Shown here: positions 1 to 64,000 of the stretch, one piece after another
Layout: each line of letters begins with the position of its first letter
How positions within the stretch are numbered: position 1 is the stretch's first letter
Origin: Nitzschia sp. pyKryTriq1
Lineage: Eukaryota > Bacillariophyta > Bacillariophyceae > Bacillariales > Bacillariaceae
DNA: 64,000 nucleotides
Direction: 5' to 3'
NCBI GenBank assembly: GCA_956465555.1
Contig: OY101121.1
Span: 2,132,722-2,196,721 of the forward strand
Notes under the pieces: generated by a model
Database searches by the model: none
Seen by the model: the letters and a program-made list of their open reading frames with translations, nothing else
Told to the model about the DNA's origin: nothing
Program-made: the position numbers and the translations under genes

Positions 1-408
1 TCACGATCGGGATTGATTCATTCGCTCGCGCAAAACTCCCGCGTGTCTCTCACTCGGGGGTCATCACCATTTCCTCATTATTTTTGGAGCCTCGAGCCCC
101 TGAAAAGACGCTATTTTACGTGGTGAAAGTTCTTATCAATGGCTTAAGGGGTCTCTCATACAGTAATACGAGAGCTATTATACTCTTACCAAAAGATCTC
201 CTTCGCCTCCTTCACAAAACGCATATCTCGACAGAAAAAAAGACTCCTCCTCCTCCTCCTCCTCCCACTCCTATCATCACTACTACTAGACTATCGAGGA
301 CATCACTCCTGCCATTTCAATGTTAGAGTACAGTACAGTATAGTATAGTAGGAGGCATCTACTCGTACAACAGAAATACGAATATACATAATATTGTAGC
401 AGTACACA
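1..408. other. Gene-free left edge, upstream of the permease-like gene
   Basis: I see no gene here. The stretch holds a CTC-type pyrimidine run near 244-266 and a TAGAGTACAGTACAGTATAGTATAG stretch near 323-350 just upstream of the ATG at 409. It probably carries the promoter and 5' UTR of that gene. No clear TATA box can be assigned. Confidence 0.4.
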
Positions 409-1098
409 ATGGCAGAGCAACCAGCATCCTCCACCAACAAACAGCTGAGTTTTGCTGCCATCGTGGTGATTGCTGCCAATACGATGAATGGTCCTGGCCT
501 CACCACGTTGCCGTCGATCGCCAGTTCTTCTGGGCAAGTAACGTTTTCTGTGTTGGTACTGGTGGCTGCGTTGGCTACCAGTTTCGTGGTGCACCGACTG
601 GTGAGTGTCATGTGGAACGTTCATCAGCACATATCACTACCACCATCAACACCACCAACAACACCAACACCTTGTGAGGATCTTGGGGATCTTGGGGATC
701 ATCACGATGACGACAACCAACTCGAAAAGTTGTTGACGGACAAAAATGATGCTGTCGCAAGCATGCATACTCGTACTCGTACTCGTACTCGTACTCGTAC
801 TCGTACTCGTACTCGTACTCGTACTAGTACTAGTACTAGTACTCGTACAAGTAGTCGACCAAGACTGGAAGAGACCGATATTGTGGCACTAACCGGGAAA
901 CTGTTCAATCAAAAGAAGAAGAAGAAGAAACTGGCCTCCTTGGTGATGGTCGGATGCGCCTTGTCGTTGGCCTTGGCGCAAATGATGCTATGTGCCGCCA
1001 TTGCCGACAGTATGTTCGTGGCGTCGCTCGGAAAATCGTGTGGAGTGGCACCCTTCCAGATTTATTGCACGTCCAACCTTTCGATGAAGCCTTTTCAA

Positions 1099-1139
<41 letters not shown>

Positions 1140-2214
1140 ACAACAACAACAACAACAACAAGCAGAAAACGACAGCCACAACAGGATGACAATGACAATG
1201 ACGACAACAATCCCGCCCGTTTCCTTGATTTCGGCAGGATTGGTTGTGGCGTCAAGTATCACAATGTGCTTGGCGGCCGTCGATTTAGATTCCTTGTTGG
1301 TGGCTCAATATATTCTTTTTGGATGTTTACTGGTGGCATGTGCGCGATTTTGCTCTACGCTGTGGGACATGACGGGTGCCTCCACCACCACCACCACCAC
1401 CCCGGAAGGTACTACCGGTATTGTTCCCGTGGTATTTGACGACGACGTCTTTTCCTCGACGATACTACTCTCCACCTCGGCTCCCTATTGGATCGGACCC
1501 CGGCCCTTTGATGCAGTGGGACCCATCTTGTTCAACTTTGCCTTTGTGGTGACAGCGCCTCCCTTGATCTGTGGAACAAACAGTCCCGTACGAGGGTCAA
1601 AAGCACTCGTCGTCGCCTGCCTATTGATGGGGGCCTTGTACATGCTGGTGGGTCGCGCCGGGGCGAATGCTGCCACCAACACTCAGTTGGGTTTGGACGA
1701 CAATTTGCTGTCCTTGGTGTTACGAGGAAGGAATCCGGAATTGTTGGATCCTTGGGATATTCTGGCGGTCAGTTTGTTTGGAATGTCGCAACTAGCGGCC
1801 ATTCCCGTCTACTGCGAGCTCGCCCGTGAAACGCTGACTACCCACTTGCAAGTATCGTCAGCCTTTCTGCTAAGTCATGCATGTCCATGGATTGTGGTGG
1901 CACTCACGTACAATTCAGCTTTGTTTGAAGCCTTTGTCGAGTGGTCCAGTTTAATTCTGCTGGGATTTGCGAATTTTTCATTACCATTGCTATTGGACCA
2001 TGCGTACACGCAACGCTTGATCCATGCGGAACGCGACAAACTGCATGCCGCTGGAAGCGGCACCTGTGCCAGTCAAGTGTTATGGGGACTGGCGTTGATT
2101 ACAGCGGCAATTGCAGCCGTCATTGTGCAACGGCTTACGGAAAGCTTAGTGTTTGCCGAAGTGGTGTTCATCGGGACACTCGTTTCAGTCTTCGAATTCG
2201 ACTACAGGTCGTAG
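409..2214 (+). CDS. Amino-acid permease-like multispanning membrane carrier
   Basis: This single-exon gene encodes 601 residues with about ten or eleven hydrophobic segments. The first helix carries ANTMNGPGLTTLPSIASSSG, which resembles the glycine-rich broken first helix of the APC superfamily (aromatic amino-acid/AAAP-type permeases). It would act as a secondary carrier in the plasma or an internal membrane; the substrate cannot be told. Three low-complexity inserts interrupt predicted loops: a Thr-Arg run around residues 121-137 from an ACTCGT hexamer repeat, a poly-Thr then poly-Gln run around 230-250 from ACG and CAA repeats, and a short Lys run near 168. The C-terminus ends shortly after the last helix. 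It converges on the LRR gene with 180 bases between stops. The carrier fold is an inference from hydrophobic pattern and one motif. Confidence 0.6.
766..849 (+). repeat. (ACTCGT)n in-frame hexamer microsatellite
   Basis: ACTCGT is repeated about eleven times, then drifts to ACTAGT. It encodes alternating Thr-Arg then Thr-Ser and stays in frame because the period is six. It lies in a predicted loop of the permease-like protein. Confidence 0.9.
1099..1160 (+). repeat. (ACG)n/(CAA)n in-frame trinucleotide repeat
   Basis: ACG repeats (about 13) followed by CAA repeats encode poly-Thr then poly-Gln in the permease-like protein. Both are length-variable classes of repeat but do not disturb the frame. 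Confidence 0.85.
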
Positions 2215-2394
2215 AATATATTGAACCAGCCACTTTATGTTGCTTTTGCTTTACTACAATTCGACTCTTCTATCACTACTATATTGCAAAGCTGCGAAAA
2301 AGTGCAATGTCTAATTTTAATAGGATTTTGTACTCATAGAAGACGAACTTCCCTCGTTGAAAACGACTCGTTGAAAAAACCCAGCATAGGAAGC

Positions 2395-4937
2395 TTACAG
2401 ACTGTTGCAGGACTTAGTACCAGGGGTGCAGCAAGCTTTTTCCAAGTTGCAACAAGATGTGCAGCAGGAACAAGTCAAGATACCAGTCGCACAGTCCGCT
2501 TCGAAAGTCTCCCACGCCGGAAAATCTACGGGTCGATTGCACAGAATCGGATCCAAGTCGTCAATGAAGTTATTGCCACTCAGTAAAAGACTTGTGAGTT
2601 CTGGCAGATTCCGCAGTTGAGTAGGAACAGATCCTTCCAACATGTTGTTTCGAATATCTAGCTTTCCCAAACTTCCCAAGGCGCCCAATTCTGTCGGGAG
2701 TCGCTCGACAAGTCGGTTGTTGGCTGCGAGATCAATACATCAAAAATAATATACGAGTCAGTCGTGAAACGAAAGTAAAGCGCTACCCCTTCTTTCAAAC
2801 TGACGCCACTTACATAGATTCAATTGAACCATCGATGCACAAGTCCCCAACTGTGTCGCAATGGAGCTTCCGAAGCTGTTTTTGCCTGCAAGAAGAGCTA
2901 GCTTGTCAGCATCACTGCATCTAAATTGAGACGATTTGCATTTGATTGTAAAACTTACTCAAATCCAGAACTTGAAGGAACTTCATATTTCCAATCTCCG
3001 TCGGTATGGATCCATCCAAGCCATTATCACCTACGGTAGCGGAAAGGGTCAGTAAATTCAAGAACAATTATTATCCGATCTCAGCAGCGTACTAGTCCAT
3101 ACACTCACCTAAGTCAATGATGCCCAAATTGGTAATGTTGGTGAATCTGACCGGAAATGATCCCACCAGATTGTTAGAGGGTGCTCTAAAGATTGTCAAA
3201 GCCATATCACCGGTGTTGGCATCAGTCGCGTCCCCAAAAGTAGACGGGATGCTTCCCGTCAGTTTGTTGTGCCCAATGTCAAACTGTGTTAGCGCCGTCA
3301 TATTGCCAAATTCTGGTGAGAGTTTGCCCGTGAATTCATTATTGCCTGGATGCGAAGAAATAGAGTACGAAGTATAGTAGATCGTGAGACACTGACATGA
3401 ATGAATCCTCCCTGCTTTTGCGCATACCACTGATGGTCGAACAGTACTCACTCAAGTTCAGAATCTTGAGACTCTCGATCTGTGAAAGGAACGTTGGTAG
3501 GCCGCCCTCAAACTTATTGTTTTCTGTACGAGTGCATGCGAAAAACGGGGGGGGGGGGGGGGGGGCAAGTAAGCTTCCGGAAACATTGTACATACGGTAT
3601 TCAGAGTCCGAACAATCAGCGCCTCATTCATACTCACGTAGCTCCAGCTGAAGCAAACTTTTCATTCCCCACAAATCGTTTAAATCGTCGTGAACGATGC
3701 CAGTAAAGCTATTGAAGCTAAAGTTGATTCTTTCGATCTTGGGAAGATCTGCCAGATACTCGTAGGGAATTCCTCCCTCGAACTGGTTATTGTCTGGCAA
3801 GAATGGAAACAAAGCAATCGTTAGCGAGCAAGGAATACTTCACTTTGCACGTGACTTCAGTACCTCTCCCTGTCTACCCCGTCCGTCGGCACTGTCTATC
3901 TGTCTATACTCACTAAGATTCAACACCTCCAGATTCGTTAGCTTTTGAGCATTATTGGGCGCAATGCCGGATAGTTCGTTATGACCTTGAAAAAATGGAA
4001 CGACAGGAGATTAGAGCCGTGAGTACGAACATATAGAAATGATTGAGAACAATCCATCCATCCATCCATCCTTCGCCAAAATTAGTTTCTACTTACTGAC
4101 ATCCAAGGTGGTCAGTTTGCGGAGAAGTCCGATCGTCGACGGCAATTGGTCCTCGATGTTGTTATTCGACAGATCTAAATGCGTCATATGGGTAAGCAAA
4201 CCAAGATCCTTTGGGAGAGCTCCAGCCAAGTTGAGGCCCGTCAAAATCAAGGAATCGACGAATCCATTCTTGTCGCAGTAGGCGCCGCCTTTGGAGTCGC
4301 CCTGGTGGTTCCAGTCACACACGTCGTGATGAGTCATAAAGTCAAACGAGTGTTCCCAATCCGAACCCTTGGTAGAGAAATATAGAGTCGCCAATACAAA
4401 GCGCTGGATCACTTTGTCGATGGGGGCATGCGGGTCCAGTGCCCCCGGATCGTCGTAGGATATCCAATACAAGGCATCGGCTTCGGGAGTCCCAGGCTCG
4501 TCGATGGACCCTCCCGCCACCGGCTCCAAAGTACTTTGAAACTGACTATAACGTGAATCTCCATCTGCCTTGCTGATCGTCTTTGTGTTGTGGGTCTCCT
4601 CCTCGTCGCCGCCACTGCCGCCGTGTGAAAAAGTCTTTGCCATAATGACCCCCAGCAGAGCAACCGAAACGCAGCAACACGCCACAATCGCCAGAGACAT
4701 GCGTCGATTAACGCGGACCCCCATAATTTGACGTTTCTCGAGTTCACCCAAGACTATTTCATCGGCAAAGTATTCCACTTGACTCATGATATTATTCGTC
4801 GTCGACGGTCGGTGGGAACCCGACAGATTCGTGGCCTGACCACGGGAAGAAGTGTCCCGCTCCGCCCCTGCAGCAATGTTCATAGGCATAAGCTCGGGGT
4901 TTCCTCCCGCAGCGCCCATTGAAAGACGAGTCGCCAT
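2395..4937 (-). CDS. Membrane-anchored leucine-rich-repeat protein, 8 exons
   Basis: Joining eight exons gives 616 residues: 4937-4097, 3985-3914, 3793-3638, 3523-3452, 3345-3109, 3030-2959, 2885-2814 and 2723-2395. Every intron is GT-AG, mostly with a GTGAGT or GTAAGT donor, and every one is in phase 1. A basic N-terminal tail of about 80 residues precedes one membrane helix (about 81-102), so the repeats should face the cell exterior or a lumen (type II topology). An LRR N-cap with a CDW...YC pair follows (about 190-240). Plant-type repeats of the LxxLxLSxNxLxGxIP kind then run to about residue 560. The tail is cysteine-rich (CSCCTSCC). It could be a cell-surface recognition or adhesion protein. 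No kinase domain is present. Four exons are exactly 72 nt, one 24-residue repeat each. Confidence 0.85.
3547..3567. repeat. Poly-G run (poly-C on the sense strand) in LRR intron 3
   Basis: About 20 consecutive G lie in the intron between exons 3 and 4 of the LRR gene. On the sense strand this is poly-C, about 25 nt upstream of the acceptor at 3524, so it sits where a pyrimidine tract is expected. Its length may be uncertain because such runs are error-prone in assemblies. Confidence 0.8.
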
Positions 4938-5599
4938 GGTGTATATTATTATTTGAAGGAGACTGTTATTGTGTACTCGTACTCGTATTGTGATTGCAGA
5001 GGGTGGGAAGCAATGTCTACTAATGTCTATTAGCCTTCTTGTTTCTTGTTTCTCGCGTTTCTTCACATCTCACATCATCGTATCTTCTCGTCGTCGTCGT
5101 TCTTCATTCGTCGCGAACATCGGGACATTTTCATTTGTTCCAACCGACTGGTTGGACTCTTACTCAATGACCGCGACAGAGGTGCGACAACTTTACGACG
5201 CAGCATAATTGGCGGGGACCCGTGTAGAAATTTCTACCGCGGCCACATCCCAAGAATAACTACGGAGGGAAACCGACAATCGAGCCGTTGGATGCAATGT
5301 GAGTGACACAAAGGTCATAGTACGACATGCCGATGAGACATAAGTATCAACTTATACAGGTATGGTTATAAAACAACAGTAATTCGTCGAAAGCGTTAAA
5401 GAAGACGTTAACTTTTTCCGTTCCAAGCTCACAATAAGATTGCGAAAAATGGAAATATTGGAACGTCGTCCGACCCAAGCAAGAGCCAGAAGGTTGAACT
5501 GTGGTAGAGGCCATCGATGCATTGACGCGTTCCACCCTTGCATCGGCAATCAACAACAATAACTTCATAGGGAGGAAGAGCAAATAACTGACAAGAAAC
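4938..5599. other. Divergent intergenic region
   Basis: This region lies between the start codons of the LRR gene (-) and the MSP-RING gene (+), so it probably carries both promoters. I see no conserved reading frame; open frames here look random. A TCGTCGTCGTCG pyrimidine-rich patch lies near 5082-5110. Confidence 0.4.
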
Positions 5600-6761
5600 A
5601 TGGCCAATTTACACATCGAGCCCAGCGACAATGAAATCCAATTCTATGTGCAGGATGAGATGCCAGAATGCAGCGTCACGTTGAACCAGACCGGTGAACG
5701 AGGTCCGCTGATTTACAGAGTACGTCCATCATTTATCCCTTCAAGCCTCGGCAGGCAGTGGTGATGTTTTGAATTGAAATCCTCAACAGCATTTTCGTCT
5801 TGTACTCTCGTTCTCTTTCTACTGTACGTAGATTCAACCGACACAGCGGCACCGATACGCCATCTGGCCCAGTGTGGGTGTGGTGCAACCTGGGTCGAGT
5901 GTCATCGTCTCGGTTGTGTTACTAGAGCGTGCACGGCTGGAGCTAGAAAACGCATTCGGGGAAGTTGGTCCAATCGCAGAGTTTCGGCAGACGGATAAGA
6001 TCGTAGTGGAATGGTGCCGAGCGCCGGAGGCAGTTTACCGCCGGCTCATGGGAGATGACTCGGAAAAAGATTTTGAAATCCTATCGACTTTCTGGAACAC
6101 CAAGGGGTATGAATTTTCAACACCGGTTGTTACTGCCAGGCAACCGATGCTGGTGCGATTTAGTATGAGTGCTCCTCCGTCATCAGCGATTGACAAACAA
6201 GTTATTAGTAACAGTGGTATGGTCCTTCCTGCAGTTTCTCTGGACGAATCGACAGATCATCAACCAGATCCATCCATCACATGTGACGATTCCTTGATGT
6301 TGTCCATGAGCACCTGGGACGAAGATTCGGCAGTTCGATTTCACGAGGACCGTGGGGGTATTTTCCCAAAGAGACCGAGCCATATTTCGAGTCATAAGAG
6401 CATCACGAACCAAGCAAGGGCGCTAGTACCTGCGTCTCCGCATCCGATGACCCCGGATGCTGCATCGTCCTCGAAAAGCACGATCCACAAATTTCAGTTG
6501 CAGCAAACTCTTCGATGCGGTGGGTGTTATGAAGTCTTTAGCCGAGATCCCGAACAACTTACTATTCCAGTCATGAGTCAAGCGTGCGGACACACCATTT
6601 GCCGTGGGTGCGTGGTCCGCAAGGCGGACGAACACTTTTCGTTTACTCAAACTTACCAGAACACCGTGTCCTGTCCACTTTGCAACGTCCCCCATGCCTT
6701 TTCATTGGAACTTCATATCAATCACAGTCTATGTGCAGTGATTGCTCTTATCGATACTTGA
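5600..6761 (+). CDS. MSP (VAP-type) domain fused to a C3HC4 RING finger
   Basis: Two exons, 5600-5719 and 5832-6761, join in phase 0 to 349 residues. The first exon is missed without splicing; it starts MANLHIEPSDNEIQFYVQDE. Residues about 5-70 match a major sperm protein/VAP fold: a first strand, then LNQTGERGPLIYRIQPTQ, then VGVVQPGSSVIVSVV, the equivalent of the GxIxPGxxxxVxV signature. A disordered Ser-rich linker follows. The C-terminus is a RING with C269-C272-C292-H294-C297-C300-C321-C324 (C3HC4 spacing). By family knowledge MSP domains dock FFAT-type peptides on ER membrane partners and RINGs are ubiquitin E3 ligases. No membrane helix is present, so it would be soluble. An FFAT-directed E3 is my inference. 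Confidence 0.75.
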
Positions 6762-6962
6762 AGTCTTCTAAAGGTCGAAATGATTGATTCATTCCCAAAG
6801 CATCTACATATTTCCCGGACAGTACGGGTAATTTGGAGTTGGACGACGCAGTATCTTTGAAGCAAACAGCCCGGACCCATTCACAAGAACACTACAATTC
6901 TGCCAAGCCTATTACTTAGTCGGTGAGCTGTATAGCTGTTAGGTCATTATATCATTATGAGT

Positions 6963-9782
6963 CTACCGAAAGTTTCCACCAAAATAGTCATTTGGGGTTC
7001 CGTAGAAGTGATTGGCTCCCTCTTGATGATGAGGATCATCGACGGAAGCAGGTCGTCCAGGATGCTGCTGATGGTGATAGAAATCAGTCCGTCGCCTTTT
7101 ACGGGAGGATTCTGAGTTGGAACCATCCGAGTCGTTGCTGCTGCTGCCGTCCGCTTGGTTATCCGTCCCAGATCCCGAAGTTGCATACTCTTGAGTCTCA
7201 TCGCTGCCTTGATCTGAAGCATTCGATGGCTCGCTCACCAAATTGGGATTGTGCGGCACCGCTGATAATGCGGCATTCGTCATGTGCTGTTGAGCCAAAT
7301 TAGTAGTAGCGCCATTATGATTTCTCGTAGCGTTGTTGTCGTTGCTGTTGTTATTGTTTCTGCTAGCTGCAGATTCTTGTAGCTGGGGGATCACCATATC
7401 TTCTCCGAACGAAAGTGACATTGCATCGTCGCTCCGAGTGCTTGTGTACGCGGAGTGCTGACTAGCAGCAAAGGCAGACTGTTGTGCAAATAGGCTGTAC
7501 GAGTCTGCTGCTCCCAAAGGATTAGTCGTGGCAGCGCCGGCTGCCATTGACAAGGCGTCGCCATACGCCTTTGTCAACATCAAGTGATGTTGCTGTTGAG
7601 GTACTTGATGATAATGTTGTTGTTGTTGCTGCGGCTGAAGCATGGGTGCATTGTGGTTGGCTATTGTCCCCCCTGTTTGAGTGCCTGTACCAGCAGTGTG
7701 AGCTGCCGATCCCATCGAAGAAGAAAAGTCCAGCCCATGCCTCACGGGTACCGTGGAAGGTACGACAGCTTGTGCGGCTCCCGGCATCGAGAAATATGGT
7801 GGTACTTCCTTCGGAGACGACGAAGGCGGGTTATTGTTAGCAAAAGGAAGAGCCGGGACACTTAACCTGTCCAGCACTTGTCTTTTGACTTCTGGCGTCA
7901 AAGTTTTGCCAAGAAGACGATGGAAATCGTCAAACGATCGACTGGTAAACGTTGGCGAATATTGCTCCGAATTGAACGTCGTCGCACTTGCATTCTGATC
8001 GCTCGAGTTGCCTTGTCCTCCTGCAACATTGTCAAATCCAGATAAGAAGTCGGGCATGTCATTGCCAGCGGCAGTCAGTGCGGGAGTAGGTGTCCTTTGC
8101 TGCTGCACTGGGGTGTGTGTGGATGCTGCCGCAGGTACAGAGGGAACCATTACACTGGTTACGATTGCATTTTCTTGTTGTATTGTGTTGGCAACACTCA
8201 AGTAGGCTTGTTCTAAAGTTTGGCGGGCAGTCAGAGGGGCTTTTGCTTGCACCAGAGCCACAGCTGGGACCGGCGCTGATGGCGTAGGTGTACGATGATT
8301 CTGCCCTCCTTGGTCTGCTTGGGGTGGCATCGTCATTGTAGCAGAGTTGAGGGGCGGCACCGCCGCTACTGCGTTTACAGAAGGCGGGACCCAATACGAC
8401 GGTGGTCGTTGCGGCGGCTGATGTAAGACAAAGGATCCAGGTTGGATGTTGGGGAGTGCACCACCAACAACATTCGATGGATGTAAGGGTAGTAGCAACT
8501 ATGAGTGTCAACGAGAAATAAAATATCCAGGTTATCAATGTGACCATCCATTCTTCACATTTCGAGAAGAAGAAATCATGGGGCACAAAACCAAAGCTCA
8601 AACTTACATTAAGCTGTGGTGGAAAGGGAAGAAGCCCATGTGGCTGCGGTGAAGCGCGAAGATTTGGCAGTGGCATAAGCTGCACGAGTTTTTAGCATAC
8701 ATGTGAGTAGACTGTTTGGACCGGGGAAATGAACAAGACTCTTGCACACTCCACCTAAATATCATACATACCATTGCCATGTCAGGGAAACAACGTTTGT
8801 AGAAGTTGCTCTCCGCTTGCTGCAACCGTTGAATGTTACTGTTGTAGGCTGGGGAGCCTACTTCCTCCCCGACACCCCCAAAACCGTTCTTGGACAAGAA
8901 GACCATCTTTCCAATTCCAGTGCCTGCATATTTCTTGCTGATTCTCATCGGAGGACAGTGCAACTTGCGACTCAGAAAGCTGCGCAAGGTCGAGCCATTC
9001 TTTTCATCAATTTGTCCTTTCTCGAATAGTTCAATCAGCAATTTAGCATACGCTTCTTCCTCTCGAGTCCATTTGCCTCTTCGTAGAGGCCGATCTCGAA
9101 ACAGAAGAGGCACGTCTGCTCCCTTGGGTGCCATGGGGTGGAAGCCAGCAAAAGAAGGGGGCGGCAAGCCTCCTGGAGCTCCAATACCCGGTAAGTGCAT
9201 GAGGCTGGGCAATCCAGAGGGGGCACTGTTGCTGGCGTAGGGATTATGCAACGGAACTATCGGTTGGTGGGGTATCACTAGGCTTGATTTCTTCCCCTTG
9301 CGTTTCTTGGTGGCGTTTTTGTCTTCTGCGGCGTTTTTGTCTTCTGGCTTGAAAGGTGGAGTTGCGGGCGGCGGCTTCGAGGCAGCTCCTTGTGTGGAAA
9401 CCGCCGCTGGAGTTTGGGTGGTTTCAATTGGCAGAAGCCCCGAGTCCACTGCTTGCACAACCGCCTTGTAATCGGGTACAAACGCAGCTCCCACTGCAAA
9501 GGAGGCCAGCGCGGCGGCCGAGTGCAGCGCCTTGTGAAGAGGTGAGTCTACGACACCATCGCTGGACGCACCAGCACCACCACCACCACCACCACCATTC
9601 TTGCACATCAATGGGGACTTGGGGTGCGTTTGCTCCTGTGAGGAAGAAGAGGGCGATGCGACAGCAGCTGGTGGCCCTGCAACAACATCGAGCATGGCGC
9701 CACCTTTCATCGATGATGATGACGATGACGATGACGACGTTTCGCTGTGAGTTTGGTGATGGTGGATGCCTCGATCACTCAT
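6963..9782 (-). CDS. Nuclear-type protein with conserved RGKWTREEE domain
   Basis: Three exons (9782-8772, 8679-8608, 8498-6963), both junctions in phase 0, give 872 residues. The recognisable part is residues about 225-310. It starts RPLRRGKWTREEEAYAKLLI and continues through TLRSFLSRKLHCPPMRISKK to GIGKMVF. This is a conserved block I recall from many diatom and oomycete proteins, reminiscent of a Myb/SANT-like helix bundle, without an agreed function. The rest is disordered: a Ser run and Gly run at the N-terminus, and Pro-, Gln- and Asn-rich stretches followed by a KRRR patch near the C-terminus that could be a nuclear signal. A transcriptional or chromatin role is inferred. It converges on the MSP-RING gene. 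Confidence 0.7.
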
Positions 9783-11051
9783 TTTTAGCCATCCCTATCC
9801 AGGCGATTTCGACTTCAAACTCTTTTTCACTTCACAATTACTTTTGCAATGTAATAATTTCTAGCACTTGATCGTCGAAAATGGAAATACAAGCACTTGT
9901 GAAAGATGGGAGGTTTCAATACAATATCAAATATATAAATAACAACTGTAGGCCTGATGTCTCGATCGTCACTACCATACTGGTTATTCGTACTTTTCTC
10001 CCTCTCTCCGTGTGGCGCTCGCCGGAATGGAGGACGTCTCTCCCGTGGTGGTGCGTGTGATATCACAAAATCGAAAATTATCTGGACGGAATTGCTTCTT
10101 CGTCTGGCATGGGACAGATGGCAGCAGCAGGTGGTGGGGACTGCCTTAATATCGGTTTTTGATTGGTCTAAACTTCAGCAATTGACATCTGCTGGCCAAG
10201 TTATTAAGCCCCGTGAAGAATTATTTATTTGTGGTTGTGGCGAACACGAAGAATTATTTTAGAGCGCTGTGGAACCACTAACGGAGGATACCGGTAAGAA
10301 TAACGCGAGGTCGGTGGAGAAGCAAGTAAGGGAAGCACACAGCTGATGAAGACTGGGGATGATGTAACACAGCCACTTGTGGGCATTAATTAGGACAGAG
10401 TTCGTTTTACGTGAGGTGCGTGCTTATGCCACAATGAGATCCGAAGGGCGCGCATGCATGCTAAAATGCGCAGCAGCTACCGGTAGCGGCGGCTAGGCGG
10501 CGGCCTCAGCGAATGAATCAATCCATCATTTCGTTCTGCAAAGAAAGACACGTGGGCATAAACGTTGATTTCACGCGAACCCAACGAAAGCTCGGGGAAA
10601 CTCAAGAGGGATTAGTCGAGCCAGTCAATTCGGAAATCAACTTCTCGAAAACTGAATTGTGGTCAACAACAACAACAACGAAGACGAAAACAAACTTTTC
10701 ATTTCTCTCTACTCTACTTAGAGCCGCTTATCGGTGAGCTCAAGTAGTAGTAGCATCACGTCGTGCATTGGAGTATGGCTAGTCTACTAGTCGAACTAGT
10801 GCACTGTCGTCTAATGATTAGTAGTGGTAGTAGAGACGAGAGATCTCTCTGCTTTCAGTCGTACTGTAGTATTCATGGGGGGCTAGCTACTCTACTCTCT
10901 AGAGATACGGTAGTACTAGTACTACTGACTAAGAATACCACTTAACTAGTTCGAGAGACGATTAACAGATCCTCTCTCTACGTACTAATAGCTACAGTTT
11001 CAGTTTTGCATCCTTTTGGAAGCAGAGCAAATCATTCTATGATCAGCATCC
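9783..11051. other. Gene-free region with a CTAGTA-rich island
   Basis: No credible gene. The stretch lies upstream of the RGKWTREEE gene and downstream of the glycosyltransferase. From about 10735 to 10990 the sequence is unusually dense in TAGTAG, CTAGTACT and TCTCTAGAG words. The same vocabulary recurs near 35.2, 38.2-38.7, 42.5 and 45.4 kb. Confidence 0.5.
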
Positions 11052-13846
11052 TTATTGCGTCATTGTCGTAGAAGATGACGAAGAAGAAAGCAATTTCCAT
11101 TGGGCGTCGACATAGAATCGCAACTCTTCATTGGCCTTGACATTGTCCGTGTACAGCTTGTCCAGTCCATAAATACCGGCCTTGACATGAGTCTTCGAAT
11201 AATGCTCCTGTGTCTTTTCTTGGTTGGCACGATCGTCCGCATCGGGCAAATCTGTAGCGGCCACCACCACGTTGCGATCCAACAAGGTGAAGCGATGAGC
11301 TCCCATCTGCAAAGCAAGCAAGCGAGCGAGCAAAAGTGCAAGTTTAGCCTAGTGAGAAAACACTTATGCAATCGTCTTTTGTGACGCGTCCCGCGCACCA
11401 TGTCTGTTGTCACCACGTTCTTTGTATAGTACTCATACTTACATCCCATTTGTTTTGATGCAAAATAATAGTTTTTCCCGGAATCCGCGCGCTTGGTCGA
11501 TCGTCTGGTCCAATGACAAAGTCGGTGCCCTTTTCTAGCGCCGCCTTTTTGGAAGATTCCCATATGTCAATTTCCCCCGCTTCAAAGGGCGTTTGTCCGT
11601 GTCTCCCCAAGACTTTATTGACCATGGCACCCAAAATGCACGGCCCGGCCGTAAAGAGCGTATCAAAAGCGTGCAAAACACTCAATTCGGGATCGGGACA
11701 AAACAAATGATCGACGTCGACACTGGTGAATCGATTTCGAACATTGTTGACGACCGTTTCAATGACTTTGGCCAAAAAGGGATGTCCTGGAGCGGCAGCG
11801 ATAAAGCCGTTCCACAAGCACATGCGATGATTGATGGGAGTTCCCGGTTCGTCTTGAGGGACCATGAAGCCTACGTCATTGGCTACTGCCAAATCCAAAT
11901 TGGCCTCCAACATGATATCCATATCTGCATAGACTCCTCCGTGAATGAGTAGGACACAATAGCGGAACAAATCGGCCTTGAAAGCTCCCGGCCTCAAAGC
12001 ATCATACGCTTGGCGGATCTCTGGAGGAAAGTGAGTCGACAAAAAGTTGACTGACTCGTCATCCGTATAAAACTTGTATTCCCATCCCGATTGTTTGAAG
12101 GATTCAATCAGTCGACTCATGTTGGGATACTTTTCGGGTGTGACGTCTTCAAACCACGTTTGATGGACAATCCTGGGAATCAATCTGGATGGATCACGGG
12201 CATAGAGGGGCGGTCGCACGGTCAATGATTTGGTAATGAACTTTTCTTCCACAGGAATATGACAAAGCGTTTTGCAATAGCACGGACAGGCACTGGCACA
12301 CTTATGACAATCGGCCCCCCTCTTGTCCCTCAAACAGTCGCTACATTTCACATCCGAGGGGAGACAATCATTCTGTAATAAAATCTCAAAGAAGTTGGGT
12401 GTCAATCGCGGTGTCGTGTCCCCTTCTGGCAGCGAATGAACGACTTCTCTAACGCTAGAAATAAAAGGCAGATCCTCTTCTTCGTAGTGTCCCGCTTCGG
12501 CATTGAAGGGCGTGGGAAGGTGGTTGACATCCGGTAGAATTTGATAGGGCAGCATCAAATGCTTGGTCATCATAACTGGTGCGTGTCCAATGGGATCCAC
12601 AATACTGCAGCAAAATCCATTGGGTTCGGGACAATTTTGCGTCAACCTGCACATACGGAATAAGAAGAAGACGATGATTCATTCGTTCGAGTATTGTTTT
12701 TTGTGAGATGATTCGAAAATCGACATACACTTGCTCGGCATCATCATCTTCATCGACTGACTGACTGACTGACTGACTATATGACTAACTGACTTACCGA
12801 TAGCTTTGAAGCGCATAGGTAGAAATGGGCGCAGTTGCAGGACGTCCTCCTAGCGGCTCAATCGTACACGAATGTTGCAACAGGAACCATCGCTGCTCTC
12901 CGGCGGCCCCTGCCACCACCCCCAAGGTCAACGTTGCCACTCCCGAATCCACCGCAATCAAATCATACAATGACTTGGGCAACAAGGTTGGATTGGACAC
13001 CAACGTTTCGATACGGGTAGTAATCAGAATGTCCAACATTTGTTGTGCCAACTTTCGGTTGACCGTATTGGCATTCGCGGGATGCAAATACAACAAGGCG
13101 CCATGAATACTCGAGGGTAAGAACCCATCATTCAAGACGGCAATATTATTTGATTTTGATTTCCCACCAGCAGGATCATGAATTCCATCCAGGACATGCT
13201 CCAGCGTATCCATCAAGACACTCGAAGTCGCATCGATAAACAATCCACTGCTGGTTTCCAAAAAGCCACAATATTTCAAGACTTCCAATGCCAAATGAGG
13301 TTGTTGTGCTTGAAGTAAAGCTTCCACCCGTTCCGAGGCACCTGGAACATTCTTGACAAAGCTAGGAAGAGGATTTTGATGTACATTCAATGGAACCGCC
13401 TCGATTCTCAATGGCGACGACGTTGTTGTTGTTGTTGTTGTTGCAGTCGCAAGTTCATGTTGAAATTTGCGTAGCATGGAAGTGGGGAAAACCGTGGCAT
13501 CGTACATGACACGTACGGGAACACTACTATCACCACCACCACCACCACCATCATCACCACCGATAATACCACTACTGGATGTTGACGTGAGTACGCGGCT
13601 AGTAGTAGTACCAGTACCAGTACCAGTACCAGAAGCACTCGTGCTTGTGAAGGAGTTCCAAGCGGAAGAAGACGAAGAAATCAAAGCATCACTGAGCATC
13701 ATCTTTGGATTCGAAACCACCACCGCTAGGATCAGAACCATCATAACGGCCATCACCACCAATATCATGACTCCCAGCCGTAGCATCGTCGAGATCATGC
13801 CAGTGTTCTTTTTATCATTGGACTTGGAATGTGTTCGAAGCTCCAT
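11052..13846 (-). CDS. Type II membrane glycosyltransferase with DXD motif (OCH1/GT32-like)
   Basis: Three exons (13846-12798, 12646-11443, 11306-11052) give 835 residues. A short basic tail is followed by a Met/Val-rich signal anchor (about residues 20-45), the layout of Golgi glycosyltransferases. A low-complexity stem and a first luminal region of about 300 residues of unknown function come next. A Cys-rich patch (DCLRDKRGADCHKC) precedes the catalytic domain. That domain begins PRIVHQTWFEDVTPEKYPN and contains KADLFRYCVLLIHGGVYADM with DXD at D591-D593, the metal/nucleotide-sugar site of the Gly_transf_sug family. The tail LHQNKWDMGAHRF reads across intron 2 and ends in poly-Ser. It would add hexose to glycoproteins or glycolipids in the Golgi. 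Donor sugar and acceptor cannot be told. Confidence 0.8.
12755..12797. repeat. (GACT)n tetranucleotide repeat in intron 1
   Basis: Five to six GACT units decay into related tetramers just inside the donor of intron 1 of the glycosyltransferase gene. The same tetramer, expanded, lies in the leader of the neighbouring ankyrin-WW gene. Confidence 0.8.
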
Positions 13847-14821
13847 CGTTCGTTATAAGTTCGTTCCTCCTCTTCTTTTGTCTTGCTTTGCTCTGTTTTG
13901 GTTTCAATCGACTAATTATGCGGTAGACGAGAACAAGGGCTGGCTTGCTTTTCAAAGATACTGTCTGTAGCAACGTTGCTACCGGACAGGGTATGGTGAA
14001 TCTTATGGTTGTTATTGCTGTGGTTTGCTGTTTGTAAGTTTTGTTTCCATCGTCCATCGTGCATGGATACCATACAGTACCTGGTACCGGCGACAAATCA
14101 CCATCGATCATCACGACCACCACACCACCATCATTGGGCACCGACCGTGGTCGTGGGGACGCTCGCTCCGCGTAATTTGAGATAATCTGCGTACAAAAGC
14201 ACGAACGAGACAAGTCACGCCACAATCGGGCCAAACGATACACATGAAGGAAGGCACGTTCAACGGTCAAATATGTGTGGATACGTACGGCGGTCAGAGC
14301 AGGCGGTCGGAAAACCACTTCTCATCTTGCGTCATCGTCGTCATCGTCATGCATGCATGCAGGCGATGCATCGCCCGCGCGCGCACGCCCATCGATGTCT
14401 CTTTCTCGTCATCACATCGCATTATGCACTGCGTGCTCTGCTTCATCCAGCCCGTGGTGGGTTTTTGCCCTCCAATCATGCTTTTGCTCTGCGTTATTTT
14501 GCTTGAGCTTTATTTTGTGGCATTTGTTTTTCACCTATCACCTTCTCTCATCTTGTCTTGTGACCGCTTGCGATTGTTGCTTGACTAGTAGTAGAACCCA
14601 CGTGACTGTTTGATTCCTTGTTTCATTCATTCAATCAATCAGCCATTAGGTCATCGCAAAGGGGATCAATCGCCTTGCAGTGCACAAAGTACTCACGAAA
14701 CGCACCGAGAGAGAGAGAGAGAGAGATCCTCGTAGTCTACAGTAGTCAGTCAGCCAGTCATTCATCAAGTCAGTCAGTCAGTCAGTCAGTCAGTCAGTCA
14801 GTCAGTCATTGTTATCATATC
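13847..14821. other. Divergent intergenic region with microsatellites
   Basis: This separates the starts of the glycosyltransferase (-) and ankyrin-WW (+) genes and should hold both promoters. Reading frames here are short and overlapping, with no recognisable product. A GA repeat lies near 14709-14725 and an AGTC array directly upstream of the ATG at 14822. GCATGCATGCA and CGCGCGCGCA words occur near 14350-14390. Confidence 0.45.
14750..14812 (+). repeat. (AGTC)n array in the 5' leader of the ankyrin-WW gene
   Basis: AGTCAGTC units run nearly without interruption to about ten bases before the ATG at 14822. The frame stays open through it, which makes an upstream start possible, but coding of Ser-Gln-Ser-Val repeats looks accidental. 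Confidence 0.85.
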
Positions 14822-17560
14822 ATGTTTCAGTGGGCCCAATCCACCTTTGACAAACTGTCCCAGACAGTCGCCCCTCCTCCCGAGGATGGACCCGCCCGTT
14901 TTGCCTACCTCGTCCAGCGCGGCGAAGAAGATGCTGCCATGGGTTGTATTGCCAGTATGGATCCCGTATATACGGTCGTCAATCAAGCCAAGGGACAATA
15001 TCCGATCCACTTGGCCTGCCAGTATTCTTGTATGAGACTCCTTCAGCTCTTACTCAACCAGCCGGGAATGAACATTGGACAAACCGATTTGAATGGCAAC
15101 ACTCCGTTGCATTACGCCAGCATGTCCACTGAGCCCAATGGTTTGGAGGTCGTCAAGCTCCTGATTGGGACGTTTGGTACGAGTATCGTGTTGGCCAAGA
15201 ATGCGCAAGGCGAAACACCGTACGATGTCGCTACCAAGAATACGATTCGTCAACATTTATTGCCGATTCAATTGCAAGCGGAAACGCAAATTGCTTTGGA
15301 TAATGGAGGACAAGGATTACCTCCCGGAATTGATATGGGAGGCCTTCGGATTCATAATCCATCCATTGCACCACCACCCACCTTTGGGGGAGGAGGAGGA
15401 GGATTAGGAGGAACGCCCGGACAACAGCAACAGCAACCACTGCAAATGGGTGGCGGCCCACCTGGACCTGGTGGGATTCCTGGAATGCCACCACCAGGAG
15501 CAGGTGCTGGTATTGGTATTGGATCCCCAGCAGCGCCACCCAACATGCCAGCTCCACACTTGTTTGGAACACCCAGTCCTTCGCAGCCTCATCGTTCCAC
15601 AGCGACCGCGTCGGCTCCGTCTCCATCACCGCAGCAACAGCAGCAGGAACTGCAGGCTTCCGATTCGTCCTCTGCTCGAGGAAAATCACACGAATATTCA
15701 CGAGTGGGATCGTCATCCGCGGCCATGTCAGGAGTTGGAAAATACCGCGCCGATGGATTCCATTCGTCCAGTAGTGATGTCTCCTTGCAACGAAAATATG
15801 GACATGCGACTGTTTCGAATAGTAGTTACGGAGGACGCACCATTGCTCCACCACCGTCGTCGGGAAATGGTTCTCTGGGGGCGGCCATCATGGCCCAAAA
15901 TAATAACAACAGTAGTGGTGTGAATGGAGGAGGAGGAGGAACTCCTTCTCCATCCAGTGGAGGTGGTCCCAATCCCTTTTCGGCGGGAGGTGCTGCAGGA
16001 GGACGAGGACGATATGGAGCCTTGAATGGACGTTCACGCTATGTCACCTATGGACAAGTGGCGACAAGTCCTGCTGCTGCTACTGCCGCTCCGGGATATG
16101 GAGCCTATCCAGCCACGGCTCCTGTTGGCGGCAATGTGTCGTTGTTTACTCCAGGAGGAGGAGGAGGAATAGCCGCCGCCACTTCTCCCTCCTCTTATGG
16201 GGCAACGCCTACGTCTCATTCGGCACCGACCAGTGCGGGAGCACCCTCCTTGTCTGCGACTTCCACACCTACGACTCCTTACATGCCACCTCCTCCGTAT
16301 CAGTCGCACAATTATGAGCAGCAGCAGCAGCAGCAGGGGGCGACAACGACGATGCACCACCAAAATTCAGCCAACATGGCCGATGCCCAAGCCCAAGATA
16401 TTTTTGCGGCGCCCTCTCCTCAAAAAGAATCAGTACATGCTGCTGCTGCTGCTGTCGAACCATCTCCAGCAGTAGCCAGCAACTACACTGCAGAATCTGT
16501 GAATATGAACATGAATACGACAACACCAGCAACAGCAGCTGCAACGACGACGACGGATGAAAGTGCCGATTGGGTGGAAACGGTAGATCCTTCCAGTGGT
16601 CAAACGTATTACTACAACACGGTGACGCATGAAACCTCGTGGGAAAAGCCTACGGATAATGGTGTTGCCAGCACTCATACCGGTGGCACTAATCCATTGG
16701 CCGATAATTGGGTGGAAACGGTCGATCCCAGCAGCGGGCTAACCTACTATTACAATAGTGTCACGCACGAAACGTCATGGGAAAAGCCAGCATTGGCTGC
16801 GAGTACTACTACAACTACTACAACAACTACTACACCGGAAGCTGAGGTTACCACCACCACAGCAGCAGCAGCAGCAGCAGCCAGTAGCGAAGTGACGACT
16901 CCCATCACACCTGCTCCAGTCTCTGCTTCCGACGCCTTTTCCGCTCCATCGCCATCCGCAGCTGATGCCTTTGGTGCACCACCTCCCTTCGAGACATCGA
17001 CGTCTCCAACCGCAGAAGCAGCATTCGAATCGTCGGCTCCAACACCAGCGCCGGTCTGCGCCTCGGATGCCTTTTTGGCTCCAGCACCTTCCGCGGTCGA
17101 TGCGTTTGTTGCTCCACCGCCCAATACAGAGGTGATGACGACGACGATGACGACTCCAGTCTTCGGGGGAGCACATCAACGGTCCATTAGCGCAGACGAA
17201 CTCTTTGCGGAGGATCCACCCACGAGTGAAAATGCGGGTGTTGGAGATGAAAACGATACTACCCCCGTGGCAGTCACTCCCCAGAAGGCAGAACCATCCC
17301 ACAGTACAGAGCAACAGCAACAAGAACACGAGGCAGTAGATGGAGATGGGTTGATGGACGATGTTCCCTTGTCTCCCACTTCGCAGCAGCAGCAACAACA
17401 ACAACAGCCGCGGCCCGAAACGACTACTGCGCCTGCCAATGGGGAGCTCGTGCCTCCGTTGGGCCACACCGGCAATGCTCCCACAAACGACAGCGGTGCC
17501 GACTCACTCTTTGCCGCCATTGGTATGCCACCCCCGCCATTTTCGGCACGAAAACGATAG
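14822..17560 (+). CDS. Ankyrin-repeat and twin WW-domain scaffold protein
   Basis: A single exon encodes 912 residues from MFQWAQSTFDKL. I place the start at 14822 because the region upstream is a tetranucleotide array. Residues about 40-140 contain ankyrin repeats (GQYPIHLACQ, then NGNTPLHYASM, then AQGETPYDVA). Two WW domains follow at about 584 and 630, both WVETVDPSSGxTYYYN followed by THETSWEKP. They are almost identical to each other, indicating a tandem duplication. WW domains bind proline-rich peptides. The remainder is disordered and rich in Pro, Gly, Gln, Ala and Thr runs, including its own PPPPY-type stretch (MPPPPYQSHNYE), which could be bound by its own WW domains. No catalytic domain is seen. 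A scaffold role is inferred. Confidence 0.8.
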   Translation: MFQWAQSTFDKLSQTVAPPPEDGPARFAYLVQRGEEDAAMGCIASMDPVYTVVNQAKGQYPIHLACQYSCMRLLQLLLNQPGMNIGQTDLNGNTPLHYASMSTEPNGLEVVKLLIGTFGTSIVLAKNAQGETPYDVATKNTIRQHLLPIQLQAETQIALDNGGQGLPPGIDMGGLRIHNPSIAPPPTFGGGGGGLGGTPGQQQQQPLQMGGGPPGPGGIPGMPPPGAGAGIGIGSPAAPPNMPAPHLFGTPSPSQPHRSTATASAPSPSPQQQQQELQASDSSSARGKSHEYSRVGSSSAAMSGVGKYRADGFHSSSSDVSLQRKYGHATVSNSSYGGRTIAPPPSSGNGSLGAAIMAQNNNNSSGVNGGGGGTPSPSSGGGPNPFSAGGAAGGRGRYGALNGRSRYVTYGQVATSPAAATAAPGYGAYPATAPVGGNVSLFTPGGGGGIAAATSPSSYGATPTSHSAPTSAGAPSLSATSTPTTPYMPPPPYQSHNYEQQQQQQGATTTMHHQNSANMADAQAQDIFAAPSPQKESVHAAAAAVEPSPAVASNYTAESVNMNMNTTTPATAAATTTTDESADWVETVDPSSGQTYYYNTVTHETSWEKPTDNGVASTHTGGTNPLADNWVETVDPSSGLTYYYNSVTHETSWEKPALAASTTTTTTTTTTPEAEVTTTTAAAAAAASSEVTTPITPAPVSASDAFSAPSPSAADAFGAPPPFETSTSPTAEAAFESSAPTPAPVCASDAFLAPAPSAVDAFVAPPPNTEVMTTTMTTPVFGGAHQRSISADELFAEDPPTSENAGVGDENDTTPVAVTPQKAEPSHSTEQQQQEHEAVDGDGLMDDVPLSPTSQQQQQQQQPRPETTTAPANGELVPPLGHTGNAPTNDSGADSLFAAIGMPPPPFSARKR

Positions 17561-17688
17561 AATCATGAATGCATGAAACAATTTATGACTGAATGATTGA
17601 AGCTATACTGTTGGTTAATTGTAATTCTACTACTTCTACTGTTTTAGAAAGAGTGGTAGACATTATTTCAGATACGCATAATCTAGAG

Positions 17689-19373
17689 CTACAAATTCCC
17701 TTCTTCTAACCATCGAACCAATTCTTCCACCATTGTCGCCGTTTGCTGATAGGCGAGTCGTTCCTTGGACGCCTCAGGGCCCAAAATATCTTCGGCTCGC
17801 AGAGCCAAATCTAGCGGTGGGGCCATTAGAGGCGTAATGTGACTCCCTTCCAAAGTCTTGCGTTGCAGTGCAATGTCCACCATGGGTCGTCTCATCCGTG
17901 TAATACTTTCTGCCTCCTTTAACAATTCTTCCAGTTCGTTGGATTCATCAATGGAATCGTCCGTAAATTCTAGAATCAAGGTCCGCCGGGCCCGATAAGC
18001 CTTGCGTGCCGCCACTCGAGTCGCCGCAGGAGTAGGTACAAAGTCCCGAGCACCCACTGATACCTGTTTTTGATTTTGATTTTGATTTTGTTGTTGTTGT
18101 TGTTGGGAATACAAAGTTCGACGAGATGCCAAGGATGCCAGCTAGCAGCGTGAGTGGTACGTGAGTTGGTCAACAACAAGCAACACAGCCTTTTTCTAGA
18201 CTCGAGTGTATGAAATGATGAATATGTGTATCATCATCCAATCATTCGAAGAAATTAGATGGACGTACCTCATCCACCAATTTGGGTATTTGTTCAAAAC
18301 TGTGTACGGCTTGATTCAATATTGCCAATATACCCGCATCGGAAAGAGCCGACACGGACGGTTGAACAAATTGATGGACGGCCTCTCGAATCTCTGGAGG
18401 AATTTTCTGTTTGGGCGCCCACGGAGTCAAGGCTTGTTGCACCTCTTCCAACAATTCGTCCGAAGGCAATTCACCTAAAACAATAAATACAAAATGATAG
18501 TGTGTATACATCAAAGCAAAATATGGTGAATGATGAGTCGTCGTCCGCTGTTTTCATTCATTCAAGTTGCGATAAGAGTTCGTTCGTTCGGTCGTTCGTA
18601 CCTTCGGTCGCCGCCTTGGCCACCTGCAAATATAATCGCAAAAGTTCATTGCTCGTGGCAGTTTTGGTGGCATTACTGGTGGAAATGGAAGTGAAAAAGG
18701 GAGCGAATACTTCTTCGAAGAACGGCACTGCTTCGGTGACAGGTTTATTATTGAAACTCATCAAGGCATTGGCAGCCCGCGGGGTGTCGGGAAACAAGGA
18801 AGTAATCAAGAGTTGCAAGAGGGCCCCACAGGAATGCCCGATGCCTACCACCGGCAAAGCTCCGTATTGACGAGCGATCGAAGGAGCCATATTTTCAAAT
18901 TTGGTAATGACTTCATCACACGTTTGTAAATGATCAAAGGAAAGTTGGTAGGGAGTGGCGACGACCAAAAATCCCTTGTCGGCGAGACGCTCCAGCATGT
19001 AGCGATAGGTAATGTGGGGGGACGCGCCCACCAAAGCACCTCCCAAAAAATGCAGGACCGCTCGGGGTACGTCCTCAGTAGAGGGTGGTCTCAAGACCCA
19101 GTTTCCGTGTACATATTCCCAGGCCCCAACCTTTCCCACCGGTGGAGGTGTTCGAACAGAAGAAGAAGTGCCCGCGGATCTCGTTCCGGCAGCACTCGCT
19201 GTGGCCGTCATGGACAACGCAGAGGGCGTAGGAGGTGAAGAATCATCCGATGACGAGAGTTTGTTGTGTGAGAGTACTAGTATTCTTTCAGCCGAGAAGC
19301 AAGTGGCCGAGGGGACGAGGAAACCTCCTATCACCAGAAGAAGAAACGCTATAAAAGTCGGCGCTTTCACCAT
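17689..19373 (-). CDS. Plastid-targeted DUF1350-type alpha/beta hydrolase
   Basis: Three exons (19373-18602, 18474-18269, 18141-17689) give 476 residues. The N-terminus MVKAPTFIAFLLLVIGGFLV then PSATCFSAE is a signal peptide followed by an A-x-F motif, the bipartite import signal of diatom plastids. An upstream in-frame ATG at 19424 would add 17 basic residues. The core (LHFLGGALVGASPHITYRYM and GFLVVATPY, then GIGHSCGALLQLLI) matches the DUF1350 family of cyanobacteria and plastids, with GHSCG in the place of the nucleophile elbow. The catalytic role in that family is not established as far as I know. The C-terminal 150 residues, with a Gln-Asn run, are helical and diatom-specific in appearance. 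It converges on the ankyrin-WW gene. Confidence 0.8.
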
Positions 19374-19971
19374 GCTTCGCTGTGAGATCGGTCGTTTGCA
19401 AATGGAATGATTCTTCGGCATCATCGAATCGACCAAGAATTCTTGTCTGTCGTGTTGAAAAATATGAGGGGTATAGAAAATGGAGATGCTGCGTTTTCTA
19501 CCAAGACTGCGTAACGTGTGAGTAACGACGAGGATAAGGTTGTGGACGATTGATGTATGTGCTGGTCCCAAGTACCTCATCGTCGGAAGACAACATCAAC
19601 AGCGAGAAAGTACAGTAGTTGTGCTTCCACTACTCGTAAAATAATTGACTACATATTACCGGTACACGTACAAGTAGAAGCCAGTGATGAGTCAGCGTGA
19701 CCTATTCGACTGGAGGGAGCCAACTTTTTCGCTTTTTCTTATTGAGGTTGGGCGGAGGACAGGCCGCGATCTTTTCTCCATGGTGGTCAGTCGTCATATC
19801 CGGGTTTCCTATTCAAGTCGACATTGCTGAGATTCCTTTACTGGTCTACTACAGTAATACTACTAGTAGAGAGAACTATGTTACCGGTACTGTACGTGTA
19901 GGCCAAAAGTGGCACTACCGCTGGTAGGATGCAAGGTTGTAGTAGACTACACGTCTACCTCCAAAGAGTCG
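19374..19971. other. Intergenic region with TACCGGTA words
   Basis: This lies upstream of the DUF1350 gene and downstream of the coiled-coil gene. No gene is seen. TACCGGTA and GTACGTG-type words occur near 19656-19670 and 19855-19925. Confidence 0.4.
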
Positions 19972-22900
19972 TCAAATGTCTCCCACCGTTTCTTCGTCGT
20001 CGCTCGCAGTAAGGTCAACGTCATCGTCAGTATCAATATCTTCCGCTTGCTCCAACGAATCATCGTCATGATGATTATCGTCGCCATCATTCGCTTCGTC
20101 TTCTTCTCCGCCCTTGAGTGACACTGTTTCCACTAGGCCGTCCTCGTCTTCGCTGGCGTTGTCCGATTCGGCCTTGGGATCTCTGTCCACAGATCCTTCT
20201 TCATCATCGCCTGCTTGTTGTCCGTCGGCTTTTTGTTCTCCTGCGTCTATATCCGCGCATCCTTCTTTACCAGCTGCTTGTTCGATGGGTTCTTGGTCGT
20301 CGGCGCTCCTATCCACGGATTCTTGTTTGTCAGCTGCTTGCGCGCTGGCTTCCTCTTCGATTTCTTTCAGCTCACTTTCAAGCTCGTCGATTTCGACCGC
20401 CGGTTGCTCGTCTTTGGAAGGGGTGGCAGGAGGAGTGTCGTCTTCGTCGGTCATCAGCTGACCAACTAGTGGAGCAGAATCAACATTTTTCTTCGAGCCA
20501 CCGAAGGGACTTAAGAAGGCGTTCCAGATAGAACCCCTTTTGGGAGTGGGAGGGGGTTCAGAAATTGAAACCCTTCGCTCCGCGGAGACAGAATCCTTCG
20601 TTTCCGCACCTGGTTCCTTCGATTCTGATTCCGGGGTGGGATCCACCTTCTCAGCGTCCACTCCAGTGGACGTTTCGCTACTCGCTTTCGGTATTCTTTG
20701 ACTAGCAAATTTGAGCATGCCTCGCACTGCAGCTTGGGCAGCTGCCTGCGCAGGGTTTTTCAACTCCCTCACTTCTTGCTCCAAGGAAGTGATCTTTTGG
20801 TCTTTCTTATCCATAATATCAACTGAATTCAATGCTTCAATCTCGATCTTCCTTTCAAGAGTCATGTTGTGCTCCTTGAGACTTCGAATTTGGCGCTTGA
20901 GCCCGGACACATAATCACCGGAATCTCTCGACATCAAACTCTTGTTCAGCTCACCAACATCCTTCTCGAGATCTTCCTGGTTCTGGCGAAGCTGCAATAG
21001 CTCTCGTTCAAGATCGGCAACGCGAACTTCAGATTTCTTCAGCTCTTTCTTGGTTGTTTCAAGCTCTTTCTTTCGTTCCTTTCTATCCTTGAGGAGTGAT
21101 ACATAATCTGCTTCTTTTCGAGCCTTGATTTCCCAGTTAAGATCAGCTATTTCTGCCTCGACTTCAAGAATCTTTGCGTCCTTCCCTTTCAGTTGTAGCT
21201 GACTTTCATAGAGAGCTTGGTCTAGCTTCTCTTGGAGCTCTCGATTTTCGGTGTCCAAAGCCGTGAGCTGGTCATTGTAGGCTTGGATCTTGGCTAATTC
21301 TTCCAAATCCTCTTCTGGGCTCTTGTTCGCCTTTCTCGGTGCAGCTGTGGGATCCTTGAGCTCGAGTTCCTTTTCGCTCAACTTCCTGTCCACCTCCGCC
21401 TTTTCCTTCATGATCCGAACCATCTCGTTTTGCATGAAGGAAATGGTCTCGTCCTTTTGCTGCATCTTCTTGGAGGTGGTGGCCTTGGTATCCTTCAATT
21501 GATGCGATAAGTTGATAATCTCCGTGTCCAAATCCTTGAGCTCGATCTTGTTTTCTTCGTGTTCTATCTTGAGACGCTGGATCTCATCTCGTTGAGACTT
21601 CGCATCGCGCTCTTTTTGCACGATCTTCTCTCGGAGTCCCGCAATTTCATTTTGCAGCCCAGCCATTGCATGATCCTTAGGATCGACGTTGTCGTCTGGT
21701 ATTGATTTCTTGAGGATTTCGTTCTGCTCCTGAAGCACGGTGCATTCTGTCTGGAGCTTCCGATTTTCTTCGTAAAGCTCCTGGATCTGCTTTTTGTTTC
21801 CTTCATGAATGGACTGAATTACCAGGTCATGCTGCTCCTGTCGATTGATATTTCGGTCAGTTTCCGCGCGCCTCAAAAGGTCATTATCTTCCTTTAGCTC
21901 TGCAATCTCCACTTGATACTCTTGGACACGTGTCTTGAGATCTGCAATGAGTTCCTTGGCATCGTCTACTTCATTCTTCTTCTCCGTCAGAGACCATTCT
22001 ATGTCTTCCTTTTCTTGACTGAGTTCTTCAACTCTTGCCTGGAGTTGTCTCAACTCTTCATTGTCGCCGCCACCAGCTTGGACTTGGTTGGATTGGTTGG
22101 ATTCTTCCTGTTCGCGTACCTTGTCCTCTAGGTCCTGGATTCGCATATCCAGCACATGCTCTCGCTCTTCTAAAGCAGCTGTTTGCATAGCAAGGCGTTC
22201 GTCGAGATCAAGTATCTCTCGTTCGCGGTCTAGCATATTCTGTTCGCGGTGGTAAAGCTCGGCCTCTCTGTCTTCGAGCTCCATTTCACGAAGATCCAAG
22301 CGCTTGATCTTCTCGTCGGCCAATCGACGCTGCATGTCATCCGCCACTTCCTTAATGGATGCTGAGCTGTGATTCGATCCTTGGGACAATTCGTCGGCAC
22401 CGTTCCTGGGACTGGAACTGGCCCTGGTCCTATGATCCCGAGGATCTGCATCTGGATCCTGATCTGCCCTTAAAGCTAATATTTCATCTTCCATATCTTT
22501 CAATTCATCCTCCATTTTGATGAATTCTTCTTCTGCTCGTTGGAGTTTGAGTTCCAAGTACTCCACCTTGTCTAGCTGGGAATCTACGGCTTCAGTAAGT
22601 TTTTTTATGAGACTATCCTTCTCCAGCACAGCGTCTTCATATTCGCCGACTTCCGCGTGCAGCTCCTTGACCTCCATTTCGTAGCGCTTGAGATCCACTT
22701 GTAGCTTCACCATGTCTGTTGATGGAGTCTCGGTGGCACGTGTCGCCAGTGCTTCCTTCAATTGCTGGCGCAGAGTTGCCGTTTCGGCTTGCAAAGCCTC
22801 ATTTTCCGCTAGCAAATCCGTTGCATCATCATCATCATAATCTCTCGACTTTCGATGGTGCCCCGAATATGCTGCTGCGACTCCAACTCCTGTTGTTGAT

Positions 22901-23544
22901 TCCTCCCGCTCAAAGTGATCGGCCAATGATGGGCCGTTGTCTGTCGATCGTTTCTTTCCTCGTTTCGATTTCCTCGAGCTCACACTCGCATCATCGTCGC
23001 CATCAACCGATGATTTTTTCTTTCCACCTCGTTTTGATTTTTTGGAGCTGACGCTGACGTCGTCTTCACCTTCGCCCACCGTGCTCGAACTCGACGATTT
23101 CTTTTTCTTGCGAGGTGATTTGCTGCTGCCATCTTTGGTAGACTTTGTGCTTTTCGTGCTTTTCGTCGACCGAGCCGACACCAGCGACATATCGTCGTCC
23201 TCGGCACCATCCTTGCTCCCACTACTACTTTTCTTCTTTTTCTTCTTCTTGATGCCAGTCAAGTCGTCGACACCACTGGACAATGAGGATTTGGACTTTT
23301 TCTTTTCCTTTTCTTTTTCCTTACCGGTACTATCCTTTGACTTTTTCTTGATTTTCTTTGGAGAAAATAACGAGCCCCCTTCATGACCATCGTTCAAGGG
23401 CATATGGCCCGACGCTTCCAAGAATTCATCTCCCGATTGATCGTCGTCTACTTTGTTTCGGGACGACGTCTCATTTGTTTTGACAATTTTGTTCTTTGGA
23501 GATTTCAGCTCATCTTCGACTGTGTCTTTTATTTTCTTCCCCAT
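19972..23544 (-). CDS. Very long coiled-coil protein with Lys/Ser head and acidic tail
   Basis: An uninterrupted frame of 1190 residues starts MGKKIKDTVEDELKSPKNKI. Residues 1-210 are blocks of Lys and Ser/Thr (KKKKKKSSSGS, STKSTKSTKS), likely phosphorylated and possibly nucleic-acid or filament binding. About 235-920 is almost continuous heptad-repeat coiled coil rich in Glu, Leu, Lys and Gln. About 960-1190 is acidic and disordered with a short basic/aromatic insert (KRGSIWNAFLSPFGGSKK). The composition suits a cytoskeletal, centriolar or Golgi tether protein. No family-defining motif is present and I do not recognise the gene. Absence of introns over 3.5 kb contrasts with its neighbours. 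Confidence 0.75.
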   Translation of the reverse strand: MGKKIKDTVEDELKSPKNKIVKTNETSSRNKVDDDQSGDEFLEASGHMPLNDGHEGGSLFSPKKIKKKSKDSTGKEKEKEKKKSKSSLSSGVDDLTGIKKKKKKKSSSGSKDGAEDDDMSLVSARSTKSTKSTKSTKDGSSKSPRKKKKSSSSSTVGEGEDDVSVSSKKSKRGGKKKSSVDGDDDASVSSRKSKRGKKRSTDNGPSLADHFEREESTTGVGVAAAYSGHHRKSRDYDDDDATDLLAENEALQAETATLRQQLKEALATRATETPSTDMVKLQVDLKRYEMEVKELHAEVGEYEDAVLEKDSLIKKLTEAVDSQLDKVEYLELKLQRAEEEFIKMEDELKDMEDEILALRADQDPDADPRDHRTRASSSPRNGADELSQGSNHSSASIKEVADDMQRRLADEKIKRLDLREMELEDREAELYHREQNMLDREREILDLDERLAMQTAALEEREHVLDMRIQDLEDKVREQEESNQSNQVQAGGGDNEELRQLQARVEELSQEKEDIEWSLTEKKNEVDDAKELIADLKTRVQEYQVEIAELKEDNDLLRRAETDRNINRQEQHDLVIQSIHEGNKKQIQELYEENRKLQTECTVLQEQNEILKKSIPDDNVDPKDHAMAGLQNEIAGLREKIVQKERDAKSQRDEIQRLKIEHEENKIELKDLDTEIINLSHQLKDTKATTSKKMQQKDETISFMQNEMVRIMKEKAEVDRKLSEKELELKDPTAAPRKANKSPEEDLEELAKIQAYNDQLTALDTENRELQEKLDQALYESQLQLKGKDAKILEVEAEIADLNWEIKARKEADYVSLLKDRKERKKELETTKKELKKSEVRVADLERELLQLRQNQEDLEKDVGELNKSLMSRDSGDYVSGLKRQIRSLKEHNMTLERKIEIEALNSVDIMDKKDQKITSLEQEVRELKNPAQAAAQAAVRGMLKFASQRIPKASSETSTGVDAEKVDPTPESESKEPGAETKDSVSAERRVSISEPPPTPKRGSIWNAFLSPFGGSKKNVDSAPLVGQLMTDEDDTPPATPSKDEQPAVEIDELESELKEIEEEASAQAADKQESVDRSADDQEPIEQAAGKEGCADIDAGEQKADGQQAGDDEEGSVDRDPKAESDNASEDEDGLVETVSLKGGEEDEANDGDDNHHDDDSLEQAEDIDTDDDVDLTASDDEETVGDI

Positions 23545-24105
23545 GGTGCTGGCGTCAATATAAAAATCACACTCTGCGATAGAATAATAAAAATTATAAT
23601 ACAGCGGTTCGCTCTCTCCTTGTTTTGTAATATTCCTCTACCCTGCACGTCGGCGTAAGGAGGCCAACAATGAGAGGTCAGTGAAGATTCCAAAAGGAAC
23701 ACTACACAAAGTGGCCACGAGATCGTGTTGTGCTCCTGAACGAAGGAAGGAGGAACAGAAGATAAAATTCGAGTGCCTTGTAGTCTGACACATGATTTTT
23801 GTCGGATTTTTGCCAACAGCAAAAAGTCATTCCCGCGATACGCGGTTTTCGGTCATTTTGTCGGCGGCAAGATTGCCGTCGCGTCGAGGTCGAGGGTGAC
23901 CGCGGTGGAGCCGGCGCGCATCTCGTGACTGAATGACTCAGTCGACTCCTCCTCCGCCTCGGGATCAGGACGAATGATAACCGCGAAGAAAATCATCATC
24001 ATCATCAATCGATCCAATCATTAATTTCTATGTTATTAGTTCTAGAGAGAGGAGGTGAATGCGAGAGCTATCTCACCTTTACTAGTAGTAGACTTTAAGT
24101 GTTGT
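23545..24105. other. Intergenic region between the coiled-coil gene start and HSF stop
   Basis: No gene seen. An ATC repeat lies near 23992-24009 and a CTAGAGAGAGG patch near 24041. It presumably contains the promoter of the coiled-coil gene (-) and the 3' UTR of the HSF gene (-). Confidence 0.4.
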
Positions 24106-26425
24106 CTATTCATTTTCTCCATGCAGCCGCTCATCTTTCTTCTTCAATTTCTTATTGGAACGCATTACGATTTCATCATCCGAGGACGATGAGGAATCAC
24201 TGATGTTGTCGTTGTCGTCGTCCTCCCCTTTTGGTGAGCCGACTTTTCTTTTCTTCTTGCTGAGAAGCCCTTTTAATTCCTCCTCTTCTTTTATCTCTTC
24301 GATCGACGGGACGACTTTCTTTTTCTTCTTTTCGAGAAGCCTTCTAACTTCCTCTTCTTCCTCCTGAAAAGACTTTATCTCTTCGAGGGATTTCTTTGGG
24401 TGGGTGCCGACAAACGCCCCGGCACAATTCTTGGATGCTCCAATCCGGACCATCGAGAGGCATTTTTCGGGGCTGTCTCGAATAAAATGTGCGTGCATAT
24501 ACACAGAGCTGGTTTTCTCTTTATCCTGGCTTCGTTGAAAGCCCCATCCGTTGACTTTCGTAGGAAGTAGTTCGAGATTCAGACAACGACAAGGTGAAAA
24601 AAGAGAAGTTCGACAAAAAGCAAACAAGTAACAGGGAGTGTCGTCAACAGCCACAGGACCTGAAGTGCGATAACATAGCACAGTCCCTACATAGCACAGT
24701 CCCTCCTGTAATTAACTTTTCGTTCTCGTCCTTTGCTGCTGATTATTACTTACCTTGGCGCATGAAACTAGAATATTTGGAGTGTCGAAAATGGCGAGGA
24801 ATAACATCCCTCTCAAATTCGTACTGCTTTTTGATTTTCCAGCTTTTCCCTCCCGGAAGCCAGGAGATATAATCCTGATAGGCATCCTTGGACAAGATGA
24901 GGTGAAGCTTGATTGGGAAGGGAGCTTCTTTGGTGCCACCAGCACTGTATTGATCGACAAGCCTGTCAACGGCAGCCTTCCATCTATCTGAAAGTCGGTC
25001 TTCCTCCTCCTTGGGAGCAACAAGAACAGGCAGAGGAGCACTAGCAGGAGGAGAAGGTAGACAGCGATGCTCACGACCAGCAGCAGCAGCAACTCCTCTT
25101 GTAACTTGCTGGCGGTCGGAATAGTAACCCGACGCCGCAACGAGTTCATATTCCTGCTGCGGGGTGAGGCGAGGAATTGAAGCTCGTTGTCTCCTTTCTC
25201 GTTCCTCCTCACCACTATCAGCTCCCAATAAGAAGGGGGGTCCTCTTCCAGCAATGGCTGCAGCTCGTGGATCCACTCCACCTGCGATTGCTGATAGAGT
25301 GCCACGGACAGCAGCAACTCTAGCCGCGGCTCTCAAAAAGTCAACCTCTGCCGCCAGCCGAGCCTGTTGAAGCGAGGCGGAGAAAAGAGCAGTATGGGTG
25401 CCTCTGGTACTAGGATGCAGCAGACCTGCTTCAAGAAATGACGGTGGTGGTAGTACTCCGTAGGGGTCTTGAGTGCTGGCATGTGGAGTGGCGAGGATTC
25501 GAGGGGCGTTTGCCGCTCCTCCTCTTCTGCCATGAAGGATACTTGAAGCGAGTTCATCGTTACGATGTTGTTGTTGGAGGACCAAAGAAGCATCGTAAGG
25601 TTGCCCATGGTGATCTGCTGCTGGCGGACGAGGACGGCCTCCGCGTATTCGTTCCATAGCATCCATATCAGATAATACAAACTGTGGACGTGCTGGTCGT
25701 TCTCCGGCTTTGCCCTCCTCGTAGGCGAGGCCTCTTTCGGCACCCAATTCTCTTCTTCCATCGAGAAACACCGCCCCTGGCCGCGAGCCGCGATCCGAAG
25801 CAAGCTGCACCGCCCGATGTGAAGTTCTGCTGCAACACATTTCAGACTCTGTTTCACCCCTTCTGGTGGGATTGTCGCCACTATCATCGCCCCCCGTCCT
25901 GGGTCGCTCTTCATACGTTCTTCGAAGTAGGAACGGCGGGTCAGAGGTAGTGTGGTGCTGGTGGTGGGAATGCTGACGATGCTGGTGCTGCTGTTGGCTC
26001 GCCCCCCAACCTCTCTGCATCATTATCAGCTGCTCCTCTTCCGCTTTGCTGAGATATCGATCGGGAGCACGACCATATGCAAGTCTAGCATAGTAATCTT
26101 CCTCTACGTCGCGCTGCGTGTGCGGTAGCCTTCCTCTTGGTGGTACCACTGCTGCTGCTCCTCCTGGCGAGCGTCCCCGTCCACTGCTCGTTCTAGTAGC
26201 ATTGGCGATAAATGAGGACGATGCCATTCCCTTGTTATCCAGAGAAGAAAGGTCCTTCTTCTTAGTCTTCTTTCCACCGTGAACAAAGGATGCTTCAGCT
26301 TCGAAACGAGGTGCGGAGCTCTTCGGTTTGTGCACCTGGTCCATGTCGTCAGCACCAAGGCGGCCCGATGACATACTCGTAGGAAGAAGAGATCGGTACA
26401 GTGCCGGTTCTTGGAGAATAACCAT
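24106..26425 (-). CDS. HSF: Heat-shock factor with a near-C-terminal DNA-binding domain
   Basis: Two exons (26425-24754, 24554-24106) join in phase 1 to 706 residues. The intron splits the DNA-binding domain: exon 1 ends SKYSSFMRQ and exon 2 begins VNGWGFQRSQD. Together these give the HSF signature, preceded by DYISWLPGGKSWKIKK and FERDVIPRHFRH. The domain spans about residues 500-596. HSFs bind inverted nGAAn units as trimers. Here about 500 residues of disordered Gln/His/Arg/Pro-rich sequence precede the domain, whereas most HSFs carry it at the N-terminus. After it come acidic/lysine-rich helical segments that may serve as a trimerisation region, and repeated KKKK-K-V patches that may be nuclear signals. 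Diatoms have large HSF families. The regulon cannot be read from here. Confidence 0.85.
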
Positions 26426-28538
26426 TCAGGATGGTGTTGATGATGATCAAACCGTATAGCGGGCGTTTGCCTGCTCGCCTTTCGCACTGCCCGGAGCAAG
26501 GAGGATTACTGGTTGAACAATGATCAATGATGTTAATGTATGGTTTCGTTTTCAATTTGCTGTTGCTGTACCCCCCGCCTCCTATTTTCCTACGAAGTAC
26601 CGTACCGGTACTGTATAAGAATAAGGGACTGGAGAGCTGACAGACGACGACTCCTCGTAAATAATAATAATATGTTTGCTCTTCTTCTTGAGGGCGTTGG
26701 CGAGTATTATTTATCCCGTACTGATATTTTTAAAAAGAATACATCATGATGCCGAGCGAGCGACAGAAAACAGAAAAGTTTAGTTGCATAATGCAGGATG
26801 CGAGAACCCAAGTACAGGTAATCGTATGTACCAGGTACATAACGTGCTGCGCGAACACTAAAAAAAATTGATGTCGAATTATGGGTTTAAAAAACACGTC
26901 ATGTCGGGAGAAGATGGCCTTGTTTTATTAAATAAGGTTCTCATTTTCTCTCTCCACCTCTCTCATAGAGGGCTATATCATTTTATCAAAATTCGGAAGA
27001 ACAAAGAATAATATATGCCATGCTCTTTTGGAATTATCGACAGTATAAGCCTTCCATTATCATGATTAATTATGTCGTTTTCGCTCTTTTCTCAAGAGAA
27101 GGCAATATCAAGTTCGCTTTTTTAGTTGCAGTTATTTAACGGACTGCACTTTATTTCTGAAGTTGTTTTCTGGCGGGGCTGGCGGACGGGATTGTACTGT
27201 ACCTGGTACACTTGTACGGGGTAGAAACGAGTGATATCCATACCTGGTACTTGGTACCGTACAGTACCAGCACACGCCGGTACAGTACCAGTACACAAGC
27301 GGTACCGGTAACAGTACCGGTTGTTGTACCCGTACCGGTTTACGCGTACGAGACTGCTTGCATCTGCATGCATCCGGTACTACCGCGACCAAAAAAATTA
27401 GCGATGCTGGACGGGAGCCTCTCTGTGGAGCGCGCGGCCGAGGTTTAAGTGTGGACGGGTGAAGGACAGACCGGGACAGTTGGCGACGGAATAATCGGGC
27501 GACAAAAATATTTATAAATCTTGAATGTCACACAAAGGCGCTGCATTCGCCGAAGAATAGGAATGCGGAATCTTGATAGAATTATTGAAAATTTTCATTA
27601 CAATGAAAATTTTCAGGGTTTTCTATCATCTTTCAATTGTAGGCTAGCTCTCTAGTAGAGGGTCGATTTCTCGTGGTTTTTGTGTACTGCTAATTAATGA
27701 CGCAAATTGACGGCCAAAAATTGGGGCGTCACTTCTGGGCTTCCACAAGGCTAATTTGAAAAATGTCAAAACCTAGCGACACGGGGGAACGAAAAGAACC
27801 CCTCATTTTAATTAATAAAGCAAAACTAGGGGGAGGGGCGGCTGTGGCGATACTTATTGGACGACATAGAGGCGTCATCAGGATTTTGCGCCCTGCATTT
27901 GGGAAGTTGATGAGTAGTTCTTTGTGATCACATACTTTGTCACGATTTTTCATCATCGTTCTCGTGATGGTATTGATATACTAGTACTCTGCCGTATAAA
28001 ATATTTGTCGCACACATGACTGAATTCCGGATGGTGCTTAAGTACTGCGCTCTCTGGCAGCACGCTAGCCACTCTGCGATTGGTGAAAGAAGATGAACGA
28101 CAGGAATGAACATACACCTAATTACTCAAAATTCTGGAGCCGAATTTCAGTGATACAAATTTGTCTCATAACCGAAAAGTGCACCTTTGTTAATTACAGC
28201 AATCAATTCATTTCGTCACGAGGATTCTGGCAATATATGACATCGATAGTCTCCGACCACGAGAACAAAAAGAAACTAAATCTGTCCGTCAGTATTTAGC
28301 AGGGAGCCGGTATTTTACGCGTTGGAAGATTGTCTTCGCGTGCAAATGCGCGTATTTTTCTATCATACGTACTGTAACATCGAACATCGAACAGCGAGCG
28401 CGAGAGCAAAACCATGCTGCGGTGCGCTTCATCGTGATGAAATATTTTAGAAGACAGTCGTAGAGGAAGTTCAATAGCGGGTATTAGTTGGCAGTTGGTT
28501 GTCTCCACAACAAATCGCAATTTTAAATTAAATTCATC
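26426..28538. other. Gene-free region: GTAC/TACCGGTA island and a large hairpin
   Basis: I find no gene in about 2.1 kb. From about 27190 to 27370 the sequence is packed with GTACCGGTAC, GTACAGTACC and TACCTGGTAC words on both strands. An imperfect inverted repeat lies at 27574-27628. The right end should include the promoter of the small complex I-like gene. Confidence 0.5.
27574..27628. repeat. Inverted repeat, 14 bp perfect inner stem plus 8 bp outer stem
   Basis: The arm TGAAAATTTTCATT at 27586-27599 pairs perfectly with 27602-27615 across a 2-nt gap. TGATAGAA at 27574-27581 pairs with TTCTATCA at 27621-27628, separated from the inner stem by a 4/5-nt internal loop. It lies far from any gene start or stop that I can see. 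Confidence 0.85.
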
Positions 28539-29044
28539 ATGGGTGACGGTGGTTGGTTTTACGTTCCAAAGGTTAGTCCACTTGGAAGGCAACAGGAAGC
28601 AATCGCTCACTTTGCCGCGAACGATTTTTTGGCTCGGAAGACGCGAAAGACAGGCTGACGACGACTATCCGAAGGAGTTTTGCTGAAAGTGTCCGCTTGT
28701 GAACTGCTGCAAGTGCTTGATCAGAAGATGATATGTCGTTCGTATGGGGGGATGTCATGCATGGACTGTTACATTATTTGTATCCAAAACTCACTTGTTT
28801 GTTTTTGGCGTGTTCGCATTCAACAATGATTTATTAGGTTTGGACTCCGTATGGAGGTTGGTGGGCCAATCCGCCCAAGTGGCAGCGCAACACGGGTATG
28901 GCCGGAGTCGGAATTTTTGTGATTGCTACCATGCTGTTCCGAGTATCCGCTGAGCGGGAACGAAGACCTGTGGCTCCGTACAAACACATTCCCTCGCAAA
29001 TGTGGGCCAAGCACGCTAAAATTGATGACCCCAGTCTCCAGTAA
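28539..29044 (+). CDS. Small single-helix protein, probable mitochondrial complex I accessory subunit
   Basis: Two exons, 28539-28571 and 28838-29044, join in phase 0 to 79 residues, starting MGDGGWFYVPKVWTPYGGWW. The first exon is only 11 codons, so the gene is easily missed. One membrane helix (GMAGVGIFVIATMLFRV) is preceded by PPKWQRNT and followed by ERRPVAPYKHIPSQMWAKH. That W-R-N-T, helix, RP...P-I-P-S-Q-x-W arrangement resembles the small plant complex I subunit of the At2g42310 type, as I recall it. If right, it sits in the inner mitochondrial membrane arm of NADH dehydrogenase. No separate presequence is visible, as is usual for such subunits. The splice sites are GTTAGT and TTATTAG. 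Confidence 0.6.
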
Positions 29045-29582
29045 AGATTGCGATATTTTAGTTTGGAAACGCCACGGAAAGCCAATTGATGGGTTATGTG
29101 ATTCCTCAAGAACTGTAATTCGTTTTCCCATTGATCAGGGCCATGATCCTTTGGAATTATTGGCAGTGCCAGGGAAGCGGTGCACGTAACGTGTTATAAT
29201 ATTTATAGCAACAATCGTACTGCAGTACATACTTTTCTAATTTTGTACCCGTACTTTGCGTCGTTTTATTGTTAGCACTATGTATGATATTGGCTTGCCC
29301 CAAACGAGCAACTCGTCTCGCACCCAGTAAGCTGTAAGCTGGCTTGGTTTCTTTCTATCAGTAGACTTGTAGTTCTATTTTAGTGTTGTGCCGTACCATT
29401 CACCGCTATGATATTATACTCAGATATAAATTGGGATTCGTATACTAGTGTAGGAGAAGGGAATGTCTACTGTAGTTAGAAAGTAACTCACCGCTCTATC
29501 TTCTTGCATCCATTGAAAGCGCATCTCATCTCTAGTCGACCACTTCATACTTTCCAGCACTTTTAGTATATTTTTTCGAGAT
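29045..29582. other. Convergent intergenic region
   Basis: This lies between the stop of the small complex I-like gene (+) and that of the mitochondrial single-helix gene (-). No gene seen. A GTAC-rich patch lies near 29216-29255. Confidence 0.4.
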
Positions 29583-30242
29583 CTAAAATCCAAATCTCCA
29601 CCACGGCTTCTTCTTCTTGGGTGCGTCTTCACTACCAGCACTTCCATTTTGAAAAAGTTTTCGATTGGCTTCTTCTTCGAGTTCCGCAATCTCGGCGGGC
29701 GCCGCGACAGCCAATTCCACATTGCCCGCGCCGAGACGACGATGATTCGTCATGCCACTTTCCAAAGCTGCCACTTCTTCCGGAGTCATTCGTTCCGCCT
29801 TTTGAATTGCTCGATACTCCTTGGCTTCTTGGGCTTCAGCCTTTAATTGGGCCAATGGATCGGCTTGAACATCCCCGTTGGCATCTTTCCACGCATCAGC
29901 GCGTCCGACAGCATTCATGGAATACGTAAAGACAAATCCACAAAACCCAAAGAGAGCCGCTGCGAGGGCAATATTGGCCAATATTGTTTGCGAATCCGTT
30001 TGCGTGACTTCCACTCCTTCCGAATTCAAAGTACCAGATGATTTCCAACGACGTCCCAGTACTTGTACGGCGCTGCTGCGAGGGGCCGCTGCTGCGGATT
30101 GCTGCTCTCCTACTGCTCGGAGGAGGATCCTGGACGATCCTCGGACGCAGGTGGTGGTGGAAATCCTCCTGCTGGATTGTTTGGAAGAACATATGGCGAC
30201 GGCCCGTCGCATGGCTACTTTGGAAGCCATAGAAGTGGACAT
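29583..30242 (-). CDS. Mitochondrial single-helix membrane protein
   Basis: This single exon encodes 219 residues. The first 65 residues are rich in Arg, Ser and Ala and lack acidic residues until Glu45 (MASKVAMRRAVAICSSK and SSRRISTTT), a typical mitochondrial presequence, with a processing-like site near GRRWKSS. One helix follows (ILANIALAAALFGFCGFVFT), then YSMNAVGRADAW. The C-terminal 100 residues are charged and helical and end in KKKKPWWRFGF. The helix plus short following segment recalls cytochrome oxidase assembly factor 3 (COA3)-type proteins, but that is weak. It faces the selenoprotein T gene divergently. Confidence 0.6.
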   Translation of the reverse strand: MSTSMASKVAMRRAVAICSSKQSSRRISTTTCVRGSSRILLRAVGEQQSAAAAPRSSAVQVLGRRWKSSGTLNSEGVEVTQTDSQTILANIALAAALFGFCGFVFTYSMNAVGRADAWKDANGDVQADPLAQLKAEAQEAKEYRAIQKAERMTPEEVAALESGMTNHRRLGAGNVELAVAAPAEIAELEEEANRKLFQNGSAGSEDAPKKKKPWWRFGF

Positions 30243-30699
30243 TTTGTATTTGTAGTCGCTACACTCTAGACTTTGTGGGTAAGGGGACTATGTCACGAGG
30301 AACTTACACATCATTGTCGTCGATCGTAAAAAGACAACAAAGCTTATTTCTCGCGAGAGGGATGAGGGATCGGTGGTTGCGTGCATCGCTGGCACGGACG
30401 AACGTTCACGTATACCTGGTACAAAGTCCTTCGCATGTAGAATCTACGCACTTTTCCTACTTCTCAAAATAATTATGTCTGGCCGATGTCCGTGTATGTC
30501 GAAGCAAAATTTTAGCTCTTTTTTCCCTCGCGTTCGTTCGTGCTGGAAGAAAAATTACACGGCCAGATCGCGACGCAATGATGCTGCCTTTTCGCGAGTC
30601 GCGAGAATTCGCTTTCCGCTCTCATCATCACATGACAAGTACCGGTAGTGTCTCACTTCACTATTGACTACAACTCTCTACGAGAGTAACAATATCACC
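30243..30699. other. Divergent intergenic region
   Basis: This lies between the starts of the mitochondrial protein (-) and selenoprotein T (+). No gene is seen. TACCTGGTAC near 30413-30422 and TACCGGTAG near 30641-30649 belong to the recurrent intergenic vocabulary. Confidence 0.4.
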
Positions 30700-31573
30700 A
30701 TGTCATTCTTTAATAAACTACGCCTCCACAAGGCGGCAACCATGTTGTTGCTCGTCCTCATCGTGTTGGGTTTCATGTCGTATGTGGCCGCTCAAGACCA
30801 GATGGAAACCGAGGTGAGTTGCATTTTCGAGCATACTGTACTGCATGCACAACGGAAACGAGAGAAAGTGCAAGGCGACGTCTACGAGTACGAGAGACGA
30901 CTTCATCTGAAAGTTTGTCTCTCTCCCTTGATCTCTGATGAGCTGGCTAGAGTCAGTCAGTACGAGTAGGACTGACTCGCCGCCATTCTTTCGAGCTTTG
31001 TTGTGAAGTCGAGTTCTCAACGCATTCCTGCTTGTTTTCCCACGCCTCCTCCTTTAGACCAAGACCATCCCCCGTGGCGTTGATGCCGAATCCGCAGCAG
31101 CAGCACCTCATTCGGTCCACATTTGGTTTTGCGCGAGCTGAGGTTCGAAGCGAAACTTTGTCCAAGTTCGAGAATGGATGCATCAAAACTTCCCCGAACT
31201 TGCCGGCAAGGTAACTGGCGATAACATGCCTCCCCCTCCGCTAGTGGAGCTCCTTCTCAAATTATTGAGCGGAATCCAACTGGCTGGATTGGTGGTGGTG
31301 GTCTTGGGCCGCAATGTGTTTTCGTTGTTGGGACTGAATACGGTGCCCAGTTGGTTTCAAACCATTGAGAAGAATGGAGTCCAATTTGCGATTCTAGTAT
31401 ATTTGCTCTTGCCCCAAATGCTCTCCAAGTATTTGGTGACGGGGGCATTTGAAATCGAATTGGATGGGGAAACTATTTTTTCGAAATTGCAGACGGGACG
31501 ATTGCCCCAATTCGCTGATCTAGTCGATCCTCTGGTGGCGGCGGGGCTCGAGCTTGTCAAGAGAGAAGCCTAA
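30700..31573 (+). CDS. SELENOT: Selenoprotein T (in-frame TGA read as selenocysteine)
   Basis: Two exons, 30700-30813 and 31058-31573, join in phase 0 to 209 residues. The N-terminus MSFFNKLRLHKAATMLLLVL continues into VAAQ, a signal peptide/anchor for the ER. Exon 2 reads HSVHIWFCAS, then TGA at 31139-31141, then GSKRNFVQVREW. This is the C-x-x-U redox motif of the SelT/Rdx thioredoxin-like family (C63, U66), at the right place after the first strand. After the TGA the frame continues for 143 residues with family features: a hydrophobic pair of segments (LAGLVVVVLGRNVFSLLGL and FAILVYLLLPQMLSKYL), then GAFEIELDGETIFSKLQTGR. SelT is an ER oxidoreductase linked to redox and calcium homeostasis. 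Treating the TGA as stop would leave no redox partner, and a candidate SECIS lies downstream. Confidence 0.9.
31139..31141 (+). other. Selenocysteine TGA codon (residue 66)
   Basis: The TGA lies in frame inside the SelT CxxU motif, three codons after the conserved Cys, with homologous coding sequence continuing on its 3' side. Confidence 0.88.
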
Positions 31574-31701
31574 ATATCACTGACTGATCCTATCAGGGAA
31601 AGGAAGGGAAAGGAAGAAGGATACTGGGTGCTTCCTTGAATTGTAGTTGGCAGAGATGTTCTGGTCTAATAGTAGACCGGAGAAAGAATGTCACACCGCG
31701 A

Positions 31702-31769
31702 ATGACAAGAAAGAATGTCGTGGGCGCCTCACTTGAGTGTATTATGCCACGCACCAGACTTTCTTTGAG
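31702..31769 (+). promoter_or_regulatory. Candidate SECIS element in the SelT 3' UTR
   Basis: ATGA at 31702-31705 and TGAG at 31766-31769 can form the non-Watson-Crick quartet (tandem G.A pairs) of a eukaryotic SECIS. Directly inside it AAGAAAG (31707-31713) pairs perfectly with CTTTCTT (31759-31765). AA at 31714-31715 is placed for the conserved apical adenines, and an inner CGTGG/CCACG helix (31719-31723 with 31747-31751) could make a form 2 apex. The element is about 130 nt after the stop at 31573, a normal distance. The helix is a little shorter than usual. Confidence 0.6.
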
Positions 31770-32438
31770 ACTGTGGACGGGACTAGACTTTTCCACTATT
31801 ATTTGGCCATGCCTCTCGGACAATAAACTACCGCAACTGCTGCTATCGTCGGGATAATATGAATGGGAGTTTTGGATGGATTGAAACAGAAGCAAGAAAG
31901 GTTATTGACTGTGGTCGTTTGTGCCCTGTGTCCTGGTCGGAATGACAAAGTCGTGATGTTGGGCAGCACTCCTCCATCATTGTAGGAGTGTTGCTCGCAA
32001 CGACTTTTGAAAAATAATAATTTGATGCAATGACTTAGGACTCCGGGGTATCAAAAGATCGCAAGAGGTTTCTTGGAATGTTTCGATTTCTGATCTATAC
32101 AGGCTCCTCTTGGTATTTCACACCATTGAACAGTTTGCACAATTTTAATGTAACAAACAAATAATGACCTCGAAATAATCATGTACTCGAAAACTCATAG
32201 GCTTACATTGTATGTAATGCTGTTTTGCCTCTGACGAACGTTTCAAAGGTCGAACACGATACCTCAACCTTCCAGCCATGCATGATGGTAGTAGTATACA
32301 GGAGCTGCTTCACGAGGACAAACAAATGGCCACAAAGTAGCGCACTGCCAGTCAAGCCATAATATACTTTCATAGTCGTTCTATGTTGTTGTAGTCTAGT
32401 TATCTTTACGTACGGATGCACAAACTATGCGGCGTTGT
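31770..32438. other. Convergent intergenic region
   Basis: This lies between the selenoprotein T 3' UTR and the stop of the plastid-targeted protein on the minus strand. No gene seen. Confidence 0.4.
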
Positions 32439-33401
32439 TTAATTGGCTACGTACGACGACGCTGGTTGTCCAGTGATGGGTTCTGCCGACCAAGTCCCAA
32501 CTACCATACCTCCCTTGCTTTGATTGCGAATAACGCCTCGCGTTCCAAAATAAACGAGATTGTCTTCGGCAAAACCTGGAAATCGTCCTGGTCGGACACT
32601 CAATTCTACCCCACTTCGAGGCCTATCTTGATTTCGTCGTCGTCGCTCTTGGCCCTTGACAAAGGCCGTCCAATGTTTGGAAAAAAGGGAAGTCAAAGGC
32701 TCGTCGACGGTCGGATATTCCCATCGTTGGGTCTCTTCGTTCCATCGTTTCGGAGCATCCCGAATCGCTTGAATTTCATCGATTTTTTCCAAGGCCTTCC
32801 ATTCTTCGACCCGAGCTTGTGAAAAGGCTTCGTTGAGTTGGTTCAACTCCTCTTGCGAATACAACACTCCTTCCATAACCAATTTCGAGCCTGCAGGGAT
32901 TCGAACATCCTTCTTGACTAGTTCTTGTGGGAATTCCAAGCTGAATTCCAATTTCTTGTCGTCTTGAACCTTCCAATTCCCCCCTTGGACTGGTTTGGTG
33001 ACGCCACCATTTACGTCGGCCACATAGGAAATGGTATCGGTGGTCGGTTTCACGCTACCCTTACTGGAAAATGAACACGGGACTACCACAGGAAATCTAA
33101 TCCCAGAAGAGCCGAAAGAATCCCACAGTGGTGTCGATGGTTCTCGTCCTAGATTGAGAGAGACCCGCCATGGGGCAGTACGAGTGGTGGTTCCATCGTC
33201 GTGGTCAGCAGCAGCTGTGCTGGCTGCAGCAACGGCAATTTTATTATCGTCTTGAAAGGTGGTTTTGGTCGATGGATATTCTGTAGATGACGGTACCATG
33301 AAGGCAAATGCGGAAGCCGTTGACGCCATTGTCGTCGCCATGATCAGAATTGTCATGGGCAGGGCAATCCGCCGGGTTGTCGGATACTGATCAGGAGGCA
33401 T
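32439..33401 (-). CDS. Plastid-targeted protein of unknown function
   Basis: A single exon encodes 320 residues from MPPDQYPTTRRIALPMTILI. I chose 33401 because it puts a hydrophobic signal peptide (MTILIMATTMASTASAF) at the N-terminus, ending in ASAFAF, the classic diatom plastid import motif. A longer frame upstream would bury it. After a 90-residue variable linker the conserved-looking part starts IRFPVVVPCSFSSKGSVKPT, continues with GNWKVQDDKKLEFSLEFPQEL, and then VRIPAGSKLVMEGVLYSQEEL. The tail (SVRPGRFPGFAEDNLVYFGT and GGMVVGTWSAEPI) has a beta-rich, lipocalin-like flavour. I do not recognise the family. It probably acts in the stroma or thylakoid. Confidence 0.65.
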   Translation of the reverse strand: MPPDQYPTTRRIALPMTILIMATTMASTASAFAFMVPSSTEYPSTKTTFQDDNKIAVAAASTAAADHDDGTTTRTAPWRVSLNLGREPSTPLWDSFGSSGIRFPVVVPCSFSSKGSVKPTTDTISYVADVNGGVTKPVQGGNWKVQDDKKLEFSLEFPQELVKKDVRIPAGSKLVMEGVLYSQEELNQLNEAFSQARVEEWKALEKIDEIQAIRDAPKRWNEETQRWEYPTVDEPLTSLFSKHWTAFVKGQERRRRNQDRPRSGVELSVRPGRFPGFAEDNLVYFGTRGVIRNQSKGGMVVGTWSAEPITGQPASSYVAN

Positions 33402-33838
33402 TTTGTTGTCTGTTTCGTTTCGTCTTGTTTGTCGAGATTGTTTGTGACACCTTTCTTTATGGGGCGTTTCAGTCATGTGCATGAAACGTGCTGAGTTAGC
33501 CGTACCAACGTTGTCGACTTGTCGACACCACACCCAAGTGAAATGATGATGAGAGAGGAATGATTCATTCTTTCTTTCGCATGCCGCATGATGGATGATG
33601 AGTATCTTTCGCCATCGTGGCGAGAATTATTTTTTGTAAAACCGCGAACCACAGCACTCGTGTTCCCATGATGACGTCGATCTGCTACGTGGCATGCATG
33701 CATACCGGTGCGTGTACTGTCTGTACGCAAGTCTGACAGTCAATCGTGAATTTTTAAGGTCGTTTTAGTCGCACCAGGGCCTTGGCGACGCACCCCTAAT
33801 ATATCTAACTTCTAATTTACGGTCATCCAACTTCTAAT
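33402..33838. other. Intergenic region, left motif cluster
   Basis: No gene. Near 33779-33840 the words GCCTTGGCGAC, ATATCTAACTT and ATCCAACTT occur in a row. Related words recur in reversed order and orientation near 34768-34845. Confidence 0.4.
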
Positions 33839-34357
33839 TTACTTAACGGAATCTACTCTGCCTACGTCATCGCAAGACACCCAAAAATAAAAATGACCAC
33901 GTCCGTGATTCGAACGTGACCCAATTACTCCATCATTTTTGAGCTCCCAAATGCCCTTTCCCCCCACCCAAATGCACCCAAAAACACTCATTTTTCGACT
34001 TCTTGAATCACCAGTACCGGTAGACGAATCGGTAACGGAAACACAAAGACGACTGATCGTTGACTCGTTTTCCGCCGCAACAGTCGTCCCCAGAAGAAAA
34101 GATTCAGCCATGAGGCGGGCGCATTTACGAAACTGCGCCGCCTTTTCATGAAACTCCGCACTTTTCTCCTCCATTTCCGCCGCTTCCTTTTCCATCTGGA
34201 GGATGGATTGGTGGACAGAGGGAGGAATGGAGACGTTGCGAAGGTAGTTCGACATGGTGGTAAGCGCAAAGGAAGCAAACGAAAGCAAAAGGATGGAAGG
34301 ATCGATTTTGACCATCGATCGCGGTCGCTCGGTTGCAAAATTGGGTGAGATTGTCAC
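33839..34357 (-). CDS. Possible small membrane-anchored coiled-coil protein
   Basis: An open frame of 172 residues is plausible but unproven. From the second methionine (34315) it reads MVKIDPSILLLSFASFALTT, a signal anchor, followed by a heptad-like segment (HQSILQMEKEAAEMEEKSAE and FHEKAAQFRKCARLMAES). The last 60 residues look unstructured and non-conserved, so the true 3' end may differ or an intron may be missed. No family is recognised. It sits between word clusters that resemble the ends of an element. Confidence 0.35.
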   Translation of the reverse strand: MTISPNFATERPRSMVKIDPSILLLSFASFALTTMSNYLRNVSIPPSVHQSILQMEKEAAEMEEKSAEFHEKAAQFRKCARLMAESFLLGTTVAAENESTISRLCVSVTDSSTGTGDSRSRKMSVFGCIWVGGKGIWELKNDGVIGSRSNHGRGHFYFWVSCDDVGRVDSVK

Positions 34358-35345
34358 GAAATGGGCGATCGGCTCGCTCGTTTTCCGGCAAGAAATCGAC
34401 CCTATTAACGTACTGGGTAGTGAAGACGATATAAAAAAATTTAATTACTGAACAGGAATTTATCTGGCGAAGTCATCTAAGTAATTGCATGTGGATTGTA
34501 TATATGTACAATTGAATATCATTAAATAATATACACACATTTTCCTGTGACACGAGCGAGGGCTGTGTCCAATCCGTTGAGACACAAATATAATATTAGG
34601 CTAGGAATATGTATATAAAAAGTTTGTTAATTAATTATACACGTCTGATTTAAAATCGTGCGACTCCGTATTTACGCTCGCTTCGCTCGCAGAGCGGAAA
34701 AAAAGACATTTGAAAAGGCCCTAAGGGAGCGATGGTCAGACGTTAGACGTTAGATTAGCGGAGATAAAAGTTGGATTAGCGTGAAAGTGCGCGGTGCACC
34801 GTGTTGTGCGTTAAAAGTTAGATATGCTTATGAAGCCTTGGCGACGACGACGGACGACCGACGCTAGTAGGACGACGACTATGATGAGACCGGGTAGTCT
34901 AGCGGTAATGTCTACCGGTACAGGTACAATAGTCTACAAATACCGGTAGTCTACAGTTTGGACTACTGAAGTCAGTAAGGTACCAGGTACTGGTACGACA
35001 CGACGCGCGACAACGACGAAAAGAGACGTATATCTATCTACCAGTAGTAGATCGGTCCTTGTTCGTCTGATTCCATAGCATTTGTATCTATTCTCTACTC
35101 TATTACGAGTACATGTTTACTAAAAATATGGGGAGTGCAACTCTGCGACCTTCATTACCCCCAACAACGGCTCGACTCACTCGGCATTCCGGTACTTGTA
35201 CATTTTTTACTCTAGCTAGAAGTACTCTAGTAGAGAGCTAGAGAGTAGTAGACGGAATATGGAAACTCTGATAGTGATAGCCGATTGCCAAATTCTGCCT
35301 CTCCTAGTAAATTTAGCATTATTACTATGAGTACATCTTGTAAAT
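34358..35345. other. Gene-free region with repeated words
   Basis: No gene. AT-rich sequence (34430-34660) is followed by a GACGTTAGA/AAGTTGGAT/AAGTTAGATAT cluster (34735-34830), a TACCGGTA-rich island (34910-34995) and a CTCTAGTAGAGAGCTAG island (35212-35250). Confidence 0.45.
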
Positions 35346-37533
35346 CTACTCTCGTTTCTTGGCCGTTTCTTTGGTGTACGAGAGGAGATACTTTCGCCGC
35401 TGGAGTCGAATGGCCAGAGATTCGGGCACGGCTGGAATGAGGGCCTGCAAGAGAAGACCAGCAACAATCAAGGCTCTTTCCAATCCAAAAATGATCAAAA
35501 TGGCAATCCATCCCTTATCGTGGACCATATGAGTGACCCCCTCGCCATCGCGAATGTAAAAGTCAGGCAAAAATTGCATCATTTGGTCGCTGGTAAAGCC
35601 AAACAGCATACAGTTCGTCAGACAACTGGACCATACTACGACTTGCAAGATGCGCTTCCAAACTCCAATATCATGAATGCGTTCTATGGCCAAGGGTTTT
35701 TGGCACAAGTAAGTCAACTTGTAACTGTCGCATCGAATTTCTACCCACACGGCACCGGCCATAATCAAAGAGGCCAAAGGATAGGCCGACGCAAATAGAG
35801 TCACGTAGCCAAACTGAATCATGATTTCCATGTAGTCATCAAATTGCTCGTAGTCATCCAAATGTAAGTCGTGAGGATGATCCTTGTCATTCTTGTCTCG
35901 ATAATGGAGTACGTAGGGCACAATAACTTCCATCGCCAATCGTCGAAAGCTATCAATATTAAAGACGGCCACCAACTCGTCCCGAAGTCGTTCCACGTCT
36001 CGTTCATAAAACGCCAAATAAAACAGAACAATATAGCAATCAAAGGCTTCAAAGAGGAACCGTTTCAAAATAAGAGAATTGTCGTGGGCCCTGGAGGTTT
36101 CATGGTTCTCCCAGTCAGTAAGCTTTCTCGCAACTCGCCGATACAAGGCATTGAGTGTCAAAATGCAAAGGGCGTGCAAGATCACCGGGATGTAGCACAT
36201 CCAATTGGAATTAGAATCAAGCCAAGCTCCTGCTTCGGACAGTTTGGCAAAGTGTCCAAAATAAAACGGATGATAGTGATTCTTCGGACGAATATACCCT
36301 TGCAAGTTTAAGGAGAGAATCATGACAAAAAAGGCCACTCCTAGCATGAACGATGTAACCATGGCACTCGCCAAGTATTGGAGCTTTCGTCGATAGGGAG
36401 GATAGTACAATTCAGGCTCACCTGTCACAGGCGATGTTCGGGTGACTCCAACAAACTCGGGTCGACGGTGAGAGTAGAGGCCACCCTCGACATCATAATC
36501 CTGTTTCACCACCTTGCTCAATGCATCATTTGACGACAACTCGAGAGTGCCAAACTGATAGGCGAGTTCAAACTCTTTCCGTTCCCAGAAGCGATATAGT
36601 AGTACAGCCCAGACGAAGCAAATGAGGCCGTAGAATGGAGTGTACTGAGCGAAACACGACGAAAAAAATGCATATTCTGGTGTGAGAGCCAGAATACGCC
36701 TAAATGAGTAACACTTCACTGACTCGTCGGCAGAATCATACCTCATCCTCATCAAGAGTGTCATGTCGATATATTCGAAATAGAAATATAGAGAGACCCA
36801 CAATCCCCAATCGCCCCAACCACTGGCCCAAAAAGCCCACGAACGCAAAGTAGTAGGCAATTTGCGGTCCATAGTATGCGTCGATTTCTTCCAATGGCGG
36901 CATCATCCTTGAAAGTGGATACCACGTGTCCTTCTGAACCATGACTTTTTCTTTGTCCACATGGAGGGGTGTCAAGACATCAATCCAGCCGTTGGATTGC
37001 AAAAGATACCTCAAATTCGAAGAGACCCCTAGGCTTTCAGGATCTTCTAGCGACAGTAAGATTCGAAGTAGATTTGTGTCGGTGACCGAAATCAAATCCA
37101 ACAGACCCAGCACCAAATGGAATCGCTCATAGATCGAAAATATCCCATTTACACCCAGCCCACCAACACTACTTGAAGTCGTCGACGAGTAGCGAAAGTC
37201 GTTTCGATTTTCGACCGTAAAATAATCCATGATGGTTTCCACCGCCGAGGATGATGACGGCCCACGGATTCGTCTTTTCTTTACCAAACGGTCACGTTCG
37301 GCTTGCCATTCGAGCGCTCCTTGAGTTGCAGTGAGCAAACAAATATCTTGGGCAGGCGTTGGAACTAACACTAGCTGGTGCTTTTCGAAATCGCTACATA
37401 TCGCGTGGATCAATTTTGGATGCTTTTGGGCCTTCCGGCTCCAACGGACGAGCACGATGGGACATTTTTCGGACGGGGGGAGCGCCACTGTCATTCCCTT
37501 ACGCAAATAAGAGTATTGTCGAGAGGACATCAT
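35346..37533 (-). CDS. Anoctamin (TMEM16) family membrane protein
   Basis: Two exons (37533-36742, 36644-35346) join in phase 0 to 696 residues; the acceptor CGCTCAG is preceded by a good pyrimidine tract. Two larger frames overlap on the track, but only this join keeps both. Residues 1-225 form a cytosolic N-domain. Helix 1 region is YYGPQIAYYFAFVGFLGQWL, the anoctamin hallmark. After the splice come YTPFYGLICFVWAVLLYRFW, then ERKEFELAYQFG, again typical. At least seven further helices follow. The calcium-site acidic residues expected in late helices may be among E/D in LIMAGAVWVEIRCD and GLERALIVAG. Family members are calcium-activated chloride channels or lipid scramblases. Which applies cannot be told. 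Confidence 0.85.
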
Positions 37534-38760
37534 ATACTCCCTACTCGTTGCATCTTACATTCCTGATGGCACGCAGAACATCATGGTGAGAGGTGCACAT
37601 CACAATGCACAGACACATAGCGGGATAATAGCACACAGCACATCACGCAAAAAATCCAAGCAAGCAAAGATATTGTTGTCGACCGACTCGAATGGAATGG
37701 ACCAACTGATGCGAGGGGTAATGACTATTATCTAAGTCGTTGTCATCGGGTAATAGAGCGCACCGCACACGCTACGTGCGCAACTTTTAGTTTTCTCTTG
37801 CGCAACTTTTAAAACTATTACTCAACGACCTACGTCACACTACGTCACAACCATAATTAAAAAAAGCGCCTCCTGTGGGCTCTTTTTGGGCATCCTTTGG
37901 TGGAGGCTTTCCCCCCACCCAAACACCTCGTTGAAACTAGCGGGTTTGCCGCCTTACTTTCAACAAAAGTGTTGAAACTACTAGTAGGCCGTAGTTTCAA
38001 CAGATCTGTTGAAACTAGCGGGTTCGCCGCCTTACTTTCCACAAAAAGTCTCGCCTCTTTTGCGAGCTAGCCCGGCACGTAAGACGTGATTACCTTGCTA
38101 AGTAGATATCTGTACGTCGATCATACTCATTTTTACCCCGTGTTGCTGGTCTTCTCTACTCTCTACTAGCTGCTAGTACGAAGGTAGTAACTAAATTAGA
38201 CTGCACTTTTTTGCTGCTTTACGATATGATAGTAGTAGTAGTAGTAGTAGTAGAGAGAGAGCTGGTAGAGTAGTAGCAGCAAGGTGCCACTAGTACTACT
38301 CTACTCTCTCTACTCTAGAGTACTAGTAGTAGAGTAGCTACTCTCTAGTACAACTACTACTAGCTAAGTTCGCATTGGGCCTTTTCGTGGGACTCAGCTC
38401 TACTCTACGAGCAGTAGTAGTAGAGCCAGACCACCACCTCCCGCCCTGGTGGTGGTGGTGCTGTTTGTTGGTTCTCTCAGAGGAGGAGAGCGGAACCCTT
38501 CTTCGCACTTCTCGTCAGAGAAGCACATGGGTATTACCACCAAAGTGCTTTTTTATCACTTGTGCGTTGTAGTGGCTGCTCTCATCGTGAAGCAAAAGAC
38601 CACCTCTACTCTACAACCCGACGAACTCTAGTAGAGTAGAAGTTGGTGTACCCTACTCTCTACTACTCTAGTCTATATTAGTACTAGTAGTACTAGTAGA
38701 CCTATCATCTACCGTGAAGATGAAAAGAAAGACAGCAGAAAATCAAACACTGCTTCTACA
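37534..38760. other. Gene-free region: hairpin-repeat block and CTAGTA island
   Basis: No gene. TGCGCAACTTTTA is repeated at about 37789 and 37810. A repeat/hairpin block lies at 37930-38048. From 38150 to 38710 the sequence is dominated by AGTAGT, CTCTACTCTAG and TACTAGTAG words. Confidence 0.5.
37930..38048. repeat. Two 40-bp direct repeats flanking overlapping perfect hairpins
   Basis: A unit beginning GTTGAAACTAGCGGGTT is found at 37930-37968 and 38008-38048 (period 78). Between them GTTGAAACTAC at 37971-37981 pairs perfectly with 37991-38001, and a 22-bp perfect palindrome centred on AGATCT lies at 37994-38015. The two hairpins share bases, so only one can form at a time. Confidence 0.85.
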
Positions 38761-39997
38761 ATTTACATTTTGTATTCAAAATTTGTAATTGATCTCCGCC
38801 TGGATAGCTCAAAGCTAAGCGGCTCTTGCTGATCGAATCGAATGATCTTCTGGTGGTGGTGGTGGTGCGGGCAAGTGGAACGTGGGAGTCATGGGCGCCA
38901 TCATACCGGAACTAGTATCTACTGGTAGTAATACTAGCTGCTCTTCTTCCTCGTGAATACAAGCCAGAAAGCAGTCCATGATATTTTCGGCCTCTCGCTG
39001 ATCTTCAAGACCGACTGCATGGGCCCAGACTTGACAGCTCGCACTCACGGCATTGTACACGTGGGCGATGAGCTGTTCATCCCAAAGCCCCCCCCGTTTA
39101 GATTGGCGATCTTGTTCCTCTAGTACTGCTCGGATGGACAAGGATCTGTTCTTGGACTTGACTAGAGAATGGACTTGGGTGTGGGATTCGAGACCTCGGG
39201 CACAATACTTTTTGTTCTTTAGCCTGGCACCCTGATCCATCTTGCGCACTTGTTTGCAGCAGGACTGCGTGATTTCCGAGTATTCTTCTGGTGTGTACCA
39301 GGATCCTAGATACTCTTCGTCGGACATGTCTTGGATTGCGATCGTAGGTCGAACTTGTGCTGTCTGAGAGAAGGAAACTCTCTTTTTTTGCTGCCGTCTG
39401 CTGGTGGTGGATGTTGGCGTCACGGAGACACTCGAAGAATCCTCGCAGCACGTGGTGACAGTGGATCTGCTGTGTGTGGAAGCTGAGGGAGGTATGTAGC
39501 GCATGGCATCGAATGAAGCCTTGGCAATGCCTTCTAGAACGGCAGCACTTTTGTGCGTCTTCGAGTTCTCCGCGGATTTGTGCTCAGTAGTAGAGCGAGG
39601 GAAAGCATCGTTGAGTGCACTGATGGCGGCTTCGTTTTCGCCCCGTCTCTTTGCCAAGGGGCAACTAATGTTTCGCGGAAGCAGTTTCAAACCAAACTTG
39701 TTGTTTGATGCCATGGTGTTAGAATATGATAAGCACATCGTGTATTTGTGATTGATGATGATGAGAGAGAGAGAAAGGTGGTTCGTCGTAAATTGTGTTT
39801 GGTAGTGACAAGAACATGCAATTCCTTTTGGATTGTTTTGATAAAAACATTGTTCTTCGAGAATCTCCGATGGGGCAGTTCTCGTCACCATAGGTTTGGG
39901 GAGCCAAAGGGCGGCAAGAAGGGCGACTCTCGGGGTTTACGGAGTTCTGGTCAAGAGAAGAATTGTGGAATGCTTGGTTATTCGATTTAAGGATCGA
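38761..39997. repeat. Left arm of a large inverted repeat
   Basis: Reverse complement of this arm matches 41104-42397. Homology covers a whole gene plus about 260 bases upstream and about 55 downstream. The arms are about 1.1 kb apart. Confidence 0.85.
38815..39738 (-). CDS. Uncharacterised diatom-type protein, paralog A (YTPEEY/RGLE family)
   Basis: A single exon encodes 307 residues from MCLSYSNTMASNNKFGLK; the MC[LV]S[YQ]S start is shared with both neighbouring paralogs. The conserved core is KKRVSFSQTAQVRPTIAIQD, then DEEYLGSWYTPEEYSEITQS, then CCKQVRKMD and YCARGLESHTQVHSLVKSKN. I recall such VSFS...W-Y-T/S-x-E-E and RGLE blocks in many uncharacterised diatom proteins. No enzymatic motif, signal peptide or membrane helix is present. 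The C-terminus after a Pro run ends SIRSARAA. It lies in the left arm of an inverted repeat whose other arm holds paralog B. Function is unknown. Confidence 0.7.
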   Translation of the reverse strand: MCLSYSNTMASNNKFGLKLLPRNISCPLAKRRGENEAAISALNDAFPRSTTEHKSAENSKTHKSAAVLEGIAKASFDAMRYIPPSASTHSRSTVTTCCEDSSSVSVTPTSTTSRRQQKKRVSFSQTAQVRPTIAIQDMSDEEYLGSWYTPEEYSEITQSCCKQVRKMDQGARLKNKKYCARGLESHTQVHSLVKSKNRSLSIRAVLEEQDRQSKRGGLWDEQLIAHVYNAVSASCQVWAHAVGLEDQREAENIMDCFLACIHEEEEQLVLLPVDTSSGMMAPMTPTFHLPAPPPPPEDHSIRSARAA

Positions 39998-40284
39998 GTC
40001 AGTCTCTAAATCTAAAGAACCGCAAGGAAAACAAGACTGGGCTATTTAGCAAAATTAAACTTCGAAGAATAGTGATTCTCCACCGACCAGCAGAACCGAC
40101 CCCGTCGGAGTATTTTTTGATTTTATTAGCGAATAAATCTAGCCAAAGAGTGTAGGATAATTGCAAGTAGTAACATGAAAGTTAAAAAAGTATTACGATC
40201 AGCAACAAAGGATCGGCGACAGTCATCCTCGCTCAAGGATGACCCGACCGCTACTAATCTGACTAATATGACCACATCAATTTG

Positions 40285-40782
40285 TTAGTGAAGGCTACTA
40301 CTACCGAACTGTACCACCACATCCACTAACAAACGTACTAGCAGAAACCCCCTGCTGCAAATAAGTCTAATTTTCCTAAAGGCACCTTGCTTTTCAACAG
40401 TCCTCGTTACAAGAGAAAAGCCCACAGGGATGCATGCCTTGGCGCAGAGGGCAACAACTAGTTCTCTAACGGAAGCGCTATCCTCGTTGTATTGGGGGGG
40501 AAACCAGAGCTTGTGTTGTTCCTACATCGGGGTAAAAAACGTAAGGGAAATTCGAACTTTCGAGAGAAAATACTATTTTTCGAATTCGAATTCGAAATCG
40601 AACAATCTGAGTGCAGTACTTACACGGTCAGACTTAGACGCAGAATCAACAATGGTCGACGCGACATCATACCTGACTGTAGCTGTTGATGTCAGGTCCT
40701 CATGGAGGTCAAGGAAAATACCATCAGCCCTCCAAGTATTCTCCTCATCCAGTGATGAAAGGAGCTCGTCATAGGTTGACAT
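40285..40782 (-). CDS. Small two-exon gene in the palindrome spacer
   Basis: Exons 40782-40624 and 40521-40285 join in phase 0 across a 102-nt intron with a GTAAGT donor and GATGTAG acceptor, giving 131 residues. Exon 1 starts MSTYDELLSSLDEENTWRAD. Exon 2 contains EQHKLWFPPQYNEDSASVRE, then LVVALCAKACIPVGFSLVTR, then KIRLICSRGFLLVR. The C-R-G ending recalls the first part of FAR1-like zinc-binding regions seen in diatom repeated genes, but that is a loose memory. If so the gene is cut short after the first cysteine pair. It fills the interval between the inverted-repeat arms and has no copy in them. Confidence 0.4.
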
Positions 40783-41071
40783 GATAATGGTGAGGTGTGT
40801 TTGATGGAGTAATGTAGAGATGATGTGATGTGAGAGTGATGCAGAGAATGAACACAAAATAAACACAAAACTTGCGGGGCGCAATGGTTGGATGTTGTTG
40901 CTTGGAAATTCGAAAGCGGAATTTTGGGAATTATCTGATTTTTCTATTGAATTTTCTGATTCCTAATTCCTGATTGGTGAGTGTGCCGGACGGTCGGAGT
41001 ACCACTGTTTAGTCGGAGTAGGCCAGGACGAGTTGGTTTGAACAGGACCGGGCCGGCTACAAAAAGGTGGC

Positions 41072-41104
41072 ATTGAGGGGCTCGTTTCGCACGAGCCCCT
41101 CAAT
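41072..41104. repeat. Perfect 14-bp GC-rich hairpin at the inner edge of the right arm
   Basis: ATTGAGGGGCTCGT at 41072-41085 pairs perfectly with 41091-41104 around a 5-nt loop TTCGC. The 3' arm ends exactly where homology to the left arm begins (TCGATCC). Confidence 0.85.
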
Positions 41105-42397
41105 CGATCCTTAAATCGAAAAACCAAGCATTCCACAATTCTGTTGACCAGAACTCCGTAAACCCCGGCATCATGGAGATATTCTCCAAGCAAGCGAGCA
41201 ACAAGAACAACATTTTTATCAAAACATGTAGAGTCCAAAAGGATGGATTGAAGATTGAATGTCGCAATTACGAGTAGACACTATTGCCGGTGCAATCAAG
41301 ATAATTTACGACGAACCACATTTCTCTCTCTCTCATCATCATCAATCACAAATACAGGATGTGTGTATCATATTCTAACACCATGTCATCCAAAAACAAC
41401 AAGTTTGGTTTGAAACTGCTTCCGCGAAACATTAGTTGCCCCTTGGCAAAGAGACGGGGCGAAAACGAAGCCGCCATCAGTGCACTCAACGATGCTTTCC
41501 CTCGCTCTACTACTGAGCACAAATCCGCGGAGAACTCGAAGACGCACAAAAGTGCTGCCGTTCTAGAAGGCATTGCCAAGGCTTCATTCGATGCCATGCG
41601 CTACATACCTCCCTCAGCTTCCACACACAGCAGATCCACTGTCACCACGTGCTGCGAGGATTCTTCGAGTGTCTCCGTGACGCCAACATCCACCACCAGC
41701 AGACGGCAGCAAAAAAAGAGAGTTTCCTTCTCTCAGACAGCACAAGTTCGACCTACGATCGCAATCCAAGACATGTCCGACGAAGAGTATCTAGGATCCT
41801 GGTACACACCAGAAGAATACTCGGAAATCACGCAGTCCTGCTGCAAACAAGTGCGCAAGATGGATCAGGGTGCCAGGCTAAAGAACAAAAAGTATTGTGC
41901 CCGAGGTCTCGAATCCCACACCCAAGTCCATTCTCTAGTCAAGTCCAAGAACAGATCCTTGTCCATCCGAGCAGTACTAGAGGAACAAGATCGCCAATCT
42001 AAACGGGGGGGACTTTGGGATGAAGAGCTCATCGCCCACGTGTACAATGCCGTGAGTGCGAGCTGTCAAGTCTGGGCCCATGCAGTCGGTCTTGAAGATC
42101 AGCGAGAGGCCGAAAATATCATGGACTGCTTTCTGGCTTGTATTCACGAGGAGGAAGAGCAGCTACTAGTTCCACTACCAGTAGATACTAGTTCCGGTAT
42201 GGCACCCATGACTCCCACTTTCCGGTTGCCAGTGGTGGTTGATCCCATCGAGCCGCAAAAAGTTTTTCCCGCATCGATCACCGCACCACCGTTGTCACCA
42301 CCAACAAATTATTCCATTGGATCAGCAAGGGCCGCTTAGTAGCTTCTTAGGGCTATCCGGGTGACAAATCACAAATTTTGAATACAGTATGTAAATA
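41104..42397. repeat. Right arm of a large inverted repeat
   Basis: This matches the reverse complement of 38761-39997. The central coding part is close to identical, while the gene's 3' end and parts of the upstream flank have diverged. Confidence 0.85.
41359..42339 (+). CDS. Uncharacterised diatom-type protein, paralog B (YTPEEY/RGLE family)
   Basis: A single exon encodes 326 residues from MCVSYSNTMSSKNNKFGLKL. It is nearly identical to paralog A from the start to LACIHEEEEQ. It then diverges: the tail is longer (RLPVVVDPIEPQKVFPAS and PPLSPPTNYS) but again ends SARAA. An alternative frame of 117 codons (41649-42002) is also identical in both copies, so the DNA itself is unchanged there and purifying selection on protein alone is not the cause. 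This points to a recent duplication or gene conversion. Function is unknown, and both copies look intact. Confidence 0.7.
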   Translation: MCVSYSNTMSSKNNKFGLKLLPRNISCPLAKRRGENEAAISALNDAFPRSTTEHKSAENSKTHKSAAVLEGIAKASFDAMRYIPPSASTHSRSTVTTCCEDSSSVSVTPTSTTSRRQQKKRVSFSQTAQVRPTIAIQDMSDEEYLGSWYTPEEYSEITQSCCKQVRKMDQGARLKNKKYCARGLESHTQVHSLVKSKNRSLSIRAVLEEQDRQSKRGGLWDEELIAHVYNAVSASCQVWAHAVGLEDQREAENIMDCFLACIHEEEEQLLVPLPVDTSSGMAPMTPTFRLPVVVDPIEPQKVFPASITAPPLSPPTNYSIGSARAA

Positions 42398-42989
42398 GTA
42401 CAAGCAATCGCACCGGCGATGTTTGATTTCCTCTCTTTTTACATCTTCACAATAGTAGTACTCTAGTAGTATATCGTAAATCAGCGAATACCCTAGTAGA
42501 GAGCAGGGTAGTACAACTTCGAGTTTGGTACCAGCAGAGTTCGTAGAGGCGGTCTGTTGCTCGACGATGAGAGCCAGTTTGACCACAACGTATCAACGAT
42601 AGGCGCCTGTGCTCCTTTTGCCTCGGCTCCTTCTAGTCGGCTTGGACGATGAAATACGCGTATGGTTTCACGAAAGTAAAGATTATGTCTTAATGTTATC
42701 CCAGGGAGGACTCGGAGGACATCGACGAGTCGAACTCCAAAATGAAGGCCCCTCCTCACAAGGAGGAAGAGGCTGAAGCAGCAGGAGTCTCCACGTCCAT
42801 TTCCATCATTCAACAGCAGACAACGTTGGATATCTCCCAGCCTTTTAACCCAGGCACAGAACCACACCATGTACTAGGTGTCAACTGACTCTGAAATCAA
42901 TCTAATACAATATAAAATTGATAGAATGAAAAGAGTGAGCTATTTGATATTATTGTTGTTGATTGGAATGTGGTTGAGAAGCTTTTCGG
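42398..42989. other. Intergenic region
   Basis: No gene. CTCTAGTAGTATA and CCCTAGTAGAGAG words lie near 42460-42505, again the intergenic CTAGTA vocabulary. Confidence 0.4.
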
Positions 42990-43265
42990 TTGAGAAGCTT
43001 TTTGAATTTGGTCGGGATAGCGGACAGCTGCAATGGCGCGGATGTCCGCAATCGTCATGGAATGAACGTGATCAATGTCTGCTGTAACATCCGGAGCATA
43101 AAGGTCATGTTCCTGGGCAGCACGACGTAGTGCACGTGCATCAAGCTTCTGTTCTGGAGCGAACTCGACAGTGAACGAGGTTGCTTTCGACGATGATAGA
43201 TGGCGTAGGGCGGATAGGGCTTCGTCCTTGGTAAAGACCGGCAAACCATTAATCTTGATGACATT
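42990..43265 (-). pseudogene. Possible fossil fragment of a repeated, mobile-element-associated gene
   Basis: A short coding-like piece includes VIKINGLPVFTKDEALSALR and TIADIRAIAAVRYPDQ. It reminds me of repeated polyprotein-like sequences in diatom genomes, but I cannot assign a family with confidence. It is a fragment only, with no partner domains or terminal repeats around it. I cannot estimate its age beyond noting that the fragment is still readable. Confidence 0.3.
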
Positions 43266-43998
43266 AGCTAAAAAAAATTACTCTGAGATAAAGTAGCAGA
43301 TGGATTGGCACTGTTCGACGGACTGCCCTAAACTAAATGTATGGCACCAGTGCTGTCCTTATTCCAATGACCTTTACTGACGCAGGTTTTTTGCTTTGCG
43401 CTAATTCTAGTACAGTACGTGCACGGCGAACTTTTCATCGCTCTCCCGCCCCCGCCCGCCCTACCGGTAGTACCGTAAAGTACCTGGCGTACTGTACCGG
43501 TACTGGTGTTCTCTACTGTACTACTACCGTACCGGTATGCACTGTAGCTGCTTGGCCAGGCTACCGGTAATACAGTACTGTAGTACCTGTAGCACAGCAG
43601 TAAAGAATACCGTGGTTGTTCCTATTGACCGAAGAATCATCAGAGTTCACGAGCCAATTGCGGAACATCAAGCAAGAGTCGTCGATCTCAGTGACTAAAA
43701 TACGGTCTGTACGACGGTCAGACTCGATTAGCCGGCAGCGGCTTCATCGATCTGTCTCTCCGTCCGTCCGCAAGAAGACAGCAGGACATCAGCTCACTAG
43801 CAAAAGACAGCAAGAAGAGAGCGCAGCAGTTGATTTTCATTAAAAAGCTGACAGTAGACTACGTACAATCGACGCTTTGGATGTTTTGCTACAGTACTTC
43901 GCTGTGAAATCTTGTGTTGTAACAGTATCACTATTACGAAATTAAGAAGTGCAAAATTGGTGGTGCCTTGGGGTATATACTCCACAACTAAATCCATC
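43266..43998. other. Intergenic region with a TACCGGTA island
   Basis: No gene. GTACCGGTACTG, TACCGGTAGTACCG and CAGTACTGTAGTACC words crowd 43410-43595. Confidence 0.45.
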
Positions 43999-44868
43999 CT
44001 ACGCTGCCCGCGCCGAATGGATAGATGTGCGTCTTTGCCAGCACTGCGGTGCCACACTTGAGGAATCAGTTTTAACAAGCTCCATTTGGACTGCTTGGGT
44101 TGGAGCTACAAACGAAAGTTCATCAAAGTCGTCACTGGCATTTTCTGCTTCGCGTTGGTCTGCAAGTCCCATGATGCTTGCCCACAGCTGTGAGCTCGCG
44201 CTGGCGTCACGGTAGAGGTGCGCAATGTCATCCGCTACTTGGATACCCTGTCGCATTTGCCGATCTTGCTCGGACAATGCAGCTTGGATAGCATCTGATC
44301 GAGTCATCTGCTTTATCAACGCGCGGATGTGTGTGTGCGTTTCAAGTCCGCGAGTATAGTCATTGCTCTTCAGACGATCGCCACGGTCGATCTTGTGGAT
44401 GAGTTTGCAACAGGACTGCGTGATCTCCGCGAATTCTTCTGTTGAATACCATGCCTCGCTGTACTCGGCATCGGAAATTTCCTCCAGAGAGATAGTGGGA
44501 TGGACTTCTACTTGTCTGCAAAAAGAGACGCGCTTCGTTTGCGAGGAGGAGGCAGGGCTATCTGAACTTGACACCGTTGTCGAATCAGATGTTGAGACAC
44601 TGCAGCTGCTACTCATGTCGGTTGACGCAGTAAAAGAGCGCCGCACTGCATTTATTGAAGCCTTTGCAAACCCATTGAAAACGTTGTTACCAAGAGTTTC
44701 GGATTCGCCGCAATTAGATTGGCGAGCACCAAACATGGATGCTACTTTGATCTTCTCGCCACTTCTCTTTCCCCGAGGCTTTGCGATATGACTGCTAAGA
44801 TTAGAGATTGAAAATGCTAGACCAAAGGTGGAGTTTGATTTGGGTTGTTGAGATTGCGACACACACAT
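43999..44868 (-). CDS. Uncharacterised diatom-type protein, paralog C (divergent)
   Basis: A single exon encodes 289 residues from MCVSQSQQPKSNSTFGLAFS. It aligns with paralogs A and B along its length: KRVSFCRQVEVHPTISLEE, then YSEAWYSTEEFAEITQSCCK, then YTRGLETHTHIRALIKQM, then DQREAEN, and the tail SIHSARAA. Identity is only moderate, so this is an older duplicate than A/B. What stays fixed across all three (start MC-V/L-S, VSF core, ITQSCCK, RGLE-HT, SARAA end) marks likely functional elements. No known domain. It is probably a family-specific adaptor or regulator, but that is a guess. Confidence 0.7.
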   Translation of the reverse strand: MCVSQSQQPKSNSTFGLAFSISNLSSHIAKPRGKRSGEKIKVASMFGARQSNCGESETLGNNVFNGFAKASINAVRRSFTASTDMSSSCSVSTSDSTTVSSSDSPASSSQTKRVSFCRQVEVHPTISLEEISDAEYSEAWYSTEEFAEITQSCCKLIHKIDRGDRLKSNDYTRGLETHTHIRALIKQMTRSDAIQAALSEQDRQMRQGIQVADDIAHLYRDASASSQLWASIMGLADQREAENASDDFDELSFVAPTQAVQMELVKTDSSSVAPQCWQRRTSIHSARAA

Positions 44869-46370
44869 GTTGTTTCTATTCTATCAATCGATTGTATGAA
44901 ACGATAGTAAGCAAGGGTGCTCGTCGATGAACAATGTGTGAGAACCACGAACCACGCACGAGAACTCTGAGACAGATAGAAGAATTGTGAGGGATTCTAG
45001 CCATTGTTGCTCCTCCGTCCGGTCCGGGGAACTAATACGGTACGGAACAGGTTCTCCAAGATATATTCCCGCCGGATGTCGTCGAATTCTGCTGCGGCGG
45101 GCAAGCTTGCAAGGGCTCTAATACAAGACGCCCCGAAACATAAATGTTTTAGTCCATCTATCATCTATCTGCTGCAACCACTTCGACAAACGGAAGAACT
45201 AACGACGAACGATGAACCTTCAATATGGGTCAACTTCTACTTCTGTCTGTACAGTTAGTACAGTACAGTAGTTCTACTTTTCGATCCTACCTGTACCGGT
45301 AGCTGGTTCGACTTGCTTGAAGTCTACCAGAGTACGCACGACTCGTAGTAGGATGATGGAGTAATTTGTTTCTTTCGAATTCCAAGCAAATTCTCTTTCT
45401 TTCTACAGTAGCTAGCAGTCTCTACTCTACTCTAGAGTAGAGAGCGAGAGTGGAGCTCAGTTTGAAGATAATTTTTGTGTGAAGGAGCTACAGTAGCAAA
45501 CCCGGTACTGGGATATTGCAGATATCATACTCGCACTATGAGTACTGTTTGTGGAAGTCAGGTTCGCCTCGAGGGTCATTCACAAGAGAAATGATTCGAG
45601 AAGCCATATGTATGATTTGCGATACAAAATATCACCGAACTTGAAGTTATATTAATCCGTCGGATGATAAACAATAGAGCATACTGGCCCCACCATGATG
45701 TTAGGTGTTGTGTCGGGGTTCGCCTTGGAAAACTTCGAACTTTCCTCCAGAAGACAAAGCCGGAGAGCGGGGTCGGTAGGGACATTATCATCTGTGCTAA
45801 AAGGACCTCTACCAGCTACAGGTACGGTTCGTATGTACGGGACTACTGGTACATACAGAACACTGCGTACCCGCGATACCGGTACAGTACCAGTAGGTAT
45901 TGCAGCATGCTGGGCCCGTTTACGACAAGCTGGTTGCAATTGATTTCTTCGACTTCTGCTTCGACTGCGGCGAACCGCGAGGTCCCGAGGTCCGACCTAC
46001 AGTACTGGTAGCGAGCGAAAACCGGTAGTAGACTAGACCTACCGGTAGCGAAAAAGAGCAGGAAAGAAAAAAGAAAGATCCAAACCGTCTTGCGGTCGCC
46101 CCTCACATTGACTTCTTGGACCACATTTTTGGCCAATCGTTTTCAGTCGGGAATGCCATTCCCGCGACTTCTGACACACGAAAGATCTTCGTCTATGTAC
46201 CATAGCACCCACTCATAAACAATAAAACTGACGACGATGACCATATCTCTCACCGCAGCAGCGATCATAGACAGTACTCGCAACTCGCAACTGTCTCCAA
46301 CCGACTGTTTTACTGACCCAAGTCCAAGCGTTGGTCCTATAATACTGGTAGTATATCAAACAACAATAAA
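44869..46370. other. Gene-free region with several short-word islands
   Basis: No gene in 1.5 kb. GTACAG/TACCGGTA words lie at 45240-45310 and 45820-46040, and CTCTACTCTAGAGTAGAG at 45420-45440. The right end holds the promoter of the FTO-ASCH gene. Confidence 0.45.
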
Positions 46371-47380
46371 ATGGGGAAGAACAACAAGCCAAAGAACAAG
46401 AAGAAGAAAACGGCGAATGATGATCATCGTCATCCTCACCATCAACACACCAGCAACTCCCACAAACCCGATACTACCGATACGTCGCGTCCAGCAAACA
46501 ATCCATCTTCATCAGCGTCATCATCGGTCCCTCTTCCTCCCTCTTTTCCTGCTCATTTATCCCGTCCGCCGGATAATGATTTTTTACTGGACCAGCCTCC
46601 CTTTCGAGAATCCTTCCAAGAGGCACTCGAAACCTCCTATGAAGGTTTTGTGGTCGATGATTCAACAACAATGAAAGAAGCATCGGTTCAGAATTGTTTA
46701 GAGGAGATGCAGGCGCAGCATTATTTTCGAAGAGATGTCACGCAACCCTTTGGATTGGGCACCAAGTGCGCCAAGACGTACGTCACAAGATGTTTGGTCG
46801 GTGGTCCAGGAACGACCTACCGATACCTAGGATTGCGCATGTTTGCTCATCCCTGGAAAGAAATAGAAGCAGAAGCATCATCATCTACGAATACGAATAC
46901 TGGCACCAATAAAAAGGAGTATAGCAGCAGCAACAGCAACCGCTATAATACATCCAAGTCGACCATGACGAAAACAGTTGCCACTACCCAGACGATCCAC
47001 CAATTATCGCAACTCTTGTCGGAACGTACCAAGACTCACTTACAGGAACTAGACCAGAAGCGACAACGTCGCGGTGCACCTTTGACGCAAGGCCGATCAT
47101 GTTTTGATATCTGTTTGATCAATTGTATGGACCCATCAATGCAAGGCCTCAAGTCGGAACCATCTCCCACTCTTTCGGATCTGAAAACAACGGTCAGCTG
47201 GCATGCTGATTCGAGTTTGGAACACTATTCGACCATTGCCGTCTATCAAACATTGGTACCAATAATGGACGGCCATGGTGCAACAAAAACGTCACCCCCC
47301 ACTCCAACACCGTCCACAAAGAATTCGAAACGAAAGGGTCGACATCAGCCACAAGAAGCCTGCAGCATGATGGACCAAAA

Positions 47381-47415
<35 letters not shown>

Positions 47416-49142
47416 TGACGACGACGACAAGGGACCAGTGGTACGTGGCCATGCGTGTTACACCCCATGCCGAGGGTCCTACCGTGGGGAGTTTGAAACG
47501 CAAAACATCGCTTCAATCGAGCGTCGATCAGTCCATTCCACCCATTGCAGCATCGTTACCATCTGGATCGGCCTACTATCTTTTGGATGATTTCAACCAT
47601 CATCACCAGCATACGGTATTATTATTGAAAAACGGTCATAATGACAGCAGCGAAACATCGTCCTCATCGTCGTCATGTATTCGATATTCTTGTACTTATC
47701 GCTTACTAAGAGATTCACACAATGTGGAATATATGATTCGGCGATGCCAATCGGCCGTCTCCCAATTTCACAAGAAGGGTCTCAAGTTGTGGCGGTCCGA
47801 GCAGCTACTGTTGACAGATATTGAATCGGAATGGATCCGGCAATTCTACATTCAAGGATCCCAACATTACGATTTACTATGGGAGGCGTACTGGAAAGAG
47901 CCAATGTTGGCGTTGTTGCGGTATTGGAGTCGATTGGAACATCGGACTCAACAAACAATTGACTTGCTTCAACTTGCGGCTCGAGGAAAGTGTTGCCTTG
48001 AAAACAATACTGCTATTTCTACGGGTGGCGGCTGCTCTGGTGATGCGCCGAGCAAGGCCGAGCGCAAGGCACGAGAAAAGCAGAAAAAGGCGCTGGCTAC
48101 CGTTCAAGGTTTACTCCAACGAAGTTCCGAGGACGTGGGCACGATGACGAACAGCAGCAACGTAGATCTGTACGAGTCCATGGCGGAACTCTTGGAGGAA
48201 CGCGCACAGCTCCGAGCATTGTGGGCGAAGCGAGAAAAGGATCACGTGTTTACAGAATTGTCTCCGGAACTACGACCCATACCACTTCCCTTTCGATTTC
48301 TTGGAGATGATAACAAGGACAACAACAACATCAATGGCAATCCCCAGAAATCATCTTCCGTGGAAAGTGCCACGTCTCCGCTGCCGGGAGATCCTGACAA
48401 GCTTCAAGAGCTGGCCGCCACTTTGCGGGCTTACGGAAAAGCCTTTGTGTCTGGACGGCCCGATGATCTACCAATTCTTGAAGTGACAAAAATGTTGAAT
48501 GTGCAAGCATTACCTATCCAAGACAAGAAAACCAGCAGGGCTAATGATGAAGATCCACACGCCAAGGCATTGGACTGGTCTGGCTGGGCCCAACCCCATG
48601 TGTCGTTTGGATTGGAACTGCAAGATCCATGGGCCTCCGCAGTGATGGATGGGCGAAAGGAAATTGAAACACGGTCCTATGATTTGCCACCCGCTCTTAT
48701 CGGTAAGCGAATCTGGATTTTGGAATCGCCCTCTGGCACCGCCGGAGTGAGTGCCATGGGGAATATCATGGACCTCACGGGTGGCAACAAGAGCTGTTGC
48801 AGGGTACTGGGATGGTGCATCTTTACTTCTGTGATTAGGTACACTTCACGAGCTGCATTTGAAGCCGATGAATGCCGTCACCTAGTATCTTCCAACAGTG
48901 GATATGCTTGGAAAGATGATAGGACCAAGCACCTATTTGGGTGGGTAGTTGGAAAGTACGGCCGGGTCGGCAACATCAATGGATCGCCCCCGTCGTTATT
49001 TGTTTCGGCAACTCGTCGAATGAGATCTCTCTTTGAATTGAAACCGCCATCAAGTCACAACAAGCGCAAGTCGGCTGATCGATCATCTCCATCTGGGAAA
49101 AGAAAAGACGGCAAAGGTCCCACAAAGAGAAAAAGGTATTGA
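46371..49142 (+). CDS. FTO: FTO-type 2-oxoglutarate dioxygenase fused to an ASCH domain
   Basis: A single exon encodes 923 residues. After a Lys/His-rich disordered head, residues about 70-470 match the FTO catalytic domain: SCFDICLINCMDPSMQGLKS, then VSWHADSSLEHYSTIAVYQT with iron ligands H278 and D280. PSGSAYYLLDDFNHHHQHTV carries distal ligand H414 in the HQH context. IRYSCTYRLL carries R438 and R444, matching the 2-oxoglutarate-binding arginines. The helical FTO C-domain follows (ESEWIRQFYIQGSQHY). Residues about 740-890 form an ASCH/PUA-like RNA-binding domain (LQDPWASAVMDGRKEIETRS, then GKRIWILESPSG). FTO removes N6-methyl (or m6Am) marks from RNA. FTO homologs are known from vertebrates and marine algae. 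The ASCH fusion suggests built-in RNA recognition. A KRK-rich tail suits nuclear import. Confidence 0.85.
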
Positions 49143-49260
49143 ATGACTGCGGCTATCAATGGACTATGCAAAAATGATATTCATATCGTGATTGCTGTGG
49201 CTACTTTATCATCTCATAAACGACGCTGGCCACGAAGAGGCTAAAGACATCTTTGAGTCA

Positions 49261-50337
49261 CTACGTGAATAAGTTAGAACTAGCAGTAAGTTCCCATAGT
49301 TGTTCGAACGTAGCGACCAATCCACCAGCCTCCACAATACGCTGTCGAAGAAATATGTCGTCCGTAGCTACTATCGTCGTTTGTTCTTGTCGGTGTTCAA
49401 ATAGTTCTGGGAGGTCTCCTTCCAATGAATGACAGACGACATCTCTGTTCAAGAGATGTTGAATCCGTAGCAATGTCTTAGCATCATCGCCAGAAGAAGT
49501 AGTATTAAGCCCAACGAAGACGCAAAAGACGGATTCAGGTCTCATCAATCCCAATCGTCTGACCAATTGCCGTGACCTCCCCGCCCCATCCGAATTACGT
49601 CGAAACACAAAAGCTTCTTTGTGGAGGTTGATACCATCATCCTCGGATGAATGATACTGTTGATGATTCAAAATTCGATCGCATGCTTCTTGTACATCCA
49701 TGGTGCACGTCATATTTTGGTCGGACGACTCATTAGTATCAGAAGATGATGAATTGTCGTCGTTCGACTGCCGCCGTCGCCCTCGTTGTCGTCTTTTCTC
49801 CACAATTTCCACAATCACATTGTCTGCTTCCTCATGGATGGGAGTCACCTTGAGGCCAACCCGATGGGTCAAATTCCATTCCTTACCCGCTAGTCGTTTT
49901 TGTTCATCACCACATTTGCATTTTTGGTCCACTCCAAGCCCATCAAAGTAAATCTCTGCACGTCCTATTATAGCTTGTGTGGCCAATACAAAGCGGTCCA
50001 AGGCTGGTACCAAATGGATTCGATCGCCACAATTTTCGTCGTTGACCACGTGCAGCAAGGATATGCCGGTGTTGGTGGCTGTTGTAGCAGCGGTCTCGTC
50101 GACAGTAGAGCTCAGAAACAACTCTCTATCGAATCGGATAGGACCATTGCATCCATCGACAAGGAACAAAACGCTCCCACAGTCATAGTCATGCCTATCA
50201 TCGTCCTCACCACTCGCCCTGGGGCTGCTCGTTCTTCTCTGGCGAACTTCATCATCACTGTCGTTCCTTTTCTTCCAAGAAGGACCCATCGGAACCAAAC
50301 GGAGGAGAGAATAAAACCAACTGCTACTATCCATCAA
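49261..50337 (-). CDS. NYN/PIN-like domain protein (YacP-type nuclease candidate)
   Basis: A single exon encodes 358 residues. The fold elements are a first strand with acid (VLFLVDGCNGP, D61), a middle VTPIHEEADNVIVEIVE, and a late TIVATDDIFLRQRIVEAGGL followed by FEQLWEL. Spacing and acids (D61, an EEAD-x-x-I, a T-D-D) are those of the NYN branch of PIN-like nucleases, as in bacterial YacP/Rae1. A charged insert (KRRQRGRRRQ and a Ser/Asp run) breaks the centre. It would cleave RNA, metal-dependent. It converges on FTO-ASCH with about 120 bases between stops. Assignment rests on motif order only, so a catalytically dead relative is possible. Confidence 0.55.
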   Translation of the reverse strand: MMDSSSWFYSLLRLVPMGPSWKKRNDSDDEVRQRRTSSPRASGEDDDRHDYDCGSVLFLVDGCNGPIRFDRELFLSSTVDETAATTATNTGISLLHVVNDENCGDRIHLVPALDRFVLATQAIIGRAEIYFDGLGVDQKCKCGDEQKRLAGKEWNLTHRVGLKVTPIHEEADNVIVEIVEKRRQRGRRRQSNDDNSSSSDTNESSDQNMTCTMDVQEACDRILNHQQYHSSEDDGINLHKEAFVFRRNSDGAGRSRQLVRRLGLMRPESVFCVFVGLNTTSSGDDAKTLLRIQHLLNRDVVCHSLEGDLPELFEHRQEQTTIVATDDIFLRQRIVEAGGLVATFEQLWELTASSNLFT

Positions 50338-50615
50338 GCTGTTGTTGTATCAAAACCGAGACGATGTTGTTTTCGATAAGATATGTGCTACAGTAACTAC
50401 AATAGGTAGTAATAGTCATCAACTTTTGAAGCTGCTAAATACTATTATTTTGCATCGAACAAACGGCGAAAAAAAAGATGTAAAAGATATAGATGTGGTC
50501 GAAAGAGTCGTCGCCGCAAGATTCATCCACTCGTGTTTCGCCTGGGCCGCGCGTCTGGCGTGCGTGCGTCATCGTATCTCTCTATAGTATTACTACCGGT
50601 ACCGTATCAGAGAAA

Positions 50616-53002
50616 CTATCGTAGTTTGAGATTCTTCCATTCTTCCGGGAACAGATAATCGGGAATTCGGATATCATGACGAAAGGCATTCTCCAAAAAT
50701 ATATCCGAGGTGTAGGGCCGATCTTGAAAGAAAATAGCTTCACGGGGAACGTCCTCGAGCAGCGTCCATTCCTTGCGCTCGTCGTCCGCTGGAATGACGA
50801 GTGTATAAAGGGTTCGGCCCTCTACCTGTTCGTATCTCAAGATCTCACAATCCACGGATCCATGTTCGAGCCAATCATCATTCCAAGTATCATCTGTGAT
50901 AGTTTCCGGGTGCTTTGCTAACCAGTTTCGTCTGACTTTGTCGTCTTGAAAGTTCTTGTGAAATTTCACCATCAAGTTCGATGGATAATTCCCTTTCATT
51001 TTTTCAAACTCGGTCCGATACACATGATCAAATCGCTGATTCATTTCAAAGGCGGAAACATACGTGTCGGCGCCCTCGACCGGCTTCCATTCTTCCTCGT
51101 GTTTTTGCCATGCTGCCTCCCACTCATCCCCATAGTCCAAGAATATTTCCTCCCCAGGTTCAATGTCCTTGATTGCCACCAACTCCATCGCTAATTGAGC
51201 ACTGCTATAGCTCTCGAATTCCGTCACATTCTTCTTCAACATCTCCGGTTTGTGTTGACTTCGTTCGGGGGCTGCCCATTGGAGTTTTACATTGGCAAGC
51301 GTTTGATTGTGATTGATCAAATGGAAGACTGGCCCATAGGGCGATAACAACATGGTAGAATCCCGATGGCCCAAACAGTAGTTCAAAAGTAGTTGCGGAG
51401 GCCTAGGTCGTTCCTTGTCCCCCGTCACTGGTCCCCCCGGCGGTGCATGTAGCTCGTACATGTTCAAAACTTTCCGATCGGGAATATGAATCAATGGAAT
51501 GGGAAGAATGATGGCCCCTTCTGGCAAATGCCGCGCCGCAAACGCCCCATGTCCCGCCTGACGAATGGTGGATTCTCCAAAATACATGTGATCCGCACAA
51601 ACGCCATTCTCGGCGAGCCATTCGGGACTTCGATGCATTTTTGATTTCTTGAATCCGATCAATGTTTGTTCGTACATGGCCTCATAGTCTTCTTTGGGCG
51701 GCAAGGCTGCCATCGTCGGTGAATCTGTCCAGGGAGAATTCAAGACAAAGGTATCCCATAATTCGGTTGCCACCTGCTCGGACAGTAATGGCTTCGAATA
51801 CGTAGGCTGGGGGGCATTGGGAGGTGGTTGTTCGTCGTCTGTTTTTGTTGTAGTAGCAGCAGGAGCGCTATCACCACCACCTGAGGTACGTCTCGGCCGT
51901 CGACTTTTGTTATTGTTGTTGTTGTCCGTTGGCTGATGCCCCCCGGAGTGGTTCCCAAGAATGTTTTGTCGAAACTTTCGATATAATCGATCGGCTCGCG
52001 CATGATCCCCCCTGACCGGAATCGGTCCTAATATTTTTTTACGACCCAAAAACCACTTATCTCCATACGAAACAAACAATTCTTGTCCCGGATGAATGGC
52101 AACATGATTACTATCATCATTGTCTGATGTTGCTGGCTGTTTTCCTTTTCCTGTGGACAAGTAGTTTTTCTTTGATTTTGCTTTTGTGTATCGACTATGA
52201 TAATAGGTAAAGGCACCGGCTCCGGGATCGCTCCGTCGATGCAAGCCTTGGGGGATGCTGTAGGTTGCATACATTTCATCGGCGTTGACAAAATCCATAA
52301 AGGAATTGGCGGCAGCACCAAAGCCTGGAGACGCCACATTGGTCTCGACAATTCCTAAATTATCCATATACATGGGTTTCGCGTTCTTTTTGGTTTTGTT
52401 TTGTTGGAAAGTAGGAAGTAGGAGCAGAAAAAAGAATCCAAGATTTTTGTGAGAGGAGACAGACAGCAAGAGTAATTCGCTGTAGTAGACTACTCGTAGC
52501 AGTATGGGAGCAGCAGTCACTTCACGTATTTGTTCGTACGTACCCATGTATATTCATCCCATAGAAAAAAGAGACGAGCGTCCTCGTTGTCGTTGTCATT
52601 GCCATCGCCATTGTGTTTGTTCTTGTCCTTGTCCCTGTTGTGCGCCAATATATCCACAATGGGTACCATATGATCTCCCGCCATCATAAAGGGCTGCCCG
52701 GCGGTGAATTCCTTGCCCGCAAACATTCCAATGCCCGTTCCCTCTAACGTCGAAAGCGCCAACCACACTCCACATTCATCATCAGGATTGTTGTTGGACT
52801 TCAATGTGCTGCGGCTGGTGGTGGTGGTGCTGCTACTACTACTGCAAGTACCTTCCGTGTCGTCGGCACAATCCGAGGACGGCCCATCACCTTTTTCTTT
52901 TACTTCTGCTGCTGCAGCTGAAGCTAAAAGTGGAAGAACTTTGCAGCACTGCAGCCCCAAGAGAGTCACGGATGCCACAGCATACAGTCTTCGAAGAATC
53001 AT
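50616..53002 (-). CDS. Secretory double-SET domain protein
   Basis: Two exons (53002-52544, 52385-50616) join in phase 0 to 742 residues; the join reads DEYTWNAKPMYMDNLG. The N-terminus MILRRLYAVASVTLLGLQCC to SAAAAE is a signal peptide. Residues about 80-320 contain one SET-like unit (STLEGTGIGMFAGKEFTAGQ, then SPGFGAAANSFMDFVNAD, then IHPGQELFVSYGDKWF). About 410-590 contain a second (GESTIRQAGHGAFAARHLPE, then HLINHNQTLANVKLQW, then IEPGEEIFLDYGDEW). Each keeps an N-H/A-N type motif and a final G-[ED]E-[IL]F-x-x-Y-G-D. SET proteins methylate lysines, but a secretory signal is unusual for a histone enzyme, so an ER or cell-wall protein substrate (diatom silaffin-type proteins carry methylated lysines) is a thought, not evidence. 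Confidence 0.75.
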
Positions 53003-53437
53003 GGTACTTGTACCGCAGTAATATATATGTTGCAGACGGTGGGATAATGTACTCTAGAGATGATATTGTCTACTTTGAGATTGCGGTACGAAAAGAGACG
53101 CACAATAGCATTTTGCCATGAGCACATCGTGTATTTTTATAATACTGCATACAAGTCGCCACATCTTTTACATCGCTGTACAACAAGCCCTGAAGTCTGA
53201 AGGCAGTGAAAAGGGGCCGGGGAGTGCCGCCACTTTTTGGGAGAGTATGCCCCCCCCAAATGACGCACAACGAAAGGACGACTGAGATTCAATCTTCCGT
53301 GAATGAAATGAATTTGGCGCCAACCTGATGATTCAGCAACGAAGAACGAAGAACCGCGAAGACCAAGACCAAGACCAACGAATCCAACTGTAGACTACAG
53401 TCAATTACACTACACTAAGCTACACTACAAAGCAACC
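53003..53437. other. Divergent intergenic region
   Basis: This lies between the starts of the SET protein (-) and the next small gene (+). No gene seen. A CTACACTA-type tandem lies near 53407-53427 just before the ATG at 53438. Confidence 0.4.
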
Positions 53438-54071
53438 ATGTTGTTTGATCCCCAAAAGGTATTGCAAGAGCAGCAGGAAGCTCAGAGATCACAGAGTTGG
53501 ATTCTGACAAAGATCCATGAATTCAACGCCGCTCACAACCGACTCAAGCACACCGTTCACACGGCATGGCGATATCCCTTGCCGCCATGGGGGCGGGCCA
53601 TTATGGGATGCGTCTACTTTTCCATTCCGGTAGTGGCCGGCTATGCCGTATCGAACTGGGTCGTGACGCAGTCCGAAGCAACTGTGGACAAACGATTCGC
53701 TGATGTGGGTAAGTGCGTGCGGGCGCAGCGTACAGCCACCGTGGTCGTTTTTAGAACCTAATCTAACGATGATTCGTTGTTTTCTTTGAATGGGCAAATA
53801 ATAAATAAATAATAACTATCTAGATACAAGCAATATTCAAGGCTTGGGAGATAAGAAACTGATCAAAGACGAAAGTGGGGAAAGAACGGAACGCGTTGGA
53901 GCTGGGGGTTGGGGTGGTGGGGTCCATCTTGTGACTAGCGATCAGGGAACTCAGGATGTCAATCGAGTGAACTTGGAGCGTTTTCTAAAGAAACAACGGA
54001 GACTGAAAGAAAAGAAAGAACGCGAGGCGATGAAACTAAAGAAAGAAGAGGGAAATACGGATACTTCATAG
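53438..54071 (+). CDS. Small single-helix membrane protein with basic coiled-coil tail
   Basis: Exons 53438-53708 and 53824-54071 join in phase 1 to 172 residues; the join reads RFADVDTSNIQGLGDK. A helical N-terminus (LFDPQKVLQEQQEAQRSQSW) precedes one membrane helix (AIMGCVYFSIPVVAGYAVSN). A Gly-rich stretch (GAGGWGGGVHLVT) and a Lys/Arg/Glu helix follow (RFLKKQRRLKEKKEREAMKL). No family recognised. The mix suits a small mitochondrial or ER accessory protein. Splice sites GTAAGT and CTATCTAG are canonical. Confidence 0.6.
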
Positions 54072-54745
54072 CAGTTAGCAGTGACTTTTGTGCTTGTTGC
54101 AATTCCTCTATTGCAGCGCTGGTCGGTCTGGAATTATGGGGCATCCCCACCCTACTACAGACAGTCGCATTCAGACGATCCTATAATTCTGCCAATACCA
54201 TGAGGTTGCTGGGAAGAATATTAAGGTGACAACTTTCGCGGCATGACGTCTTTCTGGTGGACCAGTCCCTCCTTTCCCCTTTGCAGCGATCCCGCCAGCA
54301 GCACGCTATGTTTCACTGCTGTGGAATTCTTTCTTTCGTGCTTTGAAAGTACGATTAGTGCATAGAAGACGAATTACTCCTGGAATTGATATTGCTATTT
54401 TCTCTGAACTGTATCCAGCTTTTTATGTGAGAATAGAAGTACGGTACGAGCAGTGGATAATAGTAGCACAGACGATTCACGGAAATCTCCTCTTGTAGGG
54501 TGTCCTCCAGCACCTGCATTGTTGTTCAAGTAGTATTCGTACCGCTACGTAAGCTATAATATTCATAACAATACTCTAGAATAGGATTACGAACGACTGT
54601 CTTCATGTAGCGTCTAGAGTGTCTAGAATAGTTGCGGCGTGTATGTTCCCGCAAAAAGTTATTGATACAAAGCTAGACTACTGCACCTAGGAGCCAGACG
54701 GTCATGGTGGAGAGCCTCTCTCTTTCTCTGCGTCCAACACGAAAT
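54072..54745. other. Convergent intergenic region
   Basis: No gene seen between the stop of the small membrane protein (+) and that of the light-harvesting gene (-). Confidence 0.45.
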
Positions 54746-55697
54746 TTAGATACCCTCGGGAAGGAAGTATCCAGCCTTGGCGGCGTAAGAAGGAATGGCA
54801 AGACCAGCTCCCAATTGGTCGGTGACGGACTCTCCAGATGCCAAAGCTTGGGCCCAAAGTCCGAAGATACCGACCATGGCGAGACGGCAGTGCTTCAATT
54901 CTTGCAATCGCTTCTCCTCGTACTGCTCAGGAGAGTAGCTAAGTCCGAAGGGGTTGTAACGTCCTTCGCCTTGTCCGATGCGGAGGTCTCCGGCTTGATA
55001 GCTGGATCCCTCTTCTTGGATGATTCGCAGACGACGGAACTCAAGGAAGGACATGAAAAGGAAGATTTGCAAAAGAGCAAGTCCAGGGACCTTTCCGAAG
55101 GCCTCTAGGGGGTTGGTGTAGCTGTAAGCATCAGCACCGGTCCATTCATTTCCGGGCAAGGTTCCGAAAAGTCCGGGAGCGATGAAACCAACGACGGCGA
55201 GTTGGGCAATACGTCCGTGGATGAGCTCGGCCTCACGGTACCAGGTCAAATCCGAAGGAGATCCGTTGCGCCCAGCAATTCCCTGGAACCAAGGACCGAC
55301 AGGGACAGTGGAGAAACCAAGGGGATCGAAACCGAAATCTCCCAACATGGATCCGTCAAGGGTAGCGGGGGCAGTGGCGAAGGGAAGGGCAGTCGAAGGA
55401 CCGGCGTTGGCCCAGGCCTGGGCCGAAGGGGAGGCTCCACCAACGGGCTTGGCCTTGGCAGCAGCCTGTTTGACCGAAAGAAAGCGAAACGACAGGTTAG
55501 ACTTTCGGACAAGGACGATTTTCGGTCAAGTTTATGTCGTCCGGGTTGCCCCATCGCTAACGAAAAAGGATATCAATCATTTTCTAACGCACCTTCTTGG
55601 GGGCAGCCTTAGCCTTCTTCTTTCCCAAAGAGAAGGTCATGTCCATATTGAAGGCGGCCACAGGGGCGATAAGGAGGGCGGCAGTTGCGAGCTTCAT
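54746..55697 (-). CDS. Fucoxanthin chlorophyll a/c-binding light-harvesting protein
   Basis: Two exons, 55697-55593 and 55465-54746, join in phase 0 to 274 residues. The leader MKLATAALLIAPVAAFNMDM is a signal peptide ending in VAAF, the diatom plastid motif. Mature sequence begins with a Lys/Ala/Pro-rich segment, then MLGDFGFDPLGFS, the standard LHC entry. Helix 1 is REAELIHGRIAQLAVVGFIA and helix 3 is RLQELKHCRLAMVGIFGLWA, both with the chlorophyll-ligating E-x-x-H/N-x-R pattern; helix 2 is GLALLQIFLFMSFLEFRRLR. It harvests light in the thylakoid with fucoxanthin and chlorophyll a/c. The sequence looks Lhcr- or Lhcq-like rather than a main Lhcf, though I cannot place it firmly. Codons strongly prefer C at third position (GCC, GGA, TCC, AAG), as expected for a highly expressed gene. 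Confidence 0.92.
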
Positions 55698-56421
55698 GGT
55701 GGAGGAGTTTCTTTTAGGCACTGAGAAGAAGTGGCAATGGCGAAAACACAACCCAACGTCGACGCTCTTGGAGTTGCAGATCATCACCACACCACGTTCT
55801 CAACCGCTCTCAAGACTCCGCCTCTGTCTACGACGAAATCACGTACGTGGATACACCGAGAAAGGCTCAAGTTGAGGTTCCTGGATCGGGGAAGACGCCG
55901 GCCGTTGTCGCCCGGCCCTCGCGTAATTAAATCCCTGTAAAATCAGTACGAGAACGGCGGAGCGGAAAGAAGCCAGACGAGGAAAAAAGGAGCACACCCA
56001 CCAATCTTTTAAAAAATTCTCAACGTTCGGACACCTTACAGACGTCGATGTCATCCGTTCGGCGTTCGGTCTTTTCGATTTGGTTCGTATTAGTCATTGT
56101 CGAAATTGGACATTTCGGTCTGTCCTTCGTCATCATCATCATCACAATCTCAATCTTGCTTTTCTATCCTCCTTTTCCGCTTCTCTTCCGCATCGCATCA
56201 TCTCCCAGCGCGCGCGGCTATCGAAAATGATGGGGTGCGGAGCGCCGCCGCCGCGTTATTGAGACCGCTTTTGCTCTACTACTAGTGGCGAGACGCGATG
56301 ATAAGGATTGTTCCTCCTTCGGTATGGATCGCTCATTCTCGACCTTGATACTCGTACTGTACTCTTCCGCCACAACCCATTGTTTCAAGCACCCCATATA
56401 TCAGTATACACAAGTCTCAAA
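55698..56421. other. Divergent intergenic region with the light-harvesting promoter
   Basis: No gene seen. A short ATCATCATCATC run lies near 56129-56144. It separates the LHC start (-) from the His-rich gene start (+) and should carry both promoters. Confidence 0.4.
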
Positions 56422-57415
56422 ATGGTCAAGCCTATCCCAGACAACGTGAAGACATGCTTGTCCGAGTTGTCAGCAGCACAACAAGTAATCATCCGCGGCT
56501 ACCTTGGCACGCTTCGAGCGGAAATCAAAGAACTCGAGGATCAGATTCGGACAGAGAAAGATCCCGATCCCCATGCGCACTATCATGGTCACGAGAAATG
56601 CACCTGTGAGTATTACTTTTTGTACGATTGATTGATTGATTGATTGTGGAGCCTTGTTGGCCTCGTTCCGGTCCGAGATTTTGATGCAGAAAGCAAGATT
56701 GTTCGATGGATTGCTCGTATTTTTTACTCATAGATTCTGTCTGTTCCTTTTGCACCTGTCAACATACTGTAGCCGATCATGGGCATGACCATAAGAGTCA
56801 CGATGAAGAGCACGCCCATTCCCATGGCCACAAGAAGGAACCCGATGGCCACAAGAAGGAACACCACGACCATGATCACTCGCATGAACACAAGAAAGAG
56901 CATGGTGAGCAAGAAATGCTACTACATATTGAATCTTTGATGATGATAATCGTTTTTTGGAATCTAACGTTTTGTATTCTTTTTCGCAACAACCATTTCA
57001 AGATCACCATGCTCACGAGCATCATGATCATCATGAGCATTCTCATGGTCACGGCGAAAAGTGCACTCGTACGTTTTGTTGAACTTATATTGGTATAGGA
57101 GTTGTCCTATTATTCGTTCGTCTGTTTGGGGGGATCTCTCTCTCTCTGCTCACTCACATTTTTCGTACTGCCTGTTCTGTAGAGGACCATTCCCACGAAC
57201 ACAAACACGACAAAAAGAAAGAGGAACACCACCATCATGACCACCACAGCCATGAACATCATGCCAAGGCACCAGCAGAAGCCTCCGTGCCTGCGTGGAA
57301 GAAGCAGGCCATGGAGGCTGGCAATGATCCCATGGCGGCTCCATTCGGGGGAACCTGGAACGCTGAATCTTCGTTGAGTGCCTCGGATAATGGGGCCAAG
57401 AAAATGGAAGAGTAA
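56422..57415 (+). CDS. Histidine-rich putative metal-binding protein, 4 exons
   Basis: Exons 56422-56605, 56773-56904, 57003-57068 and 57183-57415 all join in phase 1 to 204 residues. None is a long open frame alone, so the gene is easily lost. Residues 1-55 (MVKPIPDNVKTCLSELSAAQ, then RGYLGTLRAEIKELEDQIRT) form a soluble helical head. The middle is His-Asp-Glu-Lys rich (HGHDHKSHDEEHAHSHGHKK, then HHAHEHHDHHEHSHGHGEKC), with HGHEKCT at the end of exon 1 and HGHGEKCT at the end of exon 3. This suggests exon-wise duplication. The C-terminus is VPAWKKQAMEAGNDPMAAPF then GGTWNAESSLS, a non-repetitive cap. No signal peptide is seen. Zinc, nickel or copper buffering is likely from composition. Confidence 0.75.
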
Positions 57416-58117
57416 GCTTATGAGGAGGACGGCGGCCCGGTTCCTTCGATCCGTAGATGATCAGATCTTAAAAGCAAAAGCGCCGTGCCTACGCCAAACT
57501 AGTGACTTGTGTAGTACTAGTAGATCTGATACCGCAGGGATCCCACGACTCGGGACGAGGAAGCGTTGATCATGTCAAGTGCACAACAGTACTGTATCTG
57601 ATGTCAGGTCTTCTTTCAGTTTCGTCTCTCTTCACCAGGAGAGCGGCGCTCCTAAACTAGCAGCACTCGGCGGTTTTACGTGCGTTACTTCTTCGAGTGT
57701 GGACTAAATCGTATGCAAAAATAAGTTAGTTGTACCATGGTTAAGTGTAGAAAACCCCGTTCTTCAAAATTGCACTTGTAATTTGAAGTCTTAAAATCTC
57801 TTTTTTGGTCCCACCTCATTGCCCCCCTCTCTCTAGTAGAGGGAACAAGCGTATGTACTTCCGGTAGTGTAAGAACTGTTATTCAAAATTGGAGGAAGGA
57901 AGAATCGTAGGCTGACAGGTAGAAGAATGATGCAGCAATGCCCCAAAACTATAAAGAAACTGGTCTCCTCGTCCGACAAAATTTGATCGTAACTTCTTGT
58001 GGCGCCGCCAAATTCCTCCCCGCCTAGAAGCTTTTGTTCTTCTTGCTCCTGACTTCCTTCTAGATAGATGTATTAGCCAATTGTTCTTCTAGAACCCAGG
58101 ACTGTCTTGGTTGCCCG
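57416..58117. other. Convergent intergenic region
   Basis: No gene seen between the stops of the His-rich gene (+) and the DUF6824 gene (-). A CTCTCTCTAGTAGAG word lies near 57827-57841. Confidence 0.45.
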
Positions 58118-60106
58118 TCAGCCGAAGAAGTGGATGGAATCAACATCCTCATCGAACGGATCCACATCATTTTCTTGTTGTTCTTGTGGTGCTGGCTGCT
58201 GGTGACGGTCCTCCATACTATCAGCGCTGCCCCCTTGAAAGTAGAGCCTCGTTGCCAACAAATTGCGATCCATCAACATCCTGGTGGCAAGGTCTTCTCC
58301 CATGCTGTTCCCGCCAGTACGGCTAGCCCCGAACGAAGAAGGCAGGAAGAAAGAAGAATTGCCACCAGAAGGAGGCATCATGTTCATCATCATGGTGAGG
58401 CGATTGGCGTGGTGCCGCTGGTGCATCATCATCATACTGGTCTCGTCAGATGCGAGTGTGGCGTTCCTCATCAGCTGGAATTGGTTGGGCAGAAGCAAAG
58501 CATTCGATGATGATATCTCCCCCCGTTGTGGTTGTGCTGCAGCACCAGCAGCCGCGGGGGCGCCGCCCCAGAATCCTCTCCCGTCAGCAGACGAAGACAT
58601 ACCGCGTGGTGGTACTGTGCCTGCTGCACTAGTGTTACTACTAGCAATTCTATTGGTGGTGCTCAAGTTGCTGTGGTGGTGGAAGGAGGCCCCTACGCCC
58701 CCGGAAGTCGTCTGGTGCAAAGATCCAATTACAGGAGAAGGACCACCTACTATCTTTTGGTTCAAATCTCCTGTCACTGAAGAAGGGAAGGAAAGATTGT
58801 GGTAGTGCTGCCCCAGAGCGCTACTCACATGACTTGTTATCGGATTGGAACGCGGCTGGTGGGGGCCAAAATAATGATGCTGTTGGAGCCCGGCTGCTGC
58901 GGCTCCTGGGGGTGGTGGAAGAGGACGGGGGGAGAGGTCAGAATCTACTGAATTCCAAAGACTAGTACCACCATAATGCATCATCATGTTCTGCTGCCGG
59001 GCATTCAAAAGCTGGTCTCGGAAAGCCTCCACCGTACCTCCCCCAGGAAATTGAGGTCCTCCAACGTTCTTGTTCCTCCTGCTGCTGTTCATGCTGCTTT
59101 CTTCTCCTTCTTCTCCTTCTTCTTCTTTCGTCTGCTCCGAGACCTTCAAGAAGGCATTTTGTTCCTCCGGCTTCTTATCATATCCTTCCTTCGGCATGTT
59201 TCTGCCGCCCGATGCTAATGCTGCGGTATCTGCTGCCACGTTCGTATGGCTGTGGGAAGCAGCGCTAGCTTTTTGTTGAAATATGAACGACGGTACCACC
59301 ATACTGTCGGAATGCTCCCCCATCGCGCCGGCGTGGGCTTCCACTAGGCTCTTTCTTCTCCTTGCTTCAGGGGCGTCAGGGGCGTGCTTGTTCTTCCTCG
59401 TTTTCCCGTCTTCGTCAGAGTCAAAGTCATCTAAGGTTGGTGGTGGTGGAACAAACTTTTCTTCTTCTTCTTTAGCGCTAGTACCCCCGGCAGACTTCGA
59501 AGAAAGCGACGTGTTCATACTCCTGCTGTTGATAGCCTCTTTAGACCGCGACGACGCGGACGAGGACCGATTGGCCTCCAGCACCAGACAACGCCGAATT
59601 GCGTGGCCAACCTTATCGCGGGCTTTCTCGTCGCCAATTTCATACCACAAACCAGTATTTTCGTCCTGCTTGACAAAGCCCCCGCCTCCACTTTCCCGTC
59701 GAACCTTGTCGACCAACGAAACAATCACTTGTGTCTTTTCTACCTTGGATTTAGCTGCTCTATATATCGGGACACTAAATTGAATAAGCTTTCGAAATCT
59801 TTCATTTCCGGCTGTTTGTCGATGTTGGTGGTGAGAAACAAAAGTGCGAAGAGGACCAGAAAAGGCTCGCCGGTGTTAGCATAACAGAAGAGCAGAAAAT
59901 AGGAGAACGCCAACACCGCCCTCTCTAGTACACTCACGATGATTCTGATGTTGACGCGCCCAGCCACATACGACATCTTTATCTGACGGGCTGAACCTTT
60001 CGTGAAGAAAGACGACCGCGACACTACCGGCACTCGTGCGTTGTTCATCGCCTCGTGTGGAGGGTGCTGCCACATTATTGTTGGTACCAGTGATTCTCAT
60101 TCCCAT
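58118..60106 (-). CDS. DUF6824-type regulatory protein
   Basis: Exons 60106-59938 and 59811-58118 join in phase 1 to 620 residues from MGMRITGTNNNVAAPSTRGD. The intron falls inside the domain: DKDVVCGWARQHQNH ends exon 1 and PGNERFRKLIQFSVPIYRAA starts exon 2. It continues KSKVEKTQVIVSLVDKV, then GLWYEIGDEKARDKVGHAIR. This is the stramenopile-wide block DVLxGRG...NHPGNxxFR...W-x-x-I-G-D, covering residues about 44-130. The block recurs in many diatom proteins, often beside DNA-binding domains, and is thought regulatory; no molecular activity is known to me. The rest is disordered, rich in Ser, Gly, Asn, His and Met runs, ending in a short acidic tail (DPFDEDVDSIHFFG). A nuclear regulator is the likely role. 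Confidence 0.75.
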
Positions 60107-62461
60107 GACGATTGTTATCGATATTCTTTCTCTTTCCCTTTCCCTCTCCCTTTCTCTCGTTGTGTTGACTTTTTTGTTCTTGCTACAGTCCAGATAACCG
60201 ATGTGATTTGTTTGCAACGAGCGATGATGATGCAGATTAACTTCTGCTTCTTCTTTCTTCTGTGTTCTTGGGAGCAACAGTACAATAGCGCATACTGTAC
60301 GGTATACTGTAGCGCATCATCCTGTTGGGCCAACTCGCGTGCTATAGCTACTGTAGTCCAGCAGCAATTGAACTACGGTAGAGAAATCGTCATCATTGAG
60401 CAATAAATAACCCTATTTGAATTCCGAACTCATTAACGCTGTGCAGTCTTGCTTGGGCCAAGAAGCGGGAATTGTGGTCAGTGGTGCGTGCGCATTCAAC
60501 TAACATATATGGACACTACTCCATAAGTCCTAGGAGAATTCGGGTTACCAAAGCGTCCATTAATCGAAAACAGAAATCTAAAAAGTCATTTCCATATATG
60601 TAGAACTGAGAGAACAACGCCACCATTATTGGGCACGCATGCACAAATCTAACAACCAACAACTCGCTCGTGGTGCTTGCAAAATAATAAATGGAAGAAT
60701 TTACTAGTGAAAGCTTCACCATATACGCCTAAATGAAGCACGCATTGAAGAATTTCTGTGAACGTTGTTTAACTTATTAGTGCAAGGTTCTACATGTATG
60801 CCTAAAATGTCTGTTCTTCGTCGTTCAGTCGGCGTTGACTACGAGTACTACTTTACGTACGTAGGTACTTCAACAACGATCGAGGGCATATGTATTCTCT
60901 CATGCATGGCGGATTATTGTAAGTGGACAAAAAACAACAACTCAACAACAACGCATACTCGTACATACCGTACAACGACGCATTCCCATCTGCCTGCAAT
61001 TCAATGAACGTTTTTTCGTAAAAACAGGTAATGCAAGATTTACTGTTGGGCCTTACAGTGCCCTGTTGACGTCACGCTCCGACGCGTCTCACAACGCACG
61101 TCCTCCGGCCTTGAACTTTGCTGTAGGATCAGTACCAGTGTAGAGCCTACAGATCTTTTCTACCGTGCGATTGAAAACAATCCATACATTGGCGCTGCTG
61201 GGAAATGTATCTCCTCCATGGGAATCTGGAATCACGCAATAAAAAGTAGATGGCCACGCGCACGAATGCACGGCCTATGATGATATTCATGTCGCAGTTC
61301 AAGCAAGCCAGCCAAAAGCGCTCAATACGCGCAATCGCCTAAAATACCGACGAACTTGACCTCTGAAGATCGTCCTTTGTTACATAATAGTTGGGATTTT
61401 CCGAGGAATATCATTGTCGAAATGTTTTGTTTTTATTTTGATTATTGAATTTGCATGTGTGCAGATTCGGTTTTAGGTAGATGTTGATTATATACTGTGT
61501 AGACTAAGATTCATTCAATAAAGTGAGCTTTTCTCTCATGTTGTTCATGTTCGTTGTTTGTTGTTTTTGGATAAACGGCTTACCGTAATCTGGGGTCTTG
61601 GAGATTTCTATGGAGTAGCGGGAGGCCAAAAATACGATAGTGGGGGATAGCCAGGAGCATTCGCCAGAGAAAATCTGCAGGCGGAATTTGCAAGCTCCCT
61701 GTGGAGAATTTGGCAGAGAAAAAGTACCTCAGTGAGGGATCGCCAGGAGCATTCGCCAGAGAAAATCTGCAGGCGGAATTTGCAAGCTCCCTGGAGAATT
61801 TGGCAGAGAAAAAGTACCTTAATTAAATCTGAAGTTTTGTCTTATGAGAATTCTGCCTACTATATAAATAATATCGGGGACATCCTGCCAATCCTGCCGA
61901 TTCTGCGCCTCTGATGCAAGAATGCTATAGTCTAGTGACTTGATTCGGTTTTAGGTAGATATTGATTATATACTGTGTAGACTAAGATTCATTCAATAAA
62001 GTGAGCTTTTCTCTCATGTTGTTCATGTTCGTTGTTTGTTGTTTTTGGATACTCTTCGAAAGGAAGGAAGTCATAATGACTTTTGATTAATAGGACTAAT
62101 GCGTGGAAATATTTCATCCAACAGTATTCTCCCAAAATAACGCACCGACCGCCGCACTCTAACTTTTTAAACTCTTCTCATGACCCATGACCACAAAAGT
62201 ACCGGTAGTTATGGTCTACCGTATGCTGTTACAGTAACTCAATATCTGCACCACTACCCCACAAGACTTTGACTGGCGGCACGAGCCATCCACCGCATCT
62301 GATGCTGAAACGATCGTTCCGGTACAAGCGCAGTAAAAATAATAGTCACATCAAGCAATCATCGAAGGGTCTCCAGCAACCGGCTGTCGGTACTACTGCA
62401 CGAATATTGAGGACAATTACATCATTGCATTGACACTGTAAACTGTAAATTCCACGGGAGG
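60107..62461. other. Gene-free region with direct-repeat pair
   Basis: I find no gene in 2.35 kb. The left end holds the promoter of the DUF6824 gene, including a CTTTCCCT pyrimidine run at 60128-60160. A repeat-built block lies at 61464-62051. The right end carries the FCP1 promoter. Confidence 0.45.
61464..62051. repeat. 110-bp direct repeats flanking a tandem duplication
   Basis: A 110-bp sequence starting GATTCGGTTTTAGGTAGAT occurs at 61464-61573 and 61942-62051, almost identical. Between them a unit beginning CCAGGAGCATTCGCCAGAG occurs twice with a 92-bp period (about 61643-61728 and 61736-61818). The 110-bp unit contains AATAAA. The layout could be remains of an LTR-type element or of a locally amplified repeat; no coding part remains between the copies. 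Near identity suggests a recent origin. Confidence 0.8.
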
Positions 62462-64000
62462 ATGAGTTCGGGTAGTAGTAGCGGCGAGCGATCACCCAAA
62501 AGCACAAATGTCTCGTTGCCGGAGAATCTGGTCCTTCAGAGTTGGAAGTCCAAACCTGGTTCTTTGGTTCGAGTGGGTGAGACGATTGCCGTGGCATGCT
62601 CGAAAGAAGCCTTGGAGGCGTCTTCGTCTGCTGCATCGCCCGCTTCGGCTCCTGCCATTACGTCGTTGTCGGAACACAAGCGGCCGAACCGAAGACGGCG
62701 TGTCGTTCCTTCGGCGGCGGCAGCGGCAGCTCCACCTGCAACTTCTGTTGGCAAGCCCAGCACGGCTCCTTCCAACAGCAGCACATCTGATCCAATAGCT
62801 AGCATCCAACAGCGCCTCGCTGGGAAGCTATCCTCAGACAAAGCTTCATCGTCGAAAGAAGAAGGCAAAGGATTGTCTGGTCAAGGGTTTCCTGACGCGG
62901 CATCGTCGACAACCTCTTCCACCAAAACAAAAGATGCCTCCAACGTGCCCATCTTGGCCCCGGCTACTGGAATTTTACGAATACTTCCGCATCCAGAATC
63001 AATCGAAGCCTTACCCTCGCATCTTGTCATTGGGTGCATTGACGAATGTTTGCATCCAGCCTTTTTGGAAGGACTTTGTGTCGTTTGTGGAGAATCCATG
63101 ATCCGTCGGGGCGAAGCAGACGACGAGGAGGATGACGAAGACCAAGTTGTGAGTCCCAATGTCTCTGTTCCGACTTTTGACGCTACAACCTCTACGAGAA
63201 ATACTAGTAACAAGCCCAAAACGTCCCAAGTGACAGTCTCGGGTGGGGTCACCATGACAGTTTCCGCCGCAGAAAGCCGAAAAATGGCACAACAAGATAC
63301 GGAACGGCTGTTGCATCAAGCCAAATTGTCACTCGTGCTGGATTTAGATCACACCTTGGTACACGCCACCGCCGACCATCGGGCGCAACAATTTCATGGC
63401 AAGGACGATGTTCGAACCTTGCGATTGCCCGTCATGGAGGGCATGGTGGGGGCTCCGGTGCCCGGTCAACCTCCCATGTTCATGCAACATCATGTCAAGC
63501 TGCGGCCTCATATCAAAACATTTCTACAAAGTGTTCAGCCGGATTACGAACTAACTGTATATACTGCAGGGACCAGACAATATGCCGAAGAGATCACCAT
63601 TGTCTTATGTCGGCACATGGTCGGGTCTACCAGGGATATCGATGATCTTGAACGACTTCGGTATCAAGTCCACATGGCTGAAGTGGAATTCCATCGAATC
63701 CAATCCCTTCACCAAACGTTTCCAATGCAACAGTCGTTTGATGACAAGAATACGGATGTAATCGGGGATACGAAAAAGCGCAAAATAGAAAATTCTTCGA
63801 GTAGTGATGATGCAGCAGATGTAAACGCGGATGAGACGGGCACGAAACGGAAAAAGGTATCCTTTGGCGTACCACAAGATAGCAACGATCAGGATGACGA
63901 ACAAGACAGCAAACCAGCCGCAACTACCACCACCACCACCTCTCATAAGAATCTGAAAAGTGATCACATCACCAAAGACCAATTGGAAGCACTCCGGAAG
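62462..64000 (+). CDS. FCP1: FCP1-type RNA polymerase II CTD phosphatase (5' part, open at window edge)
   Basis: From the ATG at 62462 the frame stays open for 513 codons to the window end. An N-terminal segment (SWKSKPGSLVRVGETIAVAC) resembles the biotinyl/lipoyl-like fold at the front of FCP1. A disordered stretch follows, then IGCIDECLHPAFLEGLCVVC with a C-x-x-x-C-x-H...C-x-x-C zinc-binding look, as in FCP1 and its plant relatives. The phosphatase core starts LSLVLDLDHTLVHAT, with catalytic D294-x-D296-x-T298 (DxDxT). It continues VKLRPHIKTFLQSVQPDYEL, then TVYTAGTRQYAEEI. After that a Lys/Asp-rich insertion (KKRKIENSSSSDDAAD) interrupts the domain before the window ends; a BRCT domain would be expected later. 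FCP1 removes phosphates from the Pol II C-terminal domain to recycle the enzyme. Confidence 0.85.
   Translation, partial: MSSGSSSGERSPKSTNVSLPENLVLQSWKSKPGSLVRVGETIAVACSKEALEASSSAASPASAPAITSLSEHKRPNRRRRVVPSAAAAAAPPATSVGKPSTAPSNSSTSDPIASIQQRLAGKLSSDKASSSKEEGKGLSGQGFPDAASSTTSSTKTKDASNVPILAPATGILRILPHPESIEALPSHLVIGCIDECLHPAFLEGLCVVCGESMIRRGEADDEEDDEDQVVSPNVSVPTFDATTSTRNTSNKPKTSQVTVSGGVTMTVSAAESRKMAQQDTERLLHQAKLSLVLDLDHTLVHATADHRAQQFHGKDDVRTLRLPVMEGMVGAPVPGQPPMFMQHHVKLRPHIKTFLQSVQPDYELTVYTAGTRQYAEEITIVLCRHMVGSTRDIDDLERLRYQVHMAEVEFHRIQSLHQTFPMQQSFDDKNTDVIGDTKKRKIENSSSSDDAADVNADETGTKRKKVSFGVPQDSNDQDDEQDSKPAATTTTTTSHKNLKSDHITKDQLEALRK

What the first reader, a model, noticed from the sequence alone, without database searches (positions are those of the whole stretch)
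46371..49142. FTO RNA demethylase fused to an ASCH RNA-binding domain
The protein keeps the iron triad (H278, D280, H414) and both 2-oxoglutarate arginines (R438, R444) of FTO, and carries a C-terminal ASCH/PUA-like domain. FTO homologs are known in marine algae, but I know of no description of this fusion. ASCH domains bind RNA, and the related YTH and EVE folds read modified bases, so one polypeptide might both recognise and erase a mark.
Basis: partly seen in the sequence, partly recalled or inferred. Interest (0 to 1): 0.85.

Follow-up and report, generated by a model that had tools for sequence, protein, structure and literature searches.

The report
Diatom FTO demethylase with ASCH tail
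A diatom gene encodes a relative of the human FTO demethylase with a nucleic-acid-binding ASCH domain on its end; this fusion was already reported in several algae in 2015, so it is a further example of a known protein type, with an altered substrate pocket that is worth a test.

Summary
Window 46371-49142 (+) is one uninterrupted 923-codon frame in a diatom genome, with strong FTO_NTD and FTO_CTD matches and all the iron and 2-oxoglutarate ligands named. A TRIP4-type ASCH domain starts near residue 744. That match is modest: 19.3 bits for the whole protein (cut-off 21.2), 22.2 for the tail alone, 23.5 in the genome scan, where it is the only ASCH place listed.

The novelty claim fails. Tung et al. 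[quoted passage not shown]

Added here: the genome holds a second, more canonical FTO without ASCH; no ASCH was found in its TRIP4-like zinc-finger ORF; and both diatom FTOs have Ser where human FTO has the base-contacting Glu234, so m6A erasing cannot be assumed.

Likeliest reading: an FTO-type demethylase whose ASCH domain helps it hold single-stranded nucleic acid, or links it to an ASC-1-like machinery. That the ASCH reads the erased mark is untested. New member of a known kind.

The parts
46371..49142 (+). Whole reading frame, 923 codons plus stop, no intron needed
   Evidence: upstream in-frame stop at 46314; codon usage prefers this frame in 14 of 15 blocks
46611..47258 (+). FTO_NTD catalytic domain, first stretch (residues 81-296), holds H278 and D280 (codons 47202-47204 and 47208-47210)
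   Evidence: Pfam PF12933, E 2.7e-51 for the whole protein; residues checked
47256..47423 (+). Low-complexity insertion in the catalytic domain (residues 296-351), of which the paralog has only four aligned residues; a further 15 residues (372-386) are also absent there
   Evidence: alignment A1
47388..47702 (+). FTO_NTD second stretch (47388-47621), taken here on through H414 (47610-47612), R438 (47682-47684) and R444 (47700-47702)
   Evidence: PF12933 second match G000:C7:2180109-2180342; residues; extension to R444 by alignment
47730..47981 (+). FTO_CTD match, residues 454-537; by alignment with the paralog the domain probably continues further, to about residue 640-700
   Evidence: PF12934, E 8.6e-18; continuation inferred from A1
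48600..48959 (+). ASCH domain, about residues 744-863; Pfam-matched part 748-791 (48612-48743); motif GRKEIETR at 48651-48674
   Evidence: PF04266; TRIP4 ASCH similarity; positions. The end at residue 863 is an estimate by eye
49050..49139 (+). Basic C-terminal tail (residues 894-923), nuclear-localisation-like by eye
   Evidence: sequence; no predictor run

Best explanation
This is a diatom FTO-family Fe(II)/2-oxoglutarate dioxygenase that oxidises an N-methyl group on a base in single-stranded nucleic acid. A TRIP4-type ASCH domain at its C-terminus adds binding to single-stranded nucleic acid, or binding to an ASC-1-like complex, and so brings the enzyme to its substrate. Shown here: the single frame, the family, the complete Fe and 2-oxoglutarate ligands, the ASCH similarity, and a second FTO without ASCH in the same genome. 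Inferred: enzymatic activity, nuclear location, the ASCH role (from TRIP4 work on human proteins) and the substrate. The architecture was already reported in several algae in 2015.
For: FTO_NTD and FTO_CTD well over cut-off; FTO chains are the best PDB matches, E 5.1e-22. H278, D280, H414, R438, S440, R444, N251 and Y402, and R140/Y150/Y152 (human R96/Y106/Y108), are present; human H231, D233, H307 are named and R96, E234, Y106, Y108, R322, the other human numbers are recalled. ASCH. Published fusion, plus FTO-TRIP4 co-immunoprecipitation and yeast two-hybrid (PMC4354923, passages). TRIP4 raises the DNA affinity of ASCC3 about tenfold, and a TRIP4 fragment without the C-terminal part that holds ASCH does not (PMC10076317, passages). 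Candidate writers and a reader exist in this genome: 4 PCIF1 places over cut-off, three of them strong (NPPF motif seen in the one copy read), one METTL16-family (PF05971) frame, one YTH place.
Against: ASCH is below the Pfam gathering score when the whole protein is scanned and covers only 44 of 103 profile positions. Neither structure prediction was usable (pLDDT 34.6 and 32.7). No relative was found in the collections searched, which hold viruses, phages and prokaryotes, so conservation could not be measured. Ser replaces human Glu234. TRIP4 fragments with ASCH but without the zinc finger did not bind ASCC3 stably. A large human interactome study mentions TRIP4 once, in its introduction, as an earlier reported in-vitro FTO binder (PMC8565353, one passage).
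Confidence: 0.62

Rival explanations
1. Reader-eraser: the ASCH domain recognises the same methylated adenine (m6A, m6Am or 6mA) that the FTO domain removes, so that one polypeptide finds and erases a mark.
For: ASCH, YTH and EVE belong to the PUA superfamily, whose members flip and inspect bases; ASCH as 6mA reader has been suggested (PMC11037411, passages, citing Iyer et al. 2016, which was not held). PCIF1-like writers are present.
Against: No ASCH domain had been shown to read methyladenine when that paper was written. The ASCH activities I saw reported differ: ac4C hydrolysis by YqfB, single-stranded RNA cleavage by ZmASCH, nucleic-acid binding by TRIP4. E234 is Ser in both paralogs.
Confidence: 0.12
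2. The ASCH tail is mainly a protein-protein module that ties FTO to an ASC-1/RQT-like machinery (ribosome or transcription quality control), taking the place of the ASCH domain that the TRIP4-like gene of this genome seems to lack.
For: FTO binds TRIP4 in mammals. In this genome the zf-C2HC5 ORF (G000:C4, near 2044351) ends 10 residues after its zinc-finger match and no ASCH was found in it; FTO-ASCH is the only ASCH place listed. ASCC3 is reported to be needed for ALKBH3-dependent demethylation of mRNA.
Against: In the passages seen, the FTO epitopes that bind TRIP4 were mapped, but not which part of TRIP4. The genome search is exon by exon and can miss weak ASCH domains; the TRIP4-like gene model is a bare ORF. 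Recalled, not tested: TRIP4 homologues in some other lineages may also lack ASCH.
Confidence: 0.2
3. An altered-substrate FTO: with Ser in place of Glu234 and a changed L1-loop region the enzyme acts on a base other than m6A, and ASCH directs it to that substrate.
For: S281 for E234, and Ser in the paralog too; the L1 region reads SEPSPTLSDL against EEPYFGM-G in human FTO. E234 contacts the purine in human FTO.
Against: The R96, Y106 and Y108 equivalents and the L1 lysine K216 (K261 here, by count from H231) are kept, and the paralog keeps a more human-like L1 loop. Other residues could replace E234; the structure could not be modelled.
Confidence: 0.2
4. Two separate genes or two proteins made from one open frame: the ASCH part is translated from its own transcript.
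For: About 210 residues lie between the FTO_CTD match and ASCH, with methionines at 592, 604 and 708. No transcript data were available.
Against: No stop in 923 codons; codon usage prefers the frame through the linker; the same architecture is reported in several algae.
Confidence: 0.04

Closest known systems
Algal FTO with C-terminal ASCH domain (Tung et al. 2015, PMC4354923; text passages and legend of Supplemental Figure 8A)
   Same: Same domain order: FTO, then a C-terminal ASCH domain
   Different: The passages seen name no species or sequences, so identity could not be compared; they mention neither a second ASCH-less FTO nor the E234 change
Human FTO
   Same: Both Pfam domains, Fe ligands, 2-oxoglutarate ligands, R96/Y106/Y108 equivalents
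   Different: ASCH tail, long low-complexity insertions, Ser for E234, changed L1 loop
Human TRIP4 (ASC-1) ASCH domain
   Same: N-terminal block around PWAS, G.K..E.RS and R.WI, 14 of 36 identical
   Different: The rest of the domain aligns poorly; TRIP4 also has a zinc finger and a lasso peptide, not seen here
E. coli YqfB, ASCH ac4C amidohydrolase
   Same: Lys and Arg of the G.K....R block (K763, R768) align with K21 and R26
   Different: Nucleophile Thr24 is Glu766 here, so the YqfB triad is not kept
Second FTO of the same genome (G000:C3, L002:745-2274, 509 aa)
   Same: FTO_NTD and FTO_CTD, HADSS motif, 33% identity
   Different: No ASCH match, no long insertions, stronger FTO scores (205.2 and 99.4 bits)

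Membership tests
FTO family | FTO_NTD (PF12933) and FTO_CTD (PF12934) over cut-off | tested here: met
   174.9 and 65.2 bits against 27 each
FTO family | HxD...H iron motif and the 2-oxoglutarate arginines | tested here: met
   H278, D280, H414, R438, R444
m6A eraser of the human FTO kind (a function, not the sequence family) | Base-contacting R96 | tested here: met
   R140
m6A eraser of the human FTO kind (a function, not the sequence family) | Base-contacting E234 | tested here: not met
   S281, and Ser also in the paralog
m6A eraser of the human FTO kind (a function, not the sequence family) | 2-oxoglutarate-dependent demethylation of m6A or m6Am | not testable with these tools
   needs an enzyme assay
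ASCH domain | PF04266 over gathering score 21.2 | tested here: met
   22.2 bits tail alone, 23.5 in the genome scan; but 19.3, below, in the whole-protein scan
ASCH domain | PUA-like beta-barrel fold | tested here: inconclusive
   AlphaFold2 pLDDT 34.6 for the tail alone, no usable model
YqfB-type ASCH amidohydrolase | Lys21-Thr24-Glu74 triad with Arg26 | tested here: not met
   Thr24 position is Glu766 in alignment A3; residue roles from PMC6972931, passages
Algal FTO-ASCH fusion of Tung et al. [quoted passage not shown]
   description. One polypeptide rests on the open frame, not on a transcript

The most novel reading that the evidence does not exclude
Diatoms moved the ASCH domain from TRIP4 to one of two FTO copies, and this FTO-ASCH, with Ser for Glu234, both recognises and removes a mark other than ordinary internal m6A, for example the PCIF1-type cap mark, while the ASCH-less FTO does the general work: a self-guided reader-eraser.
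Probability: 0.08. Interest if true: 0.75.

Novelty: new member of a known kind. Interest (0 to 1): 0.33.

Why it matters
The fusion is not new, but this genome gives a clean natural comparison: two FTO paralogs, one with and one without ASCH, in one diatom, with PCIF1-, METTL16- and YTH-family places in the same genome. It makes the published FTO-TRIP4 link testable from the other side, since FTO carries the only ASCH place listed while the TRIP4-like ORF shows none. The shared Ser at human E234 warns against calling algal FTO an m6A eraser without an assay.

Tried and rejected
Relatives: viral contigs with the whole protein and with a two-paralog FTO alignment gave 0 confirmed of 2 and of 103 pattern matches; genome contigs with the ASCH part and with the FTO alignment gave 0 confirmed of 21 and of 17; phages by tblastn with the ASCH part gave no match at E <= 1. 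These collections hold prokaryotes and viruses, so this says nothing about other algae. Two AlphaFold2 jobs gave unusable models, pLDDT 34.6 (tail) and 32.7 (whole protein with the paralog); no fold search was run on them. phmmer of the tail against PDB listed only matches that are not ASCH. NCBIfam listed nothing at E <= 1 for the protein or its tail. The bacterial promoter/terminator scan is not meaningful for a diatom and is not used. MT-A70 (METTL3/14) gave no candidate, but the search rang in no control genome either, so absence is not claimed; WTAP had 4 matches, none over cut-off. The ASCH tail as a YqfB-type hydrolase was rejected because the Thr is Glu. Of 13 papers opened (passages only; for PMC4358723 also the outline), PMC6112310 held 'ASCH' only in its reference list and PMC10447785 only as part of an author's name; PMC12024952 and PMC11312118, on diatom and microalgal erasers, held no 'ASCH'. 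In the codon-usage script the two genome loci that I meant to add to training were not found under their file names, so training rested on 8 window ORFs, 4562 codons, themselves unverified gene calls. One search printed its results and then stopped on an error in an unneeded last line.

Full report
What is there. The window lies in a eukaryotic assembly of 40.65 Mb in 20 contigs. I call it a diatom because 8 silicon-transporter (PF03842) places are over cut-off. Window 46371-49142 (+) is a single open frame of 923 codons, with an in-frame stop upstream at 46314. The 3' end of an ORF on the other strand lies 118 bases beyond its stop. A codon-usage score trained on 8 other window ORFs prefers this frame in 14 of 15 overlapping blocks, among them the blocks between the FTO_CTD match and the start of ASCH. 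The preference is slight in block 781-860 (0.01 against -0.02 for the next frame) and in block 301-380, and in the last block (841-920), which includes the basic tail, a reverse frame scores higher. The pieces are most simply one protein; no transcript was available.

FTO part. Pfam gives FTO_NTD 174.9 bits and FTO_CTD 65.2 bits against cut-offs of 27. Of the 13 PDB sequences listed at E <= 1, 12 are FTO, the best at E 5.1e-22. R140, Y150 and Y152 match human R96, Y106 and Y108; human E234, the residue after D233, is S281. A review says that R96 and E234 hydrogen-bond the methylated purine and that mutating such residues abolishes activity (PMC7835257, passages). The L1-loop lysine K216 is kept (K261, by count from H231), but the rest of the loop differs. 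So an active dioxygenase is likely, but its base specificity is open.

ASCH part. From about residue 744 the tail resembles ASCH domains. The Pfam score depends on how it is scanned: 19.3 bits in the whole protein, under the 21.2 cut-off; 22.2 for the tail alone; 23.5 in the genome scan, where it is the only place listed at E <= 10. Only positions 1-44 of the 103-position profile match. The same block resembles the human TRIP4 ASCH: 14 of 36 identical, BLASTP E 2e-4 for one comparison, and a local score of 62 reached by 0 of 2000 shuffles of the tail and 0 of 500 of the whole protein (maxima 50 and 57). The second half of the domain is assigned by position only. phmmer against PDB did not find ASCH chains, and both structure predictions failed. 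The catalytic Thr of the ASCH hydrolase YqfB is Glu766 here, so I do not expect that activity.

The rest of the genome. There is a second FTO (L002:745-2274, 509 aa) without an ASCH match and with higher FTO scores, 205.2 and 99.4 bits. The two are 33% identical and share the HADSS motif. A TRIP4-like zf-C2HC5 ORF on contig 4 ends 10 residues after its zinc-finger match and shows no ASCH; the gene may have exons that a bare ORF does not show. PCIF1 has 4 places over cut-off, three strong; the one I read has NPPF. There is one YTH place, one METTL16-family frame and 12 AlkB-like places over cut-off. MT-A70 gave none, but without a working control.

What is known. Searching the paper library for FTO with 'ASCH domain' gives one paper, and it also ranks first in a wider search: Tung et al. 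2015, PMC4354923. [quoted passage not shown] They report that FTO and TRIP4 co-immunoprecipitate and interact in yeast two-hybrid through FTO residues 30-48 and 249-269. TRIP4 raises ASCC3's DNA affinity about tenfold, and a fragment without the part that holds ASCH does not (PMC10076317, passages). ASCH as a reader of N6-methyladenine is a suggestion without proof (PMC11037411, passages).

Judgement. The best reading is an FTO-type demethylase whose ASCH tail strengthens or directs its hold on single-stranded nucleic acid, or ties it to an ASC-1-like complex. Activity, location and the role of ASCH are inferred. It is a new member of a known kind. The ASCH-less paralog, the TRIP4-like ORF without ASCH and the E234 change are details that I saw in none of the passages read from 13 papers, but the library lacks most subscription journals, and no supplementary files were read.

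Noticed in passing
L010:349-2577 (G000:C1 near 219584): The only YTH place found lies in an ORF with a DCD (Dev_Cell_Death) domain after YTH and a CCCH-zinc-finger-like ORF upstream, a CPSF30-YTH-like layout by eye.
   Followed up: partly
G000: C3:3073680, C1:4213272, C6:1279965, C7:161020: Four PCIF1 places over cut-off in one diatom genome, three of them strong.
   Followed up: partly
window 38815-39891 (-), 41359-42339 (+), 43999-44868 (-): Three ORFs within about 6 kb that look related by eye; the first two are near-identical on opposite strands, the third more distant. No Pfam hit for the one scanned, 41359-42339.
   Followed up: no
window 49261-50337 (-): ORF of 357-358 codons convergent with the FTO gene, no Pfam family at E <= 0.01; its C-terminal part looks PIN/NYN-like by eye.
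   Followed up: no
window 50616-52547 (-): SET-domain protein, 36.3 bits, near the FTO gene.
   Followed up: no
window 35346-36872 (-): Anoctamin family protein, 305 bits.
   Followed up: no
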